Shown: piece after piece, positions 1 to 64,000 of the stretch
Position numbering within the stretch: position 1 is the stretch's first letter
Layout of the letters: each line of letters begins with the position of its first letter
DNA from: Lachnospiraceae bacterium P6A3
Lineage (GTDB): Bacteria > Bacillota > Clostridia > Lachnospirales > Lachnospiraceae
NCBI GenBank assembly: GCA_000702085.1
Contig: KL370861.1
Coordinates: forward strand, 684,911-748,910
Reading direction: 5' to 3'
DNA: 64,000 nt
Made by a program: the position numbers and the translations under genes
Notes under the pieces: model-generated
The model's database searches: none
What the model was told of the DNA's origin: nothing
What the model saw: only the letters and a program-made list of their open reading frames with translations

Positions 1-1
1 C

Positions 2-901
2 GTATTCTCGGCATATGGAAATGCGGATTATGTTTCGGACTGCAGGAACTGGAATGTGGATGACTTCCTTGAATATTCAGAGTCTCTCGATCCCGAGCAG
101 TCCATCATGTTTACCATGTTTGAGACCAGGGATAATTTCCTTGAGGATATGCTTAAATATGACGGATATTGCTGGATAGACAGAGATCACTATTCATGCG
201 ATTTCAATGATATTTCTTTCATGAGGCTTGTAGGCTATGCTGCGGATATCCCCAAGGATATAGATTTTGAAAGTATCCATATGTATAATTACTGGGATAA
301 TTCGGAGGATATGTATTATACCGGAGAGGTGAGAATAAATCTTTCCTATATTACCTCATACAAAGATGATTACTATAATGCCTATGCCGCATGTAAAAAC
401 GAACCTGTCTTTGTAGGATTCCCTTCACCCGATTCACAGGGATCTGTTATCACATATACCGGCTATTATCTTCTCAGCAGCGAATCACCCATGCTTGATA
501 AGTCCTGGGATTTCATTAAGCAGGTTCTGTTAAGTGAATATCAGACTTCGGATGAGATCTTCAATTTCCCTGTACTTAAGAGTGCATTTGATGCTCGGAT
601 GGCAGATCTGTCTACACCTGTTGTTTTAGTGGATGAAGATGGCGAAGAGCACGATTGTATGCCCTCATATGAACTTGACGGCGAATGGCTTGAAGTTCCT
701 TTAATATCATCCGAAGGCATAAGTGAAGCAGAGGACTTTATCTGTTCCATAGACAGACTCAGTTTTGAAGACCGCGAACTTATAGAACTGATAAAATCCA
801 TAATTAATGACGGCCTGGACAGTTCCCTTGCTCCCGAGCAGATAGCTTCATCGGTTCAGCTGGCCGTTCAGGAAGTTCTGGATGCGCGAAAAGCTTCATA
901 A
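2..901 (+). CDS. ABC transporter extracellular solute-binding protein, C-terminal part (truncated by window edge)
   Basis: The reading frame is open from base 2, so the true start lies upstream of the window. About 299 residues are visible. The C-terminal half has the layout of family-1 extracellular solute-binding proteins: a VGFPSPDSQG-like segment, an aromatic GYYLLSSESP stretch, then SWDFIKQVLLSEYQ, and a last helix with APEQIASSVQLAVQEVL that resembles the usual end of these sugar-binding lipoproteins. Such proteins capture a ligand outside the membrane and pass it to an ABC permease; no permease genes follow. The protein is rich in acidic and aromatic residues. The ligand cannot be deduced. 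An extracellular lipoprotein of another type is the alternative, because the signal peptide is not visible. Confidence 0.6.
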   Translation, partial: VFSAYGNADYVSDCRNWNVDDFLEYSESLDPEQSIMFTMFETRDNFLEDMLKYDGYCWIDRDHYSCDFNDISFMRLVGYAADIPKDIDFESIHMYNYWDNSEDMYYTGEVRINLSYITSYKDDYYNAYAACKNEPVFVGFPSPDSQGSVITYTGYYLLSSESPMLDKSWDFIKQVLLSEYQTSDEIFNFPVLKSAFDARMADLSTPVVLVDEDGEEHDCMPSYELDGEWLEVPLISSEGISEAEDFICSIDRLSFEDRELIELIKSIINDGLDSSLAPEQIASSVQLAVQEVLDARKAS

Positions 902-924
902 ATGGCGTCTTTTCGCGATTTTCA
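885..924 (+). terminator. weak terminator-like hairpin over the stop codon of the first gene
   Basis: A 9-bp perfect stem (885-893 with 909-917, CGCGAAAAG / CTTTTCGCG) with a 15-nt loop overlaps the stop codon and is followed by only a short interrupted T run. The loop and T tract are poor, so termination is uncertain. Confidence 0.3.
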
Positions 925-933
925 GGTAAAAAC

Positions 934-962
934 TTGCAATTTTTCCTCACTTGTGATATCTT
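934..962 (+). promoter_or_regulatory. predicted sigma-70 promoter of secG
   Basis: TTGCAA at 934-939, a 17-bp spacer and TATCTT at 957-962, with TGA directly before the -10 (extended -10 type). It lies about 50 bp upstream of the secG start. Confidence 0.5.
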
Positions 963-1012
963 ATCAAAGTCTGTGAAAATAAAGCATTGAAAATGCATGA
1001 TGAGGTTTGTAA

Positions 1013-1252
1013 ATGAGCGCACTTCGTATAGTTTTTACAATACTTTTTATAATTGACTGCCTGGTTCTTACAGTGGTAGTTCTTATGCAGGAAGGCAAGT
1101 CTCAGGGACTGGGAGCTATTGCCGGAGCAGCAGAAACCTACTGGGGTAAGAATAAGGGACGCAGCATGGAGGGCTTTCTTGTAAAGCTTACCAGAGCACT
1201 TGCAATACTTTTCATGGTACTTGCAGTTCTGCTGAACCTTAACACTTATTGA
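1013..1252 (+). CDS. secG: preprotein translocase subunit SecG
   Basis: Encodes 79 residues, the normal size for SecG. SecG is the small accessory subunit of the SecYEG channel and helps SecA-driven export across the plasma membrane. There are two hydrophobic helices (about 4-24 and 55-76) joined by a Gly/Ala-rich loop with the family pattern [17 protein letters not shown] following intrinsic terminator makes it mostly a one-gene transcript. The order secG-rnr-smpB-ssrA is common in Firmicutes and supports the call. Confidence 0.93.
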
Positions 1253-1265
1253 TATCGCGGATTTC

Positions 1266-1296
1266 GGGCGTCCGTTAAAGCGGACGCCCTTTTTTT
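1266..1296 (+). terminator. intrinsic terminator after secG
   Basis: Perfect 9-bp GC-rich stem GGGCGTCCG (1266-1274) / CGGACGCCC (1281-1289), 6-nt loop, then seven T residues. It lies only 16 bp before the rnr start, so rnr is either read through or has its own promoter; a TATACT box at 1296-1301 overlaps the end of the T tract. Confidence 0.88.
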
Positions 1297-1312
1297 ATAC
1301 TGACTTAAGAAT

Positions 1313-3511
1313 ATGAAGAAAAAAGGAAACTACGGAAAACTGAATAAAAAGACCGCTCATTCATCCGCAGGTTCCGCATCACCTGTCAGGAGAAGAAAGC
1401 AGACAAAGGTCGTCCTTAAAGGCAAATCGGGAAAAGGCAAACTGTACCGTTATGAAGGAACTTATTGCGCCACCGATAAAGGATACGGCTTCGTAAATGT
1501 TGAAGGATTTACCAGAGATGTATTTATATCCGAGAGATTTACGAATTATGCTTTTCACGGGGATAAGGTTTTGATCGAACTCCTTACTCCGGGTCCTCTT
1601 TATGATGGTGAAAGTTCCGAATCCGGCCGTCAGCCAAAGAGCCGTGAAGCCAAGATCGTTAAGGTGATAGAGCATTCAATCACCAAGATTGTAGGTACAT
1701 TTGAAGAGATCAGAAACGGTTACGGATTTGTTATTCCCGATAAGGGAACGCTTGCTTCGGACCTTTATATACCCAAAGGAAATACCTTGGATGCCGTTAC
1801 CGGTCAGAAGGTACTTGCGGAAATATCCGATTACGGTGAATTCAAGAGGTCTCCCGAGGGCAGGATTGTCAGGATTATCGGTGATTTGGATGATCCTTTG
1901 ACCGATGACATAAGCGTTATATGTGCACTTGGGCTTAGGACGGATTTCCCCGAGCCTGTCATTCGTAACAGTGATGATGTGTGTGGCGACGGAACCATTA
2001 TGGGAAGCTCTTCCGCATCACAGCTTGATGACCTTTATAAGATTGAATCAATGTCGGATGTTTTTGCGGATTCTTTCGCCGGAAAGGGCAGTAGAATAGA
2101 TCTCAGGGACATTGTCACATTTACCATAGACGGCGATGATTCGGGAGATTTCGATGATGCGGTAAGCCTTCAGGTGCTTGAATCATCAGGTAATGAAGAA
2201 GCAGCATATATTGTCGGTGTTCATATTGCCGATGTGGCCGAGTATGTCAAAGAGGGATCCCCGCTTGATGCGGAAGCACTTGAGAGGGGATGCAGTGTTT
2301 ATTTTCCGGGAAAGGTATTGCCAATGCTTCCGGAAAAGCTTTCAAACGGACTTTGCTCGCTTAATCCGGATGAAGACAGATTGAGCCTTTCCGCTATAGT
2401 TCTTCTTGATAAAGACGGAAAGACCCTTGATCATTTTATCTGTGAATCCGTTATAAGATCATCCAAGAGAATGACCTACGGAAAAGTTGATAAGGTTCTT
2501 GAAGGAGATATTCCCGAAGGGTATGAACCTTTTAGCGATGTGCTTGAGGATATGGCCGGAGTCTCGTCAATACTCCGTAAGAGAAGATTTTCCAAAGGCT
2601 CCGTTGATTTCGATATAGAAGAATGTGAGATCAGCGTTGATGAAAACGGTAAAGTAACCGATATAAAAGCCAGGGAAAGAAGTGCATCCAGATCTCTTAT
2701 CGAAGAGTTTATGCTTCTTGCCAATAAGACTGTTGCAAAACAATTCTGTAAAAAGAAGATTCCCTTTGCCTACAGAGTTCATGAAGATCCCGATATGACC
2801 AAGATAAGGGATCTTGTGGAGACATTTAAAAAGCTCGGACTTTCGGTGGACAGGAAGATCATAAAGAAGGTAAACGGATCGGACGAAGACAGCATCAGTT
2901 CCGCAGAAATCGGTAAGCTTTTGAGCGAAGCTGAAGGTACTCCTTTTGAAATGCTTATTAAAACCCTGACACTCAGAAGCATGCAGAGAGCGGAGTATAA
3001 ACCCGAATCCCTCGGACATTATGGACTGGCATTTAAGTATTACTGTCATTTTACATCCCCTATACGCAGATATCCGGATCTTCAGATACACAGGATCATC
3101 AAGCAGACTTTAAGAGGTAAGATGAAAGCGGATGCCAAAGAGCATTATGCGAGCATTCTTCCTGAAGTATGCAGGAAGTCCTCCGTATGTGAAAGAAGAG
3201 CCCAGGAAGCCGAGTATCAGGTTGATCGTCTCAAGATGATAAGATACATGGAAGATCACATGGGAGAAGAGTTTGAAGGAACTGTTTCCGGTGTTACCAG
3301 ATACGGTGTTTTCGTAAAACTGGATAATTCCATTGAAGGGATGATAAGCGTTTACGATCTTCCCGCCGATGATTATATTTACGAGGAATCACTTTTAAGA
3401 CTTACGGGAAGACGCTCGAGTAGATATTTCTCGATAGGTAAAAGATTACGTGTTTCCGTAAGCGGCTGCGATCTGAACCAGAGGGTTATTGATTTCGTTC
3501 CCGCGGAGTGA
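1313..3511 (+). CDS. rnr: ribonuclease R (RNB-family 3'-5' exoribonuclease)
   Basis: 732 residues, a typical RNase R length. RNase R degrades structured RNA from the 3' end and works with SmpB/tmRNA in clearing defective messages. Order: a basic N-terminal tail, cold-shock-like OB domains (about 45-200), the RNB catalytic domain with the metal-binding Asp cluster in DGDDSGDFDDAVSL (about residues 260-275), and a C-terminal S1 domain (EGTVSGVTRYGVFVKL). The start at 1313 lacks a clear Shine-Dalgarno, unlike most genes here. It sits between secG and smpB-ssrA, the usual place. Confidence 0.95.
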   Translation: MKKKGNYGKLNKKTAHSSAGSASPVRRRKQTKVVLKGKSGKGKLYRYEGTYCATDKGYGFVNVEGFTRDVFISERFTNYAFHGDKVLIELLTPGPLYDGESSESGRQPKSREAKIVKVIEHSITKIVGTFEEIRNGYGFVIPDKGTLASDLYIPKGNTLDAVTGQKVLAEISDYGEFKRSPEGRIVRIIGDLDDPLTDDISVICALGLRTDFPEPVIRNSDDVCGDGTIMGSSSASQLDDLYKIESMSDVFADSFAGKGSRIDLRDIVTFTIDGDDSGDFDDAVSLQVLESSGNEEAAYIVGVHIADVAEYVKEGSPLDAEALERGCSVYFPGKVLPMLPEKLSNGLCSLNPDEDRLSLSAIVLLDKDGKTLDHFICESVIRSSKRMTYGKVDKVLEGDIPEGYEPFSDVLEDMAGVSSILRKRRFSKGSVDFDIEECEISVDENGKVTDIKARERSASRSLIEEFMLLANKTVAKQFCKKKIPFAYRVHEDPDMTKIRDLVETFKKLGLSVDRKIIKKVNGSDEDSISSAEIGKLLSEAEGTPFEMLIKTLTLRSMQRAEYKPESLGHYGLAFKYYCHFTSPIRRYPDLQIHRIIKQTLRGKMKADAKEHYASILPEVCRKSSVCERRAQEAEYQVDRLKMIRYMEDHMGEEFEGTVSGVTRYGVFVKLDNSIEGMISVYDLPADDYIYEESLLRLTGRRSSRYFSIGKRLRVSVSGCDLNQRVIDFVPAE

Positions 3512-3523
3512 TAAAAGATTATT

Positions 3524-3997
3524 ATGGCTATTGAAAAAGAGCATACAAAGCTCATTGCAAACAATAAAAAAGCGTTCCACGATTATTTCATTGAAGAACA
3601 GTATGAATGCGGAATAGTCCTTGTGGGCACCGAAGTCAAATCCCTCAGAATGGGTAAGTGCTCCATTAAGGAAGCATGGGTTCGTATCGAAAAAGGCGAG
3701 CTCTGGATCATGGGCATGAATATATCCCCTTATGATAAGGGTAATATATTCAATGTTGATCCCATGCGTGTCCGAAAACTTCTGGTGCATCGTTCCGAGA
3801 TAGTCAAGCTGGACAGTAAAGTAGCAAGAGACGGATATACACTGGTTCCTCTTGATGTATATTTTTCAAAAGGACGTGCCAAGGTGCGCATCGGTCTAGC
3901 AAAAGGTAAGAAGAATTACGACAAGCGCGAGACCATAGCCAAGAAAGACCGTGCACGTGAGGCCGAAAGAGACTTCAAAGTACGTATTAAGCAATAG
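3524..3997 (+). CDS. smpB: SsrA-binding protein SmpB
   Basis: 157 residues, full length. SmpB binds tmRNA and delivers it to stalled ribosomes for trans-translation. Family features are IANNKKAFHDYFIEEQYECG near the N-terminus, VGTEVKSLR, the KGRAKVRIGLAKGKK segment, and a basic tail DKRETIAKKDRAREAERDFK. It begins 12 bp after rnr and is followed by the tmRNA gene, its functional partner. Confidence 0.97.
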   Translation: MAIEKEHTKLIANNKKAFHDYFIEEQYECGIVLVGTEVKSLRMGKCSIKEAWVRIEKGELWIMGMNISPYDKGNIFNVDPMRVRKLLVHRSEIVKLDSKVARDGYTLVPLDVYFSKGRAKVRIGLAKGKKNYDKRETIAKKDRAREAERDFKVRIKQ

Positions 3998-4021
3998 AAT
4001 ATTACTCGGAGTAATGCTCCG

Positions 4022-4117
4022 GATGACAGTGGGGACGTTTCTCTTTTGTCATCTGACTGCGATTATTTGTAAATAACATACATCTGATGACAAAAGGGAA
4101 ACGTCCCCGCTGTCATC
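4022..4117. repeat. palindromic repeat (32-bp arms) between smpB and ssrA, REP-like
   Basis: Two 32-bp arms, 4022-4053 and 4086-4117, are inverted copies with 30 of 32 positions identical; both differences become G-U pairs in RNA. The arms contain GGGGACGTTT and CTTTTGTCATC, and each arm begins GATGAC and ends GTCATC, so the arms carry their own short inverted ends. The 32-nt loop holds a further small palindrome (TTATTT/AAATAA). From memory this resembles dispersed palindromic repeats in Firmicutes genomes that are sometimes linked to Y1-type (RAYT) transposases; no such transposase gene is in the window. It ends 9 bp before the ssrA -10 box. Confidence 0.75.
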
Positions 4118-4123
4118 AGAATA

Positions 4124-4132
4124 TGCTATAAT
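4124..4132 (+). promoter_or_regulatory. extended -10 promoter element of ssrA
   Basis: TGC followed by TATAAT (4127-4132), 17 bp upstream of the tmRNA 5' end. The expected -35 position (about 4104-4109) falls inside the right arm of the palindromic repeat and reads TCCCCG, far from TTGACA. An extended -10 could compensate. Confidence 0.6.
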
Positions 4133-4148
4133 ATATATAATTGAATAT

Positions 4149-4520
4149 GGGGTAGTTAAGGTTTCGACAGGGAATTTGAAACTGGAGAAGCTGTCCGGTG
4201 CGAACCGTTAATCGCAACATAAAATAAACGCTGATAACAATCAGTACGCACTCGCTGCCTAATAAGTAGCGTGTGACGCCCATTTAAGGGCTCGTCGGCC
4301 CATTGCACTCACGCTTTGGGGTTCCGGCGTCGCATCGTGAGAAACGGTGTATGGTAAGCTTTGCCCATGCATACGTATTATGAAGTTACTCCGAATCTGA
4401 GTTTGTCAGGAGCACTCATTTCCGGGGGAACGTGCCTTAAGAAGGCGAAAGAACTGACTATGACAGTAGAAGGACAGAGGGATGGTTCTTTGGACACGGG
4501 TTCGACTCCCGTCTACTCCA
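4149..4520 (+). ncRNA. ssrA: transfer-messenger RNA (tmRNA)
   Basis: tmRNA rescues stalled ribosomes and tags the unfinished protein. The 5' end GGGGTAG (4149-4155) pairs with CTACTCC at the 3' end, forming the tRNA-like acceptor stem with one G-U pair; discriminator A is at 4520 and CCA is not encoded. The T arm has GTTCGACTCCC. The tag frame reads A-D-N-N-Q-Y-A-L-A-A (4230-4259) followed by two stop codons, TAA TAA; an AAC codon just before might also be part of the tag, as the resume codon is not certain. The ALAA end is the usual degradation signal. smpB lies directly upstream. Confidence 0.96.
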
Positions 4521-4527
4521 CTCTATA

Positions 4528-4560
4528 AGCCTCGTAAACTCTCGGTTTATGAGGCTTTTA
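4528..4560 (+). terminator. intrinsic terminator of ssrA
   Basis: 12-bp stem 4528-4539 / 4545-4556 with one G-U pair, followed by TTTTAATT. An ATG at 4549 lies inside this hairpin, a reason to place the next gene's start at 4576 instead. Confidence 0.8.
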
Positions 4561-4575
4561 ATTGGGAGAATCACA

Positions 4576-5979
4576 ATGAAGGTTTTAAAAGAAAACAGAT
4601 TATTCGGTTCCGGAAAATTCTATATAAATGCTCTTTCAATCGCAGTTCCGATTATGTTACAGGCTCTGATCCAGAGTCTTGTTTCTCTTGTGGACAATTT
4701 TATGGTAGCCGGTCTGGGTGATGTTTCCATGGCGGGAGTCAATGTCTCCGGTCAGATATTGTTTGTGTTTTTTGTTTTTATCAATTCAATCTGTATGGCC
4801 GGCGGCATTTTTATGACACAGTTTTTCGGTGCCAAAGACTCCGCGGGAATGAAACAGGCTTTCAGATTTAAACTCATTTTCGGATTTCTTGCTTTCATAC
4901 CGTATTTTCTGGTTTGTATTGTTTTCCCGAAGCAGGTTATTTATCTGATGTTGAACGGTAATCTTCAGAGAGATCTGATTCTTCCCGAAGCGGTAAGTTA
5001 CATCAGACTCATGTTCTTTATGGGACCGCAGCTGACATTTTCCTTAAGTGCGGCAAGCTCCTTCAGGGATCTCGGAAGAGTAAAGTTCCCGCTTATAGTT
5101 ACGATAATCGCAACTCTGACCAATACTTTTTTCAACTGGGTCCTTATATACGGTAATCTGGGATTTCCGGCGCTCGGAGTAAGAGGTGCGGCTATTGCTA
5201 CCATCATTGCCAGATCATTGGAATTTGTTATCTTTGCTACGGCACTTATCGTTAAGAAACCGGAGTTTTCCGTTAAGATCAAAGAATTCTTCAGAATCGA
5301 CGGTAAGCTTATAAAGGAAATCTTTAAAAAGGGTTCTCTGGTACTTTTCTGCGAGATGGTATGGATCGCATCGGAGACCGTAACCAGCTGGATTTTTAAC
5401 GGCAGAGGCGGAGCGGAAGTTGTTTCCGGAATGTCTGCCGGATTTGCAATCGCAAATCTGTTTTTCGTAGCCTTCGGAGGAATATACAGTGCAACTCAGG
5501 TTGTTATAGGTAAGACACTCGGTGAAGGCAATCTTGAAAAAGCCCGTACCGAGAAGACCTGGCTTTTATCAGGCTCTGCGGTATTCGGCATTTTTATGAT
5601 GCTGTTCGGCTTTATAACTGTTTTGATCGTTCCTTTTGTTTTCGGAAGTCTAAGCGACGAAGCCATAACCATCTGTACCAGGATGGTCATTTTGATGGCG
5701 GTCCTTACGCCTGTATGGGTATATATGAATGCTCAGACTGCCATAGCGAGAGCGGGCGGCGATACCATGATGGGAGCAACGGCAGATGCCCTTATTACCA
5801 TCTTTGTAATGTTTCCGCTGCTTCTCGGACTTGGGCTTTTTACAGCTGTCGGACCCGTTGAGATATATTTATTGGTAAAACTGCTGGATGTGTTTAAAGT
5901 CGTTGTTTTTACATTCTGGCTTAAAAAAGAACGCTGGCTTAAGAATCTGACCGTTAAGGATGAAAAAGGGAGCAGATGA
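4576..5979 (+). CDS. MATE-family multidrug/Na+ antiporter
   Basis: 467 residues with about 12 hydrophobic helices; MATE transporters export cationic compounds by Na+ or H+ antiport. Diagnostic stretches include IAVPIMLQALIQSLVSLVDNFMVAGLGDVSMAGVN near the N-terminus (first 12-helix bundle), ATIIATLTNTFFNWVLIYG, and the repeat-like second half beginning near LIKEIFKKGSLVLFCEMVW. The start at 4576 has GGGAG seven bases upstream; an in-frame ATG at 4549 lies in the ssrA terminator and has no ribosome site. The substrate is unknown. It stands alone, convergent with the next gene. Confidence 0.9.
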   Translation: MKVLKENRLFGSGKFYINALSIAVPIMLQALIQSLVSLVDNFMVAGLGDVSMAGVNVSGQILFVFFVFINSICMAGGIFMTQFFGAKDSAGMKQAFRFKLIFGFLAFIPYFLVCIVFPKQVIYLMLNGNLQRDLILPEAVSYIRLMFFMGPQLTFSLSAASSFRDLGRVKFPLIVTIIATLTNTFFNWVLIYGNLGFPALGVRGAAIATIIARSLEFVIFATALIVKKPEFSVKIKEFFRIDGKLIKEIFKKGSLVLFCEMVWIASETVTSWIFNGRGGAEVVSGMSAGFAIANLFFVAFGGIYSATQVVIGKTLGEGNLEKARTEKTWLLSGSAVFGIFMMLFGFITVLIVPFVFGSLSDEAITICTRMVILMAVLTPVWVYMNAQTAIARAGGDTMMGATADALITIFVMFPLLLGLGLFTAVGPVEIYLLVKLLDVFKVVVFTFWLKKERWLKNLTVKDEKGSR

Positions 5980-5994
5980 TCTGCTCCCTTTTTT
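5966..5994. terminator. bidirectional terminator between MATE gene and esterase-GH43 gene
   Basis: Perfect stem AAGGGAGCAGA / TCTGCTCCCTT (5966-5976 / 5980-5990), loop TGA (the MATE stop codon), T run on the plus strand and A run on the other side. It can serve both convergent genes. Confidence 0.85.
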
Positions 5995-5997
5995 GTA

Positions 5998-8778
5998 TCA
6001 GTGAAGGAATTCAATTGATTTAAGACTTGCGGCTCCGCCTCCCTTATAAGTCAGATATAAGGGAAGTACTCCGGTAATTTTCTTATCGAAAGTACAAGTG
6101 CCTGTCTGCCATTCGTTGGAATTGTTTCCGTGTATCTTACCCAGAACTTCTCCGTCAACGGATGTTCTTATCTCGAAGTCTCCGTTGAAATATGCTCTTG
6201 TCTTGATCTGAAGTCCGGTTACATCCTTCATATCAAAGTACTTGAAGCCGATGGTGGTAGTATCAACGATAGCTTTGATATATCCGTCATACTTGTCGTT
6301 GTCCTTGCCCTCCTGAACCACTCTGGGAGCATTGTCCTCAACATAGACTTTGTGATCTTTGGTGAAGATGTTACATGCCAGGTATGAAGGGTATTCGCCG
6401 AAATCGGAAAGAGGTCCGCCGTTAAGACCGCAGGATGTCATCTCTGCCTGAATGATGTGTCCGTCATCCGTAAAGGAGATCTTTTCGGCACATCCCTGCC
6501 TTGAGAACCAGGTTCCGTTGGTGTGGCGGTGATAGAAGATATACCAGTCATCACCTATCTGAACAATACTTCCGTGATTGTTTCCTCCGTATGCCGCAGC
6601 CTGTTCTGCAGGCTTATAGGAATCAATGTGCATATCGTTATTGCTTACGATAACGCCGCCGTAAACATAAGGACCCTCGGGATCTTTTGATGTTGCATAG
6701 CAGAGCTCGTGCATTACTTCGGATGAATAAATGAAGTAGTAGATATCGCCACGCTTTCTGATGGATGATGCTTCGAAGAATGCATGTCCTTCGAAACCCG
6801 ATCCATCGGAATACTGGGCTCCGGGAACAACGATTTTGGGAGCCTTCTTAATGGTAAGCATATCTTTGTCAAGAACGGTAAGCATTGATCCGTGTCTTGA
6901 TTTATCACCGTGTCCGCAGAAACCCGTAAACAGGTATGTGGTATCTCCTTCGGTGAGTACGCCGGGATCGAACTGAGGCTCATCGCCTTCTTTATCTCCG
7001 AGTTTAGTTCCGTCTTCATAATGAACATACCCGTAGAATTTGTAAGGACCTGCCGGTGTATCGCTTACTGCTACGGATACAACATTAACTCTGTCCAGAA
7101 CATAATACAGATAATATTTTCCGTCAGGGCCGACGGTCACATCGGGAGCATAGAGCTCCATGTTTCCTTCTTTATTGAGTTCGTCCGTATCCTTGGGATA
7201 GATAATGCCTTCGTATTTCCAGTTGCCAAGGTCGTTAATATTTGCGGACCAGCATACATAATCGCCGAGGCAGAAGGTCTCGCCGCCGTATATATCATGT
7301 GAGCCGTATACATAAACTCTGTCTCCGAATACGTAGGGTTCTCCGTCCGGAACATATTCCCATGAAGGAAGATAAGGATTGACTGCCTGCTTTTTGCTGC
7401 GCTGTCTGATTCCGCCTTCTTTCTTGGGCTGAGCTCCGCTTCCGGTAAATTCCATTTCATTACGGTCTTCTTCGGTATAAGGCTTCCACTCGGGAAGTTT
7501 TTTCTTATCATATCCGAGTCCGTTGGGATTGCCCGTCTTAACGAAATTGACAATGTAGTCGCTCATCTGACGAGCGAGATCGTAATGTCTTCCGGTATAA
7601 GGTCTGTGACACTTTTCAAGGGTGTCAAAGAAAAACCAGAGGTCGCAGGAGTGGAAGGTTCCGGGATAGCTGTCGCCTTCGTGTCCGTCTCCCGGGATAT
7701 CCGGATCGAAACGATAATAATAGAAATTCTGATCGGGAGACTTTTTGGCAGCTCCGCCGAGAGCATATTTGACCGAGAGTTCAACAGCATTAACTCCGTT
7801 ATTGCTGAATTCATCAGAAGTGTTACCGGCGATCATGGGAACGTCCGGACATTGTCTGTTTATGAATCTTTCAACGGGGTCTCCCAAATAGTGGATACCG
7901 TCTGTGATGGGGAAGAGCATTCTGTATTTTTCGCGGAATTTTCTGTATCCGTCAAAAATCTCTTCGGTTGAAAGATTTCTTGCTTCCTCAAGGCTCTTTA
8001 CACCGAGAATCTCGAAAAACTTTGCGCCGAAGTCTTCAGCCTGTTCGAATGAAATGGGAGTGAAGATATCTTCTGTAGGATTGTCTACCTTAATGATTCC
8101 GCTGAGTACAACGGCACCTTTAATGATCTTTTCGTTGTCGGGGCAGGTAAGCTGATTCATTACGCTTGCTCCTCCCGCGGACTGACCCATAATGGTAATC
8201 TTCTCGGGGTCGCCTCCGAAGGCAGCGATATTATTGTATACCCAGTGAAGACCTGCCTGCTGATCCAAAAGACCGAAGTTGGCGGGATAATCGGGATTTT
8301 CGGCTGTTATCTCTTTATGAGCCATGAAACCGAAAATATTGAGTCTGTATCCGATCGAAACTACGATGATGCCTTTTCTTGCGAGAGCTTCACCGTTGAA
8401 TTCCATCTCTGCTGTATATCCCCACTGGAAACCGCCTCCGAAATACCATATGAGAACAGGGAGCTTCTCATCGGTCTTTTTGGCAGGAGTCCAGACATTC
8501 AGATAAAGGCAGTCTTCGTCCATGGGAATATCGGGATCCACATGCCATTCCCTGCAATAGATATCGGTACCTACCGCAGGCTGATCCTGATAGGAAATGG
8601 GACCGAATTCGTGAGCAAGAAGATCTCCTTCCCAGGCAGGGCAAGGCTGAGGAGCTCTCCATCTGTTTGGCCCGGTGGGAGGAGCCGCAAAGGGAATTCC
8701 CTTATAAACCGTGATCCTGGGATCGTTACCGGGCAGGCCGGAAACTTTTCCGTTTTTTACTTCTGTACTTCTAAGCAT
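5998..8778 (-). CDS. carboxylesterase type B - GH43 glycosidase fusion with C-terminal beta-sandwich module
   Basis: 926 residues and no signal peptide, so probably cytoplasmic. Residues about 1-455 are a type-B carboxylesterase: IWYFGGGFQWG oxyanion segment, nucleophile Ser200 in GQSAGG, probable acid near E323, His376 in TFHSCDLWFFF. Residues about 465-785 are a GH43 five-blade propeller of the kind found in beta-xylosidases and arabinofuranosidases: general base D478 in VPDGEPYVFGDRVYVYGSHD, transition-state Asp D546 in YAPDVTVGPDG, general acid E669 in FFEASS. The last ~130 residues resemble a CBM6-like sandwich. The fusion would couple removal of acyl groups with cleavage of xylan or arabinoxylan oligosaccharides after uptake; the specificity is inferred. 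The start follows a GGGGG ribosome site. Confidence 0.88.
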   Translation of the reverse strand: MLRSTEVKNGKVSGLPGNDPRITVYKGIPFAAPPTGPNRWRAPQPCPAWEGDLLAHEFGPISYQDQPAVGTDIYCREWHVDPDIPMDEDCLYLNVWTPAKKTDEKLPVLIWYFGGGFQWGYTAEMEFNGEALARKGIIVVSIGYRLNIFGFMAHKEITAENPDYPANFGLLDQQAGLHWVYNNIAAFGGDPEKITIMGQSAGGASVMNQLTCPDNEKIIKGAVVLSGIIKVDNPTEDIFTPISFEQAEDFGAKFFEILGVKSLEEARNLSTEEIFDGYRKFREKYRMLFPITDGIHYLGDPVERFINRQCPDVPMIAGNTSDEFSNNGVNAVELSVKYALGGAAKKSPDQNFYYYRFDPDIPGDGHEGDSYPGTFHSCDLWFFFDTLEKCHRPYTGRHYDLARQMSDYIVNFVKTGNPNGLGYDKKKLPEWKPYTEEDRNEMEFTGSGAQPKKEGGIRQRSKKQAVNPYLPSWEYVPDGEPYVFGDRVYVYGSHDIYGGETFCLGDYVCWSANINDLGNWKYEGIIYPKDTDELNKEGNMELYAPDVTVGPDGKYYLYYVLDRVNVVSVAVSDTPAGPYKFYGYVHYEDGTKLGDKEGDEPQFDPGVLTEGDTTYLFTGFCGHGDKSRHGSMLTVLDKDMLTIKKAPKIVVPGAQYSDGSGFEGHAFFEASSIRKRGDIYYFIYSSEVMHELCYATSKDPEGPYVYGGVIVSNNDMHIDSYKPAEQAAAYGGNNHGSIVQIGDDWYIFYHRHTNGTWFSRQGCAEKISFTDDGHIIQAEMTSCGLNGGPLSDFGEYPSYLACNIFTKDHKVYVEDNAPRVVQEGKDNDKYDGYIKAIVDTTTIGFKYFDMKDVTGLQIKTRAYFNGDFEIRTSVDGEVLGKIHGNNSNEWQTGTCTFDKKITGVLPLYLTYKGGGAASLKSIEFLH

Positions 8779-8886
8779 ATTAATACCCCCGTATTGGTGT
8801 TTTGAAATACATATAAAATTATATCTTTATCTGTATAAAAATTCATCCCAGAGTCTGCTGATTAATCGTCAAATTTACAATTATGA

Positions 8887-8892
8887 TATAAT
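8887..8892 (+). promoter_or_regulatory. -10 box (TATAAT) directly before the GH3 lipoprotein gene
   Basis: TATAAT at 8887-8892 is only seven bases from the ATG at 8900, and no Shine-Dalgarno lies between. The expected transcription start falls on or next to the start codon, predicting a leaderless message. The -35 region (AATCGT at about 8864-8869) is weak. Confidence 0.45.
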
Positions 8893-8899
8893 ATTCACT

Positions 8900-10312
8900 A
8901 TGAAAAAAGGATTTGTATTATCAATTATTTTAACTGTTTTGGTGTGTTTGCCGTATCTTTCGGGGTGTCAAACCGGTAATAACAATCTGACTGTTCCGGA
9001 GCCTTCTTCTTCGACTGAAACCGTGTCTGTTCCGGTATCCGAACCTGAAGTGATACCCGGACCGGAATCCCTTCCGGAACCGGAGCCTGTATCTGACGTA
9101 ACGACGGAGGAAGAGCAGGCTTACGAATCTTCATCCGAAGAAGGCCCCGATGCGGAAAATGAAACACAGCCCGATGTTGAAACAGAGCCTGAGGAAGAAA
9201 CAGAACCTGAGACGGATGACTCCGTGGAAGATACTTTGTTGCAGGAATCGGAAGAAGAAGTACTTGAAACAGTCCCTCACGAATTAAGCTATTCCGATGA
9301 TATAGACACGATCATAGCGTCCATGACCCTTCATGAGAAGATCTGTCAGATGATCATCGTAACACCCTCTGTTTTAACGGGACAGGCTAAAGTTACTTCT
9401 GCGGATTCCATGTACACGGCATTGCAGGATTATCCTGTCGGGGGGATGATTTTTGATAAGAGCAATATAATAAATTCCGCCCAGCTTTCCGGAATGATCT
9501 CAGGTGCTCAGAGCTGTATGACGATACCCATGATCATGACCCTTGATGAAGAGGGCGGAAGAGTTACCAGACTTATGGGGACTGTCGGAACCACTCAGAT
9601 CGGTCCCATGTATTCATATCATGAACTGGGACCGGAAACCGCTGCTTTTAATGCCATGACAATCGGAAACGATATAAGACGATTTGGTTTTAACATGGAT
9701 CTTGCTCCGGTAGCGGATGTTTGGTCAAATCCCGCAAATACGGTAATAGGTGACCGTGCATACAGTACCGATTTTGATGAAGCCGCAACTCTTGTATCCG
9801 CTGCAGTTTCGGGTTTTCACATGAGCGGAGTGGCATGCTGCATTAAGCATTTTCCCGGACACGGAGATACATCCTCCGACTCTCATTACGGCTCCGTATA
9901 CGTATATAAAACATTGGATGAGATCAGGGAAAATGAATTCAAACCCTTTATCTCGGGAATCGGAGCGGGAGCGGATGCCGTAATGGTGGGACATCTTATA
10001 GTTGCGGATCAGGGTAATGTACCTGCGCTCTTTTCATATCCTCTGTTAACCGGAGTGCTTAGAAATGAGCTTGGATTTAACGGAGTTATAATGTCCGATT
10101 CACTTCAGATGAAAGCCATGACCGATTATTACGGTGCGGGTGATATACCTGTAATGGCAGTGGCTGCAGGATGCGATGTGCTTTTGATGCCAACGGATCT
10201 GGAGATTACCGTAAGCAGTCTGGAAAATGCGGTTCTGAGCGGTGTCATATCCGAGGAGAGGATCAATCAAAGCGTCCGAAGGATATTGTTATTAAAAAAG
10301 AAATATATCTGA
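8900..10312 (+). CDS. GH3 beta-N-acetylhexosaminidase-like lipoprotein
   Basis: 470 residues. A lipoprotein signal peptide ends in LSGC (lipid-modified Cys23). Residues about 28-130 are a low-complexity Glu/Pro/Ser/Thr linker that holds the catalytic domain away from the membrane. Residues about 135-470 are a GH3 N-terminal domain with NagZ-type motifs: KHFPGHGDT (about 316-324) with the DSH loop that carries the acid/base His, and nucleophile D400 in GVIMSDSLQMKA. NagZ-type enzymes cleave GlcNAc from muropeptides; an extracellular lipoprotein form could act on peptidoglycan or other beta-linked sugars. The start is fixed by the signal peptide; it has no ribosome site. Confidence 0.88.
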   Translation: MKKGFVLSIILTVLVCLPYLSGCQTGNNNLTVPEPSSSTETVSVPVSEPEVIPGPESLPEPEPVSDVTTEEEQAYESSSEEGPDAENETQPDVETEPEEETEPETDDSVEDTLLQESEEEVLETVPHELSYSDDIDTIIASMTLHEKICQMIIVTPSVLTGQAKVTSADSMYTALQDYPVGGMIFDKSNIINSAQLSGMISGAQSCMTIPMIMTLDEEGGRVTRLMGTVGTTQIGPMYSYHELGPETAAFNAMTIGNDIRRFGFNMDLAPVADVWSNPANTVIGDRAYSTDFDEAATLVSAAVSGFHMSGVACCIKHFPGHGDTSSDSHYGSVYVYKTLDEIRENEFKPFISGIGAGADAVMVGHLIVADQGNVPALFSYPLLTGVLRNELGFNGVIMSDSLQMKAMTDYYGAGDIPVMAVAAGCDVLLMPTDLEITVSSLENAVLSGVISEERINQSVRRILLLKKKYI

Positions 10313-10396
10313 GTTGTGAATTTTTTGTGTATTTCCGGTTTTTAAGGATTATTTTGTTAAAATTATAGTGTCTTAGTTTCTTATACGGGGGCTTGT

Positions 10397-10945
10397 ATGG
10401 CTGACGAAAGAGTTACCGCACTTGGTTATGAATTTGCTTGTCTTGACGATGCAATTTTGGCCCAGTCCGAGATCAAGAAAATTGATTATCTTAAAGCTCA
10501 TCTGGACAGAGGTGATGCCGATACGGTAAAGGCTCTGTATGATAAAGCTATTGATGAAAAGTTTTTCAAGACTCCCGTGGGAATAGGATTTCTTACGGAA
10601 ATGAGAGAATATCTCATAGATACTCTTGACTATTCCGAGGATGAAGTAAGATCGATACCTCTGTATATGTTTTACGATACGACCAAGAAATCCACTCCCA
10701 AGAAAGAGGTAAAAAAGCAAGAGCATCCGGGTCTTTTATTTACATCGATCGTACTTAATATCGCACTTATAGTTGCGGTGATAATAATGTTTTGGATCGC
10801 AACTCATACCGATCAGCCAAACATATTGAATTATGAAACGGTCATTACCGATAAATATGCGACCTGGGAACAGGAACTGACCGAAAGGGAAACGGCTGTA
10901 AGACAGGCCGAGAGAGAGCTTGGCCTTCAAAATACCGAAGAATAA
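10397..10945 (+). CDS. single-pass membrane protein of unknown function, first gene of the two-component cluster
   Basis: 182 residues; I do not recognise the family. An N-terminal ~100-residue soluble helical part rich in Asp/Lys/Leu is followed by a basic PKKEVKK segment, one membrane helix (about 112-135) and a C-terminal Glu-rich, probably coiled-coil tail (WEQELTERETAVRQAERELG). The arrangement suggests a cytoplasmic N-domain. It begins after GGGGG and sits four bases before the response regulator, so it is probably co-transcribed and may take part in that signalling pathway. Confidence 0.75.
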   Translation: MADERVTALGYEFACLDDAILAQSEIKKIDYLKAHLDRGDADTVKALYDKAIDEKFFKTPVGIGFLTEMREYLIDTLDYSEDEVRSIPLYMFYDTTKKSTPKKEVKKQEHPGLLFTSIVLNIALIVAVIIMFWIATHTDQPNILNYETVITDKYATWEQELTERETAVRQAERELGLQNTEE

Positions 10946-10949
10946 AAGC

Positions 10950-11630
10950 ATGGATAAGATAAAAGTTCTGATGGCAGATGATGAAGAACGCATGCGGAAG
11001 CTTGTTAAGGATTTCCTTACAAAAGAAGGATACCTTACGGTGGAGTGTGCAAACGGACTTGAAGCCGTAAACAGAATCAAAGAAGATCCTTCAATCTGCC
11101 TTGTGATAATGGATGTGATGATGCCGGTTATGGACGGCTGGGATGCGGTAAAAAAAATCCGCGAATCCTCTGACGTACCGATTATTATGCTTACCGCAAA
11201 GACCGAGGAAAAAGATGAACTGAAAAGTTTCTCTCTCGGAGTGGATGAATTTATTTCCAAGCCTTTTTCTCCGAAAGTTCTTGTTGCGAGAGTGCAGGCA
11301 CTTCTCAGAAGATCGGGCATGGAAAAGGGCGTGGATGATATCGTTTCCGCCGGTTGCATTAAAGTCGATAAATCCGCTCATCAGGTGTTTGTAAATGATT
11401 CTCCTGTGGATCTGAGTATTAAAGAATTCGAGCTTCTTACATATTTCCTTGAGAATAAAGGAATAGCTCTTTCTAGGGAGAAAATCCTGAACAATGTCTG
11501 GGATTATGATTATTTCGGTGAAGCCAGAACCATAGATACTCATGTTAAGAAGCTTCGTGCTAAACTCGGCTCCGAGGCCGGCGATATGATCAAGACAGTC
11601 TGGGGCATGGGTTATAAATTCGAGGAATGA
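10950..11630 (+). CDS. OmpR/PhoB-family response regulator
   Basis: 226 residues. The receiver domain (1-120) has the acidic pair D10/D11, phospho-acceptor D55 in VIMDVMMP, the Thr of MLTAK and the Lys of FISKPFSP. The C-terminal winged helix (about 128-226) has SIKEFELLTYFLENKG and TIDTHVKKLRAKL, the DNA-recognition region of OmpR-type regulators. The start at 10950 is the first ATG that gives a normal receiver N-terminus; its ribosome site is weak, so it may be translated by coupling to the upstream gene. Its stop overlaps the kinase start by four bases (ATGA), which marks the two as a pair. Confidence 0.95.
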   Translation: MDKIKVLMADDEERMRKLVKDFLTKEGYLTVECANGLEAVNRIKEDPSICLVIMDVMMPVMDGWDAVKKIRESSDVPIIMLTAKTEEKDELKSFSLGVDEFISKPFSPKVLVARVQALLRRSGMEKGVDDIVSAGCIKVDKSAHQVFVNDSPVDLSIKEFELLTYFLENKGIALSREKILNNVWDYDYFGEARTIDTHVKKLRAKLGSEAGDMIKTVWGMGYKFEE

Positions 11631-13126
11631 TTTTGAGCAAAAAGGTATCAAAAACCGGAAGCGGATTCTCGCTCAGGTTGCAATATACTTTTATTTTTGC
11701 CGGTCTGATGGCAGGCATTATTTTCTTGACCATATTCTTAAGCTCCGTTTTTCTTCCGGGTTATTATAAATACTCCAGATTAAAGGATATTAAAAAAGCT
11801 TATGAAATGCTTGCATCATCCGAGGATGATGCCTATCTCTATGACAGACTCGATGAGCTGTCTCTGCGTAACAATATCTCTACGATAATTCTTTCCGAAG
11901 ATTCAACCGTTAAATATTCTTCCATTAAGAGTGAACGCGATCTCGATCTTGTTCTTCTTTCCATCATTTTCAGAAGTCCCGGCGGCTTTCAGGATATCGA
12001 AGTGATCGAGGAGACTGATGACTACAGTATCAGAAAAAGTATAACTTCCGAAAGCGAATATCTTGAAATGTTCGGACGTCTTCCCGACGGCAGTGCATTT
12101 TTGTTCAGAACTCCTCTTGAGAGTATTTATGAAGCATCCGCTTATGCGGCAAAGTTTTATTTACTGATCGGTATATGCTGCATAGTTCCCGGTTCTGTTC
12201 TTATTTATTTTGTTTCAAGAAAAATTTCCAAACCTATTCTTGATCTGAGTGATATTTCCGAGAGAATGGTAGATCTTGATTTCGATGTCAGATATGAGGG
12301 GCATGATGCCGCAGAGATATCGCTTCTGGGTAATAATATCAATAAGCTTTCCGAGTCGCTGGAAGAATCCATATCGGGACTTAAGACAGCGAATAATGAA
12401 CTGAAAAGAGATATTGAGAAAAAAGAAAAAGCTGCAAGAGAGCATAGTGAGTTTATTTCCAATGTGTCCCATGAACTTAAAACTCCCATTTCTCTTATTC
12501 AGGGCTATGCGGAGGGGCTTAAGGAAGGCGTTACGGAAGATCCGGAAAGCAGAGATTATTATCTGGATGTAATCATTGATGAAGCATCCAAAATGAATAA
12601 GTTGGTAAAACAGCTTCTGAGTCTCGATCAGCTTGAAAGCGGAGAAGATGTTATTGAGATGCAGAGATTCGATCTGTACGAGGTGATTAATACCTGTTTG
12701 CAGACTTCTTCGGTTTTAACAACAGATGCCGGTATAACCGTTGAGTTTAATGAAAAACCCGGTGAGTTTGTGTGGGGTGATCCTTTTATGGCGGAGACCG
12801 TCTTCGGAAATTATCTTTCGAATGCGATCCATTTCTGCAAAGATGTGGGAAACTCCAAATTAATTAAGATTAGTTTTATCAAGTATGATAAAATACTAAG
12901 AGTGTGTGTTTTCAACAGTGGAGAGCCCGTTCCCGAGGACGGGATACCGAAACTCTGGGATAAATTCTACAAAGTAGATAAGGCAAGAACCAGGGCTTAC
13001 GGCGGAAGCGGGGTTGGCTTATCCATTGTTAAAGCAATACAGACTTCGATCGGACAGGGATATGGCGCGGAGAATGTCCGGGGCGGAGTGGAGTTCTGGT
13101 TTGAATTGGAAGGAGTTAACAAATGA
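11627..13126 (+). CDS. membrane sensor histidine kinase (HAMP-HisKA-HATPase)
   Basis: 499 residues. Two membrane helices (about 22-45 and 176-197) flank a ~130-residue extracytoplasmic sensor domain with no recognised fold. Then come HAMP (198-250), a coiled coil, HisKA with phospho-acceptor His282 in SNVSHELKTPISLIQGYAEGLKEG, and HATPase_c with the N box around FGNYLSNAIHFCKD and a G box YGGSGVGLSIVK. It should phosphorylate the overlapping response regulator. The ligand is unknown; the downstream membrane protein and lipoprotein, also ATGA-coupled or adjacent, are candidate accessory sensors or targets. Confidence 0.94.
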   Translation: MILSKKVSKTGSGFSLRLQYTFIFAGLMAGIIFLTIFLSSVFLPGYYKYSRLKDIKKAYEMLASSEDDAYLYDRLDELSLRNNISTIILSEDSTVKYSSIKSERDLDLVLLSIIFRSPGGFQDIEVIEETDDYSIRKSITSESEYLEMFGRLPDGSAFLFRTPLESIYEASAYAAKFYLLIGICCIVPGSVLIYFVSRKISKPILDLSDISERMVDLDFDVRYEGHDAAEISLLGNNINKLSESLEESISGLKTANNELKRDIEKKEKAAREHSEFISNVSHELKTPISLIQGYAEGLKEGVTEDPESRDYYLDVIIDEASKMNKLVKQLLSLDQLESGEDVIEMQRFDLYEVINTCLQTSSVLTTDAGITVEFNEKPGEFVWGDPFMAETVFGNYLSNAIHFCKDVGNSKLIKISFIKYDKILRVCVFNSGEPVPEDGIPKLWDKFYKVDKARTRAYGGSGVGLSIVKAIQTSIGQGYGAENVRGGVEFWFELEGVNK

Positions 13127-15813
13127 AGATTTATTTCGACAGTGAAGTTGAGCAGCTTGATAATGAGCTCAATACCCTGATTTCATCTTCACAAGACCCC
13201 AAATTTACCGCGTTCCTTTACCAGCTTAAAGGAGAATTGGCATATGCTCCCGAACATGTTCAGGATCTGCGCGGCAGGGCAATTGCAAATTATGATATGT
13301 ATGTTTCCAGGATGAGATCCGCAGGGGCTTATATTGAACCTTTGTACTTCAAAGCCATATATAACGGTGCCGAAGTAGAAGTTATATATAAGAAACCCGA
13401 GACGTCCAAAGCGGAAGAGTCAAAATCCGAAGTATCCAAACCTGAAGCTCCCAAAACGGAAGAACCTAAGGCAGAAGAATCCAAAGCCGCAGAATCAAAA
13501 GCAGAAGAACCTAAAGCAGAGGAGCCTAAAGCATCAGTACCTGAAAAAGAAGCAGCTGAGACTGAAGCTCACAAGGCTGAAGCACCTAATGCTGAAACAC
13601 CTAAAGCAGAAGCACCCAAGACTGATGCGGTAAAACCGGTTACGACAGCATCACAGTCTGTTTATAATACACAGAATGCCGTAAACTCACAGCCTGTAAA
13701 TACTCAGGCTCAGAGCAGTTATATCCGTTCATATTATCAGGGAAATCCTGCAGGTTCCGTTCAGACTGCAAATTCATACATTCAGCCTACACAGGACCCC
13801 GTTGATTTTCTTAAGAATGTTCAGCCCGTAGTTGATCCTAAAAATGTGCAGCCTGCGCCTTCACCTGCACCTGTTTATCAGGCCCCCACATTTAACCCTC
13901 AGAGTATTTCCAAGAAGACCGAGTATGCCATCGGAGCGATTGTCATGTCCGTTCTCGGTGCCGTATTCCTTCTGACCGGACTCGTATATTTTGCGGTAAA
14001 TTTCCTTGATACTTTTACTCAGGGAATGCTTATGTATGCCGCATGCATTATCGTACTTGCCGTATCCGAATTATTTGTAAGACGTTTTGTTTTCAAGCTG
14101 TCGGCTGTTTTTACCGCCATTGGTATAAGCGGTCTGTTTTTGACCACGGTTGTCAATTACAGGGCACTGGATAATATCAGTCTGCCTGTTGCCGGAGTAA
14201 TACTGGGAATCTGTGCGATTCTTGTTTGTCTGTTCGGTTTTTACAGAAAGAGCAGACTGTACTCAGCCATCGGTTTCTTCGCAGGCTTTGCTTCTTCCGT
14301 TGCCATAGGCTCGGATGTTACTCCCGTTGAGTATATGGTCATTACACTCGGAACACTTCTTATTTCATGTCTCTGGATGATCTTCCCTGTGGAGAAGCAG
14401 CATAAGATAGTTGATACTTTGATGATCCTTGCGGAGATCACTTATCTGTTTATAGGTCTCGGTTTCAGGGTCAATTCTGACTCTTCGATGACAGTATCTC
14501 TCGTAAAACTCACCTTCGGACTAGTATCCTGGTTTGTTTGCCAGTTTGTATATTTCCATTCCGAAAGCACTGATGAAAATCCCGAGCAGATTTCGGATCT
14601 GGGAATAGTTAATCTTGTCTTTATGATAATTGCCGCGGTCATTTATTCCATTATGATCGCTGCTTCAAATAACAGTAATCTTGATGAGATCCAAAAGATC
14701 ATCATCGGTGTTATCGCTTACCTGGGGATGACCATACCTTCCCTTGCATTCGCATTCCTTCTGAACAAAAAGAAAGCACCTGCCTGGAAGGTGTTTTATA
14801 TACTGTTTACCGTAAGCGGAATGCTTGTTGTTTTCTTTACGGAAAGTCCGTTCGTCGTTCCTTTGGTATTTGCGTTCCACATACTTACCAACAAGGTCAT
14901 TCTTCGCAACTATCCCGATAACACCAGTATCAGGGTTATCGACGGACTGGTTGAGTTATTTGTTGCCTGCATCCTGACCTTCTCGGCACAGCTTTTTGCT
15001 CCCGATGCGGGACAGTCCATGATTTACCTTTATTTCCCTGTTATCGTACTTTGCGCTGCAATGGTAGCGGGTATGTTCATCACTTCCGGAACCATGATCT
15101 CTGCAGGCTTTGTGGTTGTCACACAGATAGCGACTATTATTTCCGTTACTTCCGCCGTCTGCACTGTTTTCATTCCTTCAAAGCTTGCACTTGTATGTGC
15201 GATGGGAATTGTTCTTCTGTTCACATTCCTTATCAATTCCCTCAGCTCCCTCAGAACCGATGAGAATGGTCTTATCAATTACGCCGCACTCGTGACCGAA
15301 ATATTGCTTCTTCATATTCTGGCTGCCAAGTATTATGCAGGAGACGGTTTCCTGGGTATTTATGTCTTTGACGGCGAAAAGATGCTGATCTTTGCCATAG
15401 CCGCAATATTCGGCCTTACATTCCTTCTTTTGACTCTGAGAAAAGAGTACGGAATATTCTATGCCGAGCAGTATATCCTTATTCCCATATATATGACCTG
15501 GGTTACGCTGCTTGCTCCCATCAGCAAGAATTTCCTTCTCAGCATTATACTGATGGCAATTGCGGTAATAAGCGTAATTATCGGCTTCGCACTTAAGAGA
15601 AAAGGAATAAGAGTATACGGATTAGTGCTTTCCATACTGGTTTGTGCTAAAATAGCTTTTATAGACTTCGTTACATTGGATGATGTTAAGTCCAAAACGA
15701 TCATGTATATCCTGGTCGGAGCCTTCGCACTCCTTATCGGAACCATTTATATGGTCCTTGAATCCAGGGAAAATAAGGCTTTGGCTAAAAAGAACGAACA
15801 AGGAGCTTCATAA
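13123..15813 (+). CDS. large polytopic membrane protein with KAEE/PKAEE repeats, possibly DUF2339-like
   Basis: 896 residues. Residues 1-95 form a soluble helical domain; about 97-185 are repeats of the type PKAEE/SKAEE; about 185-265 are Gln/Pro/Asn-rich; the remaining ~620 residues hold roughly 18-20 hydrophobic helices with very short loops. No catalytic motif is seen. The many closely packed helices recall DUF2339-type proteins, but this is a weak resemblance. The start overlaps the kinase stop (ATGA), so expression is coupled to the two-component pair. Role unknown; a membrane sensor or envelope transporter are guesses. Confidence 0.7.
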   Translation: MKIYFDSEVEQLDNELNTLISSSQDPKFTAFLYQLKGELAYAPEHVQDLRGRAIANYDMYVSRMRSAGAYIEPLYFKAIYNGAEVEVIYKKPETSKAEESKSEVSKPEAPKTEEPKAEESKAAESKAEEPKAEEPKASVPEKEAAETEAHKAEAPNAETPKAEAPKTDAVKPVTTASQSVYNTQNAVNSQPVNTQAQSSYIRSYYQGNPAGSVQTANSYIQPTQDPVDFLKNVQPVVDPKNVQPAPSPAPVYQAPTFNPQSISKKTEYAIGAIVMSVLGAVFLLTGLVYFAVNFLDTFTQGMLMYAACIIVLAVSELFVRRFVFKLSAVFTAIGISGLFLTTVVNYRALDNISLPVAGVILGICAILVCLFGFYRKSRLYSAIGFFAGFASSVAIGSDVTPVEYMVITLGTLLISCLWMIFPVEKQHKIVDTLMILAEITYLFIGLGFRVNSDSSMTVSLVKLTFGLVSWFVCQFVYFHSESTDENPEQISDLGIVNLVFMIIAAVIYSIMIAASNNSNLDEIQKIIIGVIAYLGMTIPSLAFAFLLNKKKAPAWKVFYILFTVSGMLVVFFTESPFVVPLVFAFHILTNKVILRNYPDNTSIRVIDGLVELFVACILTFSAQLFAPDAGQSMIYLYFPVIVLCAAMVAGMFITSGTMISAGFVVVTQIATIISVTSAVCTVFIPSKLALVCAMGIVLLFTFLINSLSSLRTDENGLINYAALVTEILLLHILAAKYYAGDGFLGIYVFDGEKMLIFAIAAIFGLTFLLLTLRKEYGIFYAEQYILIPIYMTWVTLLAPISKNFLLSIILMAIAVISVIIGFALKRKGIRVYGLVLSILVCAKIAFIDFVTLDDVKSKTIMYILVGAFALLIGTIYMVLESRENKALAKKNEQGAS

Positions 15814-15814
15814 A

Positions 15815-16597
15815 ATGAAGTCAGCTTTAACCCGTAAATTATTATCATTATCACTGGTCTGTACCTTGTTTTTGGGCGGTTGCGGCTCAGAAATAGCCGA
15901 AATGACCGACGAACAGCAGGCTCAGATCGGTGAATATGCGGCTTTTGCGATGCTCAGATATGATGCCGAGCACAGGAGCCGCCTGGTAGATTATGCAGAG
16001 GTTGAAGCTGCCGACGAGGCAAGAAGACTTGCGGAAGAAGCTGCTGCGGCTGCTGAAGCTGCAAGACAGACCGAAACCGGTGAAGATCAAAAACCCGAGG
16101 GAACTTATGATGCAGACGGTAATCCCGTTGAAGTGATCGACCATACCGGAGATGATTACGGATATGTCAGCGATACAATGGAGAATTTTCTCGAGCTTCC
16201 CAGCGGAGTTCTTCTGACTTACAGAGGATATACCATCCAGTCTTCATATCCCGAAGAAGCTGATTATTCGGATTATTTTGTTGTAGATGCAACTGCAGGA
16301 AATAAATTCCTGGTTCTCTGGTATACGATATATAACGGATCCGGCTCAGAGGCTAATATTGATTTTCTTGCAGACAATATCGCATTTAAATGCAGGGTAA
16401 ATGACAGTAATACCGCCACGGCGCTTGTTACCATGCTGGATGATGATATGTCCACTCTCCAGACGGTTATGAGAGATAATGATGAGATGGACTGTGTTCT
16501 TGTCTTTGAGATAAATACGGATTTGGCAGATAATGTTAATGCCATAACCGTTAAGATGTCCAAAAACGGAGCCGACTGGGAGAGAAGAGTCCTGTAA
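15815..16597 (+). CDS. lipoprotein of unknown function, last gene of the two-component cluster
   Basis: 260 residues. The signal peptide ends in LFLGGC (lipobox; Cys about 23). A charged helical segment with an Ala/Glu-rich stretch (about 65-85) and an acidic linker precede a C-terminal ~130-residue beta-rich domain that could be an Ig-like DUF4352-type domain (VDATAGNKFLVLWYTIYNGSGSEANIDF). The start follows AGGAG by nine bases and lies two bases after the previous stop. It is anchored to the outside of the membrane and probably works with the upstream membrane protein. Confidence 0.75.
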   Translation: MKSALTRKLLSLSLVCTLFLGGCGSEIAEMTDEQQAQIGEYAAFAMLRYDAEHRSRLVDYAEVEAADEARRLAEEAAAAAEAARQTETGEDQKPEGTYDADGNPVEVIDHTGDDYGYVSDTMENFLELPSGVLLTYRGYTIQSSYPEEADYSDYFVVDATAGNKFLVLWYTIYNGSGSEANIDFLADNIAFKCRVNDSNTATALVTMLDDDMSTLQTVMRDNDEMDCVLVFEINTDLADNVNAITVKMSKNGADWERRVL

Positions 16598-16601
16598 TGC
16601 T

Positions 16602-16632
16602 AAAAGCCTCTGCAAATGCAGAGGCTTTTTTT
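16602..16632. terminator. bidirectional terminator ending the two-component cluster and the EamA gene
   Basis: 13-bp perfect stem (16602-16614 / 16617-16629, core AAGCCTCTGCA) with a two-base loop in the DNA, flanked by A and T runs, between convergent genes. Confidence 0.9.
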
Positions 16633-17521
16633 ATTGTTTCTTTCTGGCAATATTCCATTTGATGACAGCAGCACCGATTATTACAACATATCCTATAAGA
16701 CTGTATATATCAGGGAATTCCGACAAAAATACCATTCCCAGGATAGCCGCAAAAATCACCTGAGTATAATCAAATACCGAAATATCTTTGGCCGGTGCAT
16801 TCTGATATGCAGCGGTTATATTAAATTGTCCGCCTCCTGCCGCAACCCCGGCACCTATCAGGCATGCCCACTGATACAGGCTCATGGAATGCCAGTCATA
16901 GATAAGGAAGGGCCCCGTGACGAGACATGAAAAAAGCGAAAAGTAAAATACAATGGTTTTGCCTGGCTGTCCTGTTTTTCCCATTTTATGAACAAAGGCG
17001 TAAGCCGCACCGGCTCCGAATCCGCCGTACAGACCGACCAGAGCGGGAATCACTGCAAGTCCGGTGGAGGGCTTTATAATAAAAAGCGATCCGATGAAGG
17101 CCATTATTACGCATGCCCAGTCGGTACGGGTGGGAATCTCTTTCATGATTATGAAGCTTACTATGATTGCAAAGAAAGGGGAGAGTTTATTGAGCATGTT
17201 GGCATCCGCGATACCAAGTCTGTCTATGGCCCAGAAATTAGCAATCATGCCGCTTGTTCCGAACAGGCATCTCATCAGTACGGATACACCGTTTCCTTTT
17301 CTTATGGAAAAACCGATCCTGTTTTTAAGGATTGAGGCTGTAGCGATGATAAGTGCGAAGAAATTCCTGAAAAATGCCTTTTGCATGGTGGGAAGATCAC
17401 CCGAGATCCTTACGAAAAAGGTCATGAGTGAAAAGAAGAATGCCGCAAGCAAAAGATGAAGAATGGCTTTATGTAAGTTTGTGCCCATGGGGCGCAGGGG
17501 TTGTTCGTTTTCTTTTTGCAT
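16631..17521 (-). CDS. EamA/DMT-superfamily transporter
   Basis: 296 residues with ten hydrophobic helices in two repeated EamA halves (about 16-145 and 160-290), the standard build of drug/metabolite transporters. Typical spots are the first helix LLLAAFFFSLMTFFVR and the second-half motif VIFAAILGMVFLSEFP. Substrate unknown; the family includes amino-acid and nucleotide-sugar exporters. Its promoter puts the transcription start at the start codon, and there is no ribosome site upstream. It stands alone between convergent and divergent neighbours. Confidence 0.88.
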   Translation of the reverse strand: MQKENEQPLRPMGTNLHKAILHLLLAAFFFSLMTFFVRISGDLPTMQKAFFRNFFALIIATASILKNRIGFSIRKGNGVSVLMRCLFGTSGMIANFWAIDRLGIADANMLNKLSPFFAIIVSFIIMKEIPTRTDWACVIMAFIGSLFIIKPSTGLAVIPALVGLYGGFGAGAAYAFVHKMGKTGQPGKTIVFYFSLFSCLVTGPFLIYDWHSMSLYQWACLIGAGVAAGGGQFNITAAYQNAPAKDISVFDYTQVIFAAILGMVFLSEFPDIYSLIGYVVIIGAAVIKWNIARKKQ

Positions 17522-17529
17522 AATACGCG

Positions 17530-17558
17530 ATTATACACTCTTTCAGTCACGATTTCCA
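17530..17558 (-). promoter_or_regulatory. predicted promoter of the EamA gene giving a leaderless message
   Basis: On the minus strand TGGAAA (17553-17558), a 17-bp spacer and TATAAT (17530-17535). The ATG begins nine bases past the -10 box, leaving a leader of about 0-3 nt and no room for a ribosome site. Confidence 0.6.
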
Positions 17559-17592
17559 TAATTGTCTTTTGTGGTAAGAAGACCGCGGGTTA

Positions 17593-17621
17593 TTGAAAAC
17601 AGAAAATTGTGATTGTAAAAT
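17593..17621 (+). promoter_or_regulatory. predicted promoter of the diguanylate cyclase gene
   Basis: TTGAAA (17593-17598), 17-bp spacer, TAAAAT (17616-17621). It covers an in-frame TTG at 17593, which argues that translation starts further down, at 17653. Confidence 0.6.
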
Positions 17622-17652
17622 AAAGAAAATTTCAAAAGCCGGGGGGTTAATT

Positions 17653-18990
17653 TTGAAAAATCTTACTCGTTCAAGCAGGTATATGATCTTTATAAGTGTA
17701 TTTTTGGTTGTCATTAATGCACTTTTGGGATTCCTGCTTACAAAACAATCCGATAATGCTATTCGTGATCTTATTCAGCACCGCATGCTCGATATATCAA
17801 ATACAGCAGCATCGATGATAGACGGAGATGTGCTTGAGAACGCATCTGCCGACAATCTTGACTCGCCCGAATGCAGGGAGATCTACGAAACCCTTACATA
17901 TTTCCAGGACAATATTGAACTCGAATACATTTATTGCATTAAGAAACTCGATAACGGAGAGTTTGTTTTTTCGATAGATCCGACAGTGGAAGATCCCGGA
18001 GAATTCGGAGCTCCCATTGTTTCTACCGAGGCTTTGATAGAAGCCGGACACGGTGTTCCTTCGGTTGACGATGAACCTTATGTGGATCAATGGGGAAGAT
18101 TTTACAGCTCATATTCACCCGTTTTTGATTCGGCGGGCAGGGTTGCGGGTATTGTAGCGGTAGATTTCAGTGCGGACTGGTATGACAATCAGATACGTAA
18201 TCTTGTTGTCATCACTATCCATGTTATTGCAATTGCGTTTTGCATAAGCGTGGCAATCATCATATTTATCGCTACCAAATACAGAAAGAGATTTTTAACG
18301 ATTTCAAATGATATGAGGAAGCTTTCGGATGAGATCGAAATGCTGGTAAAAGAAGTCTCATTTGATTCTTATTGGTACGAGGAACAGACGGAATTTAAAA
18401 CCGGTAAAGAGAATACGACCAATGATGAAATAGAGATCATTTCCATCAAGATCAGAAATCTTCAGGACAGACTTGAAGAGCAGATTGATTATGTTAAATC
18501 CCTTGCGTATATAGACGGTCTTACCGGACTTGAAAACAGAACCGCATATATGGAGCAGGTTAAATGTATAGAAGATAATATTCGTTCGGGAAAGGCAGCG
18601 TTTACCGTTGTTGTCTGTGATATCAACCAGCTTAAACTTATCAATGACGATTACGGCCACGAGGAAGGAGATAAGCTGATCACCCTCGTTTCCAAAACCC
18701 TTCAGTCATTGTTTTCCAATGAAAAGATATATCGTATCGGTGGAGATGAATTTGTCATCATCGGTAAGGATCCGGATTACTCCGGCAGGATATCCGATCT
18801 GAAAGCCAAGCTGGAAATGTCACGTCATGAAATCGATAATCTTCCGGCATCCATTTCCGCAGGATTTTCCGTATATAATAAGGAGAATGATAATGAGTAC
18901 AGTGTTGTATTCAACCGGGCGGATAAGCTTATGTACGAGGATAAGAAGATATTCTATCAGACTCATGAAGACCGGAGAAAAATAAGATAA
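17653..18990 (+). CDS. membrane diguanylate cyclase with extracellular Cache-like sensor
   Basis: 445 residues. GGDEF cyclases join two GTP into cyclic di-GMP, a second messenger for motility and surface life. A membrane helix (10-30), a ~145-residue extracellular sensor of Cache type (with FYSSYSPVFDSAGRVAGIVAVDFS), a second helix (182-208), a coiled linker and a C-terminal GGDEF domain are seen. The active-site loop is intact (RIGGDEF, 363-367), as is the metal-binding Asp of VVCDINQLKLIND. No RxxD inhibitory site precedes it. The start is TTG at 17653, seven bases after a run of six G; an upstream in-frame TTG lies in the promoter. Confidence 0.9.
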   Translation: MKNLTRSSRYMIFISVFLVVINALLGFLLTKQSDNAIRDLIQHRMLDISNTAASMIDGDVLENASADNLDSPECREIYETLTYFQDNIELEYIYCIKKLDNGEFVFSIDPTVEDPGEFGAPIVSTEALIEAGHGVPSVDDEPYVDQWGRFYSSYSPVFDSAGRVAGIVAVDFSADWYDNQIRNLVVITIHVIAIAFCISVAIIIFIATKYRKRFLTISNDMRKLSDEIEMLVKEVSFDSYWYEEQTEFKTGKENTTNDEIEIISIKIRNLQDRLEEQIDYVKSLAYIDGLTGLENRTAYMEQVKCIEDNIRSGKAAFTVVVCDINQLKLINDDYGHEEGDKLITLVSKTLQSLFSNEKIYRIGGDEFVIIGKDPDYSGRISDLKAKLEMSRHEIDNLPASISAGFSVYNKENDNEYSVVFNRADKLMYEDKKIFYQTHEDRRKIR

Positions 18991-18996
18991 AAAACA

Positions 18997-19028
18997 GGGT
19001 GCAGAAATTTCTGCACCCTTATTTTTTA
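18997..19028. terminator. bidirectional terminator between cyclase and GH5 gene
   Basis: 11-bp inverted repeat GGGTGCAGAAA / TTTCTGCACCC (18997-19018) with A-rich left and T-rich right flanks. It reaches the stop codon of the minus-strand GH5 gene. Confidence 0.85.
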
Positions 19029-21176
19029 TTCCTGTGTTCCTGTGTTCTGATCCGATACCTTGTATTCGGTTTTTATTCTTTCTTCGAATTCGTTATCAAG
19101 TTTTCTGATGTGATACTTATTTACATTAAGTATTACAACGACTATTAACAGTACTACCGAGATTGTGAGAAGAGCTATAAGCACTCCGGAATTTGCGGAT
19201 GAATCATTATCTGCCGCAGGAGTCTGAGGTGAAGCAGGATTGCCATCCGTGCTCTGGACTGCCTGAGCTTCATCTGCAGGGGCGGGAACAGCTGAAGCGT
19301 TACTTGTATCCGTACCTGCGCTGCCATCGGCTGCGGTTCCGTTACCTGCAGGGGTATCAGATCCGCTTGCCGTTCCCGAACCTGAATCGCTTGAACTTGA
19401 CCCCGGGTTAATAACAGGAGTTGGGGCATTGCCGGAATGTTCGGAAAGAGAAATGCCGTTTGCTCCAAGAGCAACTTTGTGGTCGAGTCCTATGAATTTT
19501 CCTGCATCGTTTTTCCAGAGAACCGTTTCGACCAGAGCATATTTGTCTTCATCCCAGGTCTTAAAGTCGTCTTTTACAAGTCCGCCGGTATCACCTGAAT
19601 TTGCGTTGTAACACCAGAAAGTGTGGTTCAGGTTATCTTTGCCGATAAGATCTCTTAAGTATTCCATCCACTTAAGATTGTCACCTGACATGAATCCTCC
19701 CCATTCACCTATGAGAATGGGAGCAATATCTTCTTCGGCGATATAAAGCCAGTAATCATACCATGCATCTTTATAGAGCGAATCGTATGTGAAGCCTCCG
19801 CTGAACCAGGGCTGTTCATATACGAGGGGACCGTAATCGTGAGGAGAGTAGACAATCTGTCTGTTTCTTGTTTCATCACCGAAATCTATGGGGTAATCCC
19901 TTACTGCCATCAGATTTCCGCCCCACCATGTATTGTAATAATCTCCGTCATTTGTTGACGTGAAGTTGTTGGAAGCTGGATTGGTGGGATATATCTGGAT
20001 TCCCTCGATTACGATAAGAACATGGGGGTTGATGTCCAGTATGGCATTTCCCGCACGCTCCGCAACTCTTTTCCAGTTATTTGCATCGTTTGAATCATTC
20101 CAGATTGCATGAGGTGTTTCGCTTGCTTTACCGTGAGGTTCGTTCTTTAAGTCAAAGGCTACAATGGTGTCAAAATTCTTATATCTGTCGGCAATCCATT
20201 TGAGGGCCTCAATGTACTGGTCCTCGGAAATTCTGTCGGTGTACCATACGGGATGATTGTGTCCGGAAGCATCGGTATTTGCCGAGTGGATATCGATCAT
20301 AACTTTGATTCCGTTCTGCTCGCAAAGTGTCAGAACGTAATCGAATATCTCGAGTGAATTCAGTGAATTGAGATTTGAATTATAAGCGTGGTTGTAATTT
20401 GCCGTGGGATAGTTGCCGTTTTTCCATTCGAGAAGAAGCTCTGCTGACATGGGGATTCTCATGAGATTGAATCCGTGATCGGCAATTGACACAATGGATG
20501 TTTCAAGTTCCGCATTCCATAAACCGTCGAATAGATTGGTTCCTGTATTGTATCCGAACCAGTTGAGACCGGTCAGCCATACTTCGTTACCGTTCATATC
20601 AACGATTTTGGATCCGTCCGTGGTAAGCCAGTCATCGCCGACGGTTCCGTAGGTTGAAACGGCAGGCGAGGAGAATTCCGGTCTTGCTTCGGAATTGTTG
20701 TTCTGATTATTCTGGTTATTATTGTTGTTATTATTGTTATTATTATTTGCGGGTGCGGTATAAGTTCCTGATCCGGTTACGCTCACTACCTGGGCGGAAG
20801 AAAGACCTGATCCGTCGACCTGGATTCCCACATTGGAGTTAAATCCCCATGAATTGGGTCCGTCAGCTCTTACCACCGCGGTTACCTGTTTCCCGTTTGC
20901 GGTGTATGAATCGAATCCCCATCCTGAAGGAGATTTTACATCCGCATTGAATTCAACGACTACAGTGATCGTCAGATATCCGCTGCATCCTTTAAGGTCA
21001 AATGATATCTGTCCTCCGGAGCCCCAGATATTGGTGTCGACATGTTCTGCCGAAGGGGTTTCCTCGGCACGGACAATACCGCTTAATGTGTATTGTGAAA
21101 ATGATACGATCAGTACAAAAGAAATCAGAAGTACCGATAAGATTTTTGAGAAAGATTTTTTACAGAACCTGTTCAT
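19026..21176 (-). CDS. membrane-anchored GH5 endo-beta-glucanase (cellulase)
   Basis: 716 residues. Signal sequence (1-37); an uncharacterised ~95-residue beta-rich module with four Trp (45-142), perhaps a carbohydrate-binding module; an Asn-rich linker with 11 consecutive Asn (144-154); a GH5 barrel (about 175-560) with acid/base E346 in DLKNEP and nucleophile E491 in LIGEWGG; a Ser/Ala/Pro/Thr-rich stalk (about 590-660); one membrane helix (663-685) and a charged cytoplasmic tail. It should cleave beta-1,4-glucans at the cell surface. Anchoring by a C-terminal helix rather than LPXTG is unusual. The start at 21176 follows GAGGGG by six bases; an upstream ATG has no such site. Confidence 0.93.
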   Translation of the reverse strand: MNRFCKKSFSKILSVLLISFVLIVSFSQYTLSGIVRAEETPSAEHVDTNIWGSGGQISFDLKGCSGYLTITVVVEFNADVKSPSGWGFDSYTANGKQVTAVVRADGPNSWGFNSNVGIQVDGSGLSSAQVVSVTGSGTYTAPANNNNNNNNNNNQNNQNNNSEARPEFSSPAVSTYGTVGDDWLTTDGSKIVDMNGNEVWLTGLNWFGYNTGTNLFDGLWNAELETSIVSIADHGFNLMRIPMSAELLLEWKNGNYPTANYNHAYNSNLNSLNSLEIFDYVLTLCEQNGIKVMIDIHSANTDASGHNHPVWYTDRISEDQYIEALKWIADRYKNFDTIVAFDLKNEPHGKASETPHAIWNDSNDANNWKRVAERAGNAILDINPHVLIVIEGIQIYPTNPASNNFTSTNDGDYYNTWWGGNLMAVRDYPIDFGDETRNRQIVYSPHDYGPLVYEQPWFSGGFTYDSLYKDAWYDYWLYIAEEDIAPILIGEWGGFMSGDNLKWMEYLRDLIGKDNLNHTFWCYNANSGDTGGLVKDDFKTWDEDKYALVETVLWKNDAGKFIGLDHKVALGANGISLSEHSGNAPTPVINPGSSSSDSGSGTASGSDTPAGNGTAADGSAGTDTSNASAVPAPADEAQAVQSTDGNPASPQTPAADNDSSANSGVLIALLTISVVLLIVVVILNVNKYHIRKLDNEFEERIKTEYKVSDQNTGTQE
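20694..20748 (-). repeat. asparagine-codon microsatellite in the GH5 linker
   Basis: A run of AAT/AAC codons encodes eleven Asn and then Gln-Asn mixtures. Triplet tracts like this vary in length by slippage and would change linker length without breaking the frame. Confidence 0.7.
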
Positions 21177-21250
21177 TGTTTTCCCCTCATATGACAAAAT
21201 TTCAGTTCAGCACCATGTATTTTACTCTTTCTACATGTCATTTTCCAATA

Positions 21251-23149
21251 TTATTGACTTAAACCGTTTTCTTTTTTATGCATATTCTTCTTTATGAGGG
21301 GAGCAAGAAACCTGCTTGGCATATTTTTTCCGTTTTCACTTCCTTTTTGATAGAAGAGATACAGTTTTTCCTCTGCTCTTGTCATGGCTACATAAAAGAT
21401 TCGTCTTTCCTCTGATATTGTTTCTTCATCAGGCATTTTGCCGTGCGGGAAATTTCCTTCGTTTACATCGGGGATTATAACCGTATTGAATTCAAGTCCT
21501 TTTGAAGCATGAACAGTCATAAGATCGACGATATCCGGGTCCTGCTTTTTGCGGGATTTATTTAATCCGGATTCATATTTTTCTTTTATCCCTAAAATAT
21601 CATCAAGGCATTCTGCTTCACTGAAAAGTCTCTCCCCTTCACTAAGGATTTTTTGGTATTCGAGTTTCTTATTATCATCCTTACACAGGCTGTAGATGTA
21701 TTTTTCGTATCCGATCTTTTTGTACAGATATGTGATCGTGCTCTTAACCGAAATGTTTTTCATAAACAGAAGATCTTTCCTTAGGGCATGCAATTTATTG
21801 ATCTTTTCATGCTTATGGGGAGAATTTCCCAGAGCTATTTTTTTGATTATCGTTTCAAGATTTCCGCCTGATCCGATGATATATTCATGGTCTATATACC
21901 TCGGAGGTTTGTTTATGATCTCATTCAGGGATTTCTCTGACATTTCTCCATAGATATTTTGGAGATACGAGTAAATATCCTTAATGATGAAATGTTCGAA
22001 CAGTCCGGTCATCTTTTCGCTGATCCTGTATGGGACGTTTCTTGTGGTCAGAAAGGCTGCAAAAGACTGCATTTCTATATTGGTCCTGAAAAGGACGGCC
22101 ATCTTGTTTTTCTTTTGTGTAATCAGATCCTTTATGTACTCATATTCACATATCCGATCGTTAAAACCGCGTAGGAATAGATTATTTCCCGACTGTTTTT
22201 TTATGCTATGGGGATTTTTATCAATCCTGTTTTTATTTTCACCGATGACAAGAGCGGAGGCATCTACGATTGATTTTACGGATCTGTAATTTGTGCTCAG
22301 ATACATCAGCTCGGCACTGCGTTCTGCCAGATATGTTTTCAGAATGGACGGATCGGATCCGCGGAACCCGTAAATCGATTGATCGTCATCACCTACCGCA
22401 AATATCTCTGATCTTGTTCCGGCAAGCAGCTTTACCGTTTCATATTGTGCTTTGTTAATGTCTTGAAATTCATCGATAAGGATATGTGAGAATCTGTTTT
22501 TCCATTTACGGATAAAAGATCTGTCATGCAAGAGCAGATGGCGGCAATCGTATACCATATCATCGAAGTCCAGCAATCCCGATTTCCTTCGGATGTTTTC
22601 GTAGTATTTAAACATATCCGGAAAAAGGCTGCTTAAGCAGCCGGTTTCCTGAAAATCATCCGCTTCATATGTCCTGAGGCTATCCGTAGTCACGGCTTTA
22701 TCCAGGGTGTTTTTGTATAGGGATACTGCACGGAGAAACTCAGAAACAATGCCTTTTATATCTTTTGATTTTTCATAGCCCAGATACTTTCGGATAACAT
22801 TTGAAGCTATTTCCGATTTGTTTCTGTCGTACAGGATTATCGGAGGGGTTGATCTGCATGATTCACGTATCATGTTGTAGAAAACAGAATGAAATGTACC
22901 GAAAGCTACAGGTAAGGGGATTTCTGATTTTTCATTAAATCTTTTCCGCATCCCGACTGCAGCATCTTTTGTAAATGTGATCACCAGGATGGAAGACGGC
23001 TCTACCGAAAGATCGTTTATCAGATATAGTATGCGGGATGTCATGGTATGAGTTTTCCCCGATCCCGGCCCCGCAGCCAGCAATATGTCTTTTCCGGTGA
23101 AAGTCGCTGCTTTATATTGCTCTTTGTTCAAGTCTGATCCATTGTACAT
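21251..23149 (-). CDS. UvrD/PcrA/Rep-family superfamily-1 DNA helicase
   Basis: 632 residues, shorter than PcrA (~720). Helicase motifs in order: Q motif LNKEQYKAAT; motif I AAGPGSGKTHTM (Walker A); Ia VITFTKDAA; II ILIDEFQDINKAQY; III VGDDDQSIYGFRGS; IV YLSTNYRSVKSI; V VDLMTVHASKGLEFNTV; VI RRIFYVAMTRAEEKLYL. It unwinds DNA with 3'-5' polarity in repair or displacement. The C-terminal PcrA Tudor-like tail is absent, so it may be a paralogue rather than the main PcrA. The start at 23149 follows GGAGG by six bases; a GTG 39 bases upstream is in frame but has no such site. Confidence 0.9.
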   Translation of the reverse strand: MYNGSDLNKEQYKAATFTGKDILLAAGPGSGKTHTMTSRILYLINDLSVEPSSILVITFTKDAAVGMRKRFNEKSEIPLPVAFGTFHSVFYNMIRESCRSTPPIILYDRNKSEIASNVIRKYLGYEKSKDIKGIVSEFLRAVSLYKNTLDKAVTTDSLRTYEADDFQETGCLSSLFPDMFKYYENIRRKSGLLDFDDMVYDCRHLLLHDRSFIRKWKNRFSHILIDEFQDINKAQYETVKLLAGTRSEIFAVGDDDQSIYGFRGSDPSILKTYLAERSAELMYLSTNYRSVKSIVDASALVIGENKNRIDKNPHSIKKQSGNNLFLRGFNDRICEYEYIKDLITQKKNKMAVLFRTNIEMQSFAAFLTTRNVPYRISEKMTGLFEHFIIKDIYSYLQNIYGEMSEKSLNEIINKPPRYIDHEYIIGSGGNLETIIKKIALGNSPHKHEKINKLHALRKDLLFMKNISVKSTITYLYKKIGYEKYIYSLCKDDNKKLEYQKILSEGERLFSEAECLDDILGIKEKYESGLNKSRKKQDPDIVDLMTVHASKGLEFNTVIIPDVNEGNFPHGKMPDEETISEERRIFYVAMTRAEEKLYLFYQKGSENGKNMPSRFLAPLIKKNMHKKENGLSQ

Positions 23150-23297
23150 AAAAAGCCTCCGAAGAACGCTTTTGTTCATCACACTCAAAGGATAATTACC
23201 TTAAATGTCATGAACAAATAAGCCTTCTCCGGGGGCTTTTTTATTATAATATCATTATCTGTATAAAAATAAACCACATCTGTATGGGAGCTTATGA

Positions 23298-25037
23298 ATG
23301 TTTTGTCCAAAATGCGGATGTAAAGTAGAAGATGATGATCTTTTCTGCCCGGAATGCGGCACGGGTATATCGAAAATAAAACAAAAGCCTAAGACTATGA
23401 TTTTGTTTTCTGTAATATCCGGCCTGATAATTATCGGAATCATAGTCGGAATTGTCTTAATCGGACGCTCGAGATTAAATGCAACGACAATGCGTATTTT
23501 GAGTTATGAGGGCTCTATAGCTCTTTCCGATGCATCAGGAAGATCTCTGGAGGCTGCGCCCGAGAGGAGACTGAATGACGGAAACATTCTTGATACTTAT
23601 AAGGATTCCAAAGCAAGAGTTCTTCTGGATGAGGACCGCTGCGTAACACTTACGGAAAAAAGCAGGGCTTCTTTTCATCAGGAAAATAAAACTCTAAGGC
23701 TCCTTCTTGAAAAGGGCAGTTTGTTTTTTAATATCGAAAGACCGCTTGAAGATGATGAAAATTTCGATATTCAGACATCAACCATGATTATCGGAATCCG
23801 TGGCACTTCCGGTTATGTATGTTCTGATGAAAACGGCTGCAGCGTTCTTTATCTTACAAGCGGAAAAGTTGAAGTATTCGGCCTTAATAAAAACGGTGAT
23901 AAAAGAAGATCCGTTAAAGCCGTGGCCGGTCAGAAGGTTACGGTTATTACGGACGGTGAAAACGTGGAACTGATAGTTGAGGAAATAGAGGAATTTGATC
24001 TTCCCTATTTTGCGATTCTTGAAATCTGTGAAGATGAAGGTCTTTTAAGTACCGTAACGGAAGAAACCGGATGGGATAAGGACATTCTTAAAGATCTTGC
24101 AGATGATCCTTACAGCGGAGATTCCGAAACTGTTGCCGACTCCGGATACTCCACGGATCCCGCAAGGCTGGTTGGAATATGGAAGTACAGAGATCGTGAT
24201 GCGGGACTTGATGAGGATTATTATGAACTCAGAGAAGACGGTACGGGTGTATATTATTATTTCAATGCGGACGGTACACTTGTAAATTATCATACACTGA
24301 CATGGGATTATCTGGATAAGGAGAACGCTGACTGCGAATATGACGGCAGAGTGCATATAACCGTGGACTCCGATGCATATTACTTTTGGTCTCATGGAAT
24401 GATCTGTTTTGGAGATTTTGCTACCCGGAACCCGGTCTGGTATGTACGTTTGGAAGATGATTCATTTGTTCCGAGAATCAGTGATGAGATTATCGGCACA
24501 TACAGTCCTTCCGACGGAGCCCTTCCTTCTTATGTATTTAACGACGATGCAACGGGATATACATTTGACAATAACGGTGTCCTTTCATCCTTTACTTTTG
24601 ACAGGGATGGTGCCGGCTGGCTTATTCACTTCTATGACGGTTCCGGTCAGAATGTAAATTGCCTCTTTAACGGTGAAAAATTATATATCGGAACCACTGT
24701 CAGACCTGATAGTGTATATTACATGCGGATTTCCGAATCGGATAATTCATCTTCGGACGCCGGAGAGAATCAGGTAGCGGAGACGTTATATGATGCTTCG
24801 GATATATTAGGAACATGGGTGGATACCAGATATGACTATTCCTATACGATAAATGAAGACGGAAGCGGAACCGGTCCTTACGGAATGACATTTACCTGGA
24901 CCCTTGATGACGGAGGATTCAGTTTTGAAGGCATAGATATGATTTTCAGTAACGGTATCCTTCAGCTGGGAGAGACCTATTTCAATGATACAAATATGGT
25001 GAGCGAAACATATTACATTACTCTTCACAGAAAGTGA
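23298..25037 (+). CDS. zinc-ribbon / FecR-like / lipocalin-repeat membrane protein
   Basis: 579 residues with an uncommon order. A zinc ribbon with C3, C6, C17 and C20 faces the cytoplasm; one membrane helix spans about 34-55; a FecR-like beta domain (about 60-225) carries IIGIRGTSGYV and SGKVEVF patterns; three related beta-rich repeats follow (about 290-390, 395-480, 490-579), each starting with a G-x-W/Y motif (LVGIWKY, IIGTYSP, ILGTWVD), like small lipocalin-type domains. FecR domains usually sense or bind ligands outside the membrane. No sigma factor gene is adjacent, so classical FecR signalling is not indicated. The start follows GGGAG by seven bases. Role unknown. Confidence 0.78.
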   Translation: MFCPKCGCKVEDDDLFCPECGTGISKIKQKPKTMILFSVISGLIIIGIIVGIVLIGRSRLNATTMRILSYEGSIALSDASGRSLEAAPERRLNDGNILDTYKDSKARVLLDEDRCVTLTEKSRASFHQENKTLRLLLEKGSLFFNIERPLEDDENFDIQTSTMIIGIRGTSGYVCSDENGCSVLYLTSGKVEVFGLNKNGDKRRSVKAVAGQKVTVITDGENVELIVEEIEEFDLPYFAILEICEDEGLLSTVTEETGWDKDILKDLADDPYSGDSETVADSGYSTDPARLVGIWKYRDRDAGLDEDYYELREDGTGVYYYFNADGTLVNYHTLTWDYLDKENADCEYDGRVHITVDSDAYYFWSHGMICFGDFATRNPVWYVRLEDDSFVPRISDEIIGTYSPSDGALPSYVFNDDATGYTFDNNGVLSSFTFDRDGAGWLIHFYDGSGQNVNCLFNGEKLYIGTTVRPDSVYYMRISESDNSSSDAGENQVAETLYDASDILGTWVDTRYDYSYTINEDGSGTGPYGMTFTWTLDDGGFSFEGIDMIFSNGILQLGETYFNDTNMVSETYYITLHRK

Positions 25038-25042
25038 TTTTC

Positions 25043-25089
25043 AGCTCCTTTTATCCGGCTTTGTAAGGCCGGTGAAAGGAGCTCTTTTT
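25043..25089 (+). terminator. intrinsic terminator after the FecR-like gene
   Basis: Long stem-loop from AGCTCCTTTT (25043) to AAAGGAGCT (25083) with an inner CCGGC/GCCGG stem, followed by TTTTT. Confidence 0.9.
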
Positions 25090-25114
25090 GAACTGTCAAA
25101 ATCCTCAAAAATCC

Positions 25115-25143
25115 TTGTAAATAAAGCGTTTTCGCGATATAAT
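25115..25143 (+). promoter_or_regulatory. predicted promoter of the debranching-like gene
   Basis: TTGTAA (25115-25120), 17-bp spacer, TATAAT (25138-25143). Predicted transcription start is near 25150, about 20 nt before the ATG. Confidence 0.7.
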
Positions 25144-25169
25144 TTATAGGATTATGGAGTACCTTGCGC

Positions 25170-26990
25170 ATGAATAAGAACGGGACAAATTATATATTCC
25201 CTCTCATCACACAGGAAACCGCGTCAGGCATCAGATTTTGCCTGGAATCTAAGACAACCGATTGCGGTGTAATACTGTATGACAGAGTATCGGGGAAAGA
25301 GATTAAGAAGATTCCGTTTGAATCAGGCGATCGTATCGGTAATCTTTATTGCAAGACCGTTTCCGGATTTGACGCATCCGGGATTTCCTATCTGTATTAT
25401 TGCGGATCAAAACATATAACGGATCCGCGGGCTACCGCACTTGTTTCGGGAAGAGAATACGCTTCTCCCGTAAAAGAACCTTTAAAGGCCGTCATTAATG
25501 ATACGGATTATGACTGGGACGGAGACTTGCATCCCCGTTTGAAATATGAGGACAGTTTCTTTTATCTCCTGCATGTGAGAGGCTTTACAAAATCCCCTTC
25601 TTCGGGAGTTAAGCATAAGGGCACTTTTGCCGGCATTTCGGAAAAACTGGATTATCTTTCTTCCCTCGGAGTTACCACCATAGAACTCCAGCCCGCATAC
25701 GAATTTATAGAAATCGAATGCAAACCCGGCATAGAGCCTTCTTACGGTTACGGCACATCAAAGCCTTTTCAGGTAATCCCGGGAAAGCTGAATTATTGGG
25801 GATATAAAACCGGATATTATTATGCTCCCAAGGAAAGTTATTCTTCATCGGAAGATGCCTCCCGTGAGTTTAAAGATCTGGTTAAGGCACTTCACAAAAG
25901 GGGAATGGAAATCTGCATGCAGTTTTATTTTGCTCCCGATTTCCCCGAATCCGAAGTTCTCGAAGTATTGCGCTTTTGGGTTATTAATTATCATGTGGAC
26001 GGTTTCCATCTGATGGGAATGAATATACCCATGCGGCTGGTTTCCTCCGATTCGCTTCTTGCGGGAACCAAACTTTTAAACGATCACCTCGATAATGTGG
26101 ATTTCGAATCCGTTAAAGAATCCGGATACGGAAAATTCATCGGATTGTACACCGATGACTTCAGGTATCCCATGAGAAGACTTCTTAAGAGCGATGAAGG
26201 TCAGGTTTCCGATGCTCTTTCGTTCTTAAGGTCCAATCCCGAAGAGTTCGGACGTATAAATTTCTTTTCGGATTATCAGGGCTTTACTCTTATGGACATG
26301 GTCAGCTATGACCGCAAGCATAATGAGGAAAACGGTGAGGACGGAAGAGACGGCAGCGATTATAACTTCAGCTGGAACTGCGGCGAAGAAGGGCCTACCC
26401 GTAAAAAGAAGATCCGTGATCTGAGAATGAGACAGATCAAGAACGCTTACAGCCTTCTGATGCTGGGCGCGGGAACTCCCCTGATATTTATGGGGGATGA
26501 ATTCGGTAATTCGCAGTCGGGAAATAACAACCCGTACTGCATTGACTCTCAGGTGACCTGGCTTGACTGGAAGAATCTTAAGAAGAATTCGGAACTTGCG
26601 GATTATCTCAAAGAACTTGTAAAGCTTCGCGGAGCTCACAAGATATTCAAGAGCGGCAGAGAGCTGTACATGATAGATACCGAAAACTGCGGATATCCCG
26701 AGATGAGTTATCATTCGGATACGGCATACAGAGTATCTTGCGAATATTATTCACGTTCATTCGGAATAATGTATTGCGAGGATAAAGGCGACACTCTTAT
26801 ATATGCAGCCGTAAATATGGGGTGGGAAGATAAGGTTCTGGCACTTCCCAGGCCGCCCAAGGGATACTTCTGGACCGTTAAGATGTCCACTGATCCGGAT
26901 GCAGCGGAAAAGCCGGTTAGCGGAGAACTTGAAAAATCCATTCCCGGAAGAACCGTTACCATATATACAACGGTTAAGGTGAAGAAATGA
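25170..26990 (+). CDS. GH13 glycogen-debranching-like protein lacking catalytic residues (pseudoenzyme)
   Basis: 606 residues. Strong resemblance to GH13 isoamylase/GlgX debranching enzymes in YDWDGDLHPRL, HVRGFTKSPSSGV, LNYWGYKTGYYYAP, DMVSYDRKHNEENGEDGRDG, FSWNCGEEGPT and MGDEFGNSQSGNNNPYC. Yet aligned by eye to the family, region I Asp is Q251 and its His is P256; region II Arg/Asp nucleophile are H280/M282; region III acid Glu is L326; region IV His-Asp are Y369-Q370. The loop between regions I and II is about 60 residues shorter than usual. It should not hydrolyse glucan but may bind it. The ATG at 25170 is preferred to TTG at 25164. ATGA-overlaps the next gene. Confidence 0.85.
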   Translation: MNKNGTNYIFPLITQETASGIRFCLESKTTDCGVILYDRVSGKEIKKIPFESGDRIGNLYCKTVSGFDASGISYLYYCGSKHITDPRATALVSGREYASPVKEPLKAVINDTDYDWDGDLHPRLKYEDSFFYLLHVRGFTKSPSSGVKHKGTFAGISEKLDYLSSLGVTTIELQPAYEFIEIECKPGIEPSYGYGTSKPFQVIPGKLNYWGYKTGYYYAPKESYSSSEDASREFKDLVKALHKRGMEICMQFYFAPDFPESEVLEVLRFWVINYHVDGFHLMGMNIPMRLVSSDSLLAGTKLLNDHLDNVDFESVKESGYGKFIGLYTDDFRYPMRRLLKSDEGQVSDALSFLRSNPEEFGRINFFSDYQGFTLMDMVSYDRKHNEENGEDGRDGSDYNFSWNCGEEGPTRKKKIRDLRMRQIKNAYSLLMLGAGTPLIFMGDEFGNSQSGNNNPYCIDSQVTWLDWKNLKKNSELADYLKELVKLRGAHKIFKSGRELYMIDTENCGYPEMSYHSDTAYRVSCEYYSRSFGIMYCEDKGDTLIYAAVNMGWEDKVLALPRPPKGYFWTVKMSTDPDAAEKPVSGELEKSIPGRTVTIYTTVKVKK

Positions 26991-27583
26991 GCACTCCCTA
27001 TTTTTACAGATTTATACAGCACTTTATTACAATCACCAAGCATCGCATTTTGGTTTGCAAAGGCTGTTTTAAAGTCGGATTGTACTATCAGGGACTGACA
27101 CACGATCTGTCAAAGTATTCTCCCGATGAATTTCTTGTCGGTGTTAAGTATTACCAGGGTACCCGAAGCCCCAATAATGCAGAACGTGAGGACATCGGTT
27201 ATTCATCCGCGTGGCTTCATCACAAGGGCAGGAACAAGCATCATTACGAATACTGGATAGACTATAACACCAGGGGTGAATTGCCCGGTGAAGATGTACT
27301 TATCCCTGTTGAGATGCCGGATAAGTATCTTGCCGAGATGGTTATGGACCGTATCGCTGCCTCCAAGGTTTATAAGGGAAAAGAATACAAGGACTCGGAT
27401 TCCCTGGATTATTTTCTCAGCGGAATTGAAGCGGTTCCGATGCATCCGGTCACAAAGAAAAAGCTGTACAGATATCTTAAGATACTTGCAAAATACGGCG
27501 AAGAAAAGACCTGTAAACTTATCAGGTATGAATTGAAACACGGTCGCTATATACCAAAATCAAAACGATCCGTATCAAATTAA
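26987..27583 (+). CDS. DUF5662-family protein
   Basis: 198 residues; it resembles the uncharacterised DUF5662 family (sometimes loosely labelled catalase). Conserved-looking polar motifs are LTHDLSKYSPDEF (about 36-48) and a His-rich WLHHKGRNKHHYEYW (about 76-90), which could bind metal as in HD-type hydrolases; this is inference. No membrane segment or signal peptide. It overlaps the debranching-like gene by four bases (ATGA) and is followed 17 bp later by aroC, so it belongs to the same transcription unit. Confidence 0.75.
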   Translation: MSTPYFYRFIQHFITITKHRILVCKGCFKVGLYYQGLTHDLSKYSPDEFLVGVKYYQGTRSPNNAEREDIGYSSAWLHHKGRNKHHYEYWIDYNTRGELPGEDVLIPVEMPDKYLAEMVMDRIAASKVYKGKEYKDSDSLDYFLSGIEAVPMHPVTKKKLYRYLKILAKYGEEKTCKLIRYELKHGRYIPKSKRSVSN

Positions 27584-27600
27584 AAGGAAACAAAGAACAA

Positions 27601-28704
27601 ATGGCAGGTTCTTCTTTCGGAAAAATATTCAGAATTACAACATGGGGTGAGTCCCACGGACCGGCGCTCGGATGCATAATAGACGGATGTCCTGCCGGGG
27701 TGGAATTATCCGAGTCGGATATACAGCCCTTTCTTGACAGGAGAAAGCCCGGCAATCCCGCTGTTGCCACGGCGAGAAAAGAGTCGGATACCTGTGAGAT
27801 CCTTTCGGGTGTATTTGAGGGGAAAACAACAGGAACTCCCATCTCGGTCATTATCCGAAATTCCGACCAGCATTCCGGAGATTATGTCAATATAAAAGAT
27901 GTTTACAGACCCGGACATGCGGATTTTACATTTGATGCAAAGTACGGCTTCAGGGATTACCGGGGAGGCGGCAGGTCTTCGGGAAGGGAAACCGCAGCAA
28001 GAGTTATTGCGGGTGCTGTAGCCATGAAGGTCCTTTCGGAGTTGGGGATAAAAGTTGAAGCTTACACCAAGTCCATCGGCCCCGTTGAAGCGGATCTTTC
28101 GGAGTATTCAAGAAGCGCCGTTCTTGCAAACGCAACTGCAATGCCCGACATAGATGCTAATGCAAGAGCTCTTGAATATATAGCCGATATGAAAAACAAA
28201 TCGGATTCCTGCGGAGGAGTGATGGAGTGCGTTATAAGCGGAGTACCCGCGGGCATAGGTGATCCGGTTTTTGATAAGCTTGATGCCGTGCTTGCACAGG
28301 CTGTTATGAGCATAGGAGCAGTAAAGGCTGTTGAGATAGGCGACGGATGTAAAGTGGCAAAGGCCGTGGGAAGCAAGAACAATGATCAGTTCAGATCTTC
28401 CAAGGACGGCATTACCAAAAAGACAAATCATTCCGGAGGTATTCTGGGAGGTATAAGTGATTCGTCGGATATTATCGTAAGAGCCTCGGTAAAACCCACG
28501 CCTTCTATTGCAAGAAGCCAGAAGACTGTTGATACGGACGGGAACAATACGGATATTGAGATACTCGGAAGACATGATCCCGTAATAGTCCCCAGGGCTG
28601 TGGTGGTACTTGAGAGCATGTGCGCCGTAACAATACTCGATGCACTGATGAACGGAATGACATCCAGGATAGATAATCTTGTCAGCATATATAATAAACA
28701 GTGA
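27601..28704 (+). CDS. aroC: chorismate synthase
   Basis: 367 residues, full length. It converts 5-enolpyruvylshikimate 3-phosphate to chorismate with reduced FMN, the last common step to aromatic amino acids. Signatures: FGKIFRITTWGESHG at the N-terminus, DRRKPG, YRPGHADFTFDAKYGFRDYRGGGRSSGRETAARV, and MECVISGVPAGIGDPVFDKLDA. No other shikimate gene is adjacent, so the local operon is functionally mixed. Confidence 0.97.
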   Translation: MAGSSFGKIFRITTWGESHGPALGCIIDGCPAGVELSESDIQPFLDRRKPGNPAVATARKESDTCEILSGVFEGKTTGTPISVIIRNSDQHSGDYVNIKDVYRPGHADFTFDAKYGFRDYRGGGRSSGRETAARVIAGAVAMKVLSELGIKVEAYTKSIGPVEADLSEYSRSAVLANATAMPDIDANARALEYIADMKNKSDSCGGVMECVISGVPAGIGDPVFDKLDAVLAQAVMSIGAVKAVEIGDGCKVAKAVGSKNNDQFRSSKDGITKKTNHSGGILGGISDSSDIIVRASVKPTPSIARSQKTVDTDGNNTDIEILGRHDPVIVPRAVVVLESMCAVTILDALMNGMTSRIDNLVSIYNKQ

Positions 28705-28714
28705 GGAACCGGAA

Positions 28715-29821
28715 ATGGCAGAAGAAAAAAAGAAAGCTAAATCTTCAAAGGAAAATCAGGACAAGTATGTCGCTTATATTTCCACTTATACAAGAGGGGA
28801 TAATCACGGCATCAAGATCTATGATGTAGATATGGAGACCGGAAGGTTCAAGGAGAAGGATGAAGTCGATATATCAAACTCATCATATGTAACCGTATCC
28901 CACAACGGAAAATACCTTTATTCGATAACGGATCTCGGTGTCGAATCTTATAAAATAGCTCCCGACGGAACTCTCGATCTTATTAATTTCGCACCCATTA
29001 ACGGCATGAGAGGATGCTATCTTGCAACCGATTATACCGACAGATATCTTATGGTTGCTGGTTATCATGACGGCAAACTTACCGTTCTTCATATCAAGGA
29101 TAACGGCGGCGTAGGTAAGATTACCGATGAAGTATTCCATAAAGGTCTCGGTTCAATGGCTGACAGAAACTTCAGACCTCATATCGCAAGCGCAAGAATG
29201 ACTCATGACAACAGATATATTCTTGTAGCGGATCAGGGAATGGACCATGTTAATGTTTACGAGCTTAATCAGGAAACCGGCAAGATCAAACTCGTTGATA
29301 TTATCAGATGCGAGCTGGAATCCTCGCCTCGCCAGATCAAGCTTTCAAAGGACGGCAGATTTATTTATATCTGTCTTGAGGCTACTTGCAAGATCGATGT
29401 ATATGAATATACCTTTGACGGAAAAGCACCTTCATTTGAGAAGATCCAGACCGTTGATGTAATCAAGTTTGAAAGCGGTGCGCCTTCGGCGCTCAGCGCA
29501 CTTTCTTTTTCAAGTGATTACAAATATATCCTTACTACAGTTGCCGGTGACAACTCGGTAGCTATTTTTGCCGCAGATGAGAAGACCGGACTTCTTACCA
29601 AGAAACTTATTCTTCCCGTTTCCGGTGATTATCCAAAGGATGCCGAGATACTTCCCGGCAATAAATTCCTTGTATCACTCAATCATGAATCCAATGAAAT
29701 GTCTTTCTTTAAGCTTGACATTGAAAACGGAACCATGATCATGAACGGTGATTTTGTTAAGGTTAATACGCCCAACTGTATTCTGATCCACAAGCTCAAT
29801 CCCGAAACATCCGAAAAATAA
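28715..29821 (+). CDS. lactonase-fold beta-propeller protein (6-phosphogluconolactonase-like)
   Basis: 368 residues of the YbhE/lactonase seven-bladed propeller family, with repeated blade patterns such as SNSSYVTVSHNGKYLYSITD, RMTHDNRYILVADQGMDHVNVYELN and QIKLSKDGRFIYICLE. Some members hydrolyse 6-phosphogluconolactone; others are of unknown function, so the activity is not certain. No signal peptide; a Lys/Glu-rich N-terminal 20 residues suggest a cytoplasmic protein. The start at 28715 has GAGGA eight bases upstream and lies 10 bp past aroC. Confidence 0.82.
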   Translation: MAEEKKKAKSSKENQDKYVAYISTYTRGDNHGIKIYDVDMETGRFKEKDEVDISNSSYVTVSHNGKYLYSITDLGVESYKIAPDGTLDLINFAPINGMRGCYLATDYTDRYLMVAGYHDGKLTVLHIKDNGGVGKITDEVFHKGLGSMADRNFRPHIASARMTHDNRYILVADQGMDHVNVYELNQETGKIKLVDIIRCELESSPRQIKLSKDGRFIYICLEATCKIDVYEYTFDGKAPSFEKIQTVDVIKFESGAPSALSALSFSSDYKYILTTVAGDNSVAIFAADEKTGLLTKKLILPVSGDYPKDAEILPGNKFLVSLNHESNEMSFFKLDIENGTMIMNGDFVKVNTPNCILIHKLNPETSEK

Positions 29822-29844
29822 TCAATCCGAAAGGATAATAGGCA

Positions 29845-30945
29845 ATGCTTAATCTTTCCCGTAAGGAAATGGTCTCTGAAGAGATCAGAAGACGCGGAAA
29901 AAAGAATAAGGCAATTAAGTTTTTTTCTCCTGTAATCAAAGGAGTCTTGTTTGCGTGGATTGGAATCTGTGATTTTTGCGCAGGGCATATGATCAAGTTT
30001 GTTCTTTTATGTACCTCTGCTCTTTGCTTTATAGCTTTTTGCAGTTTTTCTTTTCCTCTGTTCACCGGCTCCGTAACAAATCTGGGTATCATCGATTTCA
30101 ACGAATTGGATGAATCCATAACCCTTGCGGATGAATCCGATGACTTCCTTACAGCTGATGAAGCGAGACAGATTTTCTATGATGATTTCAGGGGTGAGGA
30201 CGGATCATTATATACCGGATATGTAAGTGTCAACTCCGAAGGACAGGAAGTAATTGCAATCAGAACGGATGACATTCTTGAGGATGTTTCAGCCACCGAA
30301 GAAATTCTGTCCGATGAAGAAAACATTATGTATTCGGATCTGTATGAAGAATACGATCTGGACAGTCTTGTTTTTGATAAGAATGACTGGAGACTGATCC
30401 TTGTTAACAAGGCACATTCCGTTCCCGAAGGATATGAGTTTCCTCTCGGTGAACTTGCAGCCAATGTGCAGTGCGATGAGAGAGTTATCGAAGATCTTGT
30501 CATGATGCTTCGTGATGCCAGAAGTGCCGGAATGAATATCTGGATAGTATCTCCTTACAGATCGGGAGAAAAGCAGGAGAATCTTTTCAACTATGATCTC
30601 GGTAAGTATATGGATTCCGGCATGAATTATTATGATGCATATCAGCTGGCTGCCGAGGCGGTAACACTTCCCGGCACAAGCGAGCATCAGATCGGTCTTG
30701 CTTTTGACATCGTTAATAATGAATATGCTCATCTCGGAGAAGGCTTCGGTGAAACTGCCGAAGGAAGATGGCTTGCCGAGAACTGCTATAAATACGGATT
30801 TATTCTCAGATATCCTGCGGATAAAGAGTATATTACAACCATCGAATATGAGCCCTGGCATTTCAGATATGTAGGCAGAGAAGCTGCCGCTTATATGACA
30901 TTAAAGGGATTAACACTTGAAGAATTCTGGGAGACGGTATTTTGA
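29845..30945 (+). CDS. VanY-type D-alanyl-D-alanine carboxypeptidase (peptidase M15B)
   Basis: 366 residues. A hydrophobic N-terminal region (about 28-72, likely two short membrane helices) anchors the protein; an acidic linker (about 80-170) leads to an M15B domain at about 185-366. Zinc and catalytic motifs are clear: SPYRSGEKQENLF, TSEHQIGLAFDIV (zinc His and Asp) and YEPWHFRYVG (catalytic Glu, zinc His). It trims the last D-Ala from peptidoglycan stem peptides. No van resistance genes are nearby, so a housekeeping wall role is more likely than glycopeptide resistance. Its stop overlaps the TTG start of tgt. Confidence 0.9.
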   Translation: MLNLSRKEMVSEEIRRRGKKNKAIKFFSPVIKGVLFAWIGICDFCAGHMIKFVLLCTSALCFIAFCSFSFPLFTGSVTNLGIIDFNELDESITLADESDDFLTADEARQIFYDDFRGEDGSLYTGYVSVNSEGQEVIAIRTDDILEDVSATEEILSDEENIMYSDLYEEYDLDSLVFDKNDWRLILVNKAHSVPEGYEFPLGELAANVQCDERVIEDLVMMLRDARSAGMNIWIVSPYRSGEKQENLFNYDLGKYMDSGMNYYDAYQLAAEAVTLPGTSEHQIGLAFDIVNNEYAHLGEGFGETAEGRWLAENCYKYGFILRYPADKEYITTIEYEPWHFRYVGREAAAYMTLKGLTLEEFWETVF

Positions 30946-32084
30946 GTTCATGCTTTAAATTAATCAAAAAGGATGGGGAAGCCAGAAGGGGAGAACTGAC
31001 AACGGTACATGGTACGGTTCAGACTCCTCTTTTTATGAATGTGGGAACCGTTGCCGCTATAAAGGGCGGTGTTTCATCGGAAGACCTTGAGAATATAGGA
31101 TGTCAGGTAGAGCTTTCCAATACTTATCATCTTCATGTAAGAACCGGAGATGAACTTATTAAGAGATTCGGAGGCCTCCATAAGTTTATGGACTGGCATA
31201 AACCTATACTCACAGATTCCGGAGGTTTTCAGGTTTTTTCTCTTGCTTCCATGAGAAAGATAAAAGAAGAGGGCGTAACCTTCCGGAGTCATATTGACGG
31301 TCATAAGATTTTTATGGGACCGGAAGAAAGCATGCGCATTCAGAGTAACCTCGGTTCCACAATCGCCATGGCATTTGATGAATGTCCGCCTGCTAAGGCT
31401 GAAAGGGAATATGTTCTTCCTTCCGTTCAGCGGACCGAAAGGTGGCTTGCAAGATGTAAAGCTGAAATGGACAGGCTAAATTCCCTCGAAGATACGATAA
31501 ATATAGACCAGCTTCTGTTCGGAATTAATCAGGGTGCTGTCTATAACGATATAAGAATAGACAATGCCAAAAGAATATCGGAACTGGATCTTCCCGGATA
31601 TGCCATCGGAGGACTTGCTGTCGGTGAGACTCATGAAGAAATGTATGATGTGATCGCTCATACCGCACCTTTTCTTCCCTCGGACAAGCCCAGATATCTG
31701 ATGGGTGTCGGTACGCCTGCAAATATTCTGGAAGCTGTCGAACGCGGTATTGATATGTTCGATTGTGTATATCCTTCACGTAACGGAAGACACGGACATC
31801 TCTATACACATTTCGGTAAGATTAATATCAATAATGCAAAATATGCGGAAGATGACAGACCTATAGAAGAAGGGTGCGGGTGCCCCGCATGCAGGAGATA
31901 CTCAAGAGCTTATATCAGGCATCTCCATAAATCCGGAGAAATGCTTGGGCTCAGACTTTGTGTACTGCATAATCTGTATTTTTACAATCATCTTATGGAG
32001 GAGATTCGTCAGTCAATCGACGAAGACAGATTTGCATCTTTTAAAAAAGAATTGCTTGATAATATGAATTCTTCTGTGGAATAG
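30942..32084 (+). CDS. tgt: queuine/preQ1 tRNA-guanine transglycosylase
   Basis: 380 residues. It exchanges guanine 34 for preQ1 in GUN-anticodon tRNAs during queuosine synthesis. The active-site segment DSGGFQVFSL, FGINQGAVYNDIR, YAIGGLAVGE, VGTPANILEAVERGIDMFDCV and zinc site (C-G-C-x-x-C ... LHNLYFY) are all present. The start is TTG at 30942, overlapping the previous stop by four bases (TTGA); the sequence from this codon matches the normal Tgt N-terminus. yajC, its frequent neighbour, is one gene away. Confidence 0.96.
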   Translation: MSSCFKLIKKDGEARRGELTTVHGTVQTPLFMNVGTVAAIKGGVSSEDLENIGCQVELSNTYHLHVRTGDELIKRFGGLHKFMDWHKPILTDSGGFQVFSLASMRKIKEEGVTFRSHIDGHKIFMGPEESMRIQSNLGSTIAMAFDECPPAKAEREYVLPSVQRTERWLARCKAEMDRLNSLEDTINIDQLLFGINQGAVYNDIRIDNAKRISELDLPGYAIGGLAVGETHEEMYDVIAHTAPFLPSDKPRYLMGVGTPANILEAVERGIDMFDCVYPSRNGRHGHLYTHFGKININNAKYAEDDRPIEEGCGCPACRRYSRAYIRHLHKSGEMLGLRLCVLHNLYFYNHLMEEIRQSIDEDRFASFKKELLDNMNSSVE

Positions 32085-32108
32085 ATCGGTAAAAGGAGGT
32101 TTTTAATT

Positions 32109-32954
32109 ATGATGAAGAGAAGATTTTTATTACTTGCCGTCACATTTTTGATGGCGGTTATGATCCCTGCCGCCGGAGTATCGGCTGCTCCCAGGACAAT
32201 GTCCGACGGTACTGTTTTTGATGCGGAGTTCTATGCCGCTTCGTATCCGGACGTTGTGGCAGCATTCGGTAATAATGCGGATATTATGTATGTTCACTAT
32301 GTTCTGTTCGGCAAGGCAGAGGGAAGACTTGCCGTAGCACCCGGAACTTCTGCGCCTTCAGGCTCTTCGAGTTCTTTTGATGCAGCATATTATGCGGCCA
32401 GATATCCCGATGTTGCCAATTGCCTCGGTTATGATCCTGCCATTCTTAAACTTCATTATGATCTGTACGGTAAGAATGAGGGAAGATTTGCTAATGCTGC
32501 GGAAGAAGCTGCAGCTGCCGCATCATCCGTCCCTGTACCCGCACCTGCTCCTGCTCCCGTTCAGACTACTGCTTCAACGGATAACTCCTTTGAGATGCAG
32601 GTTTTAAACCTCTGCAATGCTCAGCGCGCCGCGTACGGACTAGCACCTCTTTCCTGGGATGCATCTAACCTTGCTCCCGGTGCGGCAGTCAGAGCTCAGG
32701 AGATTACCGCAGTATTCAGCCATACAAGACCTGACGGAACCAGCTGCTTTACCGCAGTCAGAAATCCCGGAAGACTGGGAGAAAACATTGCCGCAGGACA
32801 GCGCACTCCCGAAGAGGTTGTCGAAGATTGGATGAACAGCCCCGGCCACAGAGCCAACATTCTTAATGTAAACTTCACCAAGCTTGGTGTAGGCCATGTC
32901 TATGTTGCAGGTGATATGTACGGTCATTATTGGGTACAGATGTTCTCATCATAA
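32109..32954 (+). CDS. secreted CAP/SCP-domain protein with two YPDV repeats
   Basis: 281 residues. A signal peptide (1-27, cut near VSAA) precedes two ~40-residue repeats of the pattern F/YYAxxYPDV ... HYxxxGxxEGR (about 37-76 and 90-130), a Pro/Ala-rich linker, and a CAP (SCP/PR1-like) domain (about 160-281) with FSHTRPDGT, LGENIAAG, WMNSPGHRANIL and HYWVQMF. The YPDV repeats are common in secreted proteins of Lachnospiraceae and are probably wall- or glycan-binding. The function of bacterial CAP proteins is mostly unknown. AAAGGAGG lies ideally upstream of the start. Confidence 0.88.
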   Translation: MMKRRFLLLAVTFLMAVMIPAAGVSAAPRTMSDGTVFDAEFYAASYPDVVAAFGNNADIMYVHYVLFGKAEGRLAVAPGTSAPSGSSSSFDAAYYAARYPDVANCLGYDPAILKLHYDLYGKNEGRFANAAEEAAAAASSVPVPAPAPAPVQTTASTDNSFEMQVLNLCNAQRAAYGLAPLSWDASNLAPGAAVRAQEITAVFSHTRPDGTSCFTAVRNPGRLGENIAAGQRTPEEVVEDWMNSPGHRANILNVNFTKLGVGHVYVAGDMYGHYWVQMFSS

Positions 32955-32963
32955 ATATTTTAT

Positions 32964-32992
32964 TTGATACTTTGCCCGATATCGTGTATCAT
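32964..32992 (+). promoter_or_regulatory. predicted promoter of yajC
   Basis: TTGATA (32964-32969), 17-bp spacer, TATCAT (32987-32992), about 50 bp upstream of yajC. Confidence 0.5.
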
Positions 32993-33046
32993 CAGAAAAT
33001 GTGTGAGAACACAACATAATTTCCAATATGATCGGAGGATATAATA

Positions 33047-33406
33047 ATGAAATTTCTGCTTCTTACAGAAGAAGCTGCTGTTGAAGGCGGACTTGGCGGC
33101 TTGCTTCCTGTTGTAATCATGTACGGTATCATTATCTTCGCACTCTGGTTCTTCTTCATGAGACCTCAGAGCAAGGAGAGAAAGAAGACCCAGGAGATGC
33201 TCTCAACCCTCGAGGTAGGAGATGTAGTTGTTACCACTTCGGGCTTCTACGGAGTTCTCATCGATGTAACCGAAGAAGACGTCATCGTTGAATTCGGCGG
33301 TAACCGTAACTGCCGCATCCCCATGGAAAAATCCGCTATCGCCAGAGTCGAAAAACCCGGCCAGTCCACCTCTTCAGACAACGTTTCCAAGAAGAAGGAC
33401 AAATAA
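33047..33406 (+). CDS. yajC: preprotein translocase subunit YajC
   Basis: 119 residues. YajC associates with SecDF at the Sec channel. One membrane helix (about 20-39, LPVVIMYGIIIFALWFFFMRPQ) is followed by the family motif RPQSKERKKTQEMLSTLEVGD and a small beta domain (VVTTSGFYGVLIDV). secDF is not in the window. It has its own promoter and a strong terminator, so it is probably a single-gene unit. Confidence 0.95.
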   Translation: MKFLLLTEEAAVEGGLGGLLPVVIMYGIIIFALWFFFMRPQSKERKKTQEMLSTLEVGDVVVTTSGFYGVLIDVTEEDVIVEFGGNRNCRIPMEKSAIARVEKPGQSTSSDNVSKKKDK

Positions 33407-33426
33407 AAATAATTATGCTTCACCGA

Positions 33427-33460
33427 AACCTCTCGAACTAATCTTCGAGAGGTTTTTTTA
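33427..33460 (+). terminator. intrinsic terminator after yajC
   Basis: 11-bp stem AACCTCTCGAA / TTCGAGAGGTT (33427-33437 / 33444-33454) followed by a run of T. Confidence 0.9.
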
Positions 33461-33482
33461 TACAACTAAGGCGGGTTATGAC

Positions 33483-33687
33483 TATTACATAAGTATTTTA
33501 CCGATTTTTGGAGTTCGTTTAGCTGTTCTTAGGAATACATCCTGTAAGCACAATTTTGTCCGGATGACAAAATTAGCAGGCACTGAGGCATGGATGCCGA
33601 ATGCCTGCGGTGCGAGGCCATTGCTGATTATGTATTCCTTAGAACAGCTTTACGAACGGAGAGATGAGGGAAAATACTTATGTAATA
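33483..33687. repeat. ~205-bp structured inverted-repeat element upstream of leuB
   Basis: Two 57-bp arms (33483-33539 and 33631-33687) are inverted copies, 45 of 57 positions matching, with a mismatched block of about 13 bp in the middle and perfect 17-bp outer ends. The 91-bp centre holds two more hairpins: AATTTTGTC / GACAAAATT (33552-33574) and GCAGGCA / TGCCTGC (33576-33608) enclosing GGCAT / ATGCC. No convincing coding frame. It lies between the yajC terminator and the leuB promoter, so it is not in the leuB leader. It could be a MITE-like element or a structured RNA; no target duplication is seen. Confidence 0.7.
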
Positions 33688-33760
33688 TGCAAGACCGGCC
33701 GTAAATTGCATAAATATACATAATTAGCAATAAATAATTGAAATTGGATACATCTGAACC

Positions 33761-33789
33761 TTGAAAAATGGGATTTATTCGCATATAGT
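33761..33789 (+). promoter_or_regulatory. predicted promoter of the leuB-ilvD-ilvB unit
   Basis: TTGAAA (33761-33766), 17-bp spacer, TATAGT (33784-33789). The predicted leader is only about 28 nt and contains GAAGGAGA before the ATG, so there is no room for a T-box or peptide attenuator. Confidence 0.7.
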
Positions 33790-33824
33790 GGAAATGTCGC
33801 ACTTTTAATAGAAGGAGATATGCC

Positions 33825-34910
33825 ATGAAGCTTAATATTGTCTGCATTCCCGGTGACGGAATCGGCCCCGAAATAGTTACCCAGGCCAAGAAAGTACTTG
33901 AAAAAACAGCTTCCGTTTACGGACATGAAATTATATTCAAAGATATTCTTATGGGCGGAGCATCAATAGATGCATGCGGTGAACCCCTTACCCGGGAAGC
34001 AATCGACACCGCCAAAGCTGCGGATGCCGTCCTCATGGGGTCCATCGGCGGCAACACCACCACAAGCCCCTGGTATAAACTCCCTCCCGAGAAGAGACCC
34101 GAAGCCGGCCTTCTTATGATCAGAAAAGAGCTGGGACTCTTTGCCAACTTAAGACCCGCATACCTCTTCCCTGAACTCGCCGACGCATGTCCGCTTGCAA
34201 GCGAGACTTCGGATAAAGGCTTCGACCTTCTTATTATGAGAGAACTCACCGGAGGACTTTACTTCGGAGAAAGACATACAGAAGTTGTCAACGGTTTAAG
34301 AACTGCCGTTGATACCCTTACATATAATGAAGAAGAAATCAGAAGAATTGCCATCAAGGCATTTGAAGCCGCCAGAATCCGCAGAGGTAAGGTGACTTCG
34401 GTAGATAAGGCAAATGTTCTTGATTCTTCAAGACTCTGGAGAGCCGTTACAGCAGAAGTTGCTAAGGACTATCCTGATGTAGAACTTGAGAATATGCTCG
34501 TTGATAACTGCGCAATGCAGCTTGTCAAGGATCCCGGTCAGTTTGACGTTGTTCTTACCGAGAATATGTTCGGAGATATCCTTTCCGATGAGGCAAGTAT
34601 GATCACAGGTTCCATCGGAATGCTTTCATCCGCATCACTTAACGAGACCAAGTTCGGACTTTACGAGCCCAGCCACGGATCTGCTCCCGATATTGCCGGA
34701 ATGGACATCGCAAATCCCATTGCAACAGTACTTTCCGCAGCTATGATGCTTAAGTTCTCTTTTGACCTTAATAAAGAAGGCGAAGCAATCGAAAAAGCCG
34801 TAAAGCAGGTTCTTAAGGATGGTTTCAGAACCGGAGATATATATTCCGAAGGCTGCACCAAGGTTGGATGCACTCAGATGGGTGATCTTATCTGCGAGAG
34901 AATAAAATAA
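33825..34910 (+). CDS. leuB: 3-isopropylmalate dehydrogenase
   Basis: 361 residues. Oxidises and decarboxylates 3-isopropylmalate in leucine synthesis, using NAD+ and a divalent metal. Family marks: [11 protein letters not shown] at the N-terminus, [39 protein letters not shown] (active-site Lys and Asp), [39 protein letters not shown], and [14 protein letters not shown]. leuA and leuCD are not nearby; ilvD and ilvB follow. Confidence 0.96.
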
Positions 34911-34951
34911 AACAGTTATACTGATTAAATAGTGTAGGAGAGGTAGAAAAT

Positions 34952-36625
34952 ATGAGAAGTGATTCCGTAAAGGTTGGTGACGCTCAAGCGCCCCACAGAA
35001 GTCTTTTCAACGCACTCGGATTTACCGAAGAAGAGAGAAATCGTCCTTTGATCGGTATTGTTACATCTTATAACGAGATCGTTCCCGGCCATATGAACCT
35101 TGATAAGATTGCCGAAGCTGTTAAGCTCGGTGTAGCTATGGCAGGCGGTACTCCCGTTCTTTTCCCTGCGATTGCAGTCTGCGACGGTATTGCCATGGGA
35201 CATATCGGAATGAAGTACAGCCTGGTTACCAGAGATCTCATTGCAGATTCAACCGAATGCATGGCTATGGCTCACGGTTTTGACGGCCTGGTATGCATTC
35301 CCAACTGCGATAAGAACGTTCCCGGCCTTCTTATGGCTGCAGCTAGAGTAAATATTCCTACCGTATTTGTATCAGGCGGCCCCATGCTTGCGGGACATGT
35401 TCACGGATGCAAGAGAAGCCTTTCTTCAATGTTTGAAGCAGTCGGAAGCTATGCTGCAGGAAGCATTACCAAAGAAGAACTTACAGAGTTCGAAGAGAAG
35501 GTTTGCCCTACCTGCGGATCCTGCTCGGGTATGTATACCGCAAACTCAATGAACTGCCTTACCGAGGCAATCGGTATGGGACTTAAGGGTAACGGTACTA
35601 TCCCTGCAGTTTATTCAGAGAGAATCAGACTTGCAAAGCATGCAGGTATGAAGATCATGGAACTTGTTGAGAAGAATATCCGTCCCAGAGATATTATGAC
35701 CGACAAAGCATTCAAGAATGCTCTTACCGTTGACATGGCACTCGGATGCTCAACCAATACCATGCTCCATATCCCCGCCATCGCAAAAGAAGCCGGTGTC
35801 GAGCTTAATATGGAAATGGTTAATGATCTTTCCGCTAAGACCCCCAACCTTTGCCATCTTGCACCCGCAGGTCCTACTTATATGGAAGACCTCAATGAGG
35901 CAGGCGGTGTTTACGCCGTAATGAATGAACTCTCCAAGAAGGGACTTATTGAAGAGGATTGCATGACTGTAAATGCAACCACCATCGGAGAGAATATCAA
36001 AAATTGTATCAATAAGGATCCTGAGGTCATCAGACCTATCGACAATCCTTATCAGGCTACCGGCGGTATTGCCGTACTTAAAGGCAACCTTGCTCCCGAT
36101 ACCGGCGTTGTTAAGCAGTCGGCTGTTGCACCTGAAATGCTTGTACATGAAGGACCCGCAAGAGTTTTTGACTGCGAAGAAGATGCCATTGCGGCAATCA
36201 AGGGCGGTAAGATTGTTGCCGGTGATGTAGTCGTTATCAGATACGAAGGCCCTAAGGGTGGCCCCGGTATGAGAGAAATGCTCAATCCTACATCTGCAAT
36301 TGCAGGTATGGGACTCGGATCTACCGTCGCTCTTATTACCGACGGACGTTTCTCCGGAGCATCAAGAGGTGCTTCCATCGGACATGTATCACCCGAAGCT
36401 GCTGTAGGCGGACCCATCGCGCTTGTACAGGAAGGTGACATTATTTCCATCGATATTCCTAACAGAAAGCTGGATGTTAAGGTTTCCGATGAGGAGATGG
36501 CTAAGAGAAGAGAAGCCTGGGTTCCCAGAGAGCCCAAGATCACTACCGGATATCTGGCTCGTTACAGAGAACTCGTTACAAGCGGAAACAGAGGAGCGGT
36601 TCTCGAGATTCCCGGAAAGAAATAA
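34952..36625 (+). CDS. ilvD: dihydroxy-acid dehydratase
   Basis: 557 residues, full length. Dehydrates dihydroxy-acids to the 2-oxo acids of valine and isoleucine. Cluster and metal motifs are present: [30 protein letters not shown], and the C-terminal [20 protein letters not shown]. The Fe-S cluster makes it oxygen-sensitive. It follows leuB by 41 bp with a GGAGAGG ribosome site, in the same transcription unit. Confidence 0.97.
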
Positions 36626-36678
36626 TATATATTTCTATATAAATATCCAATAGATATACTTTAGGAGAAATACGTACT

Positions 36679-38355
36679 ATGGAAATGAACGGTTCCGAAA
36701 TAGTTATAGCCTGTCTCAAAGAACAGGGAGTAGATACCGTATTCGGTTATCCCGGAGGTACCATTCTTAATATTTATGATGCCCTTTATAAGCATCAGGA
36801 TGAGATCAGACACGTGCTTACAAGCCATGAACAGGGCGCGGCTCATGCTGCCGACGGTTATGCAAGAGCTACCGGCAAGGTGGGAGTCTGCATGGCTACT
36901 TCAGGACCCGGTGCAACAAATCTTGTTACCGGAATTGCAACTGCATATATGGATTCCGTTCCCCTCGTTGCGATAACCGCTAATGTTAATCTGCCCGCAC
37001 TCGGAAAAGATTCTTTCCAGGAGATCGATATTGTCGGTGTTACCATGCCCATAACCAAGCATGGATTCATTGTTAAGAATATCAACGATCTTGCGCCTAC
37101 CATCCGTAAGGCTTTCAAGATAGCAAAGACCGGACGCCCCGGTCCTGTTCTCGTGGACATTACCAAGGATGTTACGGCAGCTGTATGCGATTATGAGCCC
37201 GTAAATCCCGCTGAACCGGATAAGATCGTCAAGTTTGAGGATAAGGATCTTACGGCTGTTGCAGAAATGCTTTGCAAAGCAAAGAAGCCTTTCATCTATG
37301 TCGGAGGAGGAGCAATTATTTCCGATGCCTCTGCAGAAGTGGCCGAACTTGCTGAACTTCTTGACGCTCCCGTATGCGATACACTTATGGGCAAGGGAGC
37401 ATTTGACGGACATTCAAGACGCTATACCGGTATGATCGGAATGCACGGCACCAAGGCTTCAAATCTCGGTGTTACCGAATGTGATCTTCTCGTCGCACTC
37501 GGCGCAAGATTCTCCGACAGAGTTATCGGTAATCCCAAAAAGTTTGCCGAAGGAGCAAAGATTGTACATATTGATGTGGATGCTGCTGAGATCAGTAAGA
37601 ACATCTGCGTTGATGCATCTTTGGTAGGAGATCTTAAGACTACGCTTCAAAAACTGAATCCTCTTATCACCAAACAGAATCATGATGAGTGGATGAAGCA
37701 TATCGAAGAGCTTAAAGAAAAATATCCTCTCGGATATGATACCGGCAAGCTTACCTGCCCCTATATCATTTCCGAAATTGACCGTATCACCGAAGGAAAG
37801 GCTGTTATTACAACTGATGTAGGTCAGCATCAGATGTGGGCCGCTCAGCATTATCTTTATTCTAAGCCCAGAACTTTTCTTTCGTCAGGCGGTCTCGGAA
37901 CAATGGGCTACGGACTTGGAGCATGTATCGGTGCACAGGTAGGACGTCCCGATGACATATGTATTAACATAGCAGGTGACGGCTGTTTCAGAATGAATAT
38001 GAATGAGCTGGCTACCGCATCAAGATATAACATTCCCATTATTCAGGTTGTCATCAACAACCATGTTCTCGGAATGGTACGTCAGTGGCAGACTCTTTTC
38101 TACGGAAAGAGATATTCTCAGACGGTTTTAAACGATGCGGTTGATTTCTGCAAGGTTGCCGAAGGTCTTGGATGTAAGGCAATTAAGATCACCAAGAAGG
38201 AAGAAGTTGAGCCTGCATTCAAAGAAGCCATTGCAGCTAAAGCTCCTGTTCTTATCGAATGCATTATCGAAGAAGATGATAAAGTATTCCCCATGGTTCC
38301 TGCCGGAAAGCCTTTAAGCGAAGTATTTGACGAAAAGGATATGAAAGAAGATTGA
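36679..38355 (+). CDS. ilvB: acetolactate synthase, large subunit
   Basis: 558 residues. A ThDP enzyme that condenses pyruvate with pyruvate or 2-oxobutyrate. The catalytic Glu is in LTSHEQGAAHAADGYAR; FAD/ThDP signatures include SGPGATNLVTGIATAYMDSVP, DSFQEIDIVGVT, and the ThDP motif GDGCFRMNMNELATASRYNIPIIQVVINN. The regulatory small subunit ilvN is not found next to it, which is unusual for an anabolic enzyme; it may lie elsewhere. Ends in an overlap with the reading frame that follows. Confidence 0.95.
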   Translation: MEMNGSEIVIACLKEQGVDTVFGYPGGTILNIYDALYKHQDEIRHVLTSHEQGAAHAADGYARATGKVGVCMATSGPGATNLVTGIATAYMDSVPLVAITANVNLPALGKDSFQEIDIVGVTMPITKHGFIVKNINDLAPTIRKAFKIAKTGRPGPVLVDITKDVTAAVCDYEPVNPAEPDKIVKFEDKDLTAVAEMLCKAKKPFIYVGGGAIISDASAEVAELAELLDAPVCDTLMGKGAFDGHSRRYTGMIGMHGTKASNLGVTECDLLVALGARFSDRVIGNPKKFAEGAKIVHIDVDAAEISKNICVDASLVGDLKTTLQKLNPLITKQNHDEWMKHIEELKEKYPLGYDTGKLTCPYIISEIDRITEGKAVITTDVGQHQMWAAQHYLYSKPRTFLSSGGLGTMGYGLGACIGAQVGRPDDICINIAGDGCFRMNMNELATASRYNIPIIQVVINNHVLGMVRQWQTLFYGKRYSQTVLNDAVDFCKVAEGLGCKAIKITKKEEVEPAFKEAIAAKAPVLIECIIEEDDKVFPMVPAGKPLSEVFDEKDMKED

Positions 38356-38357
38356 TT

Positions 38358-39800
38358 ATGTCCTCCATGGGAGAAAAGCTCTTAAAGAATAAGAAAAAGA
38401 TCATTTGCCTCAGCATAGTTATCATAATTCTTTTGGCTGTTTATCTGGGAACAGCATTTTATTACAGGAACAGATTCCTGCCTAATACCTGGATCGGAGA
38501 TGTCTATTGCACGGGCAGAAGCACTCAGGCGGTTGCATTTGATCTTAAAGAAAAGATAGTAATTCCCGATATCAGGATCATCTGGGGAGATGAAGGCTAT
38601 GAAGACTCTTACATCAAACCCGAAGATATATCTTACAGCTATAACCTGACTTCATCGGTAATAAAAGCGGTTGAATCTCAAAATATTTTTTCCTGGCCCG
38701 CATGTCTTTTTACTAAACAGAATCTGCAGCTTGATCCGGTTATTGATTTTGATCAGGAACTTTTGAGAAGACATTTTTCACAGCTTGAAAGAGTCAGGAT
38801 AGAAACAGCCGAATCCCCTGAGTATTCCATCAGATTTGATCCGGAAACAGGTTATTACGTATACGATAATCATTCCGGAAGACTTGATTCGGAAAAAGCA
38901 CTTCAGGCTCTTTCGGAAGTGCTCTCCGGAGGAAGGCTGTCTCTTACACTTGATTCTTCATATTATTACGATGCACCCTATTCTGCTGAAGAAAATAATT
39001 CCATCGCGGAATGGAATAAGCTTTCTTCATTTCTGAATACCGATCTTGTTTATGACATGGGTGCGGAGAAGATAGCCTTTGATTCCCGGGTGATGAGTTT
39101 TCTTATCGTAACCGAAAGAAACCATGAGCCGGTAAAAGATGAAAACGGATCATACATAATTGATGATGAAGCCGTAACCGGATGGATTGACGATCTCTGC
39201 GCAGCATATAACACATACGGACTGGACAGGGAATTTGTTACCTCAACGGGTAAGACTGTAATAATCCCTGCTACGTACAGTAATTACGGAACGGAACTGA
39301 ATCATGATGCCGAACTTCGATTCCTTAGTGATTATCTTCATTCCGAAGAAGCATGGGACGGAGTAAAGGATGAACACATTCCCGTTTATAATGTGGAAGC
39401 TACCGTAAGAGGCCTTAATGATATAGGAGATACTTTCGTCGAAGTGGATCTGGCCGATCAGTACATGTACTATTACAAAAACGGTGAGCTTATCATTGAG
39501 ACCGATATCGTATCGGGTGACATTCCCAAAGGATGGACCACTCCGAGAGGAGTCTTTGCGATATACGGAAAGTACACGGATCAGTATCTCTACGGAAAAG
39601 ATTACATAGACTTCGTATCATACTGGATGCCATATTTCAGAGGATACGGGCTCCATGATTCCGATTGGAGAGACGAGTGGGGCGGTGACATATATACATA
39701 CGACGGTTCACACGGTTGTATCAATATGGATAAAGAGCCTGCCCGTATTATTTTCGAAAACATTGAGATAGGAACACCTGTAGTCGTTTACGATTATTGA
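38358..39800 (+). CDS. L,D-transpeptidase (YkuD) with N-terminal membrane anchor
   Basis: 480 residues. One membrane helix (about 13-34) then a long extracellular region (about 45-340, including a segment like the VanW-associated peptidoglycan-binding domain of Clostridial L,D-transpeptidases) and a YkuD domain at about 355-480 with YGLHDSDWR and the catalytic SHGCINM (Cys nucleophile, His). It makes 3-3 cross-links in peptidoglycan or attaches proteins. It starts three bases after the ilvB stop; ATG at 38358 or 38367 are both possible, and the ribosome site is weak. An envelope enzyme coupled to a branched-chain amino-acid unit is odd. Confidence 0.87.
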   Translation: MSSMGEKLLKNKKKIICLSIVIIILLAVYLGTAFYYRNRFLPNTWIGDVYCTGRSTQAVAFDLKEKIVIPDIRIIWGDEGYEDSYIKPEDISYSYNLTSSVIKAVESQNIFSWPACLFTKQNLQLDPVIDFDQELLRRHFSQLERVRIETAESPEYSIRFDPETGYYVYDNHSGRLDSEKALQALSEVLSGGRLSLTLDSSYYYDAPYSAEENNSIAEWNKLSSFLNTDLVYDMGAEKIAFDSRVMSFLIVTERNHEPVKDENGSYIIDDEAVTGWIDDLCAAYNTYGLDREFVTSTGKTVIIPATYSNYGTELNHDAELRFLSDYLHSEEAWDGVKDEHIPVYNVEATVRGLNDIGDTFVEVDLADQYMYYYKNGELIIETDIVSGDIPKGWTTPRGVFAIYGKYTDQYLYGKDYIDFVSYWMPYFRGYGLHDSDWRDEWGGDIYTYDGSHGCINMDKEPARIIFENIEIGTPVVVYDY

Positions 39801-39801
39801 G

Positions 39802-39830
39802 TTGACTTACATGTCTCAAAAGTTTATTTT
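39802..39830 (+). promoter_or_regulatory. predicted promoter of serC-serA
   Basis: TTGACT (39802-39807), 17-bp spacer, TATTTT (39825-39830), ahead of a CAGGAGGAG ribosome site. Confidence 0.55.
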
Positions 39831-39871
39831 ATTTTAAAGTTCTTATTATTATTTCAGGAGGAGAAATAGAA

Positions 39872-40954
39872 ATGTCCAGAGTTTACAATTTTTCGGCAGG
39901 ACCTGCTGTTTTGCCCGAAGAAGTACTGAAGGAAGCTGCAGAGGAGATGCTTGATTATAAGGGATCAGGCCAGTCTGTAATGGAGATGAGCCACAGATCC
40001 AAGGTGTATGACACCATTATCAAGGAAGCTGAAGCTGATCTTCGCGAACTCATGAATATTCCCGACAATTATAAGGTACTGTTCCTTCAGGGCGGTGCAT
40101 CCCAGTTCTTCGCTGAAGTTCCTATGAACATGATGAAGAATAAGAAGGCCGGATACATCATCACCGGTCAGTGGGCAAAGAAGGCATTCCAGGAAGCTAA
40201 GATCTATGGTGAGGCTGTAGAACTTGCATCATCCGCAGACAAGACCTTCAGCTATATTCCCGATTGCTCCGATCTTCCCATCACCGATGATATGGATTAT
40301 GTCTATATCTGTGAGAACAATACTATTTACGGAACCAAGTATAAGACTCTTCCCAACACCAAGGGCAAGATCCTTGTTTCCGATGTTTCCTCCTGTTTCC
40401 TTTCAGAGCCTGTTGATGTAACCAAGTACGGTGTTATCTACGGCGGCGTTCAGAAGAATGTCGGCCCCGCAGGCTGTGTGATCGCAATTATCAGAGAAGA
40501 TCTTATTACCGATGAGTGCCTTCCCGGAACTCCCACCATGCTTAAGTGGAAGACCCAGGCAGACAACGATTCTCTTTATAACACTCCTCCCTGCTACACC
40601 ATCTACATTTGCGGCAAGGTATTCAAGTGGCTCAAAAGAAACGGCGGACTTGAAGAGATGAAGAAGAGAAACGAGGAGAAGGCTAAGATCCTTTATGATT
40701 TCCTTGATTCTTCCAAGCTTTTCAAGGGAACTGTCGTAAAAGAGGACAGATCTCTTATGAACGTTCCTTTTGTTACCGGCAACGAAGAGCTTGATGCCAA
40801 GTTCGTTAAAGAAGCTACCGAGGCAGGCTTTGTTAACCTTAAGGGACACAGAACCGTCGGTGGTATGAGAGCTTCCATCTACAATGCTATGCCTAAGGAA
40901 GGCGTTGAGAAGCTTGTTGAGTTCATGAAGAAGTTCGAGGCAGAGAACGCATAA
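39872..40954 (+). CDS. serC: phosphoserine aminotransferase
   Basis: 360 residues. Transfers an amino group from glutamate to 3-phosphohydroxypyruvate in serine synthesis. N-terminal YNFSAGPAVLPEEVL, MEMSHRSKVYD, FLQGGASQFFAEVPMN, and the PLP-lysine region YGGVQKNVGPAGCVI identify it. It is followed 26 bp later by serA, the preceding enzyme in the pathway. Confidence 0.97.
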   Translation: MSRVYNFSAGPAVLPEEVLKEAAEEMLDYKGSGQSVMEMSHRSKVYDTIIKEAEADLRELMNIPDNYKVLFLQGGASQFFAEVPMNMMKNKKAGYIITGQWAKKAFQEAKIYGEAVELASSADKTFSYIPDCSDLPITDDMDYVYICENNTIYGTKYKTLPNTKGKILVSDVSSCFLSEPVDVTKYGVIYGGVQKNVGPAGCVIAIIREDLITDECLPGTPTMLKWKTQADNDSLYNTPPCYTIYICGKVFKWLKRNGGLEEMKKRNEEKAKILYDFLDSSKLFKGTVVKEDRSLMNVPFVTGNEELDAKFVKEATEAGFVNLKGHRTVGGMRASIYNAMPKEGVEKLVEFMKKFEAENA

Positions 40955-40980
40955 GCGGCCTCTTTGAAAGGAGTTTTCAG

Positions 40981-42147
40981 ATGTTTAAGATCAATTGCCT
41001 TAATCCTATTTCTCAGGTAGGCCTTGCTGACCTTACCGAAGATTTTCAGATAACCGACAAGACCGAGGAGGCAGAAGGTATCCTTGTAAGAAGTGCCGCA
41101 ATGCACGACATGGATCTCCCCGATTCACTTCTTGCGGTAGCAAGAGCAGGAGCCGGTGTTAACAATATCCCTCTTGATAAGTGTGCAGAGAAGGGTATCG
41201 TTGTTTTCAATACTCCCGGTGCAAACGCTAACGGTGTTAAAGAACTCGTTCTTGCAGGTATGCTTCTTGCAGCAAGAGATATCGTAGGCGGAATCGAGTG
41301 GTGTAAAGATAACGCTTCTGATGCGGATATTGCCAAGACTGCCGAGAAGCAGAAGAAGAATTTTGCAGGTACCGAGATCGCAGGAAAGAAGCTCGGTGTC
41401 ATAGGACTCGGAGCAATCGGTGTTAAGGTTGCAAATGCAGCTCAGCACCTCGGTATGCAGGTTTACGGATATGATCCTTATCTTTCCGTTAATGCTGCAT
41501 GGAATCTTTCCAGAAGCGTTATTCATGTAGAGAAGGTAGAGGAAATTTACAAAGAGTGTGATTACATTACCATCCATGTTCCTCTTCTTGATTCAACCAA
41601 GGGAACCATCAATCGTGAAGCTATCTCCATGATGAAGGACGGAGTTGTTGTTATCAATTATGCAAGAGACCTTCTTGTTTCGGAGACCGATATGCTTGAG
41701 GCTCTCAAGAACGGTAAGGTAGCAAGATACGTAACCGATTTCCCCAACTCCACCACTGCAGGACAGCCCGGTGTAATCCTTACCCCTCATCTCGGAGCAA
41801 GTACCGAAGAGTCCGAAGATAACTGTGCTAAGATGGCTGTTGAAGAGATCATGGATTATCTCAATAACGGAAACATCAGAAATTCCGTAAATTATCCCGC
41901 ACTTGATATGGGTGTATGCGATAAGAAGGGAAGAGTTGAGGTATTCCACAAGAATCAGGCTAATATGATCACTCAGTTTACCGCAGTTATCGGTGCCGAG
42001 AAGATCAATATTTCCGATATGATGAATAAATCAAGAGGAGATTATGCCGTTACCATGCTCGATCTTGATGATGTTCCTACTGCTCAGCTTGTTGAGAAGC
42101 TTTCCGCTGCTGAAGGCGTAATCCGCGTAAGAGTAGTAAAGGGATGA
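40981..42147 (+). CDS. serA: D-3-phosphoglycerate dehydrogenase with ACT domain
   Basis: 388 residues, a short-form enzyme. Oxidises 3-phosphoglycerate, the entry to serine synthesis. NAD-binding GLGAIGVKVANAAQHLGMQVYGYDPY; catalytic Arg in VARAGAGVNNIPLD; His in TPHLGASTEESE; a C-terminal ACT domain (about 318-388) probably allows feedback by serine. The AAAGGAG ribosome site fits the start. A strong terminator ends the serC-serA unit. Confidence 0.96.
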   Translation: MFKINCLNPISQVGLADLTEDFQITDKTEEAEGILVRSAAMHDMDLPDSLLAVARAGAGVNNIPLDKCAEKGIVVFNTPGANANGVKELVLAGMLLAARDIVGGIEWCKDNASDADIAKTAEKQKKNFAGTEIAGKKLGVIGLGAIGVKVANAAQHLGMQVYGYDPYLSVNAAWNLSRSVIHVEKVEEIYKECDYITIHVPLLDSTKGTINREAISMMKDGVVVINYARDLLVSETDMLEALKNGKVARYVTDFPNSTTAGQPGVILTPHLGASTEESEDNCAKMAVEEIMDYLNNGNIRNSVNYPALDMGVCDKKGRVEVFHKNQANMITQFTAVIGAEKINISDMMNKSRGDYAVTMLDLDDVPTAQLVEKLSAAEGVIRVRVVKG

Positions 42148-42167
42148 AATTAAAACCATAAAATTAA

Positions 42168-42202
42168 CGGGTGTACATCTGATGATGTACACCCGCTTTT
42201 TA
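42168..42202 (+). terminator. intrinsic terminator after serA
   Basis: 12-bp perfect stem CGGGTGTACATC / GATGTACACCCG (42168-42179 / 42184-42195), 4-nt loop, then C and a T run. Confidence 0.92.
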
Positions 42203-42212
42203 ATACTTACAG

Positions 42213-42476
42213 TTAATTTTTCTCGCCGTCTTCGATATCCTTGAGAGAGTCCTGAAGCTTTTGTTCCATCTCCGCAGCGGCTTCGCTTGCAAGATCCATA
42301 TATTCTATGAATATGTCACTGAGAGATTTATCCTGTTCTTCACCAATCTGTTTCATGATGGGAGTGAGCTTCTCAAGCTGATATGAAATGGGCGTGTGCT
42401 GGGGATCGATATCGGGCATTACCTGCTCCGCATATTCATTGATCCTTTTAAGCATTGCTCTTTGTTCTTCAGTCAT
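42213..42476 (-). CDS. small acidic protein of unknown function
   Basis: 87 residues, mostly predicted helix, rich in Glu, Gln and Met; I do not recognise it. There is no membrane segment or signal peptide. AGGGGGA lies just upstream of the ATG, and a TGTTATAAT extended -10 box on the minus strand lies about 50 bp further up, which support a real gene. It is convergent with serA and divergent from the DUF1015 gene. Confidence 0.65.
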   Translation of the reverse strand: MTEEQRAMLKRINEYAEQVMPDIDPQHTPISYQLEKLTPIMKQIGEEQDKSLSDIFIEYMDLASEAAAEMEQKLQDSLKDIEDGEKN

Positions 42477-42539
42477 AATATCCCCCTGACTAAAATCCCC
42501 TTAACTCCGAATTACAATCGCATTATAACACCCGGTAAC

Positions 42540-42568
42540 TTGTTTGTGTTAGCTTATAATGCTAAAAT
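42540..42568 (+). promoter_or_regulatory. possible promoter of the DUF1015 - GH13 unit
   Basis: TTGTTT (42540-42545), 17-bp spacer, TAAAAT (42563-42568). A second candidate -10, TATAAT at 42555-42560, overlaps, so the exact start is uncertain. Confidence 0.4.
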
Positions 42569-42625
42569 AATCATTAGTTTTTTTAAAATAATATTATAAC
42601 GATATCTATAAAACGGAGTAAAAAA

Positions 42626-43864
42626 ATGGCAGATGTAAGACCCTTTAATGCATACAGACCTAAGGCAGGAATGGAGTCTGTGATTGCGGCACTTCCCTAT
42701 GACGTTTATAACAGAGCAGAGAGCGTAGAGGTTGTAAAAAATAACCCGGAGTCTTTTCTGGCCATTGACAGAGCGGAGACCCAGTTTTCGGATGATGTGG
42801 ACACATACGATCCCAGAGTTTATGAAAAAGCCAGGGATATGATCCGTGAAAGAATAGATGATGGAAGATTTGTTCAGGATGAAGGCAATCCGGGATATTA
42901 TCTTTATGAACTTACCATGGACGGCCGTGTTCAGAACGGAATTGTTGCCTGTGCCTCCATTGATGATTATATGAACGGCGTGATCAAAAAGCACGAAAAC
43001 ACACGCGCCGATAAAGAAGTTGACCGTATTAACCATGTTGATAAGACCGGATTCCAGACAGGACCCATTTTTCTTGCTTACAGACACAATGATACTCTTG
43101 CGTCCTTAATTGAAAATGTTAAAAAGAGTGAAGCGGATTGCGACTTTACTTCCGATGACGGTATCAGACACAGAGTGTTCTCCATCAAAGATGCGGATAA
43201 GGTTAAAACAATACGTGACGAGTTCGCGGGAACGGATGCTCTTTATATTGCTGACGGTCATCACAGATGTGCTTCTGCCGTAAAAGTAGGCTTAAAGAGA
43301 AGAGAAGAAAACCCGGGATATACCGGAGATGAAGAATTTAACTATTTCCTCAGTGTTATCTTTCCCGGAGATGAACTTAAGATCCTTGATTATAACAGAG
43401 TCGTTAAGGATCTTAACGGTCTTTCCGAGGTTCAATTTTTCAACGAAGTAATCGATAAATTTGAGGTTTGCGATGCCAAAAAGCTTTATTCTCCCGAGGA
43501 TAAAGGTTTGTTTGGCATGTATATAAGCGGCAAGTGGTACAAACTCCGTGCCCACCATGACATTAAGTCCGACGATCCTGTTAAAGGTCTGGATGTATCC
43601 GTACTTCAGGATGGGCTTTTGGGACCTGTTCTCGGTATAGGAGATCCCAGAACGGATAAGAGGATTGATTTTGTAGGCGGTATCAGAGGCCTGGGAGAAC
43701 TTGAAAAGAGATGTAAAGAAGATATGCAGGTTGCGTTTTCCATGCATCCCACATCCATTGAGGAACTTTTCAAGGTAGCGGATGAAGGCCTGCTTATGCC
43801 TCCCAAATCCACATGGTTTGAGCCCAAGCTTCGCAGCGGGTTATTCTTACATAAGATCGACTAA
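42626..43864 (+). CDS. DUF1015-family protein with DGHHR motif
   Basis: 412 residues of the DUF1015 (PF06245) family, of unproven function. Marks: N-terminal VRPFNAYRP and AALPYDVYN, KHENTRADKEVDR, and YIADGHHRCASAVKVG (about 210-225). The DGHHR motif resembles that of ParB/Srx-fold free-serine kinases (SerK, SbnI), and DUF1015 genes are known to me as neighbours of serA/serC, as here. A role in serine or phosphoserine metabolism is therefore an inference. The C-terminus carries IRGLGELEKR and a FSMHPTSIEELFKVAD stretch typical of the family. Confidence 0.85.
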   Translation: MADVRPFNAYRPKAGMESVIAALPYDVYNRAESVEVVKNNPESFLAIDRAETQFSDDVDTYDPRVYEKARDMIRERIDDGRFVQDEGNPGYYLYELTMDGRVQNGIVACASIDDYMNGVIKKHENTRADKEVDRINHVDKTGFQTGPIFLAYRHNDTLASLIENVKKSEADCDFTSDDGIRHRVFSIKDADKVKTIRDEFAGTDALYIADGHHRCASAVKVGLKRREENPGYTGDEEFNYFLSVIFPGDELKILDYNRVVKDLNGLSEVQFFNEVIDKFEVCDAKKLYSPEDKGLFGMYISGKWYKLRAHHDIKSDDPVKGLDVSVLQDGLLGPVLGIGDPRTDKRIDFVGGIRGLGELEKRCKEDMQVAFSMHPTSIEELFKVADEGLLMPPKSTWFEPKLRSGLFLHKID

Positions 43865-43889
43865 ATCATACATTAAAGGGGTTGATGAT

Positions 43890-46100
43890 ATGAATAAGAG
43901 ACTTTATAAGCTTATGGATTGGGCTTTTATCGAGGAAGTTATTTATTCGGAGTGCTCACATCCTCAGGATCTTCTCGGACCTCATGCAAAAGGACAGACT
44001 ACGCTTCTTCAGGCTTATTTCCCCGGAGCACAGTCCGTCGTAGTTAAGTGGAAAGACAGGGGCGAACCCGGCAAGCCTTCCGAGACCGAGATGGAAGTGG
44101 CCGACGATGACGGTTTTTTTGCGCAGCTCCTCCCCACAAAAGATCCCGGTCTCTATACATATGTTGTTACATATGAGGAAAGACAGACGGGTGGCAAGAC
44201 TCTTAAGAAAAAAGTATTGAGATGCGGCGATCCTTACAGACACACATTTCTTTTGAATGATAAAGATGTTGCCGGCTTTATTGAAGGCAAGTGTCTTAAT
44301 GCATCATCTCTTCTCGGATCGCATTTCATGGAGCATGACGGTGAGGAAGGTACTCTTTTTGCGGTATATGCACCCAATGCAATGAGAATAAGTGTAGTCG
44401 GTGATTTTAATTCCTGGGACGGAAGACTCGATCAGATGTGCAGAAGAGAGGATTCGGGAATTTTTGAGTTATTTATTCCCGGAGTTAAGCCCGGCGATAA
44501 ATATCAGTACGAGATCAAATTCAAAAATTATGATATATGCAGAAAATCAGATCCGTATTCCGAGGAGATGATTATCGAGAACGGACTTGTTTCGGTTGTT
44601 CCTGAAAGCAATTCTTCCGTAAAGTGCAACCCGTTGTCCGGTAAAAAACCTGTGGATAAAAACACGGCTCTTTGTATTTATCAGGTCAATCCATATGACT
44701 ATGTAAATGAAACTTCTTCCGCTTTTGCGAAGATGATTTCCGAAATACCTGCATTTTGCGTCAATTCCGGATTTACACATGTGTGTATGGGAAATGTACT
44801 TACTTCTTCACAGTGCATGACCGATAAAAACATTTCTTTCTATGCGGTAGATAAGAGACTCGGTTCATCTGATGAACTAAAATCTCTTGTTAATTTGCTT
44901 CATGATGCGGGAATAGGTATTATCTTTGACTGGGTTCCTTCATATTTCGCACATGATGAAGGCGGGCTTGTTTTTTTTGACGGAACCGGACTCTATGAAC
45001 ATATCGATCCCAGACAGGGATATGCTTCGGATATTGATGCATGCCTGTTTAATTATTCTTCAAACACCGTTTCAAATTTCCTTCTCTCATCCGGATTCAG
45101 GCTTGCGGATGAATTCGGTGCCGATGGTATAAGAATGTGCGGTATTGCAAGAATGCTTTATCTGGATTACAGCAAGACCGACTGGGTTCCCAACATCTAC
45201 GGCGGAAACGAGAATCTTGATGCAATAGCATTTATCAAAGAGTTTAATACAAAGATCAGATCCAAATATCCCGGCCTGATCCTTATTGCCGAAGATTCGT
45301 CTCTGCACCAGGGAATTACCGATCCCATTGAGGAAAACGGACTGGGATTTGATTATAAGTGGAACGAAGTATTCTTTGATGATTTCAGAGAATTTATCTG
45401 TATGGATCCTTTGTACAGAGGAAGAAACCTTCATCTGCTTCCCGATGAACTTACATATGCTTTTGTCGAAGACTTTATTCTTCCCTTTGCAGGCAGGGAA
45501 AAGTCTTCTCAGACGGGCAGGATATATGATCTTCTTCCCGGTGACGATCAGATGAAGATGGCCCAGATGAAGCTTGCAGCAGGATATTTATATTCTCATC
45601 CCGGCAAAAAAGTAATCGGTGCTGCCGATGAAATAACGGGGAAACTTCTTAAAGACCTTAACGATCTGTATGAAAAAGAACCCGCACTGAGCCGTAATGA
45701 GTACGATCCCGAAAATTTCGAGTGGCTCAGTAATATGAATGCGGATCAGGCCTGCGTTTCTTTTGTAAGAAAGACCGATGACCCCGAGGACATGCTTGTG
45801 TTTATAGCTAATTTCTCGGGAATAGAGCAGTCCTTCTCCACAGGTGTTCCTTACGAGGGAAAATACAAAGAGATCTTTACCACGGACGACAAAGCTTATG
45901 GCGGTTCTTCATCAGTATCCAAGACGGTTAGGAAAGCAACCGATAAGAGAATGGACGGAAGAACCCAGTCCATCTCCGTTAAGATAAGACCTCTCAGTAT
46001 GATCATAATGAAATTTATCCCTTATACCGAAGCTGAACTCGAGAAGGTTATCGAGCAGAGAATAAGGAATTATACTCCCATCAAAAAGAGTAAGAAGTGA
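43890..46100 (+). CDS. GH13 glycogen-branching-enzyme-like protein with degenerate active site
   Basis: 736 residues, the size of GlgB. Domains: N1 (about 15-125), CBM48 (about 140-230, VYAPNAMRISVVGDFNSWDGR), GH13 barrel (about 265-620), C-domain. Family sequence is well kept in FDWVPSYFAHDEGGL, FDGTGLYEHIDPRQGY, MLYLDYSK, WVPNIYGGNENLDAI and SHPGKKV. But the nucleophile Asp is C417 (DGIRMCGI), the region I His is Y352, region IV His-Asp are G535-R536, and the usual MGGEFGQ is IGAADEITG; only the region I Asp (D347) and acid Glu (E468) remain. It is probably not a branching enzyme; glucan binding may persist. It starts 25 bp after the DUF1015 gene with an AAAGGGG site. Confidence 0.85.
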   Translation: MNKRLYKLMDWAFIEEVIYSECSHPQDLLGPHAKGQTTLLQAYFPGAQSVVVKWKDRGEPGKPSETEMEVADDDGFFAQLLPTKDPGLYTYVVTYEERQTGGKTLKKKVLRCGDPYRHTFLLNDKDVAGFIEGKCLNASSLLGSHFMEHDGEEGTLFAVYAPNAMRISVVGDFNSWDGRLDQMCRREDSGIFELFIPGVKPGDKYQYEIKFKNYDICRKSDPYSEEMIIENGLVSVVPESNSSVKCNPLSGKKPVDKNTALCIYQVNPYDYVNETSSAFAKMISEIPAFCVNSGFTHVCMGNVLTSSQCMTDKNISFYAVDKRLGSSDELKSLVNLLHDAGIGIIFDWVPSYFAHDEGGLVFFDGTGLYEHIDPRQGYASDIDACLFNYSSNTVSNFLLSSGFRLADEFGADGIRMCGIARMLYLDYSKTDWVPNIYGGNENLDAIAFIKEFNTKIRSKYPGLILIAEDSSLHQGITDPIEENGLGFDYKWNEVFFDDFREFICMDPLYRGRNLHLLPDELTYAFVEDFILPFAGREKSSQTGRIYDLLPGDDQMKMAQMKLAAGYLYSHPGKKVIGAADEITGKLLKDLNDLYEKEPALSRNEYDPENFEWLSNMNADQACVSFVRKTDDPEDMLVFIANFSGIEQSFSTGVPYEGKYKEIFTTDDKAYGGSSSVSKTVRKATDKRMDGRTQSISVKIRPLSMIIMKFIPYTEAELEKVIEQRIRNYTPIKKSKK

Positions 46101-46113
46101 TAGTAAATCCGAC

Positions 46114-46142
46114 TTGATTTTTAAGGTTCTAATCTATATAAT
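46114..46142 (+). promoter_or_regulatory. predicted promoter of tRNA-Thr
   Basis: TTGATT (46114-46119), 17-bp spacer, TATAAT (46137-46142), 34 bp before the tRNA 5' end. Confidence 0.75.
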
Positions 46143-46176
46143 CAGACAAGTGTGGAATGGAATGAGTTCCACATAT

Positions 46177-46249
<73 letters not shown>

Positions 46250-46250
46250 T

Positions 46251-46288
46251 AAGACCCGATATCGTTAAGTGCGATATCGGGTCTTTTT
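46251..46288 (+). terminator. intrinsic terminator after tRNA-Thr
   Basis: 14-bp stem AAGACCCGATATCG / CGATATCGGGTCTT (46251-46264 / 46272-46285), then TTT. Confidence 0.92.
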
Positions 46289-46341
46289 GTATATATGTAA
46301 AAATATAACGTTTTCCTAAGGGGTTAGGGCAAATTTTTGTG

Positions 46342-46358
46342 TTGACAATGAGTGTCAA
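46342..46358 (+). promoter_or_regulatory. TTGACA -35 box within a dyad upstream of argH
   Basis: TTGACA (46342-46347), five bases, then its exact inverse TGTCAA (46353-46358). The first half is a consensus -35; the matching -10 is weak (GAAAAT at 46365-46370). The dyad could be an operator. It does not look like a standard ARG box. Confidence 0.4.
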
Positions 46359-46404
46359 ATTGCCGAAAATATATAGGATTACATAAAAAGGAAAAGGTGG
46401 CTTT

Positions 46405-47820
46405 ATGGCACAATTATGGGGCGGAAGATTTACCAAACCCACCGATGAAAAAGTATATGCTTTTAACGCATCCGTAAGCTTTGACAAAAGGATGCTTAAG
46501 CAGGATGTCTGCGGAAGTATTGCTCATTCGGCAATGCTTGCAAAACAGGGAATAATATCCGAAGAAGACGGTAAAGTAATCGAAGAAGGGCTTAAAGGCA
46601 TTTATGCCGATGTCACTTCCGGAAAGCTTGAGATAACCGATAAGTATGAGGATATTCATTCTTTTTGCGAAGCTGTTTTGACCGAAAGAGTAGGTGATGC
46701 AGGTAAGAGACTTCACACCGGAAGAAGCCGTAATGACCAGGTTGCCCTTGATATGAGGATGTATGTAAGGGGAGAAGTTTGTACCGCTGATGCTCTTCTG
46801 GATAAGCTCCTTGTAACTATCCTCGATATCATGAAGGCTAATACAGAGACCTTTATGCCCGGATTTACACATCTTCAGAAAGCGCAGCCCGTTACACTGG
46901 CTCATCATATGGGCGCTTACTTCGAGATGTTTAAGAGAGACAGAAAGAGGCTTCATGACATTTACACCAGGATGAATGAATGCCCCCTCGGTTCCGGAGC
47001 ACTTGCGGGAACCACATATCCTCTCGACAGAGAATTTACGGCAAAAAAACTCGGTTTTGACAAAGCTACGGATAACTCCATGGATTCCGTATCCGACAGG
47101 GATTATCTTATAGAATTCCTTGATGCCCTTTCCATTATCATGATGCATATGTCAAGGTCATGCGAGGAGATCATCACTTGGAACACCAATGAATACAGAT
47201 TTGTTGAGATAGACGATACATATTCAACCGGTTCCAGTATAATGCCTCAGAAGAAAAATCCCGATATTGCGGAACTCATCAGAGGTAAGACCGGAAGAGT
47301 ATACGGCAGTCTTATGGGACTTCTCACAACAATGAAGGGACTTCCCCTTGCATATAATAAAGATATGCAGGAAGACAAAGAAGGCGCTTTTGATGCAATG
47401 GATACCGCGTGTTCCTGCCTTGATCTTTATGAAGGAATGCTTCGCAGCATGAAGTTCAATAATGAGATCATGGAAAAGAGTGCTGCCGGCGGATTTACCA
47501 ATGCAACGGATGCTGCCGATTATCTTGTGGGGAAAGGAATGCCTTTCAGAGATGCTCATTCCGTAGTAGGAAGAATGGTTCTTGAATGCATTGATAAGGG
47601 AATCACAATCGATGAAATGAGTCTTGATGATCTTAAGAATCTTTCGTCCGTGATAGAAGAAGATTTTTACGAAGCAGTCAGTATCGGAACCTGTGTGCTT
47701 AAGAGATCCACTAAAGGGGCTCCCGGTCCCGATGCGATGTCGGAGGAGATAGCATCATGTGAGAAGTTTATCTCCGAGACCTCAGCACTGACTGATCCCC
47801 TTGATGATTTTTTGAATTAA
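46405..47820 (+). CDS. argH: argininosuccinate lyase
   Basis: 471 residues. Splits argininosuccinate into arginine and fumarate. Signatures: LWGGRFTKPTDEKV, EDIHSFCEAVLTERVGDAGKRLHTGRSRNDQVALDMR, the fumarase/ASL family signature GSSIMPQKKNPD (with the catalytic Ser loop), and KGLPLAYNKDMQEDKE. argG is not adjacent. It ends 39 bp before asd. Confidence 0.97.
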   Translation: MAQLWGGRFTKPTDEKVYAFNASVSFDKRMLKQDVCGSIAHSAMLAKQGIISEEDGKVIEEGLKGIYADVTSGKLEITDKYEDIHSFCEAVLTERVGDAGKRLHTGRSRNDQVALDMRMYVRGEVCTADALLDKLLVTILDIMKANTETFMPGFTHLQKAQPVTLAHHMGAYFEMFKRDRKRLHDIYTRMNECPLGSGALAGTTYPLDREFTAKKLGFDKATDNSMDSVSDRDYLIEFLDALSIIMMHMSRSCEEIITWNTNEYRFVEIDDTYSTGSSIMPQKKNPDIAELIRGKTGRVYGSLMGLLTTMKGLPLAYNKDMQEDKEGAFDAMDTACSCLDLYEGMLRSMKFNNEIMEKSAAGGFTNATDAADYLVGKGMPFRDAHSVVGRMVLECIDKGITIDEMSLDDLKNLSSVIEEDFYEAVSIGTCVLKRSTKGAPGPDAMSEEIASCEKFISETSALTDPLDDFLN

Positions 47821-47859
47821 TATTTTCCGGTTTTTTTGACCGGTGTAGGAGGAGATATT

Positions 47860-48945
47860 ATGAGTGATAAGTTAAAAGTAGGTATTCTTGGCGGAACGGG
47901 TATGGTCGGTCAGAGATTTATTTCTCTGCTTGAGAATCATCCCTGGTTTGAGGTTGTTACCATTGCGGCATCACCCCGCAGCGCAGGAAAAACTTATGAA
48001 GAAGCTATCGGTGACAGATGGAAGATGCAGACTCCCATGCCCGAAGCTGTTAAAAAGATCGTTGTTAAAGACGTTTCCAACGTTGAAGATGTTATCGCTG
48101 ATGTTGATTTCGTATTCAGCGCAGTTGATATGACCAAGGAGGAAATCAAGGCTATCGAGGAAAAGTATGCCAAGGCCGAGATCCCTGTTGTTTCCAATAA
48201 CAGTGCACACAGATGGACTCCCGATGTTCCCATGATCGTTCCCGAGATCAATGCCGCACATGCGGATGTTATCGAGTATCAGAGAAAGAGACTCGGAACC
48301 AAGAGAGGATTCATTGCAGTTAAGCCCAATTGCTCAATTCAGTCCTATGCTCCCGTTCTTACCGCATGGAAGGACTTCGAGCCTACCCAGGTTGTTGTAT
48401 CAACCTATCAGGCAATCTCCGGTGCGGGAAAAACCTTCAAGGATTGGCCCGAAATGGTAGAGAATGTTATCCCCTATATCGGCGGCGAGGAAGAGAAGAG
48501 CGAGAAAGAGCCTTTAAGACTTTGGGGTAAGATTGAAAACGGAGTTATTGTTCCCGAGACCGCTCCGCTTATCACTTCTCAGTGCATAAGAGTTCCCGTC
48601 CTCAATGGACATACCGCTTCCGTTTTTGTTAACCTTGGAAAGAAAGCTACCAAAGAACAGCTTATCGAGAAGATGGTTAATTTCTCCGGTGAGCCTCAGA
48701 AGCTCGGACTTCCCAGCGCTCCCAAGCAGTTTATCCAGTATCTTGAGGAGGATAACAGACCTCAGGTCAAGCTCGATGTCGACTTTGAAAACGGTATGGG
48801 CATCAGCATCGGAAGACTTCGTGAGGATACTCTTTTTGACTGGAAGTTCGTAGGTCTTTCTCATAATACCGTAAGAGGTGCTGCGGGAGGTGCGGTTCTT
48901 TGTGCTGAGCTTCTCAAGGCTAAGGGATATATCGATAAGAAATAA
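47860..48945 (+). CDS. asd: aspartate-semialdehyde dehydrogenase (archaeal/fungal-type branch)
   Basis: 361 residues. Reduces aspartyl phosphate to aspartate semialdehyde, a branch point to lysine, threonine and methionine. NADP site VGILGGTGMVGQRFISLL; catalytic Cys in AVKPNCSIQSYAPVL; acid/base region with His in PVLNGHTASVFV. The sequence pattern matches the branch seen in archaea and fungi rather than the E. coli Asd type, from memory of the families. The start at 47860 has an ideal AGGAGGAG site. Confidence 0.93.
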   Translation: MSDKLKVGILGGTGMVGQRFISLLENHPWFEVVTIAASPRSAGKTYEEAIGDRWKMQTPMPEAVKKIVVKDVSNVEDVIADVDFVFSAVDMTKEEIKAIEEKYAKAEIPVVSNNSAHRWTPDVPMIVPEINAAHADVIEYQRKRLGTKRGFIAVKPNCSIQSYAPVLTAWKDFEPTQVVVSTYQAISGAGKTFKDWPEMVENVIPYIGGEEEKSEKEPLRLWGKIENGVIVPETAPLITSQCIRVPVLNGHTASVFVNLGKKATKEQLIEKMVNFSGEPQKLGLPSAPKQFIQYLEEDNRPQVKLDVDFENGMGISIGRLREDTLFDWKFVGLSHNTVRGAAGGAVLCAELLKAKGYIDKK

Positions 48946-48978
48946 ATAATCATTGCTTTTTAGCCTGTCGAGGACGTA

Positions 48979-50706
48979 ATGGAAGAAAAAAATTACCGTA
49001 TTGATCTGCTTGAAGCACAAAACGCAAAACTGACCAAGAGTGAACGTATCTACAGAATGATCTGTGAGTCGTCGGATTTCGGATATATATATCAGAATCT
49101 GACCTGTGATGAATTACAGACATTCGGAGCGTTCGAAAACCTTTTCGGAATCAAGCTCCAAAAGGCCAGGGATTTTGATCTTCTCTACGATAAGATTTTC
49201 GAGGAAGACAGACACATTGTTACCGATACCTTTTTCCCCGAAAAAGAAAACAATAAATTTGCGACATGTGAATGCAGATCGATCAACGATCACGTCTGGT
49301 ACAGGATTATTACCCGCATTGAGACAGAAGAAGAAACCGGTTCTGTCGATAAGATCATAACTATTATGAATATAACCAAAGAGAAGGCCCAGCATTCGGA
49401 CCTTCTCTATATGGCTTATTATGACATCACTACGGGAATCTATAACCGTAACTATTTCGTCTCACTTCTGACCGAATTCCTATCAAGAGCAGAACGCGAA
49501 AAGTGCAGAGTTTCATTGATGATGATAGACATTGATGATTTCAAGAAGATCAACGATGTCCAGGGTATTATCGTGGGCGATGAGCTTCTTCAGCAGGTCG
49601 GCTCATATCTCAAAACCCATATGGTTAAGGATAAGGTCATCTGTTCTCATGTGAACAATGATATTTTCTGTGTTGCGATCTATGATCCTACCGGAAAATA
49701 CTCTGTCGAAAATTTCTATCAGACCATAAAAAAGAGATTTGCCGATTCTTTTGTAATGAGTACCGGTCAGGAAATAAGCATAACCGCTTCCGTAGGTGTT
49801 GCCGAGTTTCCCGATGCCGGCGGTTCGGCACTCGACCTTATAAACTGCGCAGATATAGTTGTTTATAACTGTAAGAAGATGGGTAAAAACATCCTTCAGT
49901 ATTTTGAAGCTCCCATCCTTGACGATTTCCTTAAAAATGTTGATATCGAAAACAAACTTAAGGAAGCTGCTTTCAATAACAACTTTATCATGTATTTCCA
50001 GCCTCAGTATTATGCATCCAGCAGGAAGCTGAGAGGAGTTGAGGCACTTATCAGATGGAGAGACGACTCCGGCAGGATGATACCTCCTTCTGTGTTTATT
50101 CCTATAGCTGAGAAGAACGGACTGATAGATTCCATAGGCCAGTTCGTTGTAGAAGAATCAATTAAACAGTATAAAAAGTGGTGTGATTTTTACGGAGTTC
50201 ACTTTAAGATCTCCATAAATATTTCTTCGCTTCAATATAAAAAAGATGATTTTGTCGACAGTATCATGTCTATCATTGACAAGAATTGTGTCGATCCTTC
50301 AGAGGTTGAGCTTGAGATTACCGAGAGCATCCTCATTGACGATTTTGATGCCGTTACCGCCAAGCTTACAAGGATCAGAAATTTTGGTGTAAGTATATCT
50401 CTTGACGATTTCGGAACAGGCTATTCGTCTCTTTCGTACCTTAAGAAATTCCCCATCGATACTCTTAAGGTTGATAAGAGCTTTATTGATACCGTTCTCG
50501 ATGATGCATCCACAAGGATAATCACCGAATCAATCCTCAATATGTCTCATGCAATGGGGTTTGAAACCGTTGCCGAGGGCGTTGAGAATGAGAAGCAGTT
50601 TAATTATCTCACCGAAGCGGGTTGCGATGTTATTCAGGGTTTTTATCTCGGAAAACCCATTCCGGCAGAGAAAATTGATGAGCTTCTTTCATACATGAGA
50701 AGATAA
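48979..50706 (+). CDS. cyclic di-GMP phosphodiesterase (degenerate GGDEF - EAL)
   Basis: 575 residues, cytoplasmic. A PAS-like N-terminal domain (about 20-135), a GGDEF domain (about 140-305) in which the GGDEF loop reads NNDIF (226-230) and is probably inactive, and an EAL domain (about 320-575) that looks active: QPQYY, GVEALIRW (E355), ISINISSLQ, ELEITES, ISLDDFGTGYSSLSYLK, LKVDKSFI and AEGVE. It should linearise c-di-GMP, perhaps with GTP sensing by the dead GGDEF. It complements the diguanylate cyclase at 17653-18990. Confidence 0.92.
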   Translation: MEEKNYRIDLLEAQNAKLTKSERIYRMICESSDFGYIYQNLTCDELQTFGAFENLFGIKLQKARDFDLLYDKIFEEDRHIVTDTFFPEKENNKFATCECRSINDHVWYRIITRIETEEETGSVDKIITIMNITKEKAQHSDLLYMAYYDITTGIYNRNYFVSLLTEFLSRAEREKCRVSLMMIDIDDFKKINDVQGIIVGDELLQQVGSYLKTHMVKDKVICSHVNNDIFCVAIYDPTGKYSVENFYQTIKKRFADSFVMSTGQEISITASVGVAEFPDAGGSALDLINCADIVVYNCKKMGKNILQYFEAPILDDFLKNVDIENKLKEAAFNNNFIMYFQPQYYASSRKLRGVEALIRWRDDSGRMIPPSVFIPIAEKNGLIDSIGQFVVEESIKQYKKWCDFYGVHFKISINISSLQYKKDDFVDSIMSIIDKNCVDPSEVELEITESILIDDFDAVTAKLTRIRNFGVSISLDDFGTGYSSLSYLKKFPIDTLKVDKSFIDTVLDDASTRIITESILNMSHAMGFETVAEGVENEKQFNYLTEAGCDVIQGFYLGKPIPAEKIDELLSYMRR

Positions 50707-50717
50707 AGGACTTTCAA

Positions 50718-52769
50718 TTGTCTAAAAATCTATATATAACCGAAAAACCTTCTGTGGCAAGTCAGTTCTCACAGGCTCTTCATGAGAATATGAAGAGGGG
50801 TGACGGATTCTTCGAAGGCGATAACAGCGTCATAACATGGTGCGTAGGTCATCTTGTGTCCATGAGTTATCCCGAAGAGTACGATCCGGCTCTTAAGATG
50901 TGGAGATATGATACCATCCCCTTTATACCCGATACCTACAAATATCAGGTTATTGCCGATGTAAAAAAACAGTTTGAGATAGTTAAAAAGCTGTTATCCA
51001 GAGAAGATATTTCCTGCATCTATATTTGTACCGACTCGGGAAGAGAAGGAGAATATATATACAGGCTTGTTGATATGCAGGCTCAGGTTCCCGAAGGCCG
51101 CACCCGTAAAAGGGTCTGGATTGATTCCCAAACAGAGGAGGAGATTGCAAGAGGAATAAGGGAAGCCAAAGACTGGTCTGCTTATGACAATCTTTCCAAT
51201 GCCGCATATTTGAGAGCTCAGGAAGATTACCTTATGGGTATCAATTTTACCCGTGCCCTTACCCTTAAGTATTCAAAAAAATGTGCGGAGCTTCTGGGGA
51301 TGGAGCGCCTTACGGTTACCGTGGGACGTGTTATGACCTGTGTTCTCGGAATAGTTGTCAGAAGGGAACAGGAAATCAGAAATTTTGTTAAGACTCCTTT
51401 CTATAAAGTCCTGATGAATACATCCATCGGAGATGCATCTGCGCAGCTTCTCTGGAAGGTGTGTGATTCGTCCGCTTATGCGGGATCACCTAAGCTCTAT
51501 AAAGACAACGGATTTAAGGAAAAAGAAGCTGCGGAAAAGCTTATAGCAGATCTTGAAAGCACCGGAGATAAAAAAGCTGAGATAACCGAGATATCCCGTA
51601 AGACGGAAAAGAAAAATCCTCCGCTTTTATTTAACCTGGCGGAGCTTCAGAATGTCTGTTCAAAACTGTTTAAGATAAGCCCCGCCGAGACGTTAAATAT
51701 TGCCCAGGAATTATACGAGAAGAAACTTACCACATACCCCAGAACGGATGCGAGGGTTTTATCCACTGCGGTTTGCAAAGAGATAAATAAAAACATTAAC
51801 GGCCTTAAAGGTTATAACATGGTATCCGCAGAGGCAGCTCAGGTTCTTGCCGGAGATTCCTGGAAGACCATCGCAAAGACCAAGTATTGTAACGACAAAG
51901 CAATAACCGATCACTATGCGATCATTCCCACCGGCCAGGGCCTTGGAAATCTCTCATCTCTAAACAAATTGTCGGCGGATGTCTATGAGCTTATATGCAG
52001 AAGATTCCTGTCAATCTTTTATCCTGCCGCAGTCTATAAGAAAACGCTTATTTCTGCAATGGAAGGTAAAGAGCTTTTTACAGCATCCTATAAAGTTCTT
52101 CAGGATGAAGGATATATGAAGGTCTTTAACTGCTCTTTCCAGAATAAAAAGGACGAGCAGGAGCCTCAGGATAACAAGCCCGAAGGCGAGGGTGAAGGCG
52201 ATGAGGATCAGGCTGCCGATGACTCTTTGGGTAAAGCGCTTGAAACTCTCAAAAAGGGTGATGTAATAGAAGTCACATCTCATGAACTCAAGGAAGGTGA
52301 AACAGCGCCTCCAAAGAGATATACTTCCGGAAGCATTATCCTTACAATGGAAAATGCGGGACAGTTTATCGAGGATGAAGAACTCAGAGCTCAGATAAAA
52401 GGAAGCGGTATCGGAACAAGTGCTACCAGAGCAGAGATCCTGACAAAACTCCAGAATATTAATTATCTGAATCTGAATAAGAAGACCCAGATCATTACTC
52501 CCACCATTCTCGGTGAGATGATTTACTATATTGTAAACGGTTCGATTCCGGCACTTCTTGATGCCAAGCTTACTGCCAGCTGGGAGAAGGGGTTGTCGGG
52601 TGTTGCCGACGGATCCATCACAAGTGAAGACTATAAGCAGAAGCTGAATAATTTCGTTACCGTTAAAACTAACGAAGTAAAGAGTAAATATAATGTCTCG
52701 GGACTTGATGCGGTATATTCCGCAGTAAGTCCGTATTACAGGAAAGAGACAGCGAAAGGGAAGAAATGA
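50718..52769 (+). CDS. topB: DNA topoisomerase III (type IA)
   Basis: 683 residues. Relaxes negative supercoils and decatenates single strands. Toprim domain at the N-terminus (ITEKPSVASQFSQAL; CTDSGREGEYIYR), the catalytic Tyr in LTTYPRTDARVLS, and a late IGTSATRAEILTKL motif. There are no zinc fingers, and an acidic insert (about 475-500) is present. The start is TTG at 50718 with AAAGGA seven bases ahead. The short topB form may be linked with a chromosomal or formerly mobile origin; the neighbourhood gives no sign of a mobile element. Confidence 0.93.
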   Translation: MSKNLYITEKPSVASQFSQALHENMKRGDGFFEGDNSVITWCVGHLVSMSYPEEYDPALKMWRYDTIPFIPDTYKYQVIADVKKQFEIVKKLLSREDISCIYICTDSGREGEYIYRLVDMQAQVPEGRTRKRVWIDSQTEEEIARGIREAKDWSAYDNLSNAAYLRAQEDYLMGINFTRALTLKYSKKCAELLGMERLTVTVGRVMTCVLGIVVRREQEIRNFVKTPFYKVLMNTSIGDASAQLLWKVCDSSAYAGSPKLYKDNGFKEKEAAEKLIADLESTGDKKAEITEISRKTEKKNPPLLFNLAELQNVCSKLFKISPAETLNIAQELYEKKLTTYPRTDARVLSTAVCKEINKNINGLKGYNMVSAEAAQVLAGDSWKTIAKTKYCNDKAITDHYAIIPTGQGLGNLSSLNKLSADVYELICRRFLSIFYPAAVYKKTLISAMEGKELFTASYKVLQDEGYMKVFNCSFQNKKDEQEPQDNKPEGEGEGDEDQAADDSLGKALETLKKGDVIEVTSHELKEGETAPPKRYTSGSIILTMENAGQFIEDEELRAQIKGSGIGTSATRAEILTKLQNINYLNLNKKTQIITPTILGEMIYYIVNGSIPALLDAKLTASWEKGLSGVADGSITSEDYKQKLNNFVTVKTNEVKSKYNVSGLDAVYSAVSPYYRKETAKGKK

Positions 52770-53434
52770 GCGATAAGATTAAAATCTCAGATCTATATGA
52801 TCTTAATGAAACCATAGCTGCGGATTATCTTAAGGGATTCGAGTATCCCTGGGAGGCTCTTGCGGGAATCAAGGATTTCATCCTTAAACTCGGCGAGACT
52901 CTTCCTGCGGATAAGTTCGATAAGATAGGAGATGATATCTGGGTTGCAAAATCCGCAAAAGTTGCTCCCACTGCATGTATTAACGGACCTCTTATTGTTG
53001 ATGAGGAAGCGGAGATACGTCATTGCGCTTTTGTCAGAGGATCCGCAATCGTAGGTAAGAATTCCGTAGTCGGTAATTCCACCGAGCTTAAGAATGTAAT
53101 CCTGTTTAATAATGTACAGGTCCCCCATTACAATTATGTGGGTGATTCCATACTGGGTTTTAAGTCTCATATGGGCGCAGGCTCCATCACTTCAAACGTT
53201 AAGTCCGATAAGAAGCTTGTGGTTGTAAAAGGCGAAGAAAACTACGAAACCGGACTTAAGAAATTCGGTGCAATGCTCGGTGACAGAGTTGAGGTTGGAT
53301 GCAATTCTGTCCTCAATCCCGGAAGTGTATTGGGTAGAGACTGCATAGTATATCCCACCAGCTGCTTCAGGGGAGTACTTCCGGAGAACCATATCTATAA
53401 AAAATCCGGAGAAAAGATAGCAAGAAAAGATTGA
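52766..53434 (+). CDS. left-handed beta-helix nucleotidyl/acyltransferase-like protein
   Basis: 222 residues. The central part (about 55-205) has hexapeptide-type repeats (VAKSAKVAPTACINGPLIVDEEAEIRH, VVGNSTELKNVILFNN) as in the C-terminal domain of GlmU and related NDP-sugar pyrophosphorylases, followed by GDSILGFKSHMGAGSITSNVKSDK and VEVGCNSVLNPGSVLG. The N-terminal uridylyltransferase domain is absent. It may transfer an acetyl group to a sugar nucleotide, but the substrate is unknown. ATGA-overlaps topB. Confidence 0.85.
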   Translation: MSDKIKISDLYDLNETIAADYLKGFEYPWEALAGIKDFILKLGETLPADKFDKIGDDIWVAKSAKVAPTACINGPLIVDEEAEIRHCAFVRGSAIVGKNSVVGNSTELKNVILFNNVQVPHYNYVGDSILGFKSHMGAGSITSNVKSDKKLVVVKGEENYETGLKKFGAMLGDRVEVGCNSVLNPGSVLGRDCIVYPTSCFRGVLPENHIYKKSGEKIARKD

Positions 53435-53504
53435 TAAAAACCGAATATAATGGTTGAATTATAAGGTAGGTTTTTTGAAATATAATATTCAGGAGAGATA
53501 AATT

Positions 53505-54008
53505 ATGGATTACAATAATCAGAACCAGAACCCAAATCAGCAGGGGGCAGGTCAGTACAGCAATCAGTACTCACAGCCCGGTGCAGGCCAGTACAGCTCA
53601 CAGCAGTTCGGACAGCCTCAGCCTCATCTTTCTTCACAGCAGGGAAATTATTCAGATCCCTATGTATATCAGAACCAGGGTCAGTTTAACAGCCCTTACA
53701 ATAATGCACCTGTTCAGAAGCCCGGCCCCAATGCATGTCAGATCATTTCACTTATCTGCGGTATTTTGTCTATAGTCTGCTGCTGCTTCGGAATCGTTCC
53801 CATTATTCTTGCCGTTGTAGGCCTTGTACTTGCTATCATCGGTAATAAGAGCAATAAGCACGGCGTAGGAACCGGCGGACTCGTCTGCTCCATCATCGGA
53901 CTTGTTCTTGCACTTATCATTACTGCACTCAGCTATTTCACATTCATTTCTCTTCCTCAGAATATCAATGATCTGAATGAATGGATTGAAGAGTATGAGT
54001 CCCACTGA
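53505..54008 (+). CDS. membrane protein with Gln/Asn-rich N-terminus (DUF4190-like)
   Basis: 167 residues. Residues 1-72 are rich in Gln, Asn, Tyr, Ser and Gly with repeated GAGQYS units. Two helices (about 76-108 and 121-147) form a DUF4190-type hairpin with ACQIISLICGILSIVCCCFGIVPIILAVVGLVLAIIG. The role of this family is unknown; it often lies beside TM2/DUF2752 proteins, as here. A TATAAT box at 53481-53486 and GGAGAG ribosome site precede it. Confidence 0.8.
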   Translation: MDYNNQNQNPNQQGAGQYSNQYSQPGAGQYSSQQFGQPQPHLSSQQGNYSDPYVYQNQGQFNSPYNNAPVQKPGPNACQIISLICGILSIVCCCFGIVPIILAVVGLVLAIIGNKSNKHGVGTGGLVCSIIGLVLALIITALSYFTFISLPQNINDLNEWIEEYESH

Positions 54009-54468
54009 TAACGTGGAAAATAAAGATACGGAAAACAAAAAGCCATTCTCTTTAAGGGAATGGCTTTTTAGTCATGATCTTGATAAAAGAATGTTTATCT
54101 ACGGACTGGCATTCGGTTTGCCGTCCATGGCGGCTATATTCTTATATCCTTCTATTTCTCCGTATATCGGACCGGATAAATGCCGTTTTTTGGCAGCCAC
54201 GGGCTTTTATTGCCCGGGATGCGGGTGCACAAGGGCAGTAAGGGCACTTTTGCGCGGACATTTTATCAGTTCTTTCCTGTATAACCCCATTGTTTTATAC
54301 TGCATGATCATGTGGATCCTATATGAAGGCTCGCATTTTCTTGAGATATTACGAGTTCCCCGCATAAAAGGCATGAAATTCAGATACGGATATATTTACG
54401 CAGGAATAGTAATACTTTTGGCCAACTGGGTTGTCAAAAATATCCTGATGTATATGATAAATTACTGA
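53995..54468 (+). CDS. DUF2752-family membrane protein
   Basis: 157 residues with three hydrophobic segments. The DUF2752 motif is clear: CRFLAATGFYCPGCGCTRAVRALLRGHFISSFLYNPIVL (paired Cys and CGCTRA). Function unknown. The start overlaps the previous gene by 14 bases; ATG at 53977 is an alternative. Its stop overlaps the convergent lipoprotein gene by seven bases. Confidence 0.82.
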   Translation: MSPTDNVENKDTENKKPFSLREWLFSHDLDKRMFIYGLAFGLPSMAAIFLYPSISPYIGPDKCRFLAATGFYCPGCGCTRAVRALLRGHFISSFLYNPIVLYCMIMWILYEGSHFLEILRVPRIKGMKFRYGYIYAGIVILLANWVVKNILMYMINY

Positions 54469-54992
54469 CCTGCGTCTTCGGTGGATGTCAGAGTACCGGA
54501 TTGTTCGGAAGATACTGTTGCATCCTCGGATGTTTCACCGTTCAGGAAAGTCATGATGACTTTGATCCTTTTGAATGCATTATTATAATATTCGGTTGCA
54601 TTGTCGAATTCGGTCTGCATCTGTTCCGAACTTAATGAATCATCCGTGTAAACCTTGGTGTATCCCTCGACAGCTCTGTTCATATAATCGTAAGCTTCAT
54701 CTGCCAGATGTTCGAGATAATCGTATTCTTCCGGAAAATCGACTGCCGCAAATTCGCTGAATGATGTTTTCAGAGTGTTTAGTTCGTTTATCAATTCCGT
54801 ATTATACTCATCCGCACCGGTATCGATGGAATTGATCTTTGTATCCGCTTCCGCAATTGACGTACAGAAGGAGTCAACGGTGCTCCTGAATTCAGCAAGG
54901 TTGGATGCATTTTCCGATTCCGAAGCGGAAGAGCATGCCGCGAGTATAATTATGGATAATATTATTGTCAGACTATTTATTCGGATCTTCAT
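54462..54992 (-). CDS. putative lipoprotein of unknown function
   Basis: 176 residues. Signal peptide with lipobox IILAAC (Cys about 20), then a Ser/Glu/Asn-rich, probably all-helical domain (about 30-160) with FRSTVDSFCTSIAEADTKINSIDTG and a Thr/Ser-rich end. I do not recognise the family. The start at 54992 follows GGGAGT by seven bases; a longer frame upstream has no ribosome site. It is tail-to-tail with the DUF2752 gene. Confidence 0.75.
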   Translation of the reverse strand: MKIRINSLTIILSIIILAACSSASESENASNLAEFRSTVDSFCTSIAEADTKINSIDTGADEYNTELINELNTLKTSFSEFAAVDFPEEYDYLEHLADEAYDYMNRAVEGYTKVYTDDSLSSEQMQTEFDNATEYYNNAFKRIKVIMTFLNGETSEDATVSSEQSGTLTSTEDAGQ

Positions 54993-55112
54993 TTTTTTAC
55001 TCCCATGACTTGATCTTTTCCATCCTAACAATATAAGATATACGCGTCAATAGCAGAAGGCCGGCCCGTCGCCTTCCCGTATAAAAAAGCTTAAAAAATT
55101 GTTATATATTAC

Positions 55113-55141
55113 TTGACATAATCAGTATGTATATATATAAT
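55113..55141 (+). promoter_or_regulatory. consensus promoter of rpmF
   Basis: TTGACA (55113-55118), 17-bp spacer, TATAAT (55136-55141): a perfect consensus, fitting a highly expressed ribosomal protein. The upstream ~120 bases (54993-55112) hold no gene. Confidence 0.85.
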
Positions 55142-55217
55142 CTCTAATTGTGTGTCGGTAAAAAACACCGATATACCCCGAATTTGTGAAAATATAATGG
55201 ATAAGGAGGTGTTTCAA

Positions 55218-55397
55218 ATGTCCATTTGCCCTAAGAATAAATCATCCAAAGGTCACAGAGATCAGAGAAGAGCTAATTGGAAGATGTCCGCGCCCACTCT
55301 TGTAAAGTGCAGCAAGTGCGGAGCTCTTATGGTTCCTCACAGAGTTTGCAAGAACTGTGGTTCTTACAACAAGAAGCAGATCGTAGAAGCTGACTGA
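55218..55397 (+). CDS. rpmF: 50S ribosomal protein L32
   Basis: 59 residues. Zinc-binding L32 with CSKCGALMVPHRVCKNCG (four Cys). N-terminal MSICPKNKSSKGHRDQRRANWK is typical. AAGGAGG lies just upstream. The YceD/DUF177 gene that usually precedes rpmF is missing here; rpmF has its own promoter and terminator. Confidence 0.97.
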   Translation: MSICPKNKSSKGHRDQRRANWKMSAPTLVKCSKCGALMVPHRVCKNCGSYNKKQIVEAD

Positions 55398-55421
55398 TAG
55401 TTTTAAGAAGTAGTTATATCA

Positions 55422-55451
55422 ATAGAGCATGATAAAACATGCTCTATTTTT
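55422..55451 (+). terminator. intrinsic terminator after rpmF
   Basis: 10-bp stem ATAGAGCATG / CATGCTCTAT (55422-55431 / 55438-55447) and a T run. Confidence 0.9.
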
Positions 55452-55512
55452 GTTGTCTCCGATTCTCTTACCCGAAATGGCAAAATACAGCCGTTTTCTT
55501 ATATATATTTTA

Positions 55513-55541
55513 TTGATTTTTGAATCTTTGCCTTGTATATT
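55513..55541 (+). promoter_or_regulatory. predicted promoter of plsX
   Basis: TTGATT (55513-55518), 17-bp spacer, TATATT (55536-55541), 30 bp before the plsX ATG. Confidence 0.65.
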
Positions 55542-55570
55542 AAACAGTGTTGCTAATATAAGGAGTTATT

Positions 55571-56587
55571 ATGGCTGATCTGGTTAATATCGCGGTCGAT
55601 GCTATGGGTGGAGACAATGCACCCGGAGAGATAGTAAAAGGTGCCGTTTTAGCCCTTGATAAGGCTAAAGATCTTAAGGTTACCTTGGTCGGAAGGGAAG
55701 ACGACGTTCGTAAAGAGCTTTCCAATTATACATATGACCCCAATCGTATTGATGTTGTACATGCGTCCGAAGTCATAGAGATGGCCGAACCGCCCGTAAT
55801 GGCTGTAAGGAACAAAAAAGATTCATCCCTTGTAAAGTGTATGTATCTGGTCAAGGAAGGAAAGTGTGACGCTCTTGTTACCGCCGGGTCCACCGGAGCT
55901 TTCCTTGTCGGAGGACAGATTATTGTGGGAAGGATCAAGGGTGTTGAGAGACCTCCTCTTGCTCCTTTTATTCCTACCGTAAACGGAAGATGTCTTCTTC
56001 TTGACTGCGGTGCCAATGTGGATGCCAGACCTACGCAGCTTGTTCAGTTTGCCAAGATTGGTTCCGCATATGCAAAAAAAGTTTGCGGAATTGCCAGTCC
56101 GAGAGTCGGTATAGTAAATATCGGTGCAGAGGAAGAAAAGGGAAACGCTCTTGTTAAGGAAACTTTTCCTCTTTTGAAAGCAACTCCTGAAATCAACTTC
56201 ATAGGCAGCGTCGAAGCAAGGGATATCCCTTACGGAGCAGCGGATGTAGTTGTTTGCGAAGCATTTACCGGTAATGTTATTCTTAAGATGTATGAAGGCG
56301 TTGGCTCTGCGCTTCTTAAATCCATGAAAGATGCTTTCATGTCCACCACGAGAAGTAAGATCGGTGCCGCTTTGGCAAAACCCGCACTTAAGAAAACTCT
56401 TAAAGCTTATGACGTTAATCAGTATGGAGGAGCACCGCTTCTCGGCTGTAACGGTCTTATAGTCAAGACACACGGATCCAGCAAAGCCGTATCGATCACC
56501 AATTCGATACTTCAGTGTAAGACTTTTGCGGATCAGAATATAAATGATGACATTAGGGAAATGTTCAGTATTTCCACAGATATTTAA
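55571..56587 (+). CDS. plsX: phosphate acyltransferase PlsX
   Basis: 338 residues. Makes acyl-phosphate from acyl-ACP for the first step of phospholipid synthesis (with PlsY). Signatures: [49 protein letters not shown], and [15 protein letters not shown]. FapR and fabD/fabG, often adjacent in Firmicutes, are absent. acpP follows after 11 bp. Confidence 0.96.
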
Positions 56588-56598
56588 GGAGGCCTTTA

Positions 56599-56838
56599 AT
56601 GGAATTCGAAAAATTAAAAACAATCATTGCTGAGGTGCTTAATGTAGATCCCGAGGAGATCACTCCCCAGTCTACTTTTACCGATGACCTCGGAGCTGAT
56701 TCTCTTGATGTTTATCAGATCATCATGGGACTTGAGGATGCTTTTGATATTAAGATCCCCGAGGAGAGCGCTGAAAAGATCTCTACCGTTGGTGAGGCTG
56801 TTGATATGATCAAGGCAGCACTTTCAGGCAACGATTGA
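56599..56838 (+). CDS. acpP: acyl carrier protein
   Basis: 79 residues, acidic. Carries acyl chains on a phosphopantetheine at Ser35 in the conserved GADSLDVYQ. Helical pattern [36 protein letters not shown] is typical. It is between plsX and rnc. Confidence 0.97.
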
Positions 56839-56851
56839 TCGTTTATAATTT

Positions 56852-56959
56852 TTCCCGAAGGGTAATAATCGATTTATGATTAATGTGCATTCCGGCTCTT
56901 CATATATAAAGGCCGGGATGCCTTGATTTTTGCTTAAACGAAACCTTCGGGATTTTTTT
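56852..56959 (+). terminator. nested hairpin / composite terminator between acpP and rnc
   Basis: An 11-bp inner hairpin (56887-56897 with 56911-56921, several G-U) is followed by CTTGATTTTT. An outer 9-bp stem TCCCGAAGG (56853-56861) pairs with CCTTCGGGA (56944-56952), followed by seven T (56953-56959). The two together give a two-stage structure. It could attenuate rnc-smc expression or be cleaved by RNase III. Confidence 0.6.
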
Positions 56960-56970
56960 GGAGTAAAGCT

Positions 56971-57669
56971 ATGAACGGTACCGATATCAGCGAATTACAG
57001 AAGCTCATAGGGTACAGCTTCGAAAACGGCGATCTTTTGATAAGAGCTTTGACACATTCTTCTTATTGTAATGAACAGCTTATAAATAAGACGGGTGATT
57101 ATGAAAGGCTCGAGTTTTTGGGAGATGCCGTTCTCGAAACGGTAAGCAGTGAGTTTTTGTTCAGGACTTACCCCGACAAAAAAGAAGGCGAATTATCCAA
57201 GATAAGAGCATCGATGGTTTGTGAGCCTTCTTTGGCGTTTTGCGCAAGAGATCTTAAACTCGGTTCATTCATCAGACTCGGAAAGGGCGAGGAAAGAACC
57301 GGCGGAAGAGAAAGAGACAGTATTATTTCGGATGTAATGGAAGCCATTGTCGGTGCCATTTTTCTTGATGGAGGTTTCGATAAGGCCAGAGATTTCATTC
57401 ACAGATTTATTTTGTCCGACCTAGAGAACAAACAACTCTTTTTTGATTCGAAGAGTAATCTTCAGGAATATGTTGCAAGAAATATCAAGAAGGAGCTTGA
57501 ATATATCACCGAAGAAGAGCTTGGCGAAGGAAATGAAAAGATCTTCCGTTCCAAGGTATTGATCGGAGGAGACCTTACGGCAGAAGGAAGCGGCAGAAGC
57601 AAGAAAGCTTCGCAACAGGAAGCCGCTTATAACGCTTTGCTCAAGATCAGGAGTACAGATGTTTCTTAA
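56971..57669 (+). CDS. rnc: ribonuclease III
   Basis: 232 residues. Cuts double-stranded RNA in rRNA and mRNA processing. The catalytic signature ERLEFLGDAVLE and a second acidic cluster DVMEAIVGAIFLDGG are intact; the C-terminal dsRBD (about 158-230) ends with GSGRSKKASQQEAAYNAL. Overlaps smc by 11 bases. Confidence 0.97.
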   Translation: MNGTDISELQKLIGYSFENGDLLIRALTHSSYCNEQLINKTGDYERLEFLGDAVLETVSSEFLFRTYPDKKEGELSKIRASMVCEPSLAFCARDLKLGSFIRLGKGEERTGGRERDSIISDVMEAIVGAIFLDGGFDKARDFIHRFILSDLENKQLFFDSKSNLQEYVARNIKKELEYITEEELGEGNEKIFRSKVLIGGDLTAEGSGRSKKASQQEAAYNALLKIRSTDVS

Positions 57670-60600
57670 AAGTATAGAAATCCAGGGTTTTAAATCATTT
57701 GCGGTTAAGACCGTTCTGCTTTTCCATGAAGGTGTAACGGGTATCGTAGGGCCCAATGGTTCCGGAAAAAGTAATATTGCTGACGCCGTCAGATGGGTTC
57801 TCGGTGAGCAGAGTGTAAAACAGCTTCGCGGCGGATCCATGCAGGACGTCATCTTTTCGGGTACCCAGACAAGAAAGCCTCTTTCTTATGCTTACGTTGC
57901 CATAACACTCGATAATTCCGATCACGCACTTAATATTTCATATGAAGAAGTTACCGTAGCCAGAAGACTTTACAGATCCGGTGAAAGTGAGTATCTCTTA
58001 AACGGTTCGCCTTGCAGACTTAAGGATGTAAACGAACTCTTTTTTGATACCGGTATAGGTAAAGAGGGCTATTCCATTATCGGACAGGGTCAGATTGATA
58101 AGATCCTTTCCGGTAAGCCCGAGGAAAGACGTGAACTTTTTGATGAGGCCGCAGGTATCGTTAAGTTTAAATATCGTAAATCCGCAGCACTCAAAAAGCT
58201 CGATAACGAGCAGAACAACCTTGTCAGAGTAAATGACATTCTTGCAGAACTTGAGCGTCAGATCGGGCCCTTGGAGAGACAGTCGGCAAAGGCTAAAGAA
58301 TGGCTTAAGTATAAAGAAGAATTAAAGACCATCGATGTCAATTCCTTCCTTCTTGAAAATGAAACTCTCAAGAAGGCTGTTACCGATCTTCAGTCCAGAC
58401 TTGATGTTGCTTCCGCAGATCTTGATACCGCATCCGGTGAATACAACAAGGTTAAGGAAGATTACAATTCCGTACAGCTGGAGATGGAAGATCTGGAAGA
58501 AGCCATCGAAAAGGCAAGGGAACTTGTTTCGGGAGCTGATTCCAACAGACAGAAGCTGGAAAGCTCAATTGAGCTTCTTAAGGAGCAGATAAAGTCCAGT
58601 AAGGACAATATCACTCATTTCAGCGAGAGAAAAGAAGCCCTTCTCGGTGAAATAGATAAATACAATCAGGAGAAGGATTCCATTTTGGCGGATTCCGAAT
58701 CCGAAGAAGAGCAGGCTAAAAAAGTCGAGTCCGAAGCGGCAGCCAGAAAAGAAGCTCTCGACAAAGCCCAGGAAGAGATCCAGGATCTTAATACCAGGAT
58801 TGAAGAGACCGCAACCGGCATTATGGATGAGCTGAAGAAACGTTCCGAGATTCAGGGACGTATCAGCCATTATACCGCTGTTATCCAGCAGATCGAGCTG
58901 AGAAAAGCAGAGCTTCAGAGTAAGCTCTTAAGAGCCCGTTCCGACGAGGAAGCAAGAGAAGATTCCATCAAGCAGTATGAAGAGGCATTTGAGAAAGTAA
59001 GTGCCGAGATTGCCGAGATGAATAAAAATGCTTCCGAACTCGAAGCAAAGGTTACCGAACTCAGATCTTCACTTTCTTCCAAGGATGAACAGCTCAGAAC
59101 CCTTCAGGAAGAATATCATAAAGAAAATTCCAGATATCAGGCTCTTGAGGATATTGCCGAAGCATATGAAGGCTACGGAAATTCCGTCAAGAAGATAATG
59201 GAACAGAAGAAATCCGTGCCCGGCATCATAGGTGTCGTTGCGGATATCATTAAGGTTGATAAAAAGTACGAAACCGCTATTGAAATGGCTCTGGGCGGAA
59301 ACATCCAGAATATCGTTACCAAGGATGAAGATACCGCCAAGAAGATGATCAATTTCCTTAAAGAAGGAAAGCTGGGCAGAGCAACCTTCCTTCCTCTTGA
59401 CAGTGTTAAGGATCCTCAGGAGCTTAAAGCCAAGGATGCTCTTAATGAAAAGGGTATGCTGGGACTTGCCAGTGATCTTGTGGAGACGGATGACGAATAC
59501 AGAAACGTTATCAAGAGCCTTCTTGGAAGATTCATCGTTGCGGATACCATGGATAATGCAACGAAGGCTGCAAGAAAGTTTAATTATACCCTTCGTGTTG
59601 TTACTCTCGAAGGAGAACTTCTTATGCCAGGCGGATCCATCACCGGCGGTGCTTTCAAGAACAATAACAATTTCCTCGGAAAGAGCAGGGAAATCGGTGA
59701 TCTGAAGAAGAAGGTTGCCAAGCTCTCGGCGGATATTGAAAAGCTCAAAAACGAGATTGACGAGACCAGGGAAAACAGAAACACATCCCGTGCAAAGCTT
59801 GATAAGATGAAACTTGATATCCAGAACAAGGTTATCGAGCAGAATACGGCAAGACTTACTCTTCAGGCGGAAAGAGACAGATTTGACGAAGAGAGTGAGA
59901 ATGCCGTTAACCTCAAGCAGGAGCAGCAGGACATCGAGAAGGAAATGATAGATGCCGCAAATGCCCGCGATGAGGCTGCAGAGGTTCTTAAGAGCAGTGA
60001 ATCCAATGAGAAGAGGCTTCGTGAAGAAGAAGCGGATCTCAATGAAATGCTTAAGGATAAGCAGACTGTCGAGTCCGAAGCCGCAGCACGTGTTAACGAA
60101 TGGGAAGTAGAAGTCCAGAAGATGAAACAGGCCAAGGACTTCAAGCAGGCTAACCTCAGCAGAGTTGAAGAATCTCTTGCGGGTGCAAATAACGAACTTG
60201 AAAGCCTGAATAATTCCATCGAATCCAACAATACGGCAATTTCCGAGAAGGAAGTTCAGATCGAAGAGATCAGAAAGACTATCGAAGCATCCTATGAGGA
60301 GCAGGAAAAGTCTGCAGATCTTCTAAAGAACTCTCTTTCCAGAAAAGAAGCCCTTACAGAGAAGCAGAAAGGATTCTTTGAGAATACCGAAAAGCTTCAG
60401 GAAAAGATGTCTTCACTGGACAAAGAGGTTAACCGTCTTACCGCTCAGCGTGATAAGGCTAATGAGACTATGGAGATCCGCATCAATTACATGTGGCAGG
60501 AGTATGAGATTACTTTAAGCCAGGCCGCAGAGATGAGGGACGAATCTCTTAACGATCTTACCGTTCTTAAACGTGACGCCGCAGAAGTAAGAGACAAGAT

Positions 60601-61219
60601 CAAGAAACTCGGCGACGTTAATGTGGGAGCTATCGAGGAATACAAGAACGTATCCGAACGTTATGAGTCCATGAAGACTCAGCATGACGATCTTATTGAG
60701 GCTGCCGAGACTCTTAAGAAGATAATTGAAGAGCTTGATGAGAATATGAGAGCTCAGTTCTCCGAGAAATTCAAGCTCATCAATGAAGAATATGACAAGG
60801 TATTTAAGGAATTGTTCGGTGGAGGATCCGGTTCGCTTTCACTTCAGGATGATGAGGATATTCTCGAATGCGGAATCAATATTTCGGCACAGCCTCCCGG
60901 AAAGAAACTCCAGAACATGATGCAGCTTTCCGGCGGAGAAAAGGCGCTTTCCGCAATCGCACTTCTTTTTGCGATTCAGAATCTCAAGCCTTCACCTTTC
61001 TGTCTGTTAGACGAGATCGAAGCTGCACTTGATGATAACAACGTTGGCAGATTTGCGAAGTATCTTCACAAGCTTACCAAGAATACCCAGTTCATTTGTA
61101 TCACTCACAGAAGAGGAACAATGGAACAGGTTGACAGACTCTATGGTATTACCATGCAGGAGAAGGGTGTATCTTCTCAGGTTGCGGTTAACATGATCGA
61201 GTCGGAATTGGATGATTAA
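57659..61219 (+). CDS. smc: chromosome segregation protein SMC
   Basis: 1186 residues, full size. Condensin-like ATPase that organises the chromosome. Walker A GPNGSGKSN near residue 32, coiled coil about 170-500, hinge (about 520-660, with GGNIQNIVTKDEDTAKKMI), coiled coil, then signature LSGGEKAL and Walker B PFCLLDEIEAALDDNNV. scpA/scpB are not in the window. The stop overlaps ftsY (TAATG). Confidence 0.97.
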   Translation: MFLKSIEIQGFKSFAVKTVLLFHEGVTGIVGPNGSGKSNIADAVRWVLGEQSVKQLRGGSMQDVIFSGTQTRKPLSYAYVAITLDNSDHALNISYEEVTVARRLYRSGESEYLLNGSPCRLKDVNELFFDTGIGKEGYSIIGQGQIDKILSGKPEERRELFDEAAGIVKFKYRKSAALKKLDNEQNNLVRVNDILAELERQIGPLERQSAKAKEWLKYKEELKTIDVNSFLLENETLKKAVTDLQSRLDVASADLDTASGEYNKVKEDYNSVQLEMEDLEEAIEKARELVSGADSNRQKLESSIELLKEQIKSSKDNITHFSERKEALLGEIDKYNQEKDSILADSESEEEQAKKVESEAAARKEALDKAQEEIQDLNTRIEETATGIMDELKKRSEIQGRISHYTAVIQQIELRKAELQSKLLRARSDEEAREDSIKQYEEAFEKVSAEIAEMNKNASELEAKVTELRSSLSSKDEQLRTLQEEYHKENSRYQALEDIAEAYEGYGNSVKKIMEQKKSVPGIIGVVADIIKVDKKYETAIEMALGGNIQNIVTKDEDTAKKMINFLKEGKLGRATFLPLDSVKDPQELKAKDALNEKGMLGLASDLVETDDEYRNVIKSLLGRFIVADTMDNATKAARKFNYTLRVVTLEGELLMPGGSITGGAFKNNNNFLGKSREIGDLKKKVAKLSADIEKLKNEIDETRENRNTSRAKLDKMKLDIQNKVIEQNTARLTLQAERDRFDEESENAVNLKQEQQDIEKEMIDAANARDEAAEVLKSSESNEKRLREEEADLNEMLKDKQTVESEAAARVNEWEVEVQKMKQAKDFKQANLSRVEESLAGANNELESLNNSIESNNTAISEKEVQIEEIRKTIEASYEEQEKSADLLKNSLSRKEALTEKQKGFFENTEKLQEKMSSLDKEVNRLTAQRDKANETMEIRINYMWQEYEITLSQAAEMRDESLNDLTVLKRDAAEVRDKIKKLGDVNVGAIEEYKNVSERYESMKTQHDDLIEAAETLKKIIEELDENMRAQFSEKFKLINEEYDKVFKELFGGGSGSLSLQDDEDILECGINISAQPPGKKLQNMMQLSGGEKALSAIALLFAIQNLKPSPFCLLDEIEAALDDNNVGRFAKYLHKLTKNTQFICITHRRGTMEQVDRLYGITMQEKGVSSQVAVNMIESELDD

Positions 61220-62295
61220 TGGCTCTTTTCGGTAAAAAAAAGAACGAACAACCGGATAACGATTTTAATGAAGCTTTGGCTAAACTCAGCAGAATTGCCG
61301 ATGAGGCCGAAAAGGATCCCATAGCCCGTGAACTTCACGAAGAGATACCCGTGGACGGACGCGCTTATCAGGAGGATAAGGAAGCACTTTTCGACAGACT
61401 TAAGACGGGAATGACCCGTACCAGGGAAAACTTCTCCGCCGGTCTTGCTTCCATCTTTACCGCTTCGGAAATTGATGATGATTTTTATGACGAGCTGGAA
61501 GAGTTCCTTATCGGAGCAGATGTTGGCGCTGTCATTACCGAAGATATCCTTGATGAATTAAGGGATAAAGTAAAAGAAAAGCATCTCAAATCCAGGACTG
61601 AGTGCCGCTCTCTTTTGATAGAATCCATAAGATCCAGAATGGAAACAGAAGAAAATGCTTATGACTTTGAACATAAGACTTCCGTTGTTTTTGTTATCGG
61701 CGTAAACGGTGTCGGTAAGACCACAACCATCGGAAAACTATCAGCCAAGCTAAATGCGATGGGGAGAAAGGTCCTGGTTGCCGGTGCCGATACGTTCAGA
61801 GCGGCTGCGGAAGATCAGCTTAAAGTATGGGCCGAAAGAAGCGGCGTTCAGATAGTTACCGGCAAGGACGGACAGGATCCCGCATCGGTTGTATATGATG
61901 CTTGTTCCGCTGCCAGGGCACGTAATACGGATGTTCTTATTATCGATACCGCGGGAAGGCTTCATAACAAGAAGAACCTGATGGATGAGCTTGCCAAGAT
62001 GAACCGTGTCATTGATAAGGAATTTGAAGCGGCTCACAGAGAAAATCTTCTTGTGCTTGATGCGACAACCGGACAAAATGCTCTTAATCAGGCAAGAGAA
62101 TTTAATGAAGCCGCCAAGCTTTCCGGAATCATTCTTACCAAGATGGACGGAACGGCAAAGGGCGGAATTGCGATAGCTATTCAGGCGCAGATGGGTATTC
62201 CCGTTAAATACATCGGCGTCGGTGAGAAGATAGAAGATTTACAGAAGTTTGATGCAGATTCGTTCGTAAGAGCGATTTTTGATGCGGAGGAGTAA
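61219..62295 (+). CDS. ftsY: signal recognition particle receptor FtsY
   Basis: 358 residues. Docks SRP-ribosome complexes to the membrane. NG domain: GVNGVGKTTTIGKLS (G1), AGADTFRAAAEDQL, IDTAGRLHNKKNLMDEL (G3), LTKMDGTAKGG (G4), GVGEKIEDLQKFDADSFV. The N-terminal acidic A-domain (about 90 residues) is short, as in Firmicutes. The smc-ftsY pairing is classical. Confidence 0.97.
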   Translation: MALFGKKKNEQPDNDFNEALAKLSRIADEAEKDPIARELHEEIPVDGRAYQEDKEALFDRLKTGMTRTRENFSAGLASIFTASEIDDDFYDELEEFLIGADVGAVITEDILDELRDKVKEKHLKSRTECRSLLIESIRSRMETEENAYDFEHKTSVVFVIGVNGVGKTTTIGKLSAKLNAMGRKVLVAGADTFRAAAEDQLKVWAERSGVQIVTGKDGQDPASVVYDACSAARARNTDVLIIDTAGRLHNKKNLMDELAKMNRVIDKEFEAAHRENLLVLDATTGQNALNQAREFNEAAKLSGIILTKMDGTAKGGIAIAIQAQMGIPVKYIGVGEKIEDLQKFDADSFVRAIFDAEE

Positions 62296-62296
62296 T

Positions 62297-63520
62297 ATGG
62301 CTAAGGAAATGCTTACCTTGGATGCCTTTGAGGAAGCTTCCGAAATTGTTTCGAAAGTTACAAGAGATACCAAGCTGATCTATTCCGAATATTTTTCTAA
62401 TCAGACCGGTAATAAGGTTTATCTTAAACCCGAGAACATGCAGGTTACCGGAGCGTATAAGATCAGGGGATCATATTATACCATCAGCACTCTTTCCGAT
62501 GAGGAAAGATCTAAGGGACTTATTACCGCCTCGGCAGGAAACCATGCGCAGGGTGTTGCTTATGCTGCAAAAGCATACGGTGCCAAAGCCGTCATCGTAA
62601 TGCCCACCACAACGCCTCTTATCAAGGTCAACAGAACCAAGAGCTATGGCGCAGAAGTAATTCTCTACGGCGATGTCTATGACGAAGCATGCACCAAGGC
62701 ATTAGAGCTTGCTCAGGAGAAGGGCTATACATTCATTCATCCTTTTGACGATCTTAGAGTTGCCACCGGTCAGGGATCCATAGCAATGGAGATCGTGAGG
62801 GAACTTCCTCTTGTGGATTATATACTTGTACCCATCGGAGGAGGCGGACTTGCAACCGGTGTTTCTACTCTGGCAAAGCTTCTTAATCCCAAGATCAAAG
62901 TTATAGGTGTTGAGCCTGCAGGAGCTGCATGCCTCAAAGCATCTTTTGAAGCAGGTAAGGTCGTGACTCTTGACGGAGTTAATACTATTGCGGACGGTAC
63001 TGCGGTTAAGACACCCGGAGCAAATCTATTCCCTTATCTCAAAGATAATCTTGATGATATTATCACTGTCGAAGATTCCGAACTTGTTGTATGTTTCCTC
63101 GATATGGTTGAGAATCATAAGATGATCGTCGAAAATTCCGGACTTCTTACTGTGGCTGCTCTCAAGCATATGAAGGCAGAAGGCAAGAAGGTTGTATCGA
63201 TTCTTTCCGGCGGTAATATGGATGTGATTACCATGAGTTCCGTGGTTCAAAACGGTCTCATTGCAAGAGACAGGATCTTTACCGTGTCTGTTCTTTTGCC
63301 CGATAAGCCCGGTATGCTTGCCAAGGTTTCCGGCATTCTTGCAGAGCAGGGCGGCAATGTAATCAAACTTGAGCATAATCAGTTTGTATCAATCAACAGA
63401 AATGCCGCCGTTGAACTCAGGATTACTCTCGAAGCCTTCGGAACCGAACACAAGGCTGATATTATCTCGGCTCTTGAAAAAGAAGGATACAGACCTAAAG
63501 TGGTTAAGACCAATATCTGA
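62297..63520 (+). CDS. ilvA: threonine dehydratase (catabolic-size, with ACT domain)
   Basis: 407 residues. A PLP enzyme that deaminates threonine to 2-oxobutyrate, the entry to isoleucine synthesis. PLP Lys in TGAYKIRGSYYT; SAGNHAQGVAYAAK; glycine loop PIGGGGLATGVST. A C-terminal ACT domain (about 325-407) suggests allosteric control. The length resembles TdcB plus ACT rather than long IlvA; either symbol is possible. GGAGGAG precedes the ATG at 62297, which lies one base after the ftsY stop. Confidence 0.92.
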   Translation: MAKEMLTLDAFEEASEIVSKVTRDTKLIYSEYFSNQTGNKVYLKPENMQVTGAYKIRGSYYTISTLSDEERSKGLITASAGNHAQGVAYAAKAYGAKAVIVMPTTTPLIKVNRTKSYGAEVILYGDVYDEACTKALELAQEKGYTFIHPFDDLRVATGQGSIAMEIVRELPLVDYILVPIGGGGLATGVSTLAKLLNPKIKVIGVEPAGAACLKASFEAGKVVTLDGVNTIADGTAVKTPGANLFPYLKDNLDDIITVEDSELVVCFLDMVENHKMIVENSGLLTVAALKHMKAEGKKVVSILSGGNMDVITMSSVVQNGLIARDRIFTVSVLLPDKPGMLAKVSGILAEQGGNVIKLEHNQFVSINRNAAVELRITLEAFGTEHKADIISALEKEGYRPKVVKTNI

Positions 63521-63559
63521 TGTCTGAGATATAGAGAGTTCCTTCAGAAGGTTGATCTT

Positions 63560-64000
63560 ATGAATAAGCGTTTAAAGTTTTTGGGATTGGATGTTCTGTA
63601 TTCCCTTTCCTCTGTGATAATTGCAGGTTTGTGTTCCCTTGTTCAATGTATAGCTCTTAAGAAGCTTGATACGGTCAGCGGTTACGATATACTGTTTTTC
63701 GATATGCAGTTCAATCCGCTTGCCTATATCGCGGGAACGGTTTTGTTTCTTCTTTTCTTTTATTATTCATATAAAAGATTTTTGATTAAAAAGTATAAAG
63801 AATATCCCGTAAATCATCCTGCGGTTATAATCATGCATTTTATCATCTCCGTTGTTTTTGCGTTTGCAATGTTTATTGTTCTCATATTTGCTTCGCTGTT
63901 ATTGATCGGATTTGATAAAAACCTGGTTCCCGAACTTCTTGCATTTATCACCATTTTTGTCTGGCCGGGTGCATTTATCGTTTATATGAATGCCACTTTG
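63560..64000 (+). CDS. polytopic membrane protein of unknown function (truncated by window edge)
   Basis: An ATG at 63560 preceded by AGAAGG opens a frame that stays open to the last base (147 codons). It begins MNKRLKFLGLDVLYSLSSVI and has about four strongly hydrophobic segments (8-32, 52-72, 93-118, 122-145) joined by basic loops (SYKRFLIKKYKEYP). I do not recognise the family; an integral membrane transporter or envelope protein is possible. The C-terminus is outside the window. Confidence 0.65.
   Translation, partial: MNKRLKFLGLDVLYSLSSVIIAGLCSLVQCIALKKLDTVSGYDILFFDMQFNPLAYIAGTVLFLLFFYYSYKRFLIKKYKEYPVNHPAVIIMHFIISVVFAFAMFIVLIFASLLLIGFDKNLVPELLAFITIFVWPGAFIVYMNATL

Follow-up and report, generated by a model that had tools for sequence, protein, structure and literature searches.

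The DNA analysed here, a 64,000 nt stretch of the Lachnospiraceae bacterium P6A3 genome (the window), contains an ORF whose product has the sequence of a GlgX/isoamylase-type debranching enzyme of the GH13 group and yet has replaced the residues with which such enzymes cleave glucans. The question raised by this locus is what a catalytically dead protein of this type, here designated pseudo-GlgX, is kept for. The features of the locus are listed in Table 1. As first annotated, the reading frame is intact, which an ORF check confirmed, and there is an alternative start codon, TTG, two codons upstream at 25164. A strong hairpin followed by a U-run, for which none of 200 shuffled sequences gave an equally good structure, separates the gene from the preceding gene, and so pseudo-GlgX is probably the first gene of a new transcription unit. 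The near-consensus promoter previously assigned to the gene is present; however, the promoter scan found five such sites in this region, compared with a mean of 5.5 in shuffled sequences, and it is weak evidence for that reason. The gene upstream of the terminator (23298-25037, + strand) encodes a protein with a zinc-ribbon plus a FecR-like region.

Table 1. Features of the pseudo-GlgX locus and of a second GH13 gene, in window coordinates
Feature	Position	Strand	Remarks
Intrinsic terminator hairpin, then U-run	25043..25083	+	downstream of preceding gene; -27.7 kcal/mol, z -5.1
Possible promoter TTGTAA-17-TATAAT	25115..25143	+	10/12 consensus match
pseudo-GlgX gene	25170..26990	+	catalytically dead GH13_11 (GlgX/isoamylase-type), 606 aa
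Trp210 of NYWGY motif	25797..25799	+	equivalent of S. venezuelae GlgX Trp222; kept 168/168
Region I: Asp -> Gln251, His -> Pro256	25920..25937	+	alignment to GlgX
Missing-loop site, between region I and helix 260-274	25938..25949	+	44-46 residues absent relative to active GlgX
Region II: Arg -> His280, nucleophile Asp -> Met282	26007..26015	+	alignment to GlgX
Region III: acid/base Glu -> Asp305	26082..26084	+	alignment to GlgX
Arg336	26175..26177	+	equivalent of maize ISA1 Arg504 (allele su1-NC); kept 167/168
Region IV: His-Asp -> Tyr369-Gln370	26274..26279	+	alignment to GlgX
Border lobe KHNEENGEDGRDGSDYNFSWNCGEEGPTR (N385, E390, W402)	26304..26405	+	densest conserved block
GNNNPYC (N452, N454, Y456)	26520..26540	+	equivalents of maize Asn628 and S. 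venezuelae Asn534/Tyr536
DUF5662 gene	26987..27583	+	start overlaps pseudo-GlgX stop by ATGA
Second dead GH13, GlgB-like	43890..46100	+	nucleophile Asp -> Cys, region IV His-Asp -> Gly-Arg

Pseudo-GlgX matches the Pfam alpha-amylase model above the model cut-off (1.4e-11). With the GlgX/TreX enzymes (TIGR02100) it shares the fold, the KHN...SWNCG and GNNN motifs and the outer sugar contacts; unlike them, it has replaced catalytic residues, lacks a loop of 44-46 residues and scores 268.4 bits (1e-79) against TIGR02100, far below the curated cut-off of 640.9. Plant ISA1, an active enzyme with which pseudo-GlgX shares border-lobe residues, is the closest sequence match in the PDB, followed by TreX and GlgX, and is also the best structural match of an AlphaFold model (pLDDT 87, pTM 0.89; TMq 0.81 to rice ISA1). 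Values of TMq are 0.78-0.81 to ISA1 and 0.74-0.79 to GlgX/TreX for this model, and 0.84-0.91 (rice, 0.89-0.91) and 0.84-0.89, respectively, for a model of a relative, L137. As predicted, pseudo-GlgX has the N-domain, barrel and C-domain of the GH13_11 fold, with a single N-terminal sandwich region whose strands start at residue 15, and the two models show that this fold has been kept in the clade. Confidence in the pseudo-GlgX model falls below pLDDT 50 in the lobe at residues 379-410 and at 450-455. The L137 model, built from a slightly larger alignment (55 sequences; mean pLDDT 92), has the lobe ordered, with block means of 75-92 in these parts, and because of this the low confidence was given no weight and a disordered docking segment was dropped as an explanation.

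The intact GlgX of the same genome (G000:C5), 38% and 35% identical to pseudo-GlgX in two parts, served as the residue reference. Relative to this protein the changes are D251Q, H256P, R280H, D282M, E305D, H369Y and D370Q, so that none of the six catalytic residues counted is intact; all six are intact in each of 20 GlgX sequences. The initial annotation, aligned by eye, had correctly placed Q251, P256, H280, M282, Y369 and Q370 but had assigned the region III Glu to L326. The Glu of the KLIAEAWD motif of GlgX aligns instead with D305 and, as this is the acid/base column, region III carries a Glu-to-Asp substitution. For the loop that follows region I, a shortening of about 60 residues had been estimated. 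The interval from the region I Asp to the region II Asp is 30 residues in pseudo-GlgX and 74-76 in the 20 GlgX, a difference of 44-46. In two further GlgX (L217, L219), the spacings between nucleophile, acid/base and region IV His equal those of Asp342, Glu378 and His449 in Streptomyces venezuelae GlgX; the NYWGY Trp spacing is one off (121 versus 120) and this residue was matched by motif.

The same losses are found throughout the relatives of pseudo-GlgX. From 172 pooled sequences, 4 were removed at 95% identity, leaving 168, some of them partial: 79 from public-genome loci, 25 from the genus, 28 and 30 from the family, 5 further sequences and the window's own. The nucleophile Asp is absent from 167 of the 168, with 15 different residue types in the column. 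L157, the only sequence with an Asp there, is without its other catalytic residues. Matches to the six catalytic residues number zero in 78 sequences, one in 61, two in 26 and three in 3; orthologues with the residues intact were sought as counter-evidence and none has the full set. The region I-II interval is 30 residues in 164 sequences, 29 in 3 and 31 in 1, while all 20 GlgX retain both the catalytic residues and the long interval. Together these counts show that the clade has lost the loop of 44-46 residues along with its nucleophile, acid/base and transition-state residues. In a maximum-likelihood tree of 63 rows (43 pseudoenzymes and 20 GlgX, 7 of these from other bacteria; no plant sequences), rooted at the midpoint with long branches flagged, all 43 pseudoenzymes lie beyond a branch with 100/100 support and so form one clade. 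A recent duplication of a Lachnospiraceae GlgX was considered and is unsupported, as all 20 GlgX fall on the opposite side of that branch. We infer a single loss of catalysis, which either preceded the diversification of the Lachnospiraceae or took place early in it.

Loss of function by decay is one alternative, and the active-site columns do vary freely and 43 of 250 family genomes are without the pseudoenzyme. It is contradicted, however, by the intact frame, by the presence of the gene in ~200 of the 250 genomes and by dN/dS values of 0.047-0.090 in seven close pairs (NG86; dS is high in several and partly saturated), and we consider it extremely improbable. An eighth pair (L001/L013) gave no value because its synonymous sites are saturated, and the GlgX pair from genomes G000 and G001 gave 0.049. 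In that one genome pair the pseudoenzymes are 68.5% and the GlgX proteins 84.8% identical, indicating that the pseudoenzyme changes faster than GlgX. The pseudoenzyme clade is kept under strong purifying selection, and the earlier view that the gene is maintained without catalysis and not decayed is strongly supported by the dN/dS values and by the family-wide conservation.

In the genus, a match is present in all 31 genomes, although as a 73-residue fragment in one (G030) and partial in three others, and 22 of the 31, including the genome of the window, also show GlgX segments. For the family, 250 Lachnospiraceae genomes of 249 genera, each at least 90% complete, were searched and 207 were matched by profile A1 at 1e-40. 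This profile splits short-form pseudoenzymes so that they resemble GlgX; 50 + 50 genomes were re-searched with an improved profile, A3, and one (G139) was judged by sequence. On this basis ~200 of the 250 genomes have the pseudoenzyme, most assigned by profile score and length with the fetched sequences checked residue by residue and, in many genomes, five candidates scored; 6 have only GlgX (G033, G072, G207, G232, G236 and G258, all except G232 read by sequence), one (G068) is ambiguous and 43 have neither. G139 was rejected as a further GlgX-only genome, its protein being catalytically dead. As 41 of the 43 genomes with neither protein have glgA, the pseudoenzyme is dispensable. Searches of the order (1e-108) and class (1e-60) matched 12 of 117 and 3 of 147 genomes, respectively, all in Lachnospiraceae, with no match in other families at these thresholds, which could hide very diverged members. 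A scan of public genomes gave at least 512 relatives among the stretches covered, and the best 80 of the 512 are mostly labelled as Lachnospiraceae or its genera (Butyrivibrio, Lachnospira, Roseburia, Dorea, Agathobacter, Konateibacter, Anaerocolumna), with a few named otherwise, for example Clostridium fessum and Fusobacterium naviforme. GlgX-like matches to A3 are likewise absent outside the family at 1e-60 among the 147 class genomes. A GlgX encoded on a Peptoclostridium megaplasmid (L198, L216) is 60% identical to the GlgX of the window's genome, a similarity that hints at transfer.

What the clade has kept is most apparent at positions that contact sugars. In the complex of S. venezuelae GlgX with acarbose, as described in the accessible part of the report, seven residues touch the -1 sugar (Trp222, Tyr224, His271, Asp342, Glu378, Trp380 and His449) and four touch other sugars (Arg212, Glu470, Asn534 and Tyr536) (PMC9530166). 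All of these except Arg212 were mapped onto pseudo-GlgX. The equivalents of His271, Asp342, Glu378, Trp380, His449 and also Asp450 vary freely in the pseudoenzymes, whereas the Trp222 equivalent is invariant (Table 1) and the equivalents of Tyr224 (Y212; 148 Tyr and 20 Phe), Glu470 (E390; 165/168), Asn534 (N454; 166/168) and Tyr536 (Y456; 162/168) are conserved. The position of E390 is a Trp in 14 of the 20 GlgX rows, including the genome's own GlgX, which aligns to pseudo-GlgX without a gap at this position. A second group of conserved positions corresponds to residues R504, N561, W578 and N628 of maize ISA1, which sit in the border lobe; four spontaneous variants with single changes at these residues had no detectable activity, and W578 contacts glucan at SBS2, according to the text available for that study (PMC12510319). 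Only one of 121 offsets fits all four residues on the rice ISA1 chain, and with it their equivalents in the clade are R336 (167/168), N385 (168/168), W402 (150/168) and N452 (167/167). Overall, 46 positions are common to pseudoenzymes and GlgX at 95%, of which 14 are in residues 373-412 and 7 in 450-470. The alignments thus show that positions predicted to grip alpha-glucan outside the reaction centre have been kept.

Such a pattern could also belong to an enzyme in which the catalytic residues have been relocated or which has acquired a new reaction. The strong purifying selection is compatible with this, as is the finding that 72 of the 168 sequences have D or E in the region III column and 90 have one of these acids in that of region I. 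Set against it are the 15 residue types in the former nucleophile column and the occurrence in GlgX of the acids that are common at ≥95%, which are hence probably structural; in addition, no column has one residue in ≥85% of the clade and a different one in ≥85% of GlgX, so nothing points to new chemistry. We regard such an enzyme as quite improbable. The pattern is that of an old binding function retained, as judged from the alignments, and the earlier suggestion that the protein may bind glucan is supported indirectly by conservation of the sugar-contact, but not the catalytic, positions. On balance, therefore, we favour, with some reserve, the view that pseudo-GlgX is a non-hydrolytic glycogen (alpha-glucan)-binding protein. 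Absence of the region I-II loop would leave the groove open. A glucan chain would rest on W210 and Y212 and along both the border lobe (N385, E390, W402) and the NNN-Y segment, and would stay uncut. Outer chains held in this way might be shielded, or another protein might be brought to the granule; as a partner, the near-universal GlgA or GlgB would be likelier than GlgX, although this is speculative. Nearly all of the residues kept are also common to active enzymes and their retention could be explained by folding alone.

Among known systems, one of the closest is plant ISA2, a non-catalytic GH13_11 paralogue in which at least four of the five universally conserved catalytic residues, including the nucleophile, are changed; in pseudo-GlgX all catalytic residues are changed. 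In the accessible text on ISA2 (PMC12510319), it resembles pseudo-GlgX in having the GH13_11 fold with the nucleophile and most catalytic residues lost, in an ancient loss that has been retained through the whole lineage and in changing faster than its active paralogue. In contrast to ISA2, pseudo-GlgX is bacterial, is without an extra N-terminal beta-sandwich and has lost the loop between regions I and II. By analogy with the role of ISA2 for ISA1 in plants, pseudo-GlgX might be a regulatory non-catalytic subunit of an active GlgX, consistent with the subfamily and kind of residue loss (PMC12510319, in the part accessible) and with the GlgX segments found in most genomes of the genus. However, a search with TIGR02100 at 1e-110 (up to 12 candidates per genome) detected GlgX in all five positive controls, three over the curated cut-off, but in none of the 48 pseudoenzyme-only genomes examined, half of the 96 in that class, although a GlgX split over contigs could escape this threshold; it was also absent at 1e-110 from the 27 genomes searched of the 43 with neither protein. 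As all 48 GlgX-less genomes checked keep it, pseudo-GlgX is not simply a GlgX subunit. The model, furthermore, has no space for the extra N-terminal domain of ISA2, as its strands begin at residue 15, and ISA2 is described, in the text available, as keeping the SBS1 tryptophans and losing SBS2 (PMC12510319), whereas pseudo-GlgX keeps the equivalent of the SBS2 Trp (W402) and the other border-lobe residues. A subunit role of this type thus seems unlikely, although a complex with GlgX might form in genomes that encode both proteins. The best reading of these comparisons is that pseudo-GlgX would be a bacterial counterpart of ISA2 that has kept a different glucan site and that, unlike ISA2, persists without its active relative.

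Other potential partners were surveyed in the same genomes. Type I pullulanase is over its cut-off in 7 of 20 pseudoenzyme-only genomes, 2 of 10 genomes with both pseudoenzyme and GlgX and 6 of 40 pseudoenzyme-less genomes; as 13 of the 20 pseudoenzyme-only genomes have neither pullulanase nor GlgX, it was rejected as an alternative partner. Presence of glgA, in 246 of 250 genomes, offers no contrast and was also set aside. GlgB is present in 30 of 30 genomes with the pseudoenzyme versus 32 of 40 without (Fisher p 0.009, without correction for kinship), in line with the glucan-binding reading.

The gene neighbourhood was examined at 81 loci, some of which end at contig edges. Its recurrent members include a UvrD-like helicase (38 loci) and DUF5662 (33), named via the members in the window, and what we take to be glutamyl-tRNA synthetase (35), ABC-type ATPases (35) and a small acidic protein (33). 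The neighbourhood is conserved but housekeeping, with no glycogen genes in representatives of the 12 clusters read by eye, which counts against the glucan-binding reading, and was discarded as a clue to function. DUF5662, a term used by no paper in the open-licence literature searched, lies directly 3' of pseudo-GlgX in 28 of the 81 loci, either overlapping or at most 23 bases away. This arrangement could reflect a scaffold acting with the co-encoded DUF5662 protein, and, as S. venezuelae GlgX is reported to bind c-di-GMP, a related proposal is a sensor or adaptor for a metabolite or nucleotide. In the same report, as far as its text is accessible, E. coli GlgX, a Streptomyces paralogue and TreX are without the c-di-GMP contacts (PMC9530166), and the conserved positions of the pseudoenzymes include sugar contacts; DUF5662 is not adjacent in 53 of the 81 loci, some of them ending at contig edges. 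A sensor, adaptor or scaffold is, accordingly, a rather improbable alternative to the glucan-binding protein that we favour.

No description of the clade was recognised among the titles and abstract openings of the open-licence publications searched, and the accessible part of a 2024 review of prokaryotic alpha-glucan enzymes does not describe such a protein (PMC11046441). Blautia obeum has two glgX homologues, according to the text available (PMC10395257), and these could be a GlgX and pseudoenzyme pair. About four fifths of the genomes sampled, with nearly one per genus, in a major gut family carry the pseudoenzyme. Because Pfam alpha-amylase accepts pseudo-GlgX and GlgX models match it below their cut-off, gene counts may credit Lachnospiraceae with a debranching enzyme that they do not have. 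Why plants keep a non-catalytic isoamylase is stated, in the available text, to be not understood (PMC12510319), and a clade that survives without GlgX separates a subunit of an active enzyme from a function of its own. If the glucan-binding reading is correct, Lachnospiraceae would probably have a family-wide protein that holds, rather than cuts, glycogen.

Pseudo-GlgX is not the only GH13 protein in the window that has lost its nucleophile. A GlgB-like protein (Table 1) is matched at >620 bits in 29 of the 31 genus genomes (not in G011 and G018), and the motif was read in 24 proteins of the genus, including the window's, of which 23 are without the nucleophile Asp; the exception (L251) keeps this Asp but is altered in region IV. 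Where both genes lie on one contig, as in 12 genomes, they are separated by 13-17 kb. Such dead GlgB-like proteins resemble pseudo-GlgX in being GH13 proteins of glycogen metabolism without a nucleophile that are partly found in the same genomes but differ in belonging to the branching-enzyme family and in their scattered occurrence. Among copies over the search threshold and judged by the nucleophile, dead GlgB is present in 7 of 30 pseudoenzyme genomes, including the window's, versus 2 of 40 others (Fisher p 0.03, without correction for kinship). This scattered occurrence suggests repeated catalytic loss among Lachnospiraceae glycogen enzymes, and a dead GlgB-like protein is a possible companion of pseudo-GlgX. 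In a more far-reaching and doubtful scenario, a non-catalytic isoamylase with a role in organising storage glucan would have arisen in Lachnospiraceae without any link to its origin in plants; in some genera, this one included, the dead GlgB-like protein would join it, the two together coating or shaping the glycogen particle. A GlgB-like protein from another genus (L252) has Asn at the nucleophile position, and GlgB copies without the nucleophile occur in scattered genera, in L263, L290, L293, L295, L297 and L301 from pseudoenzyme genomes and in L315 and L332 from others.
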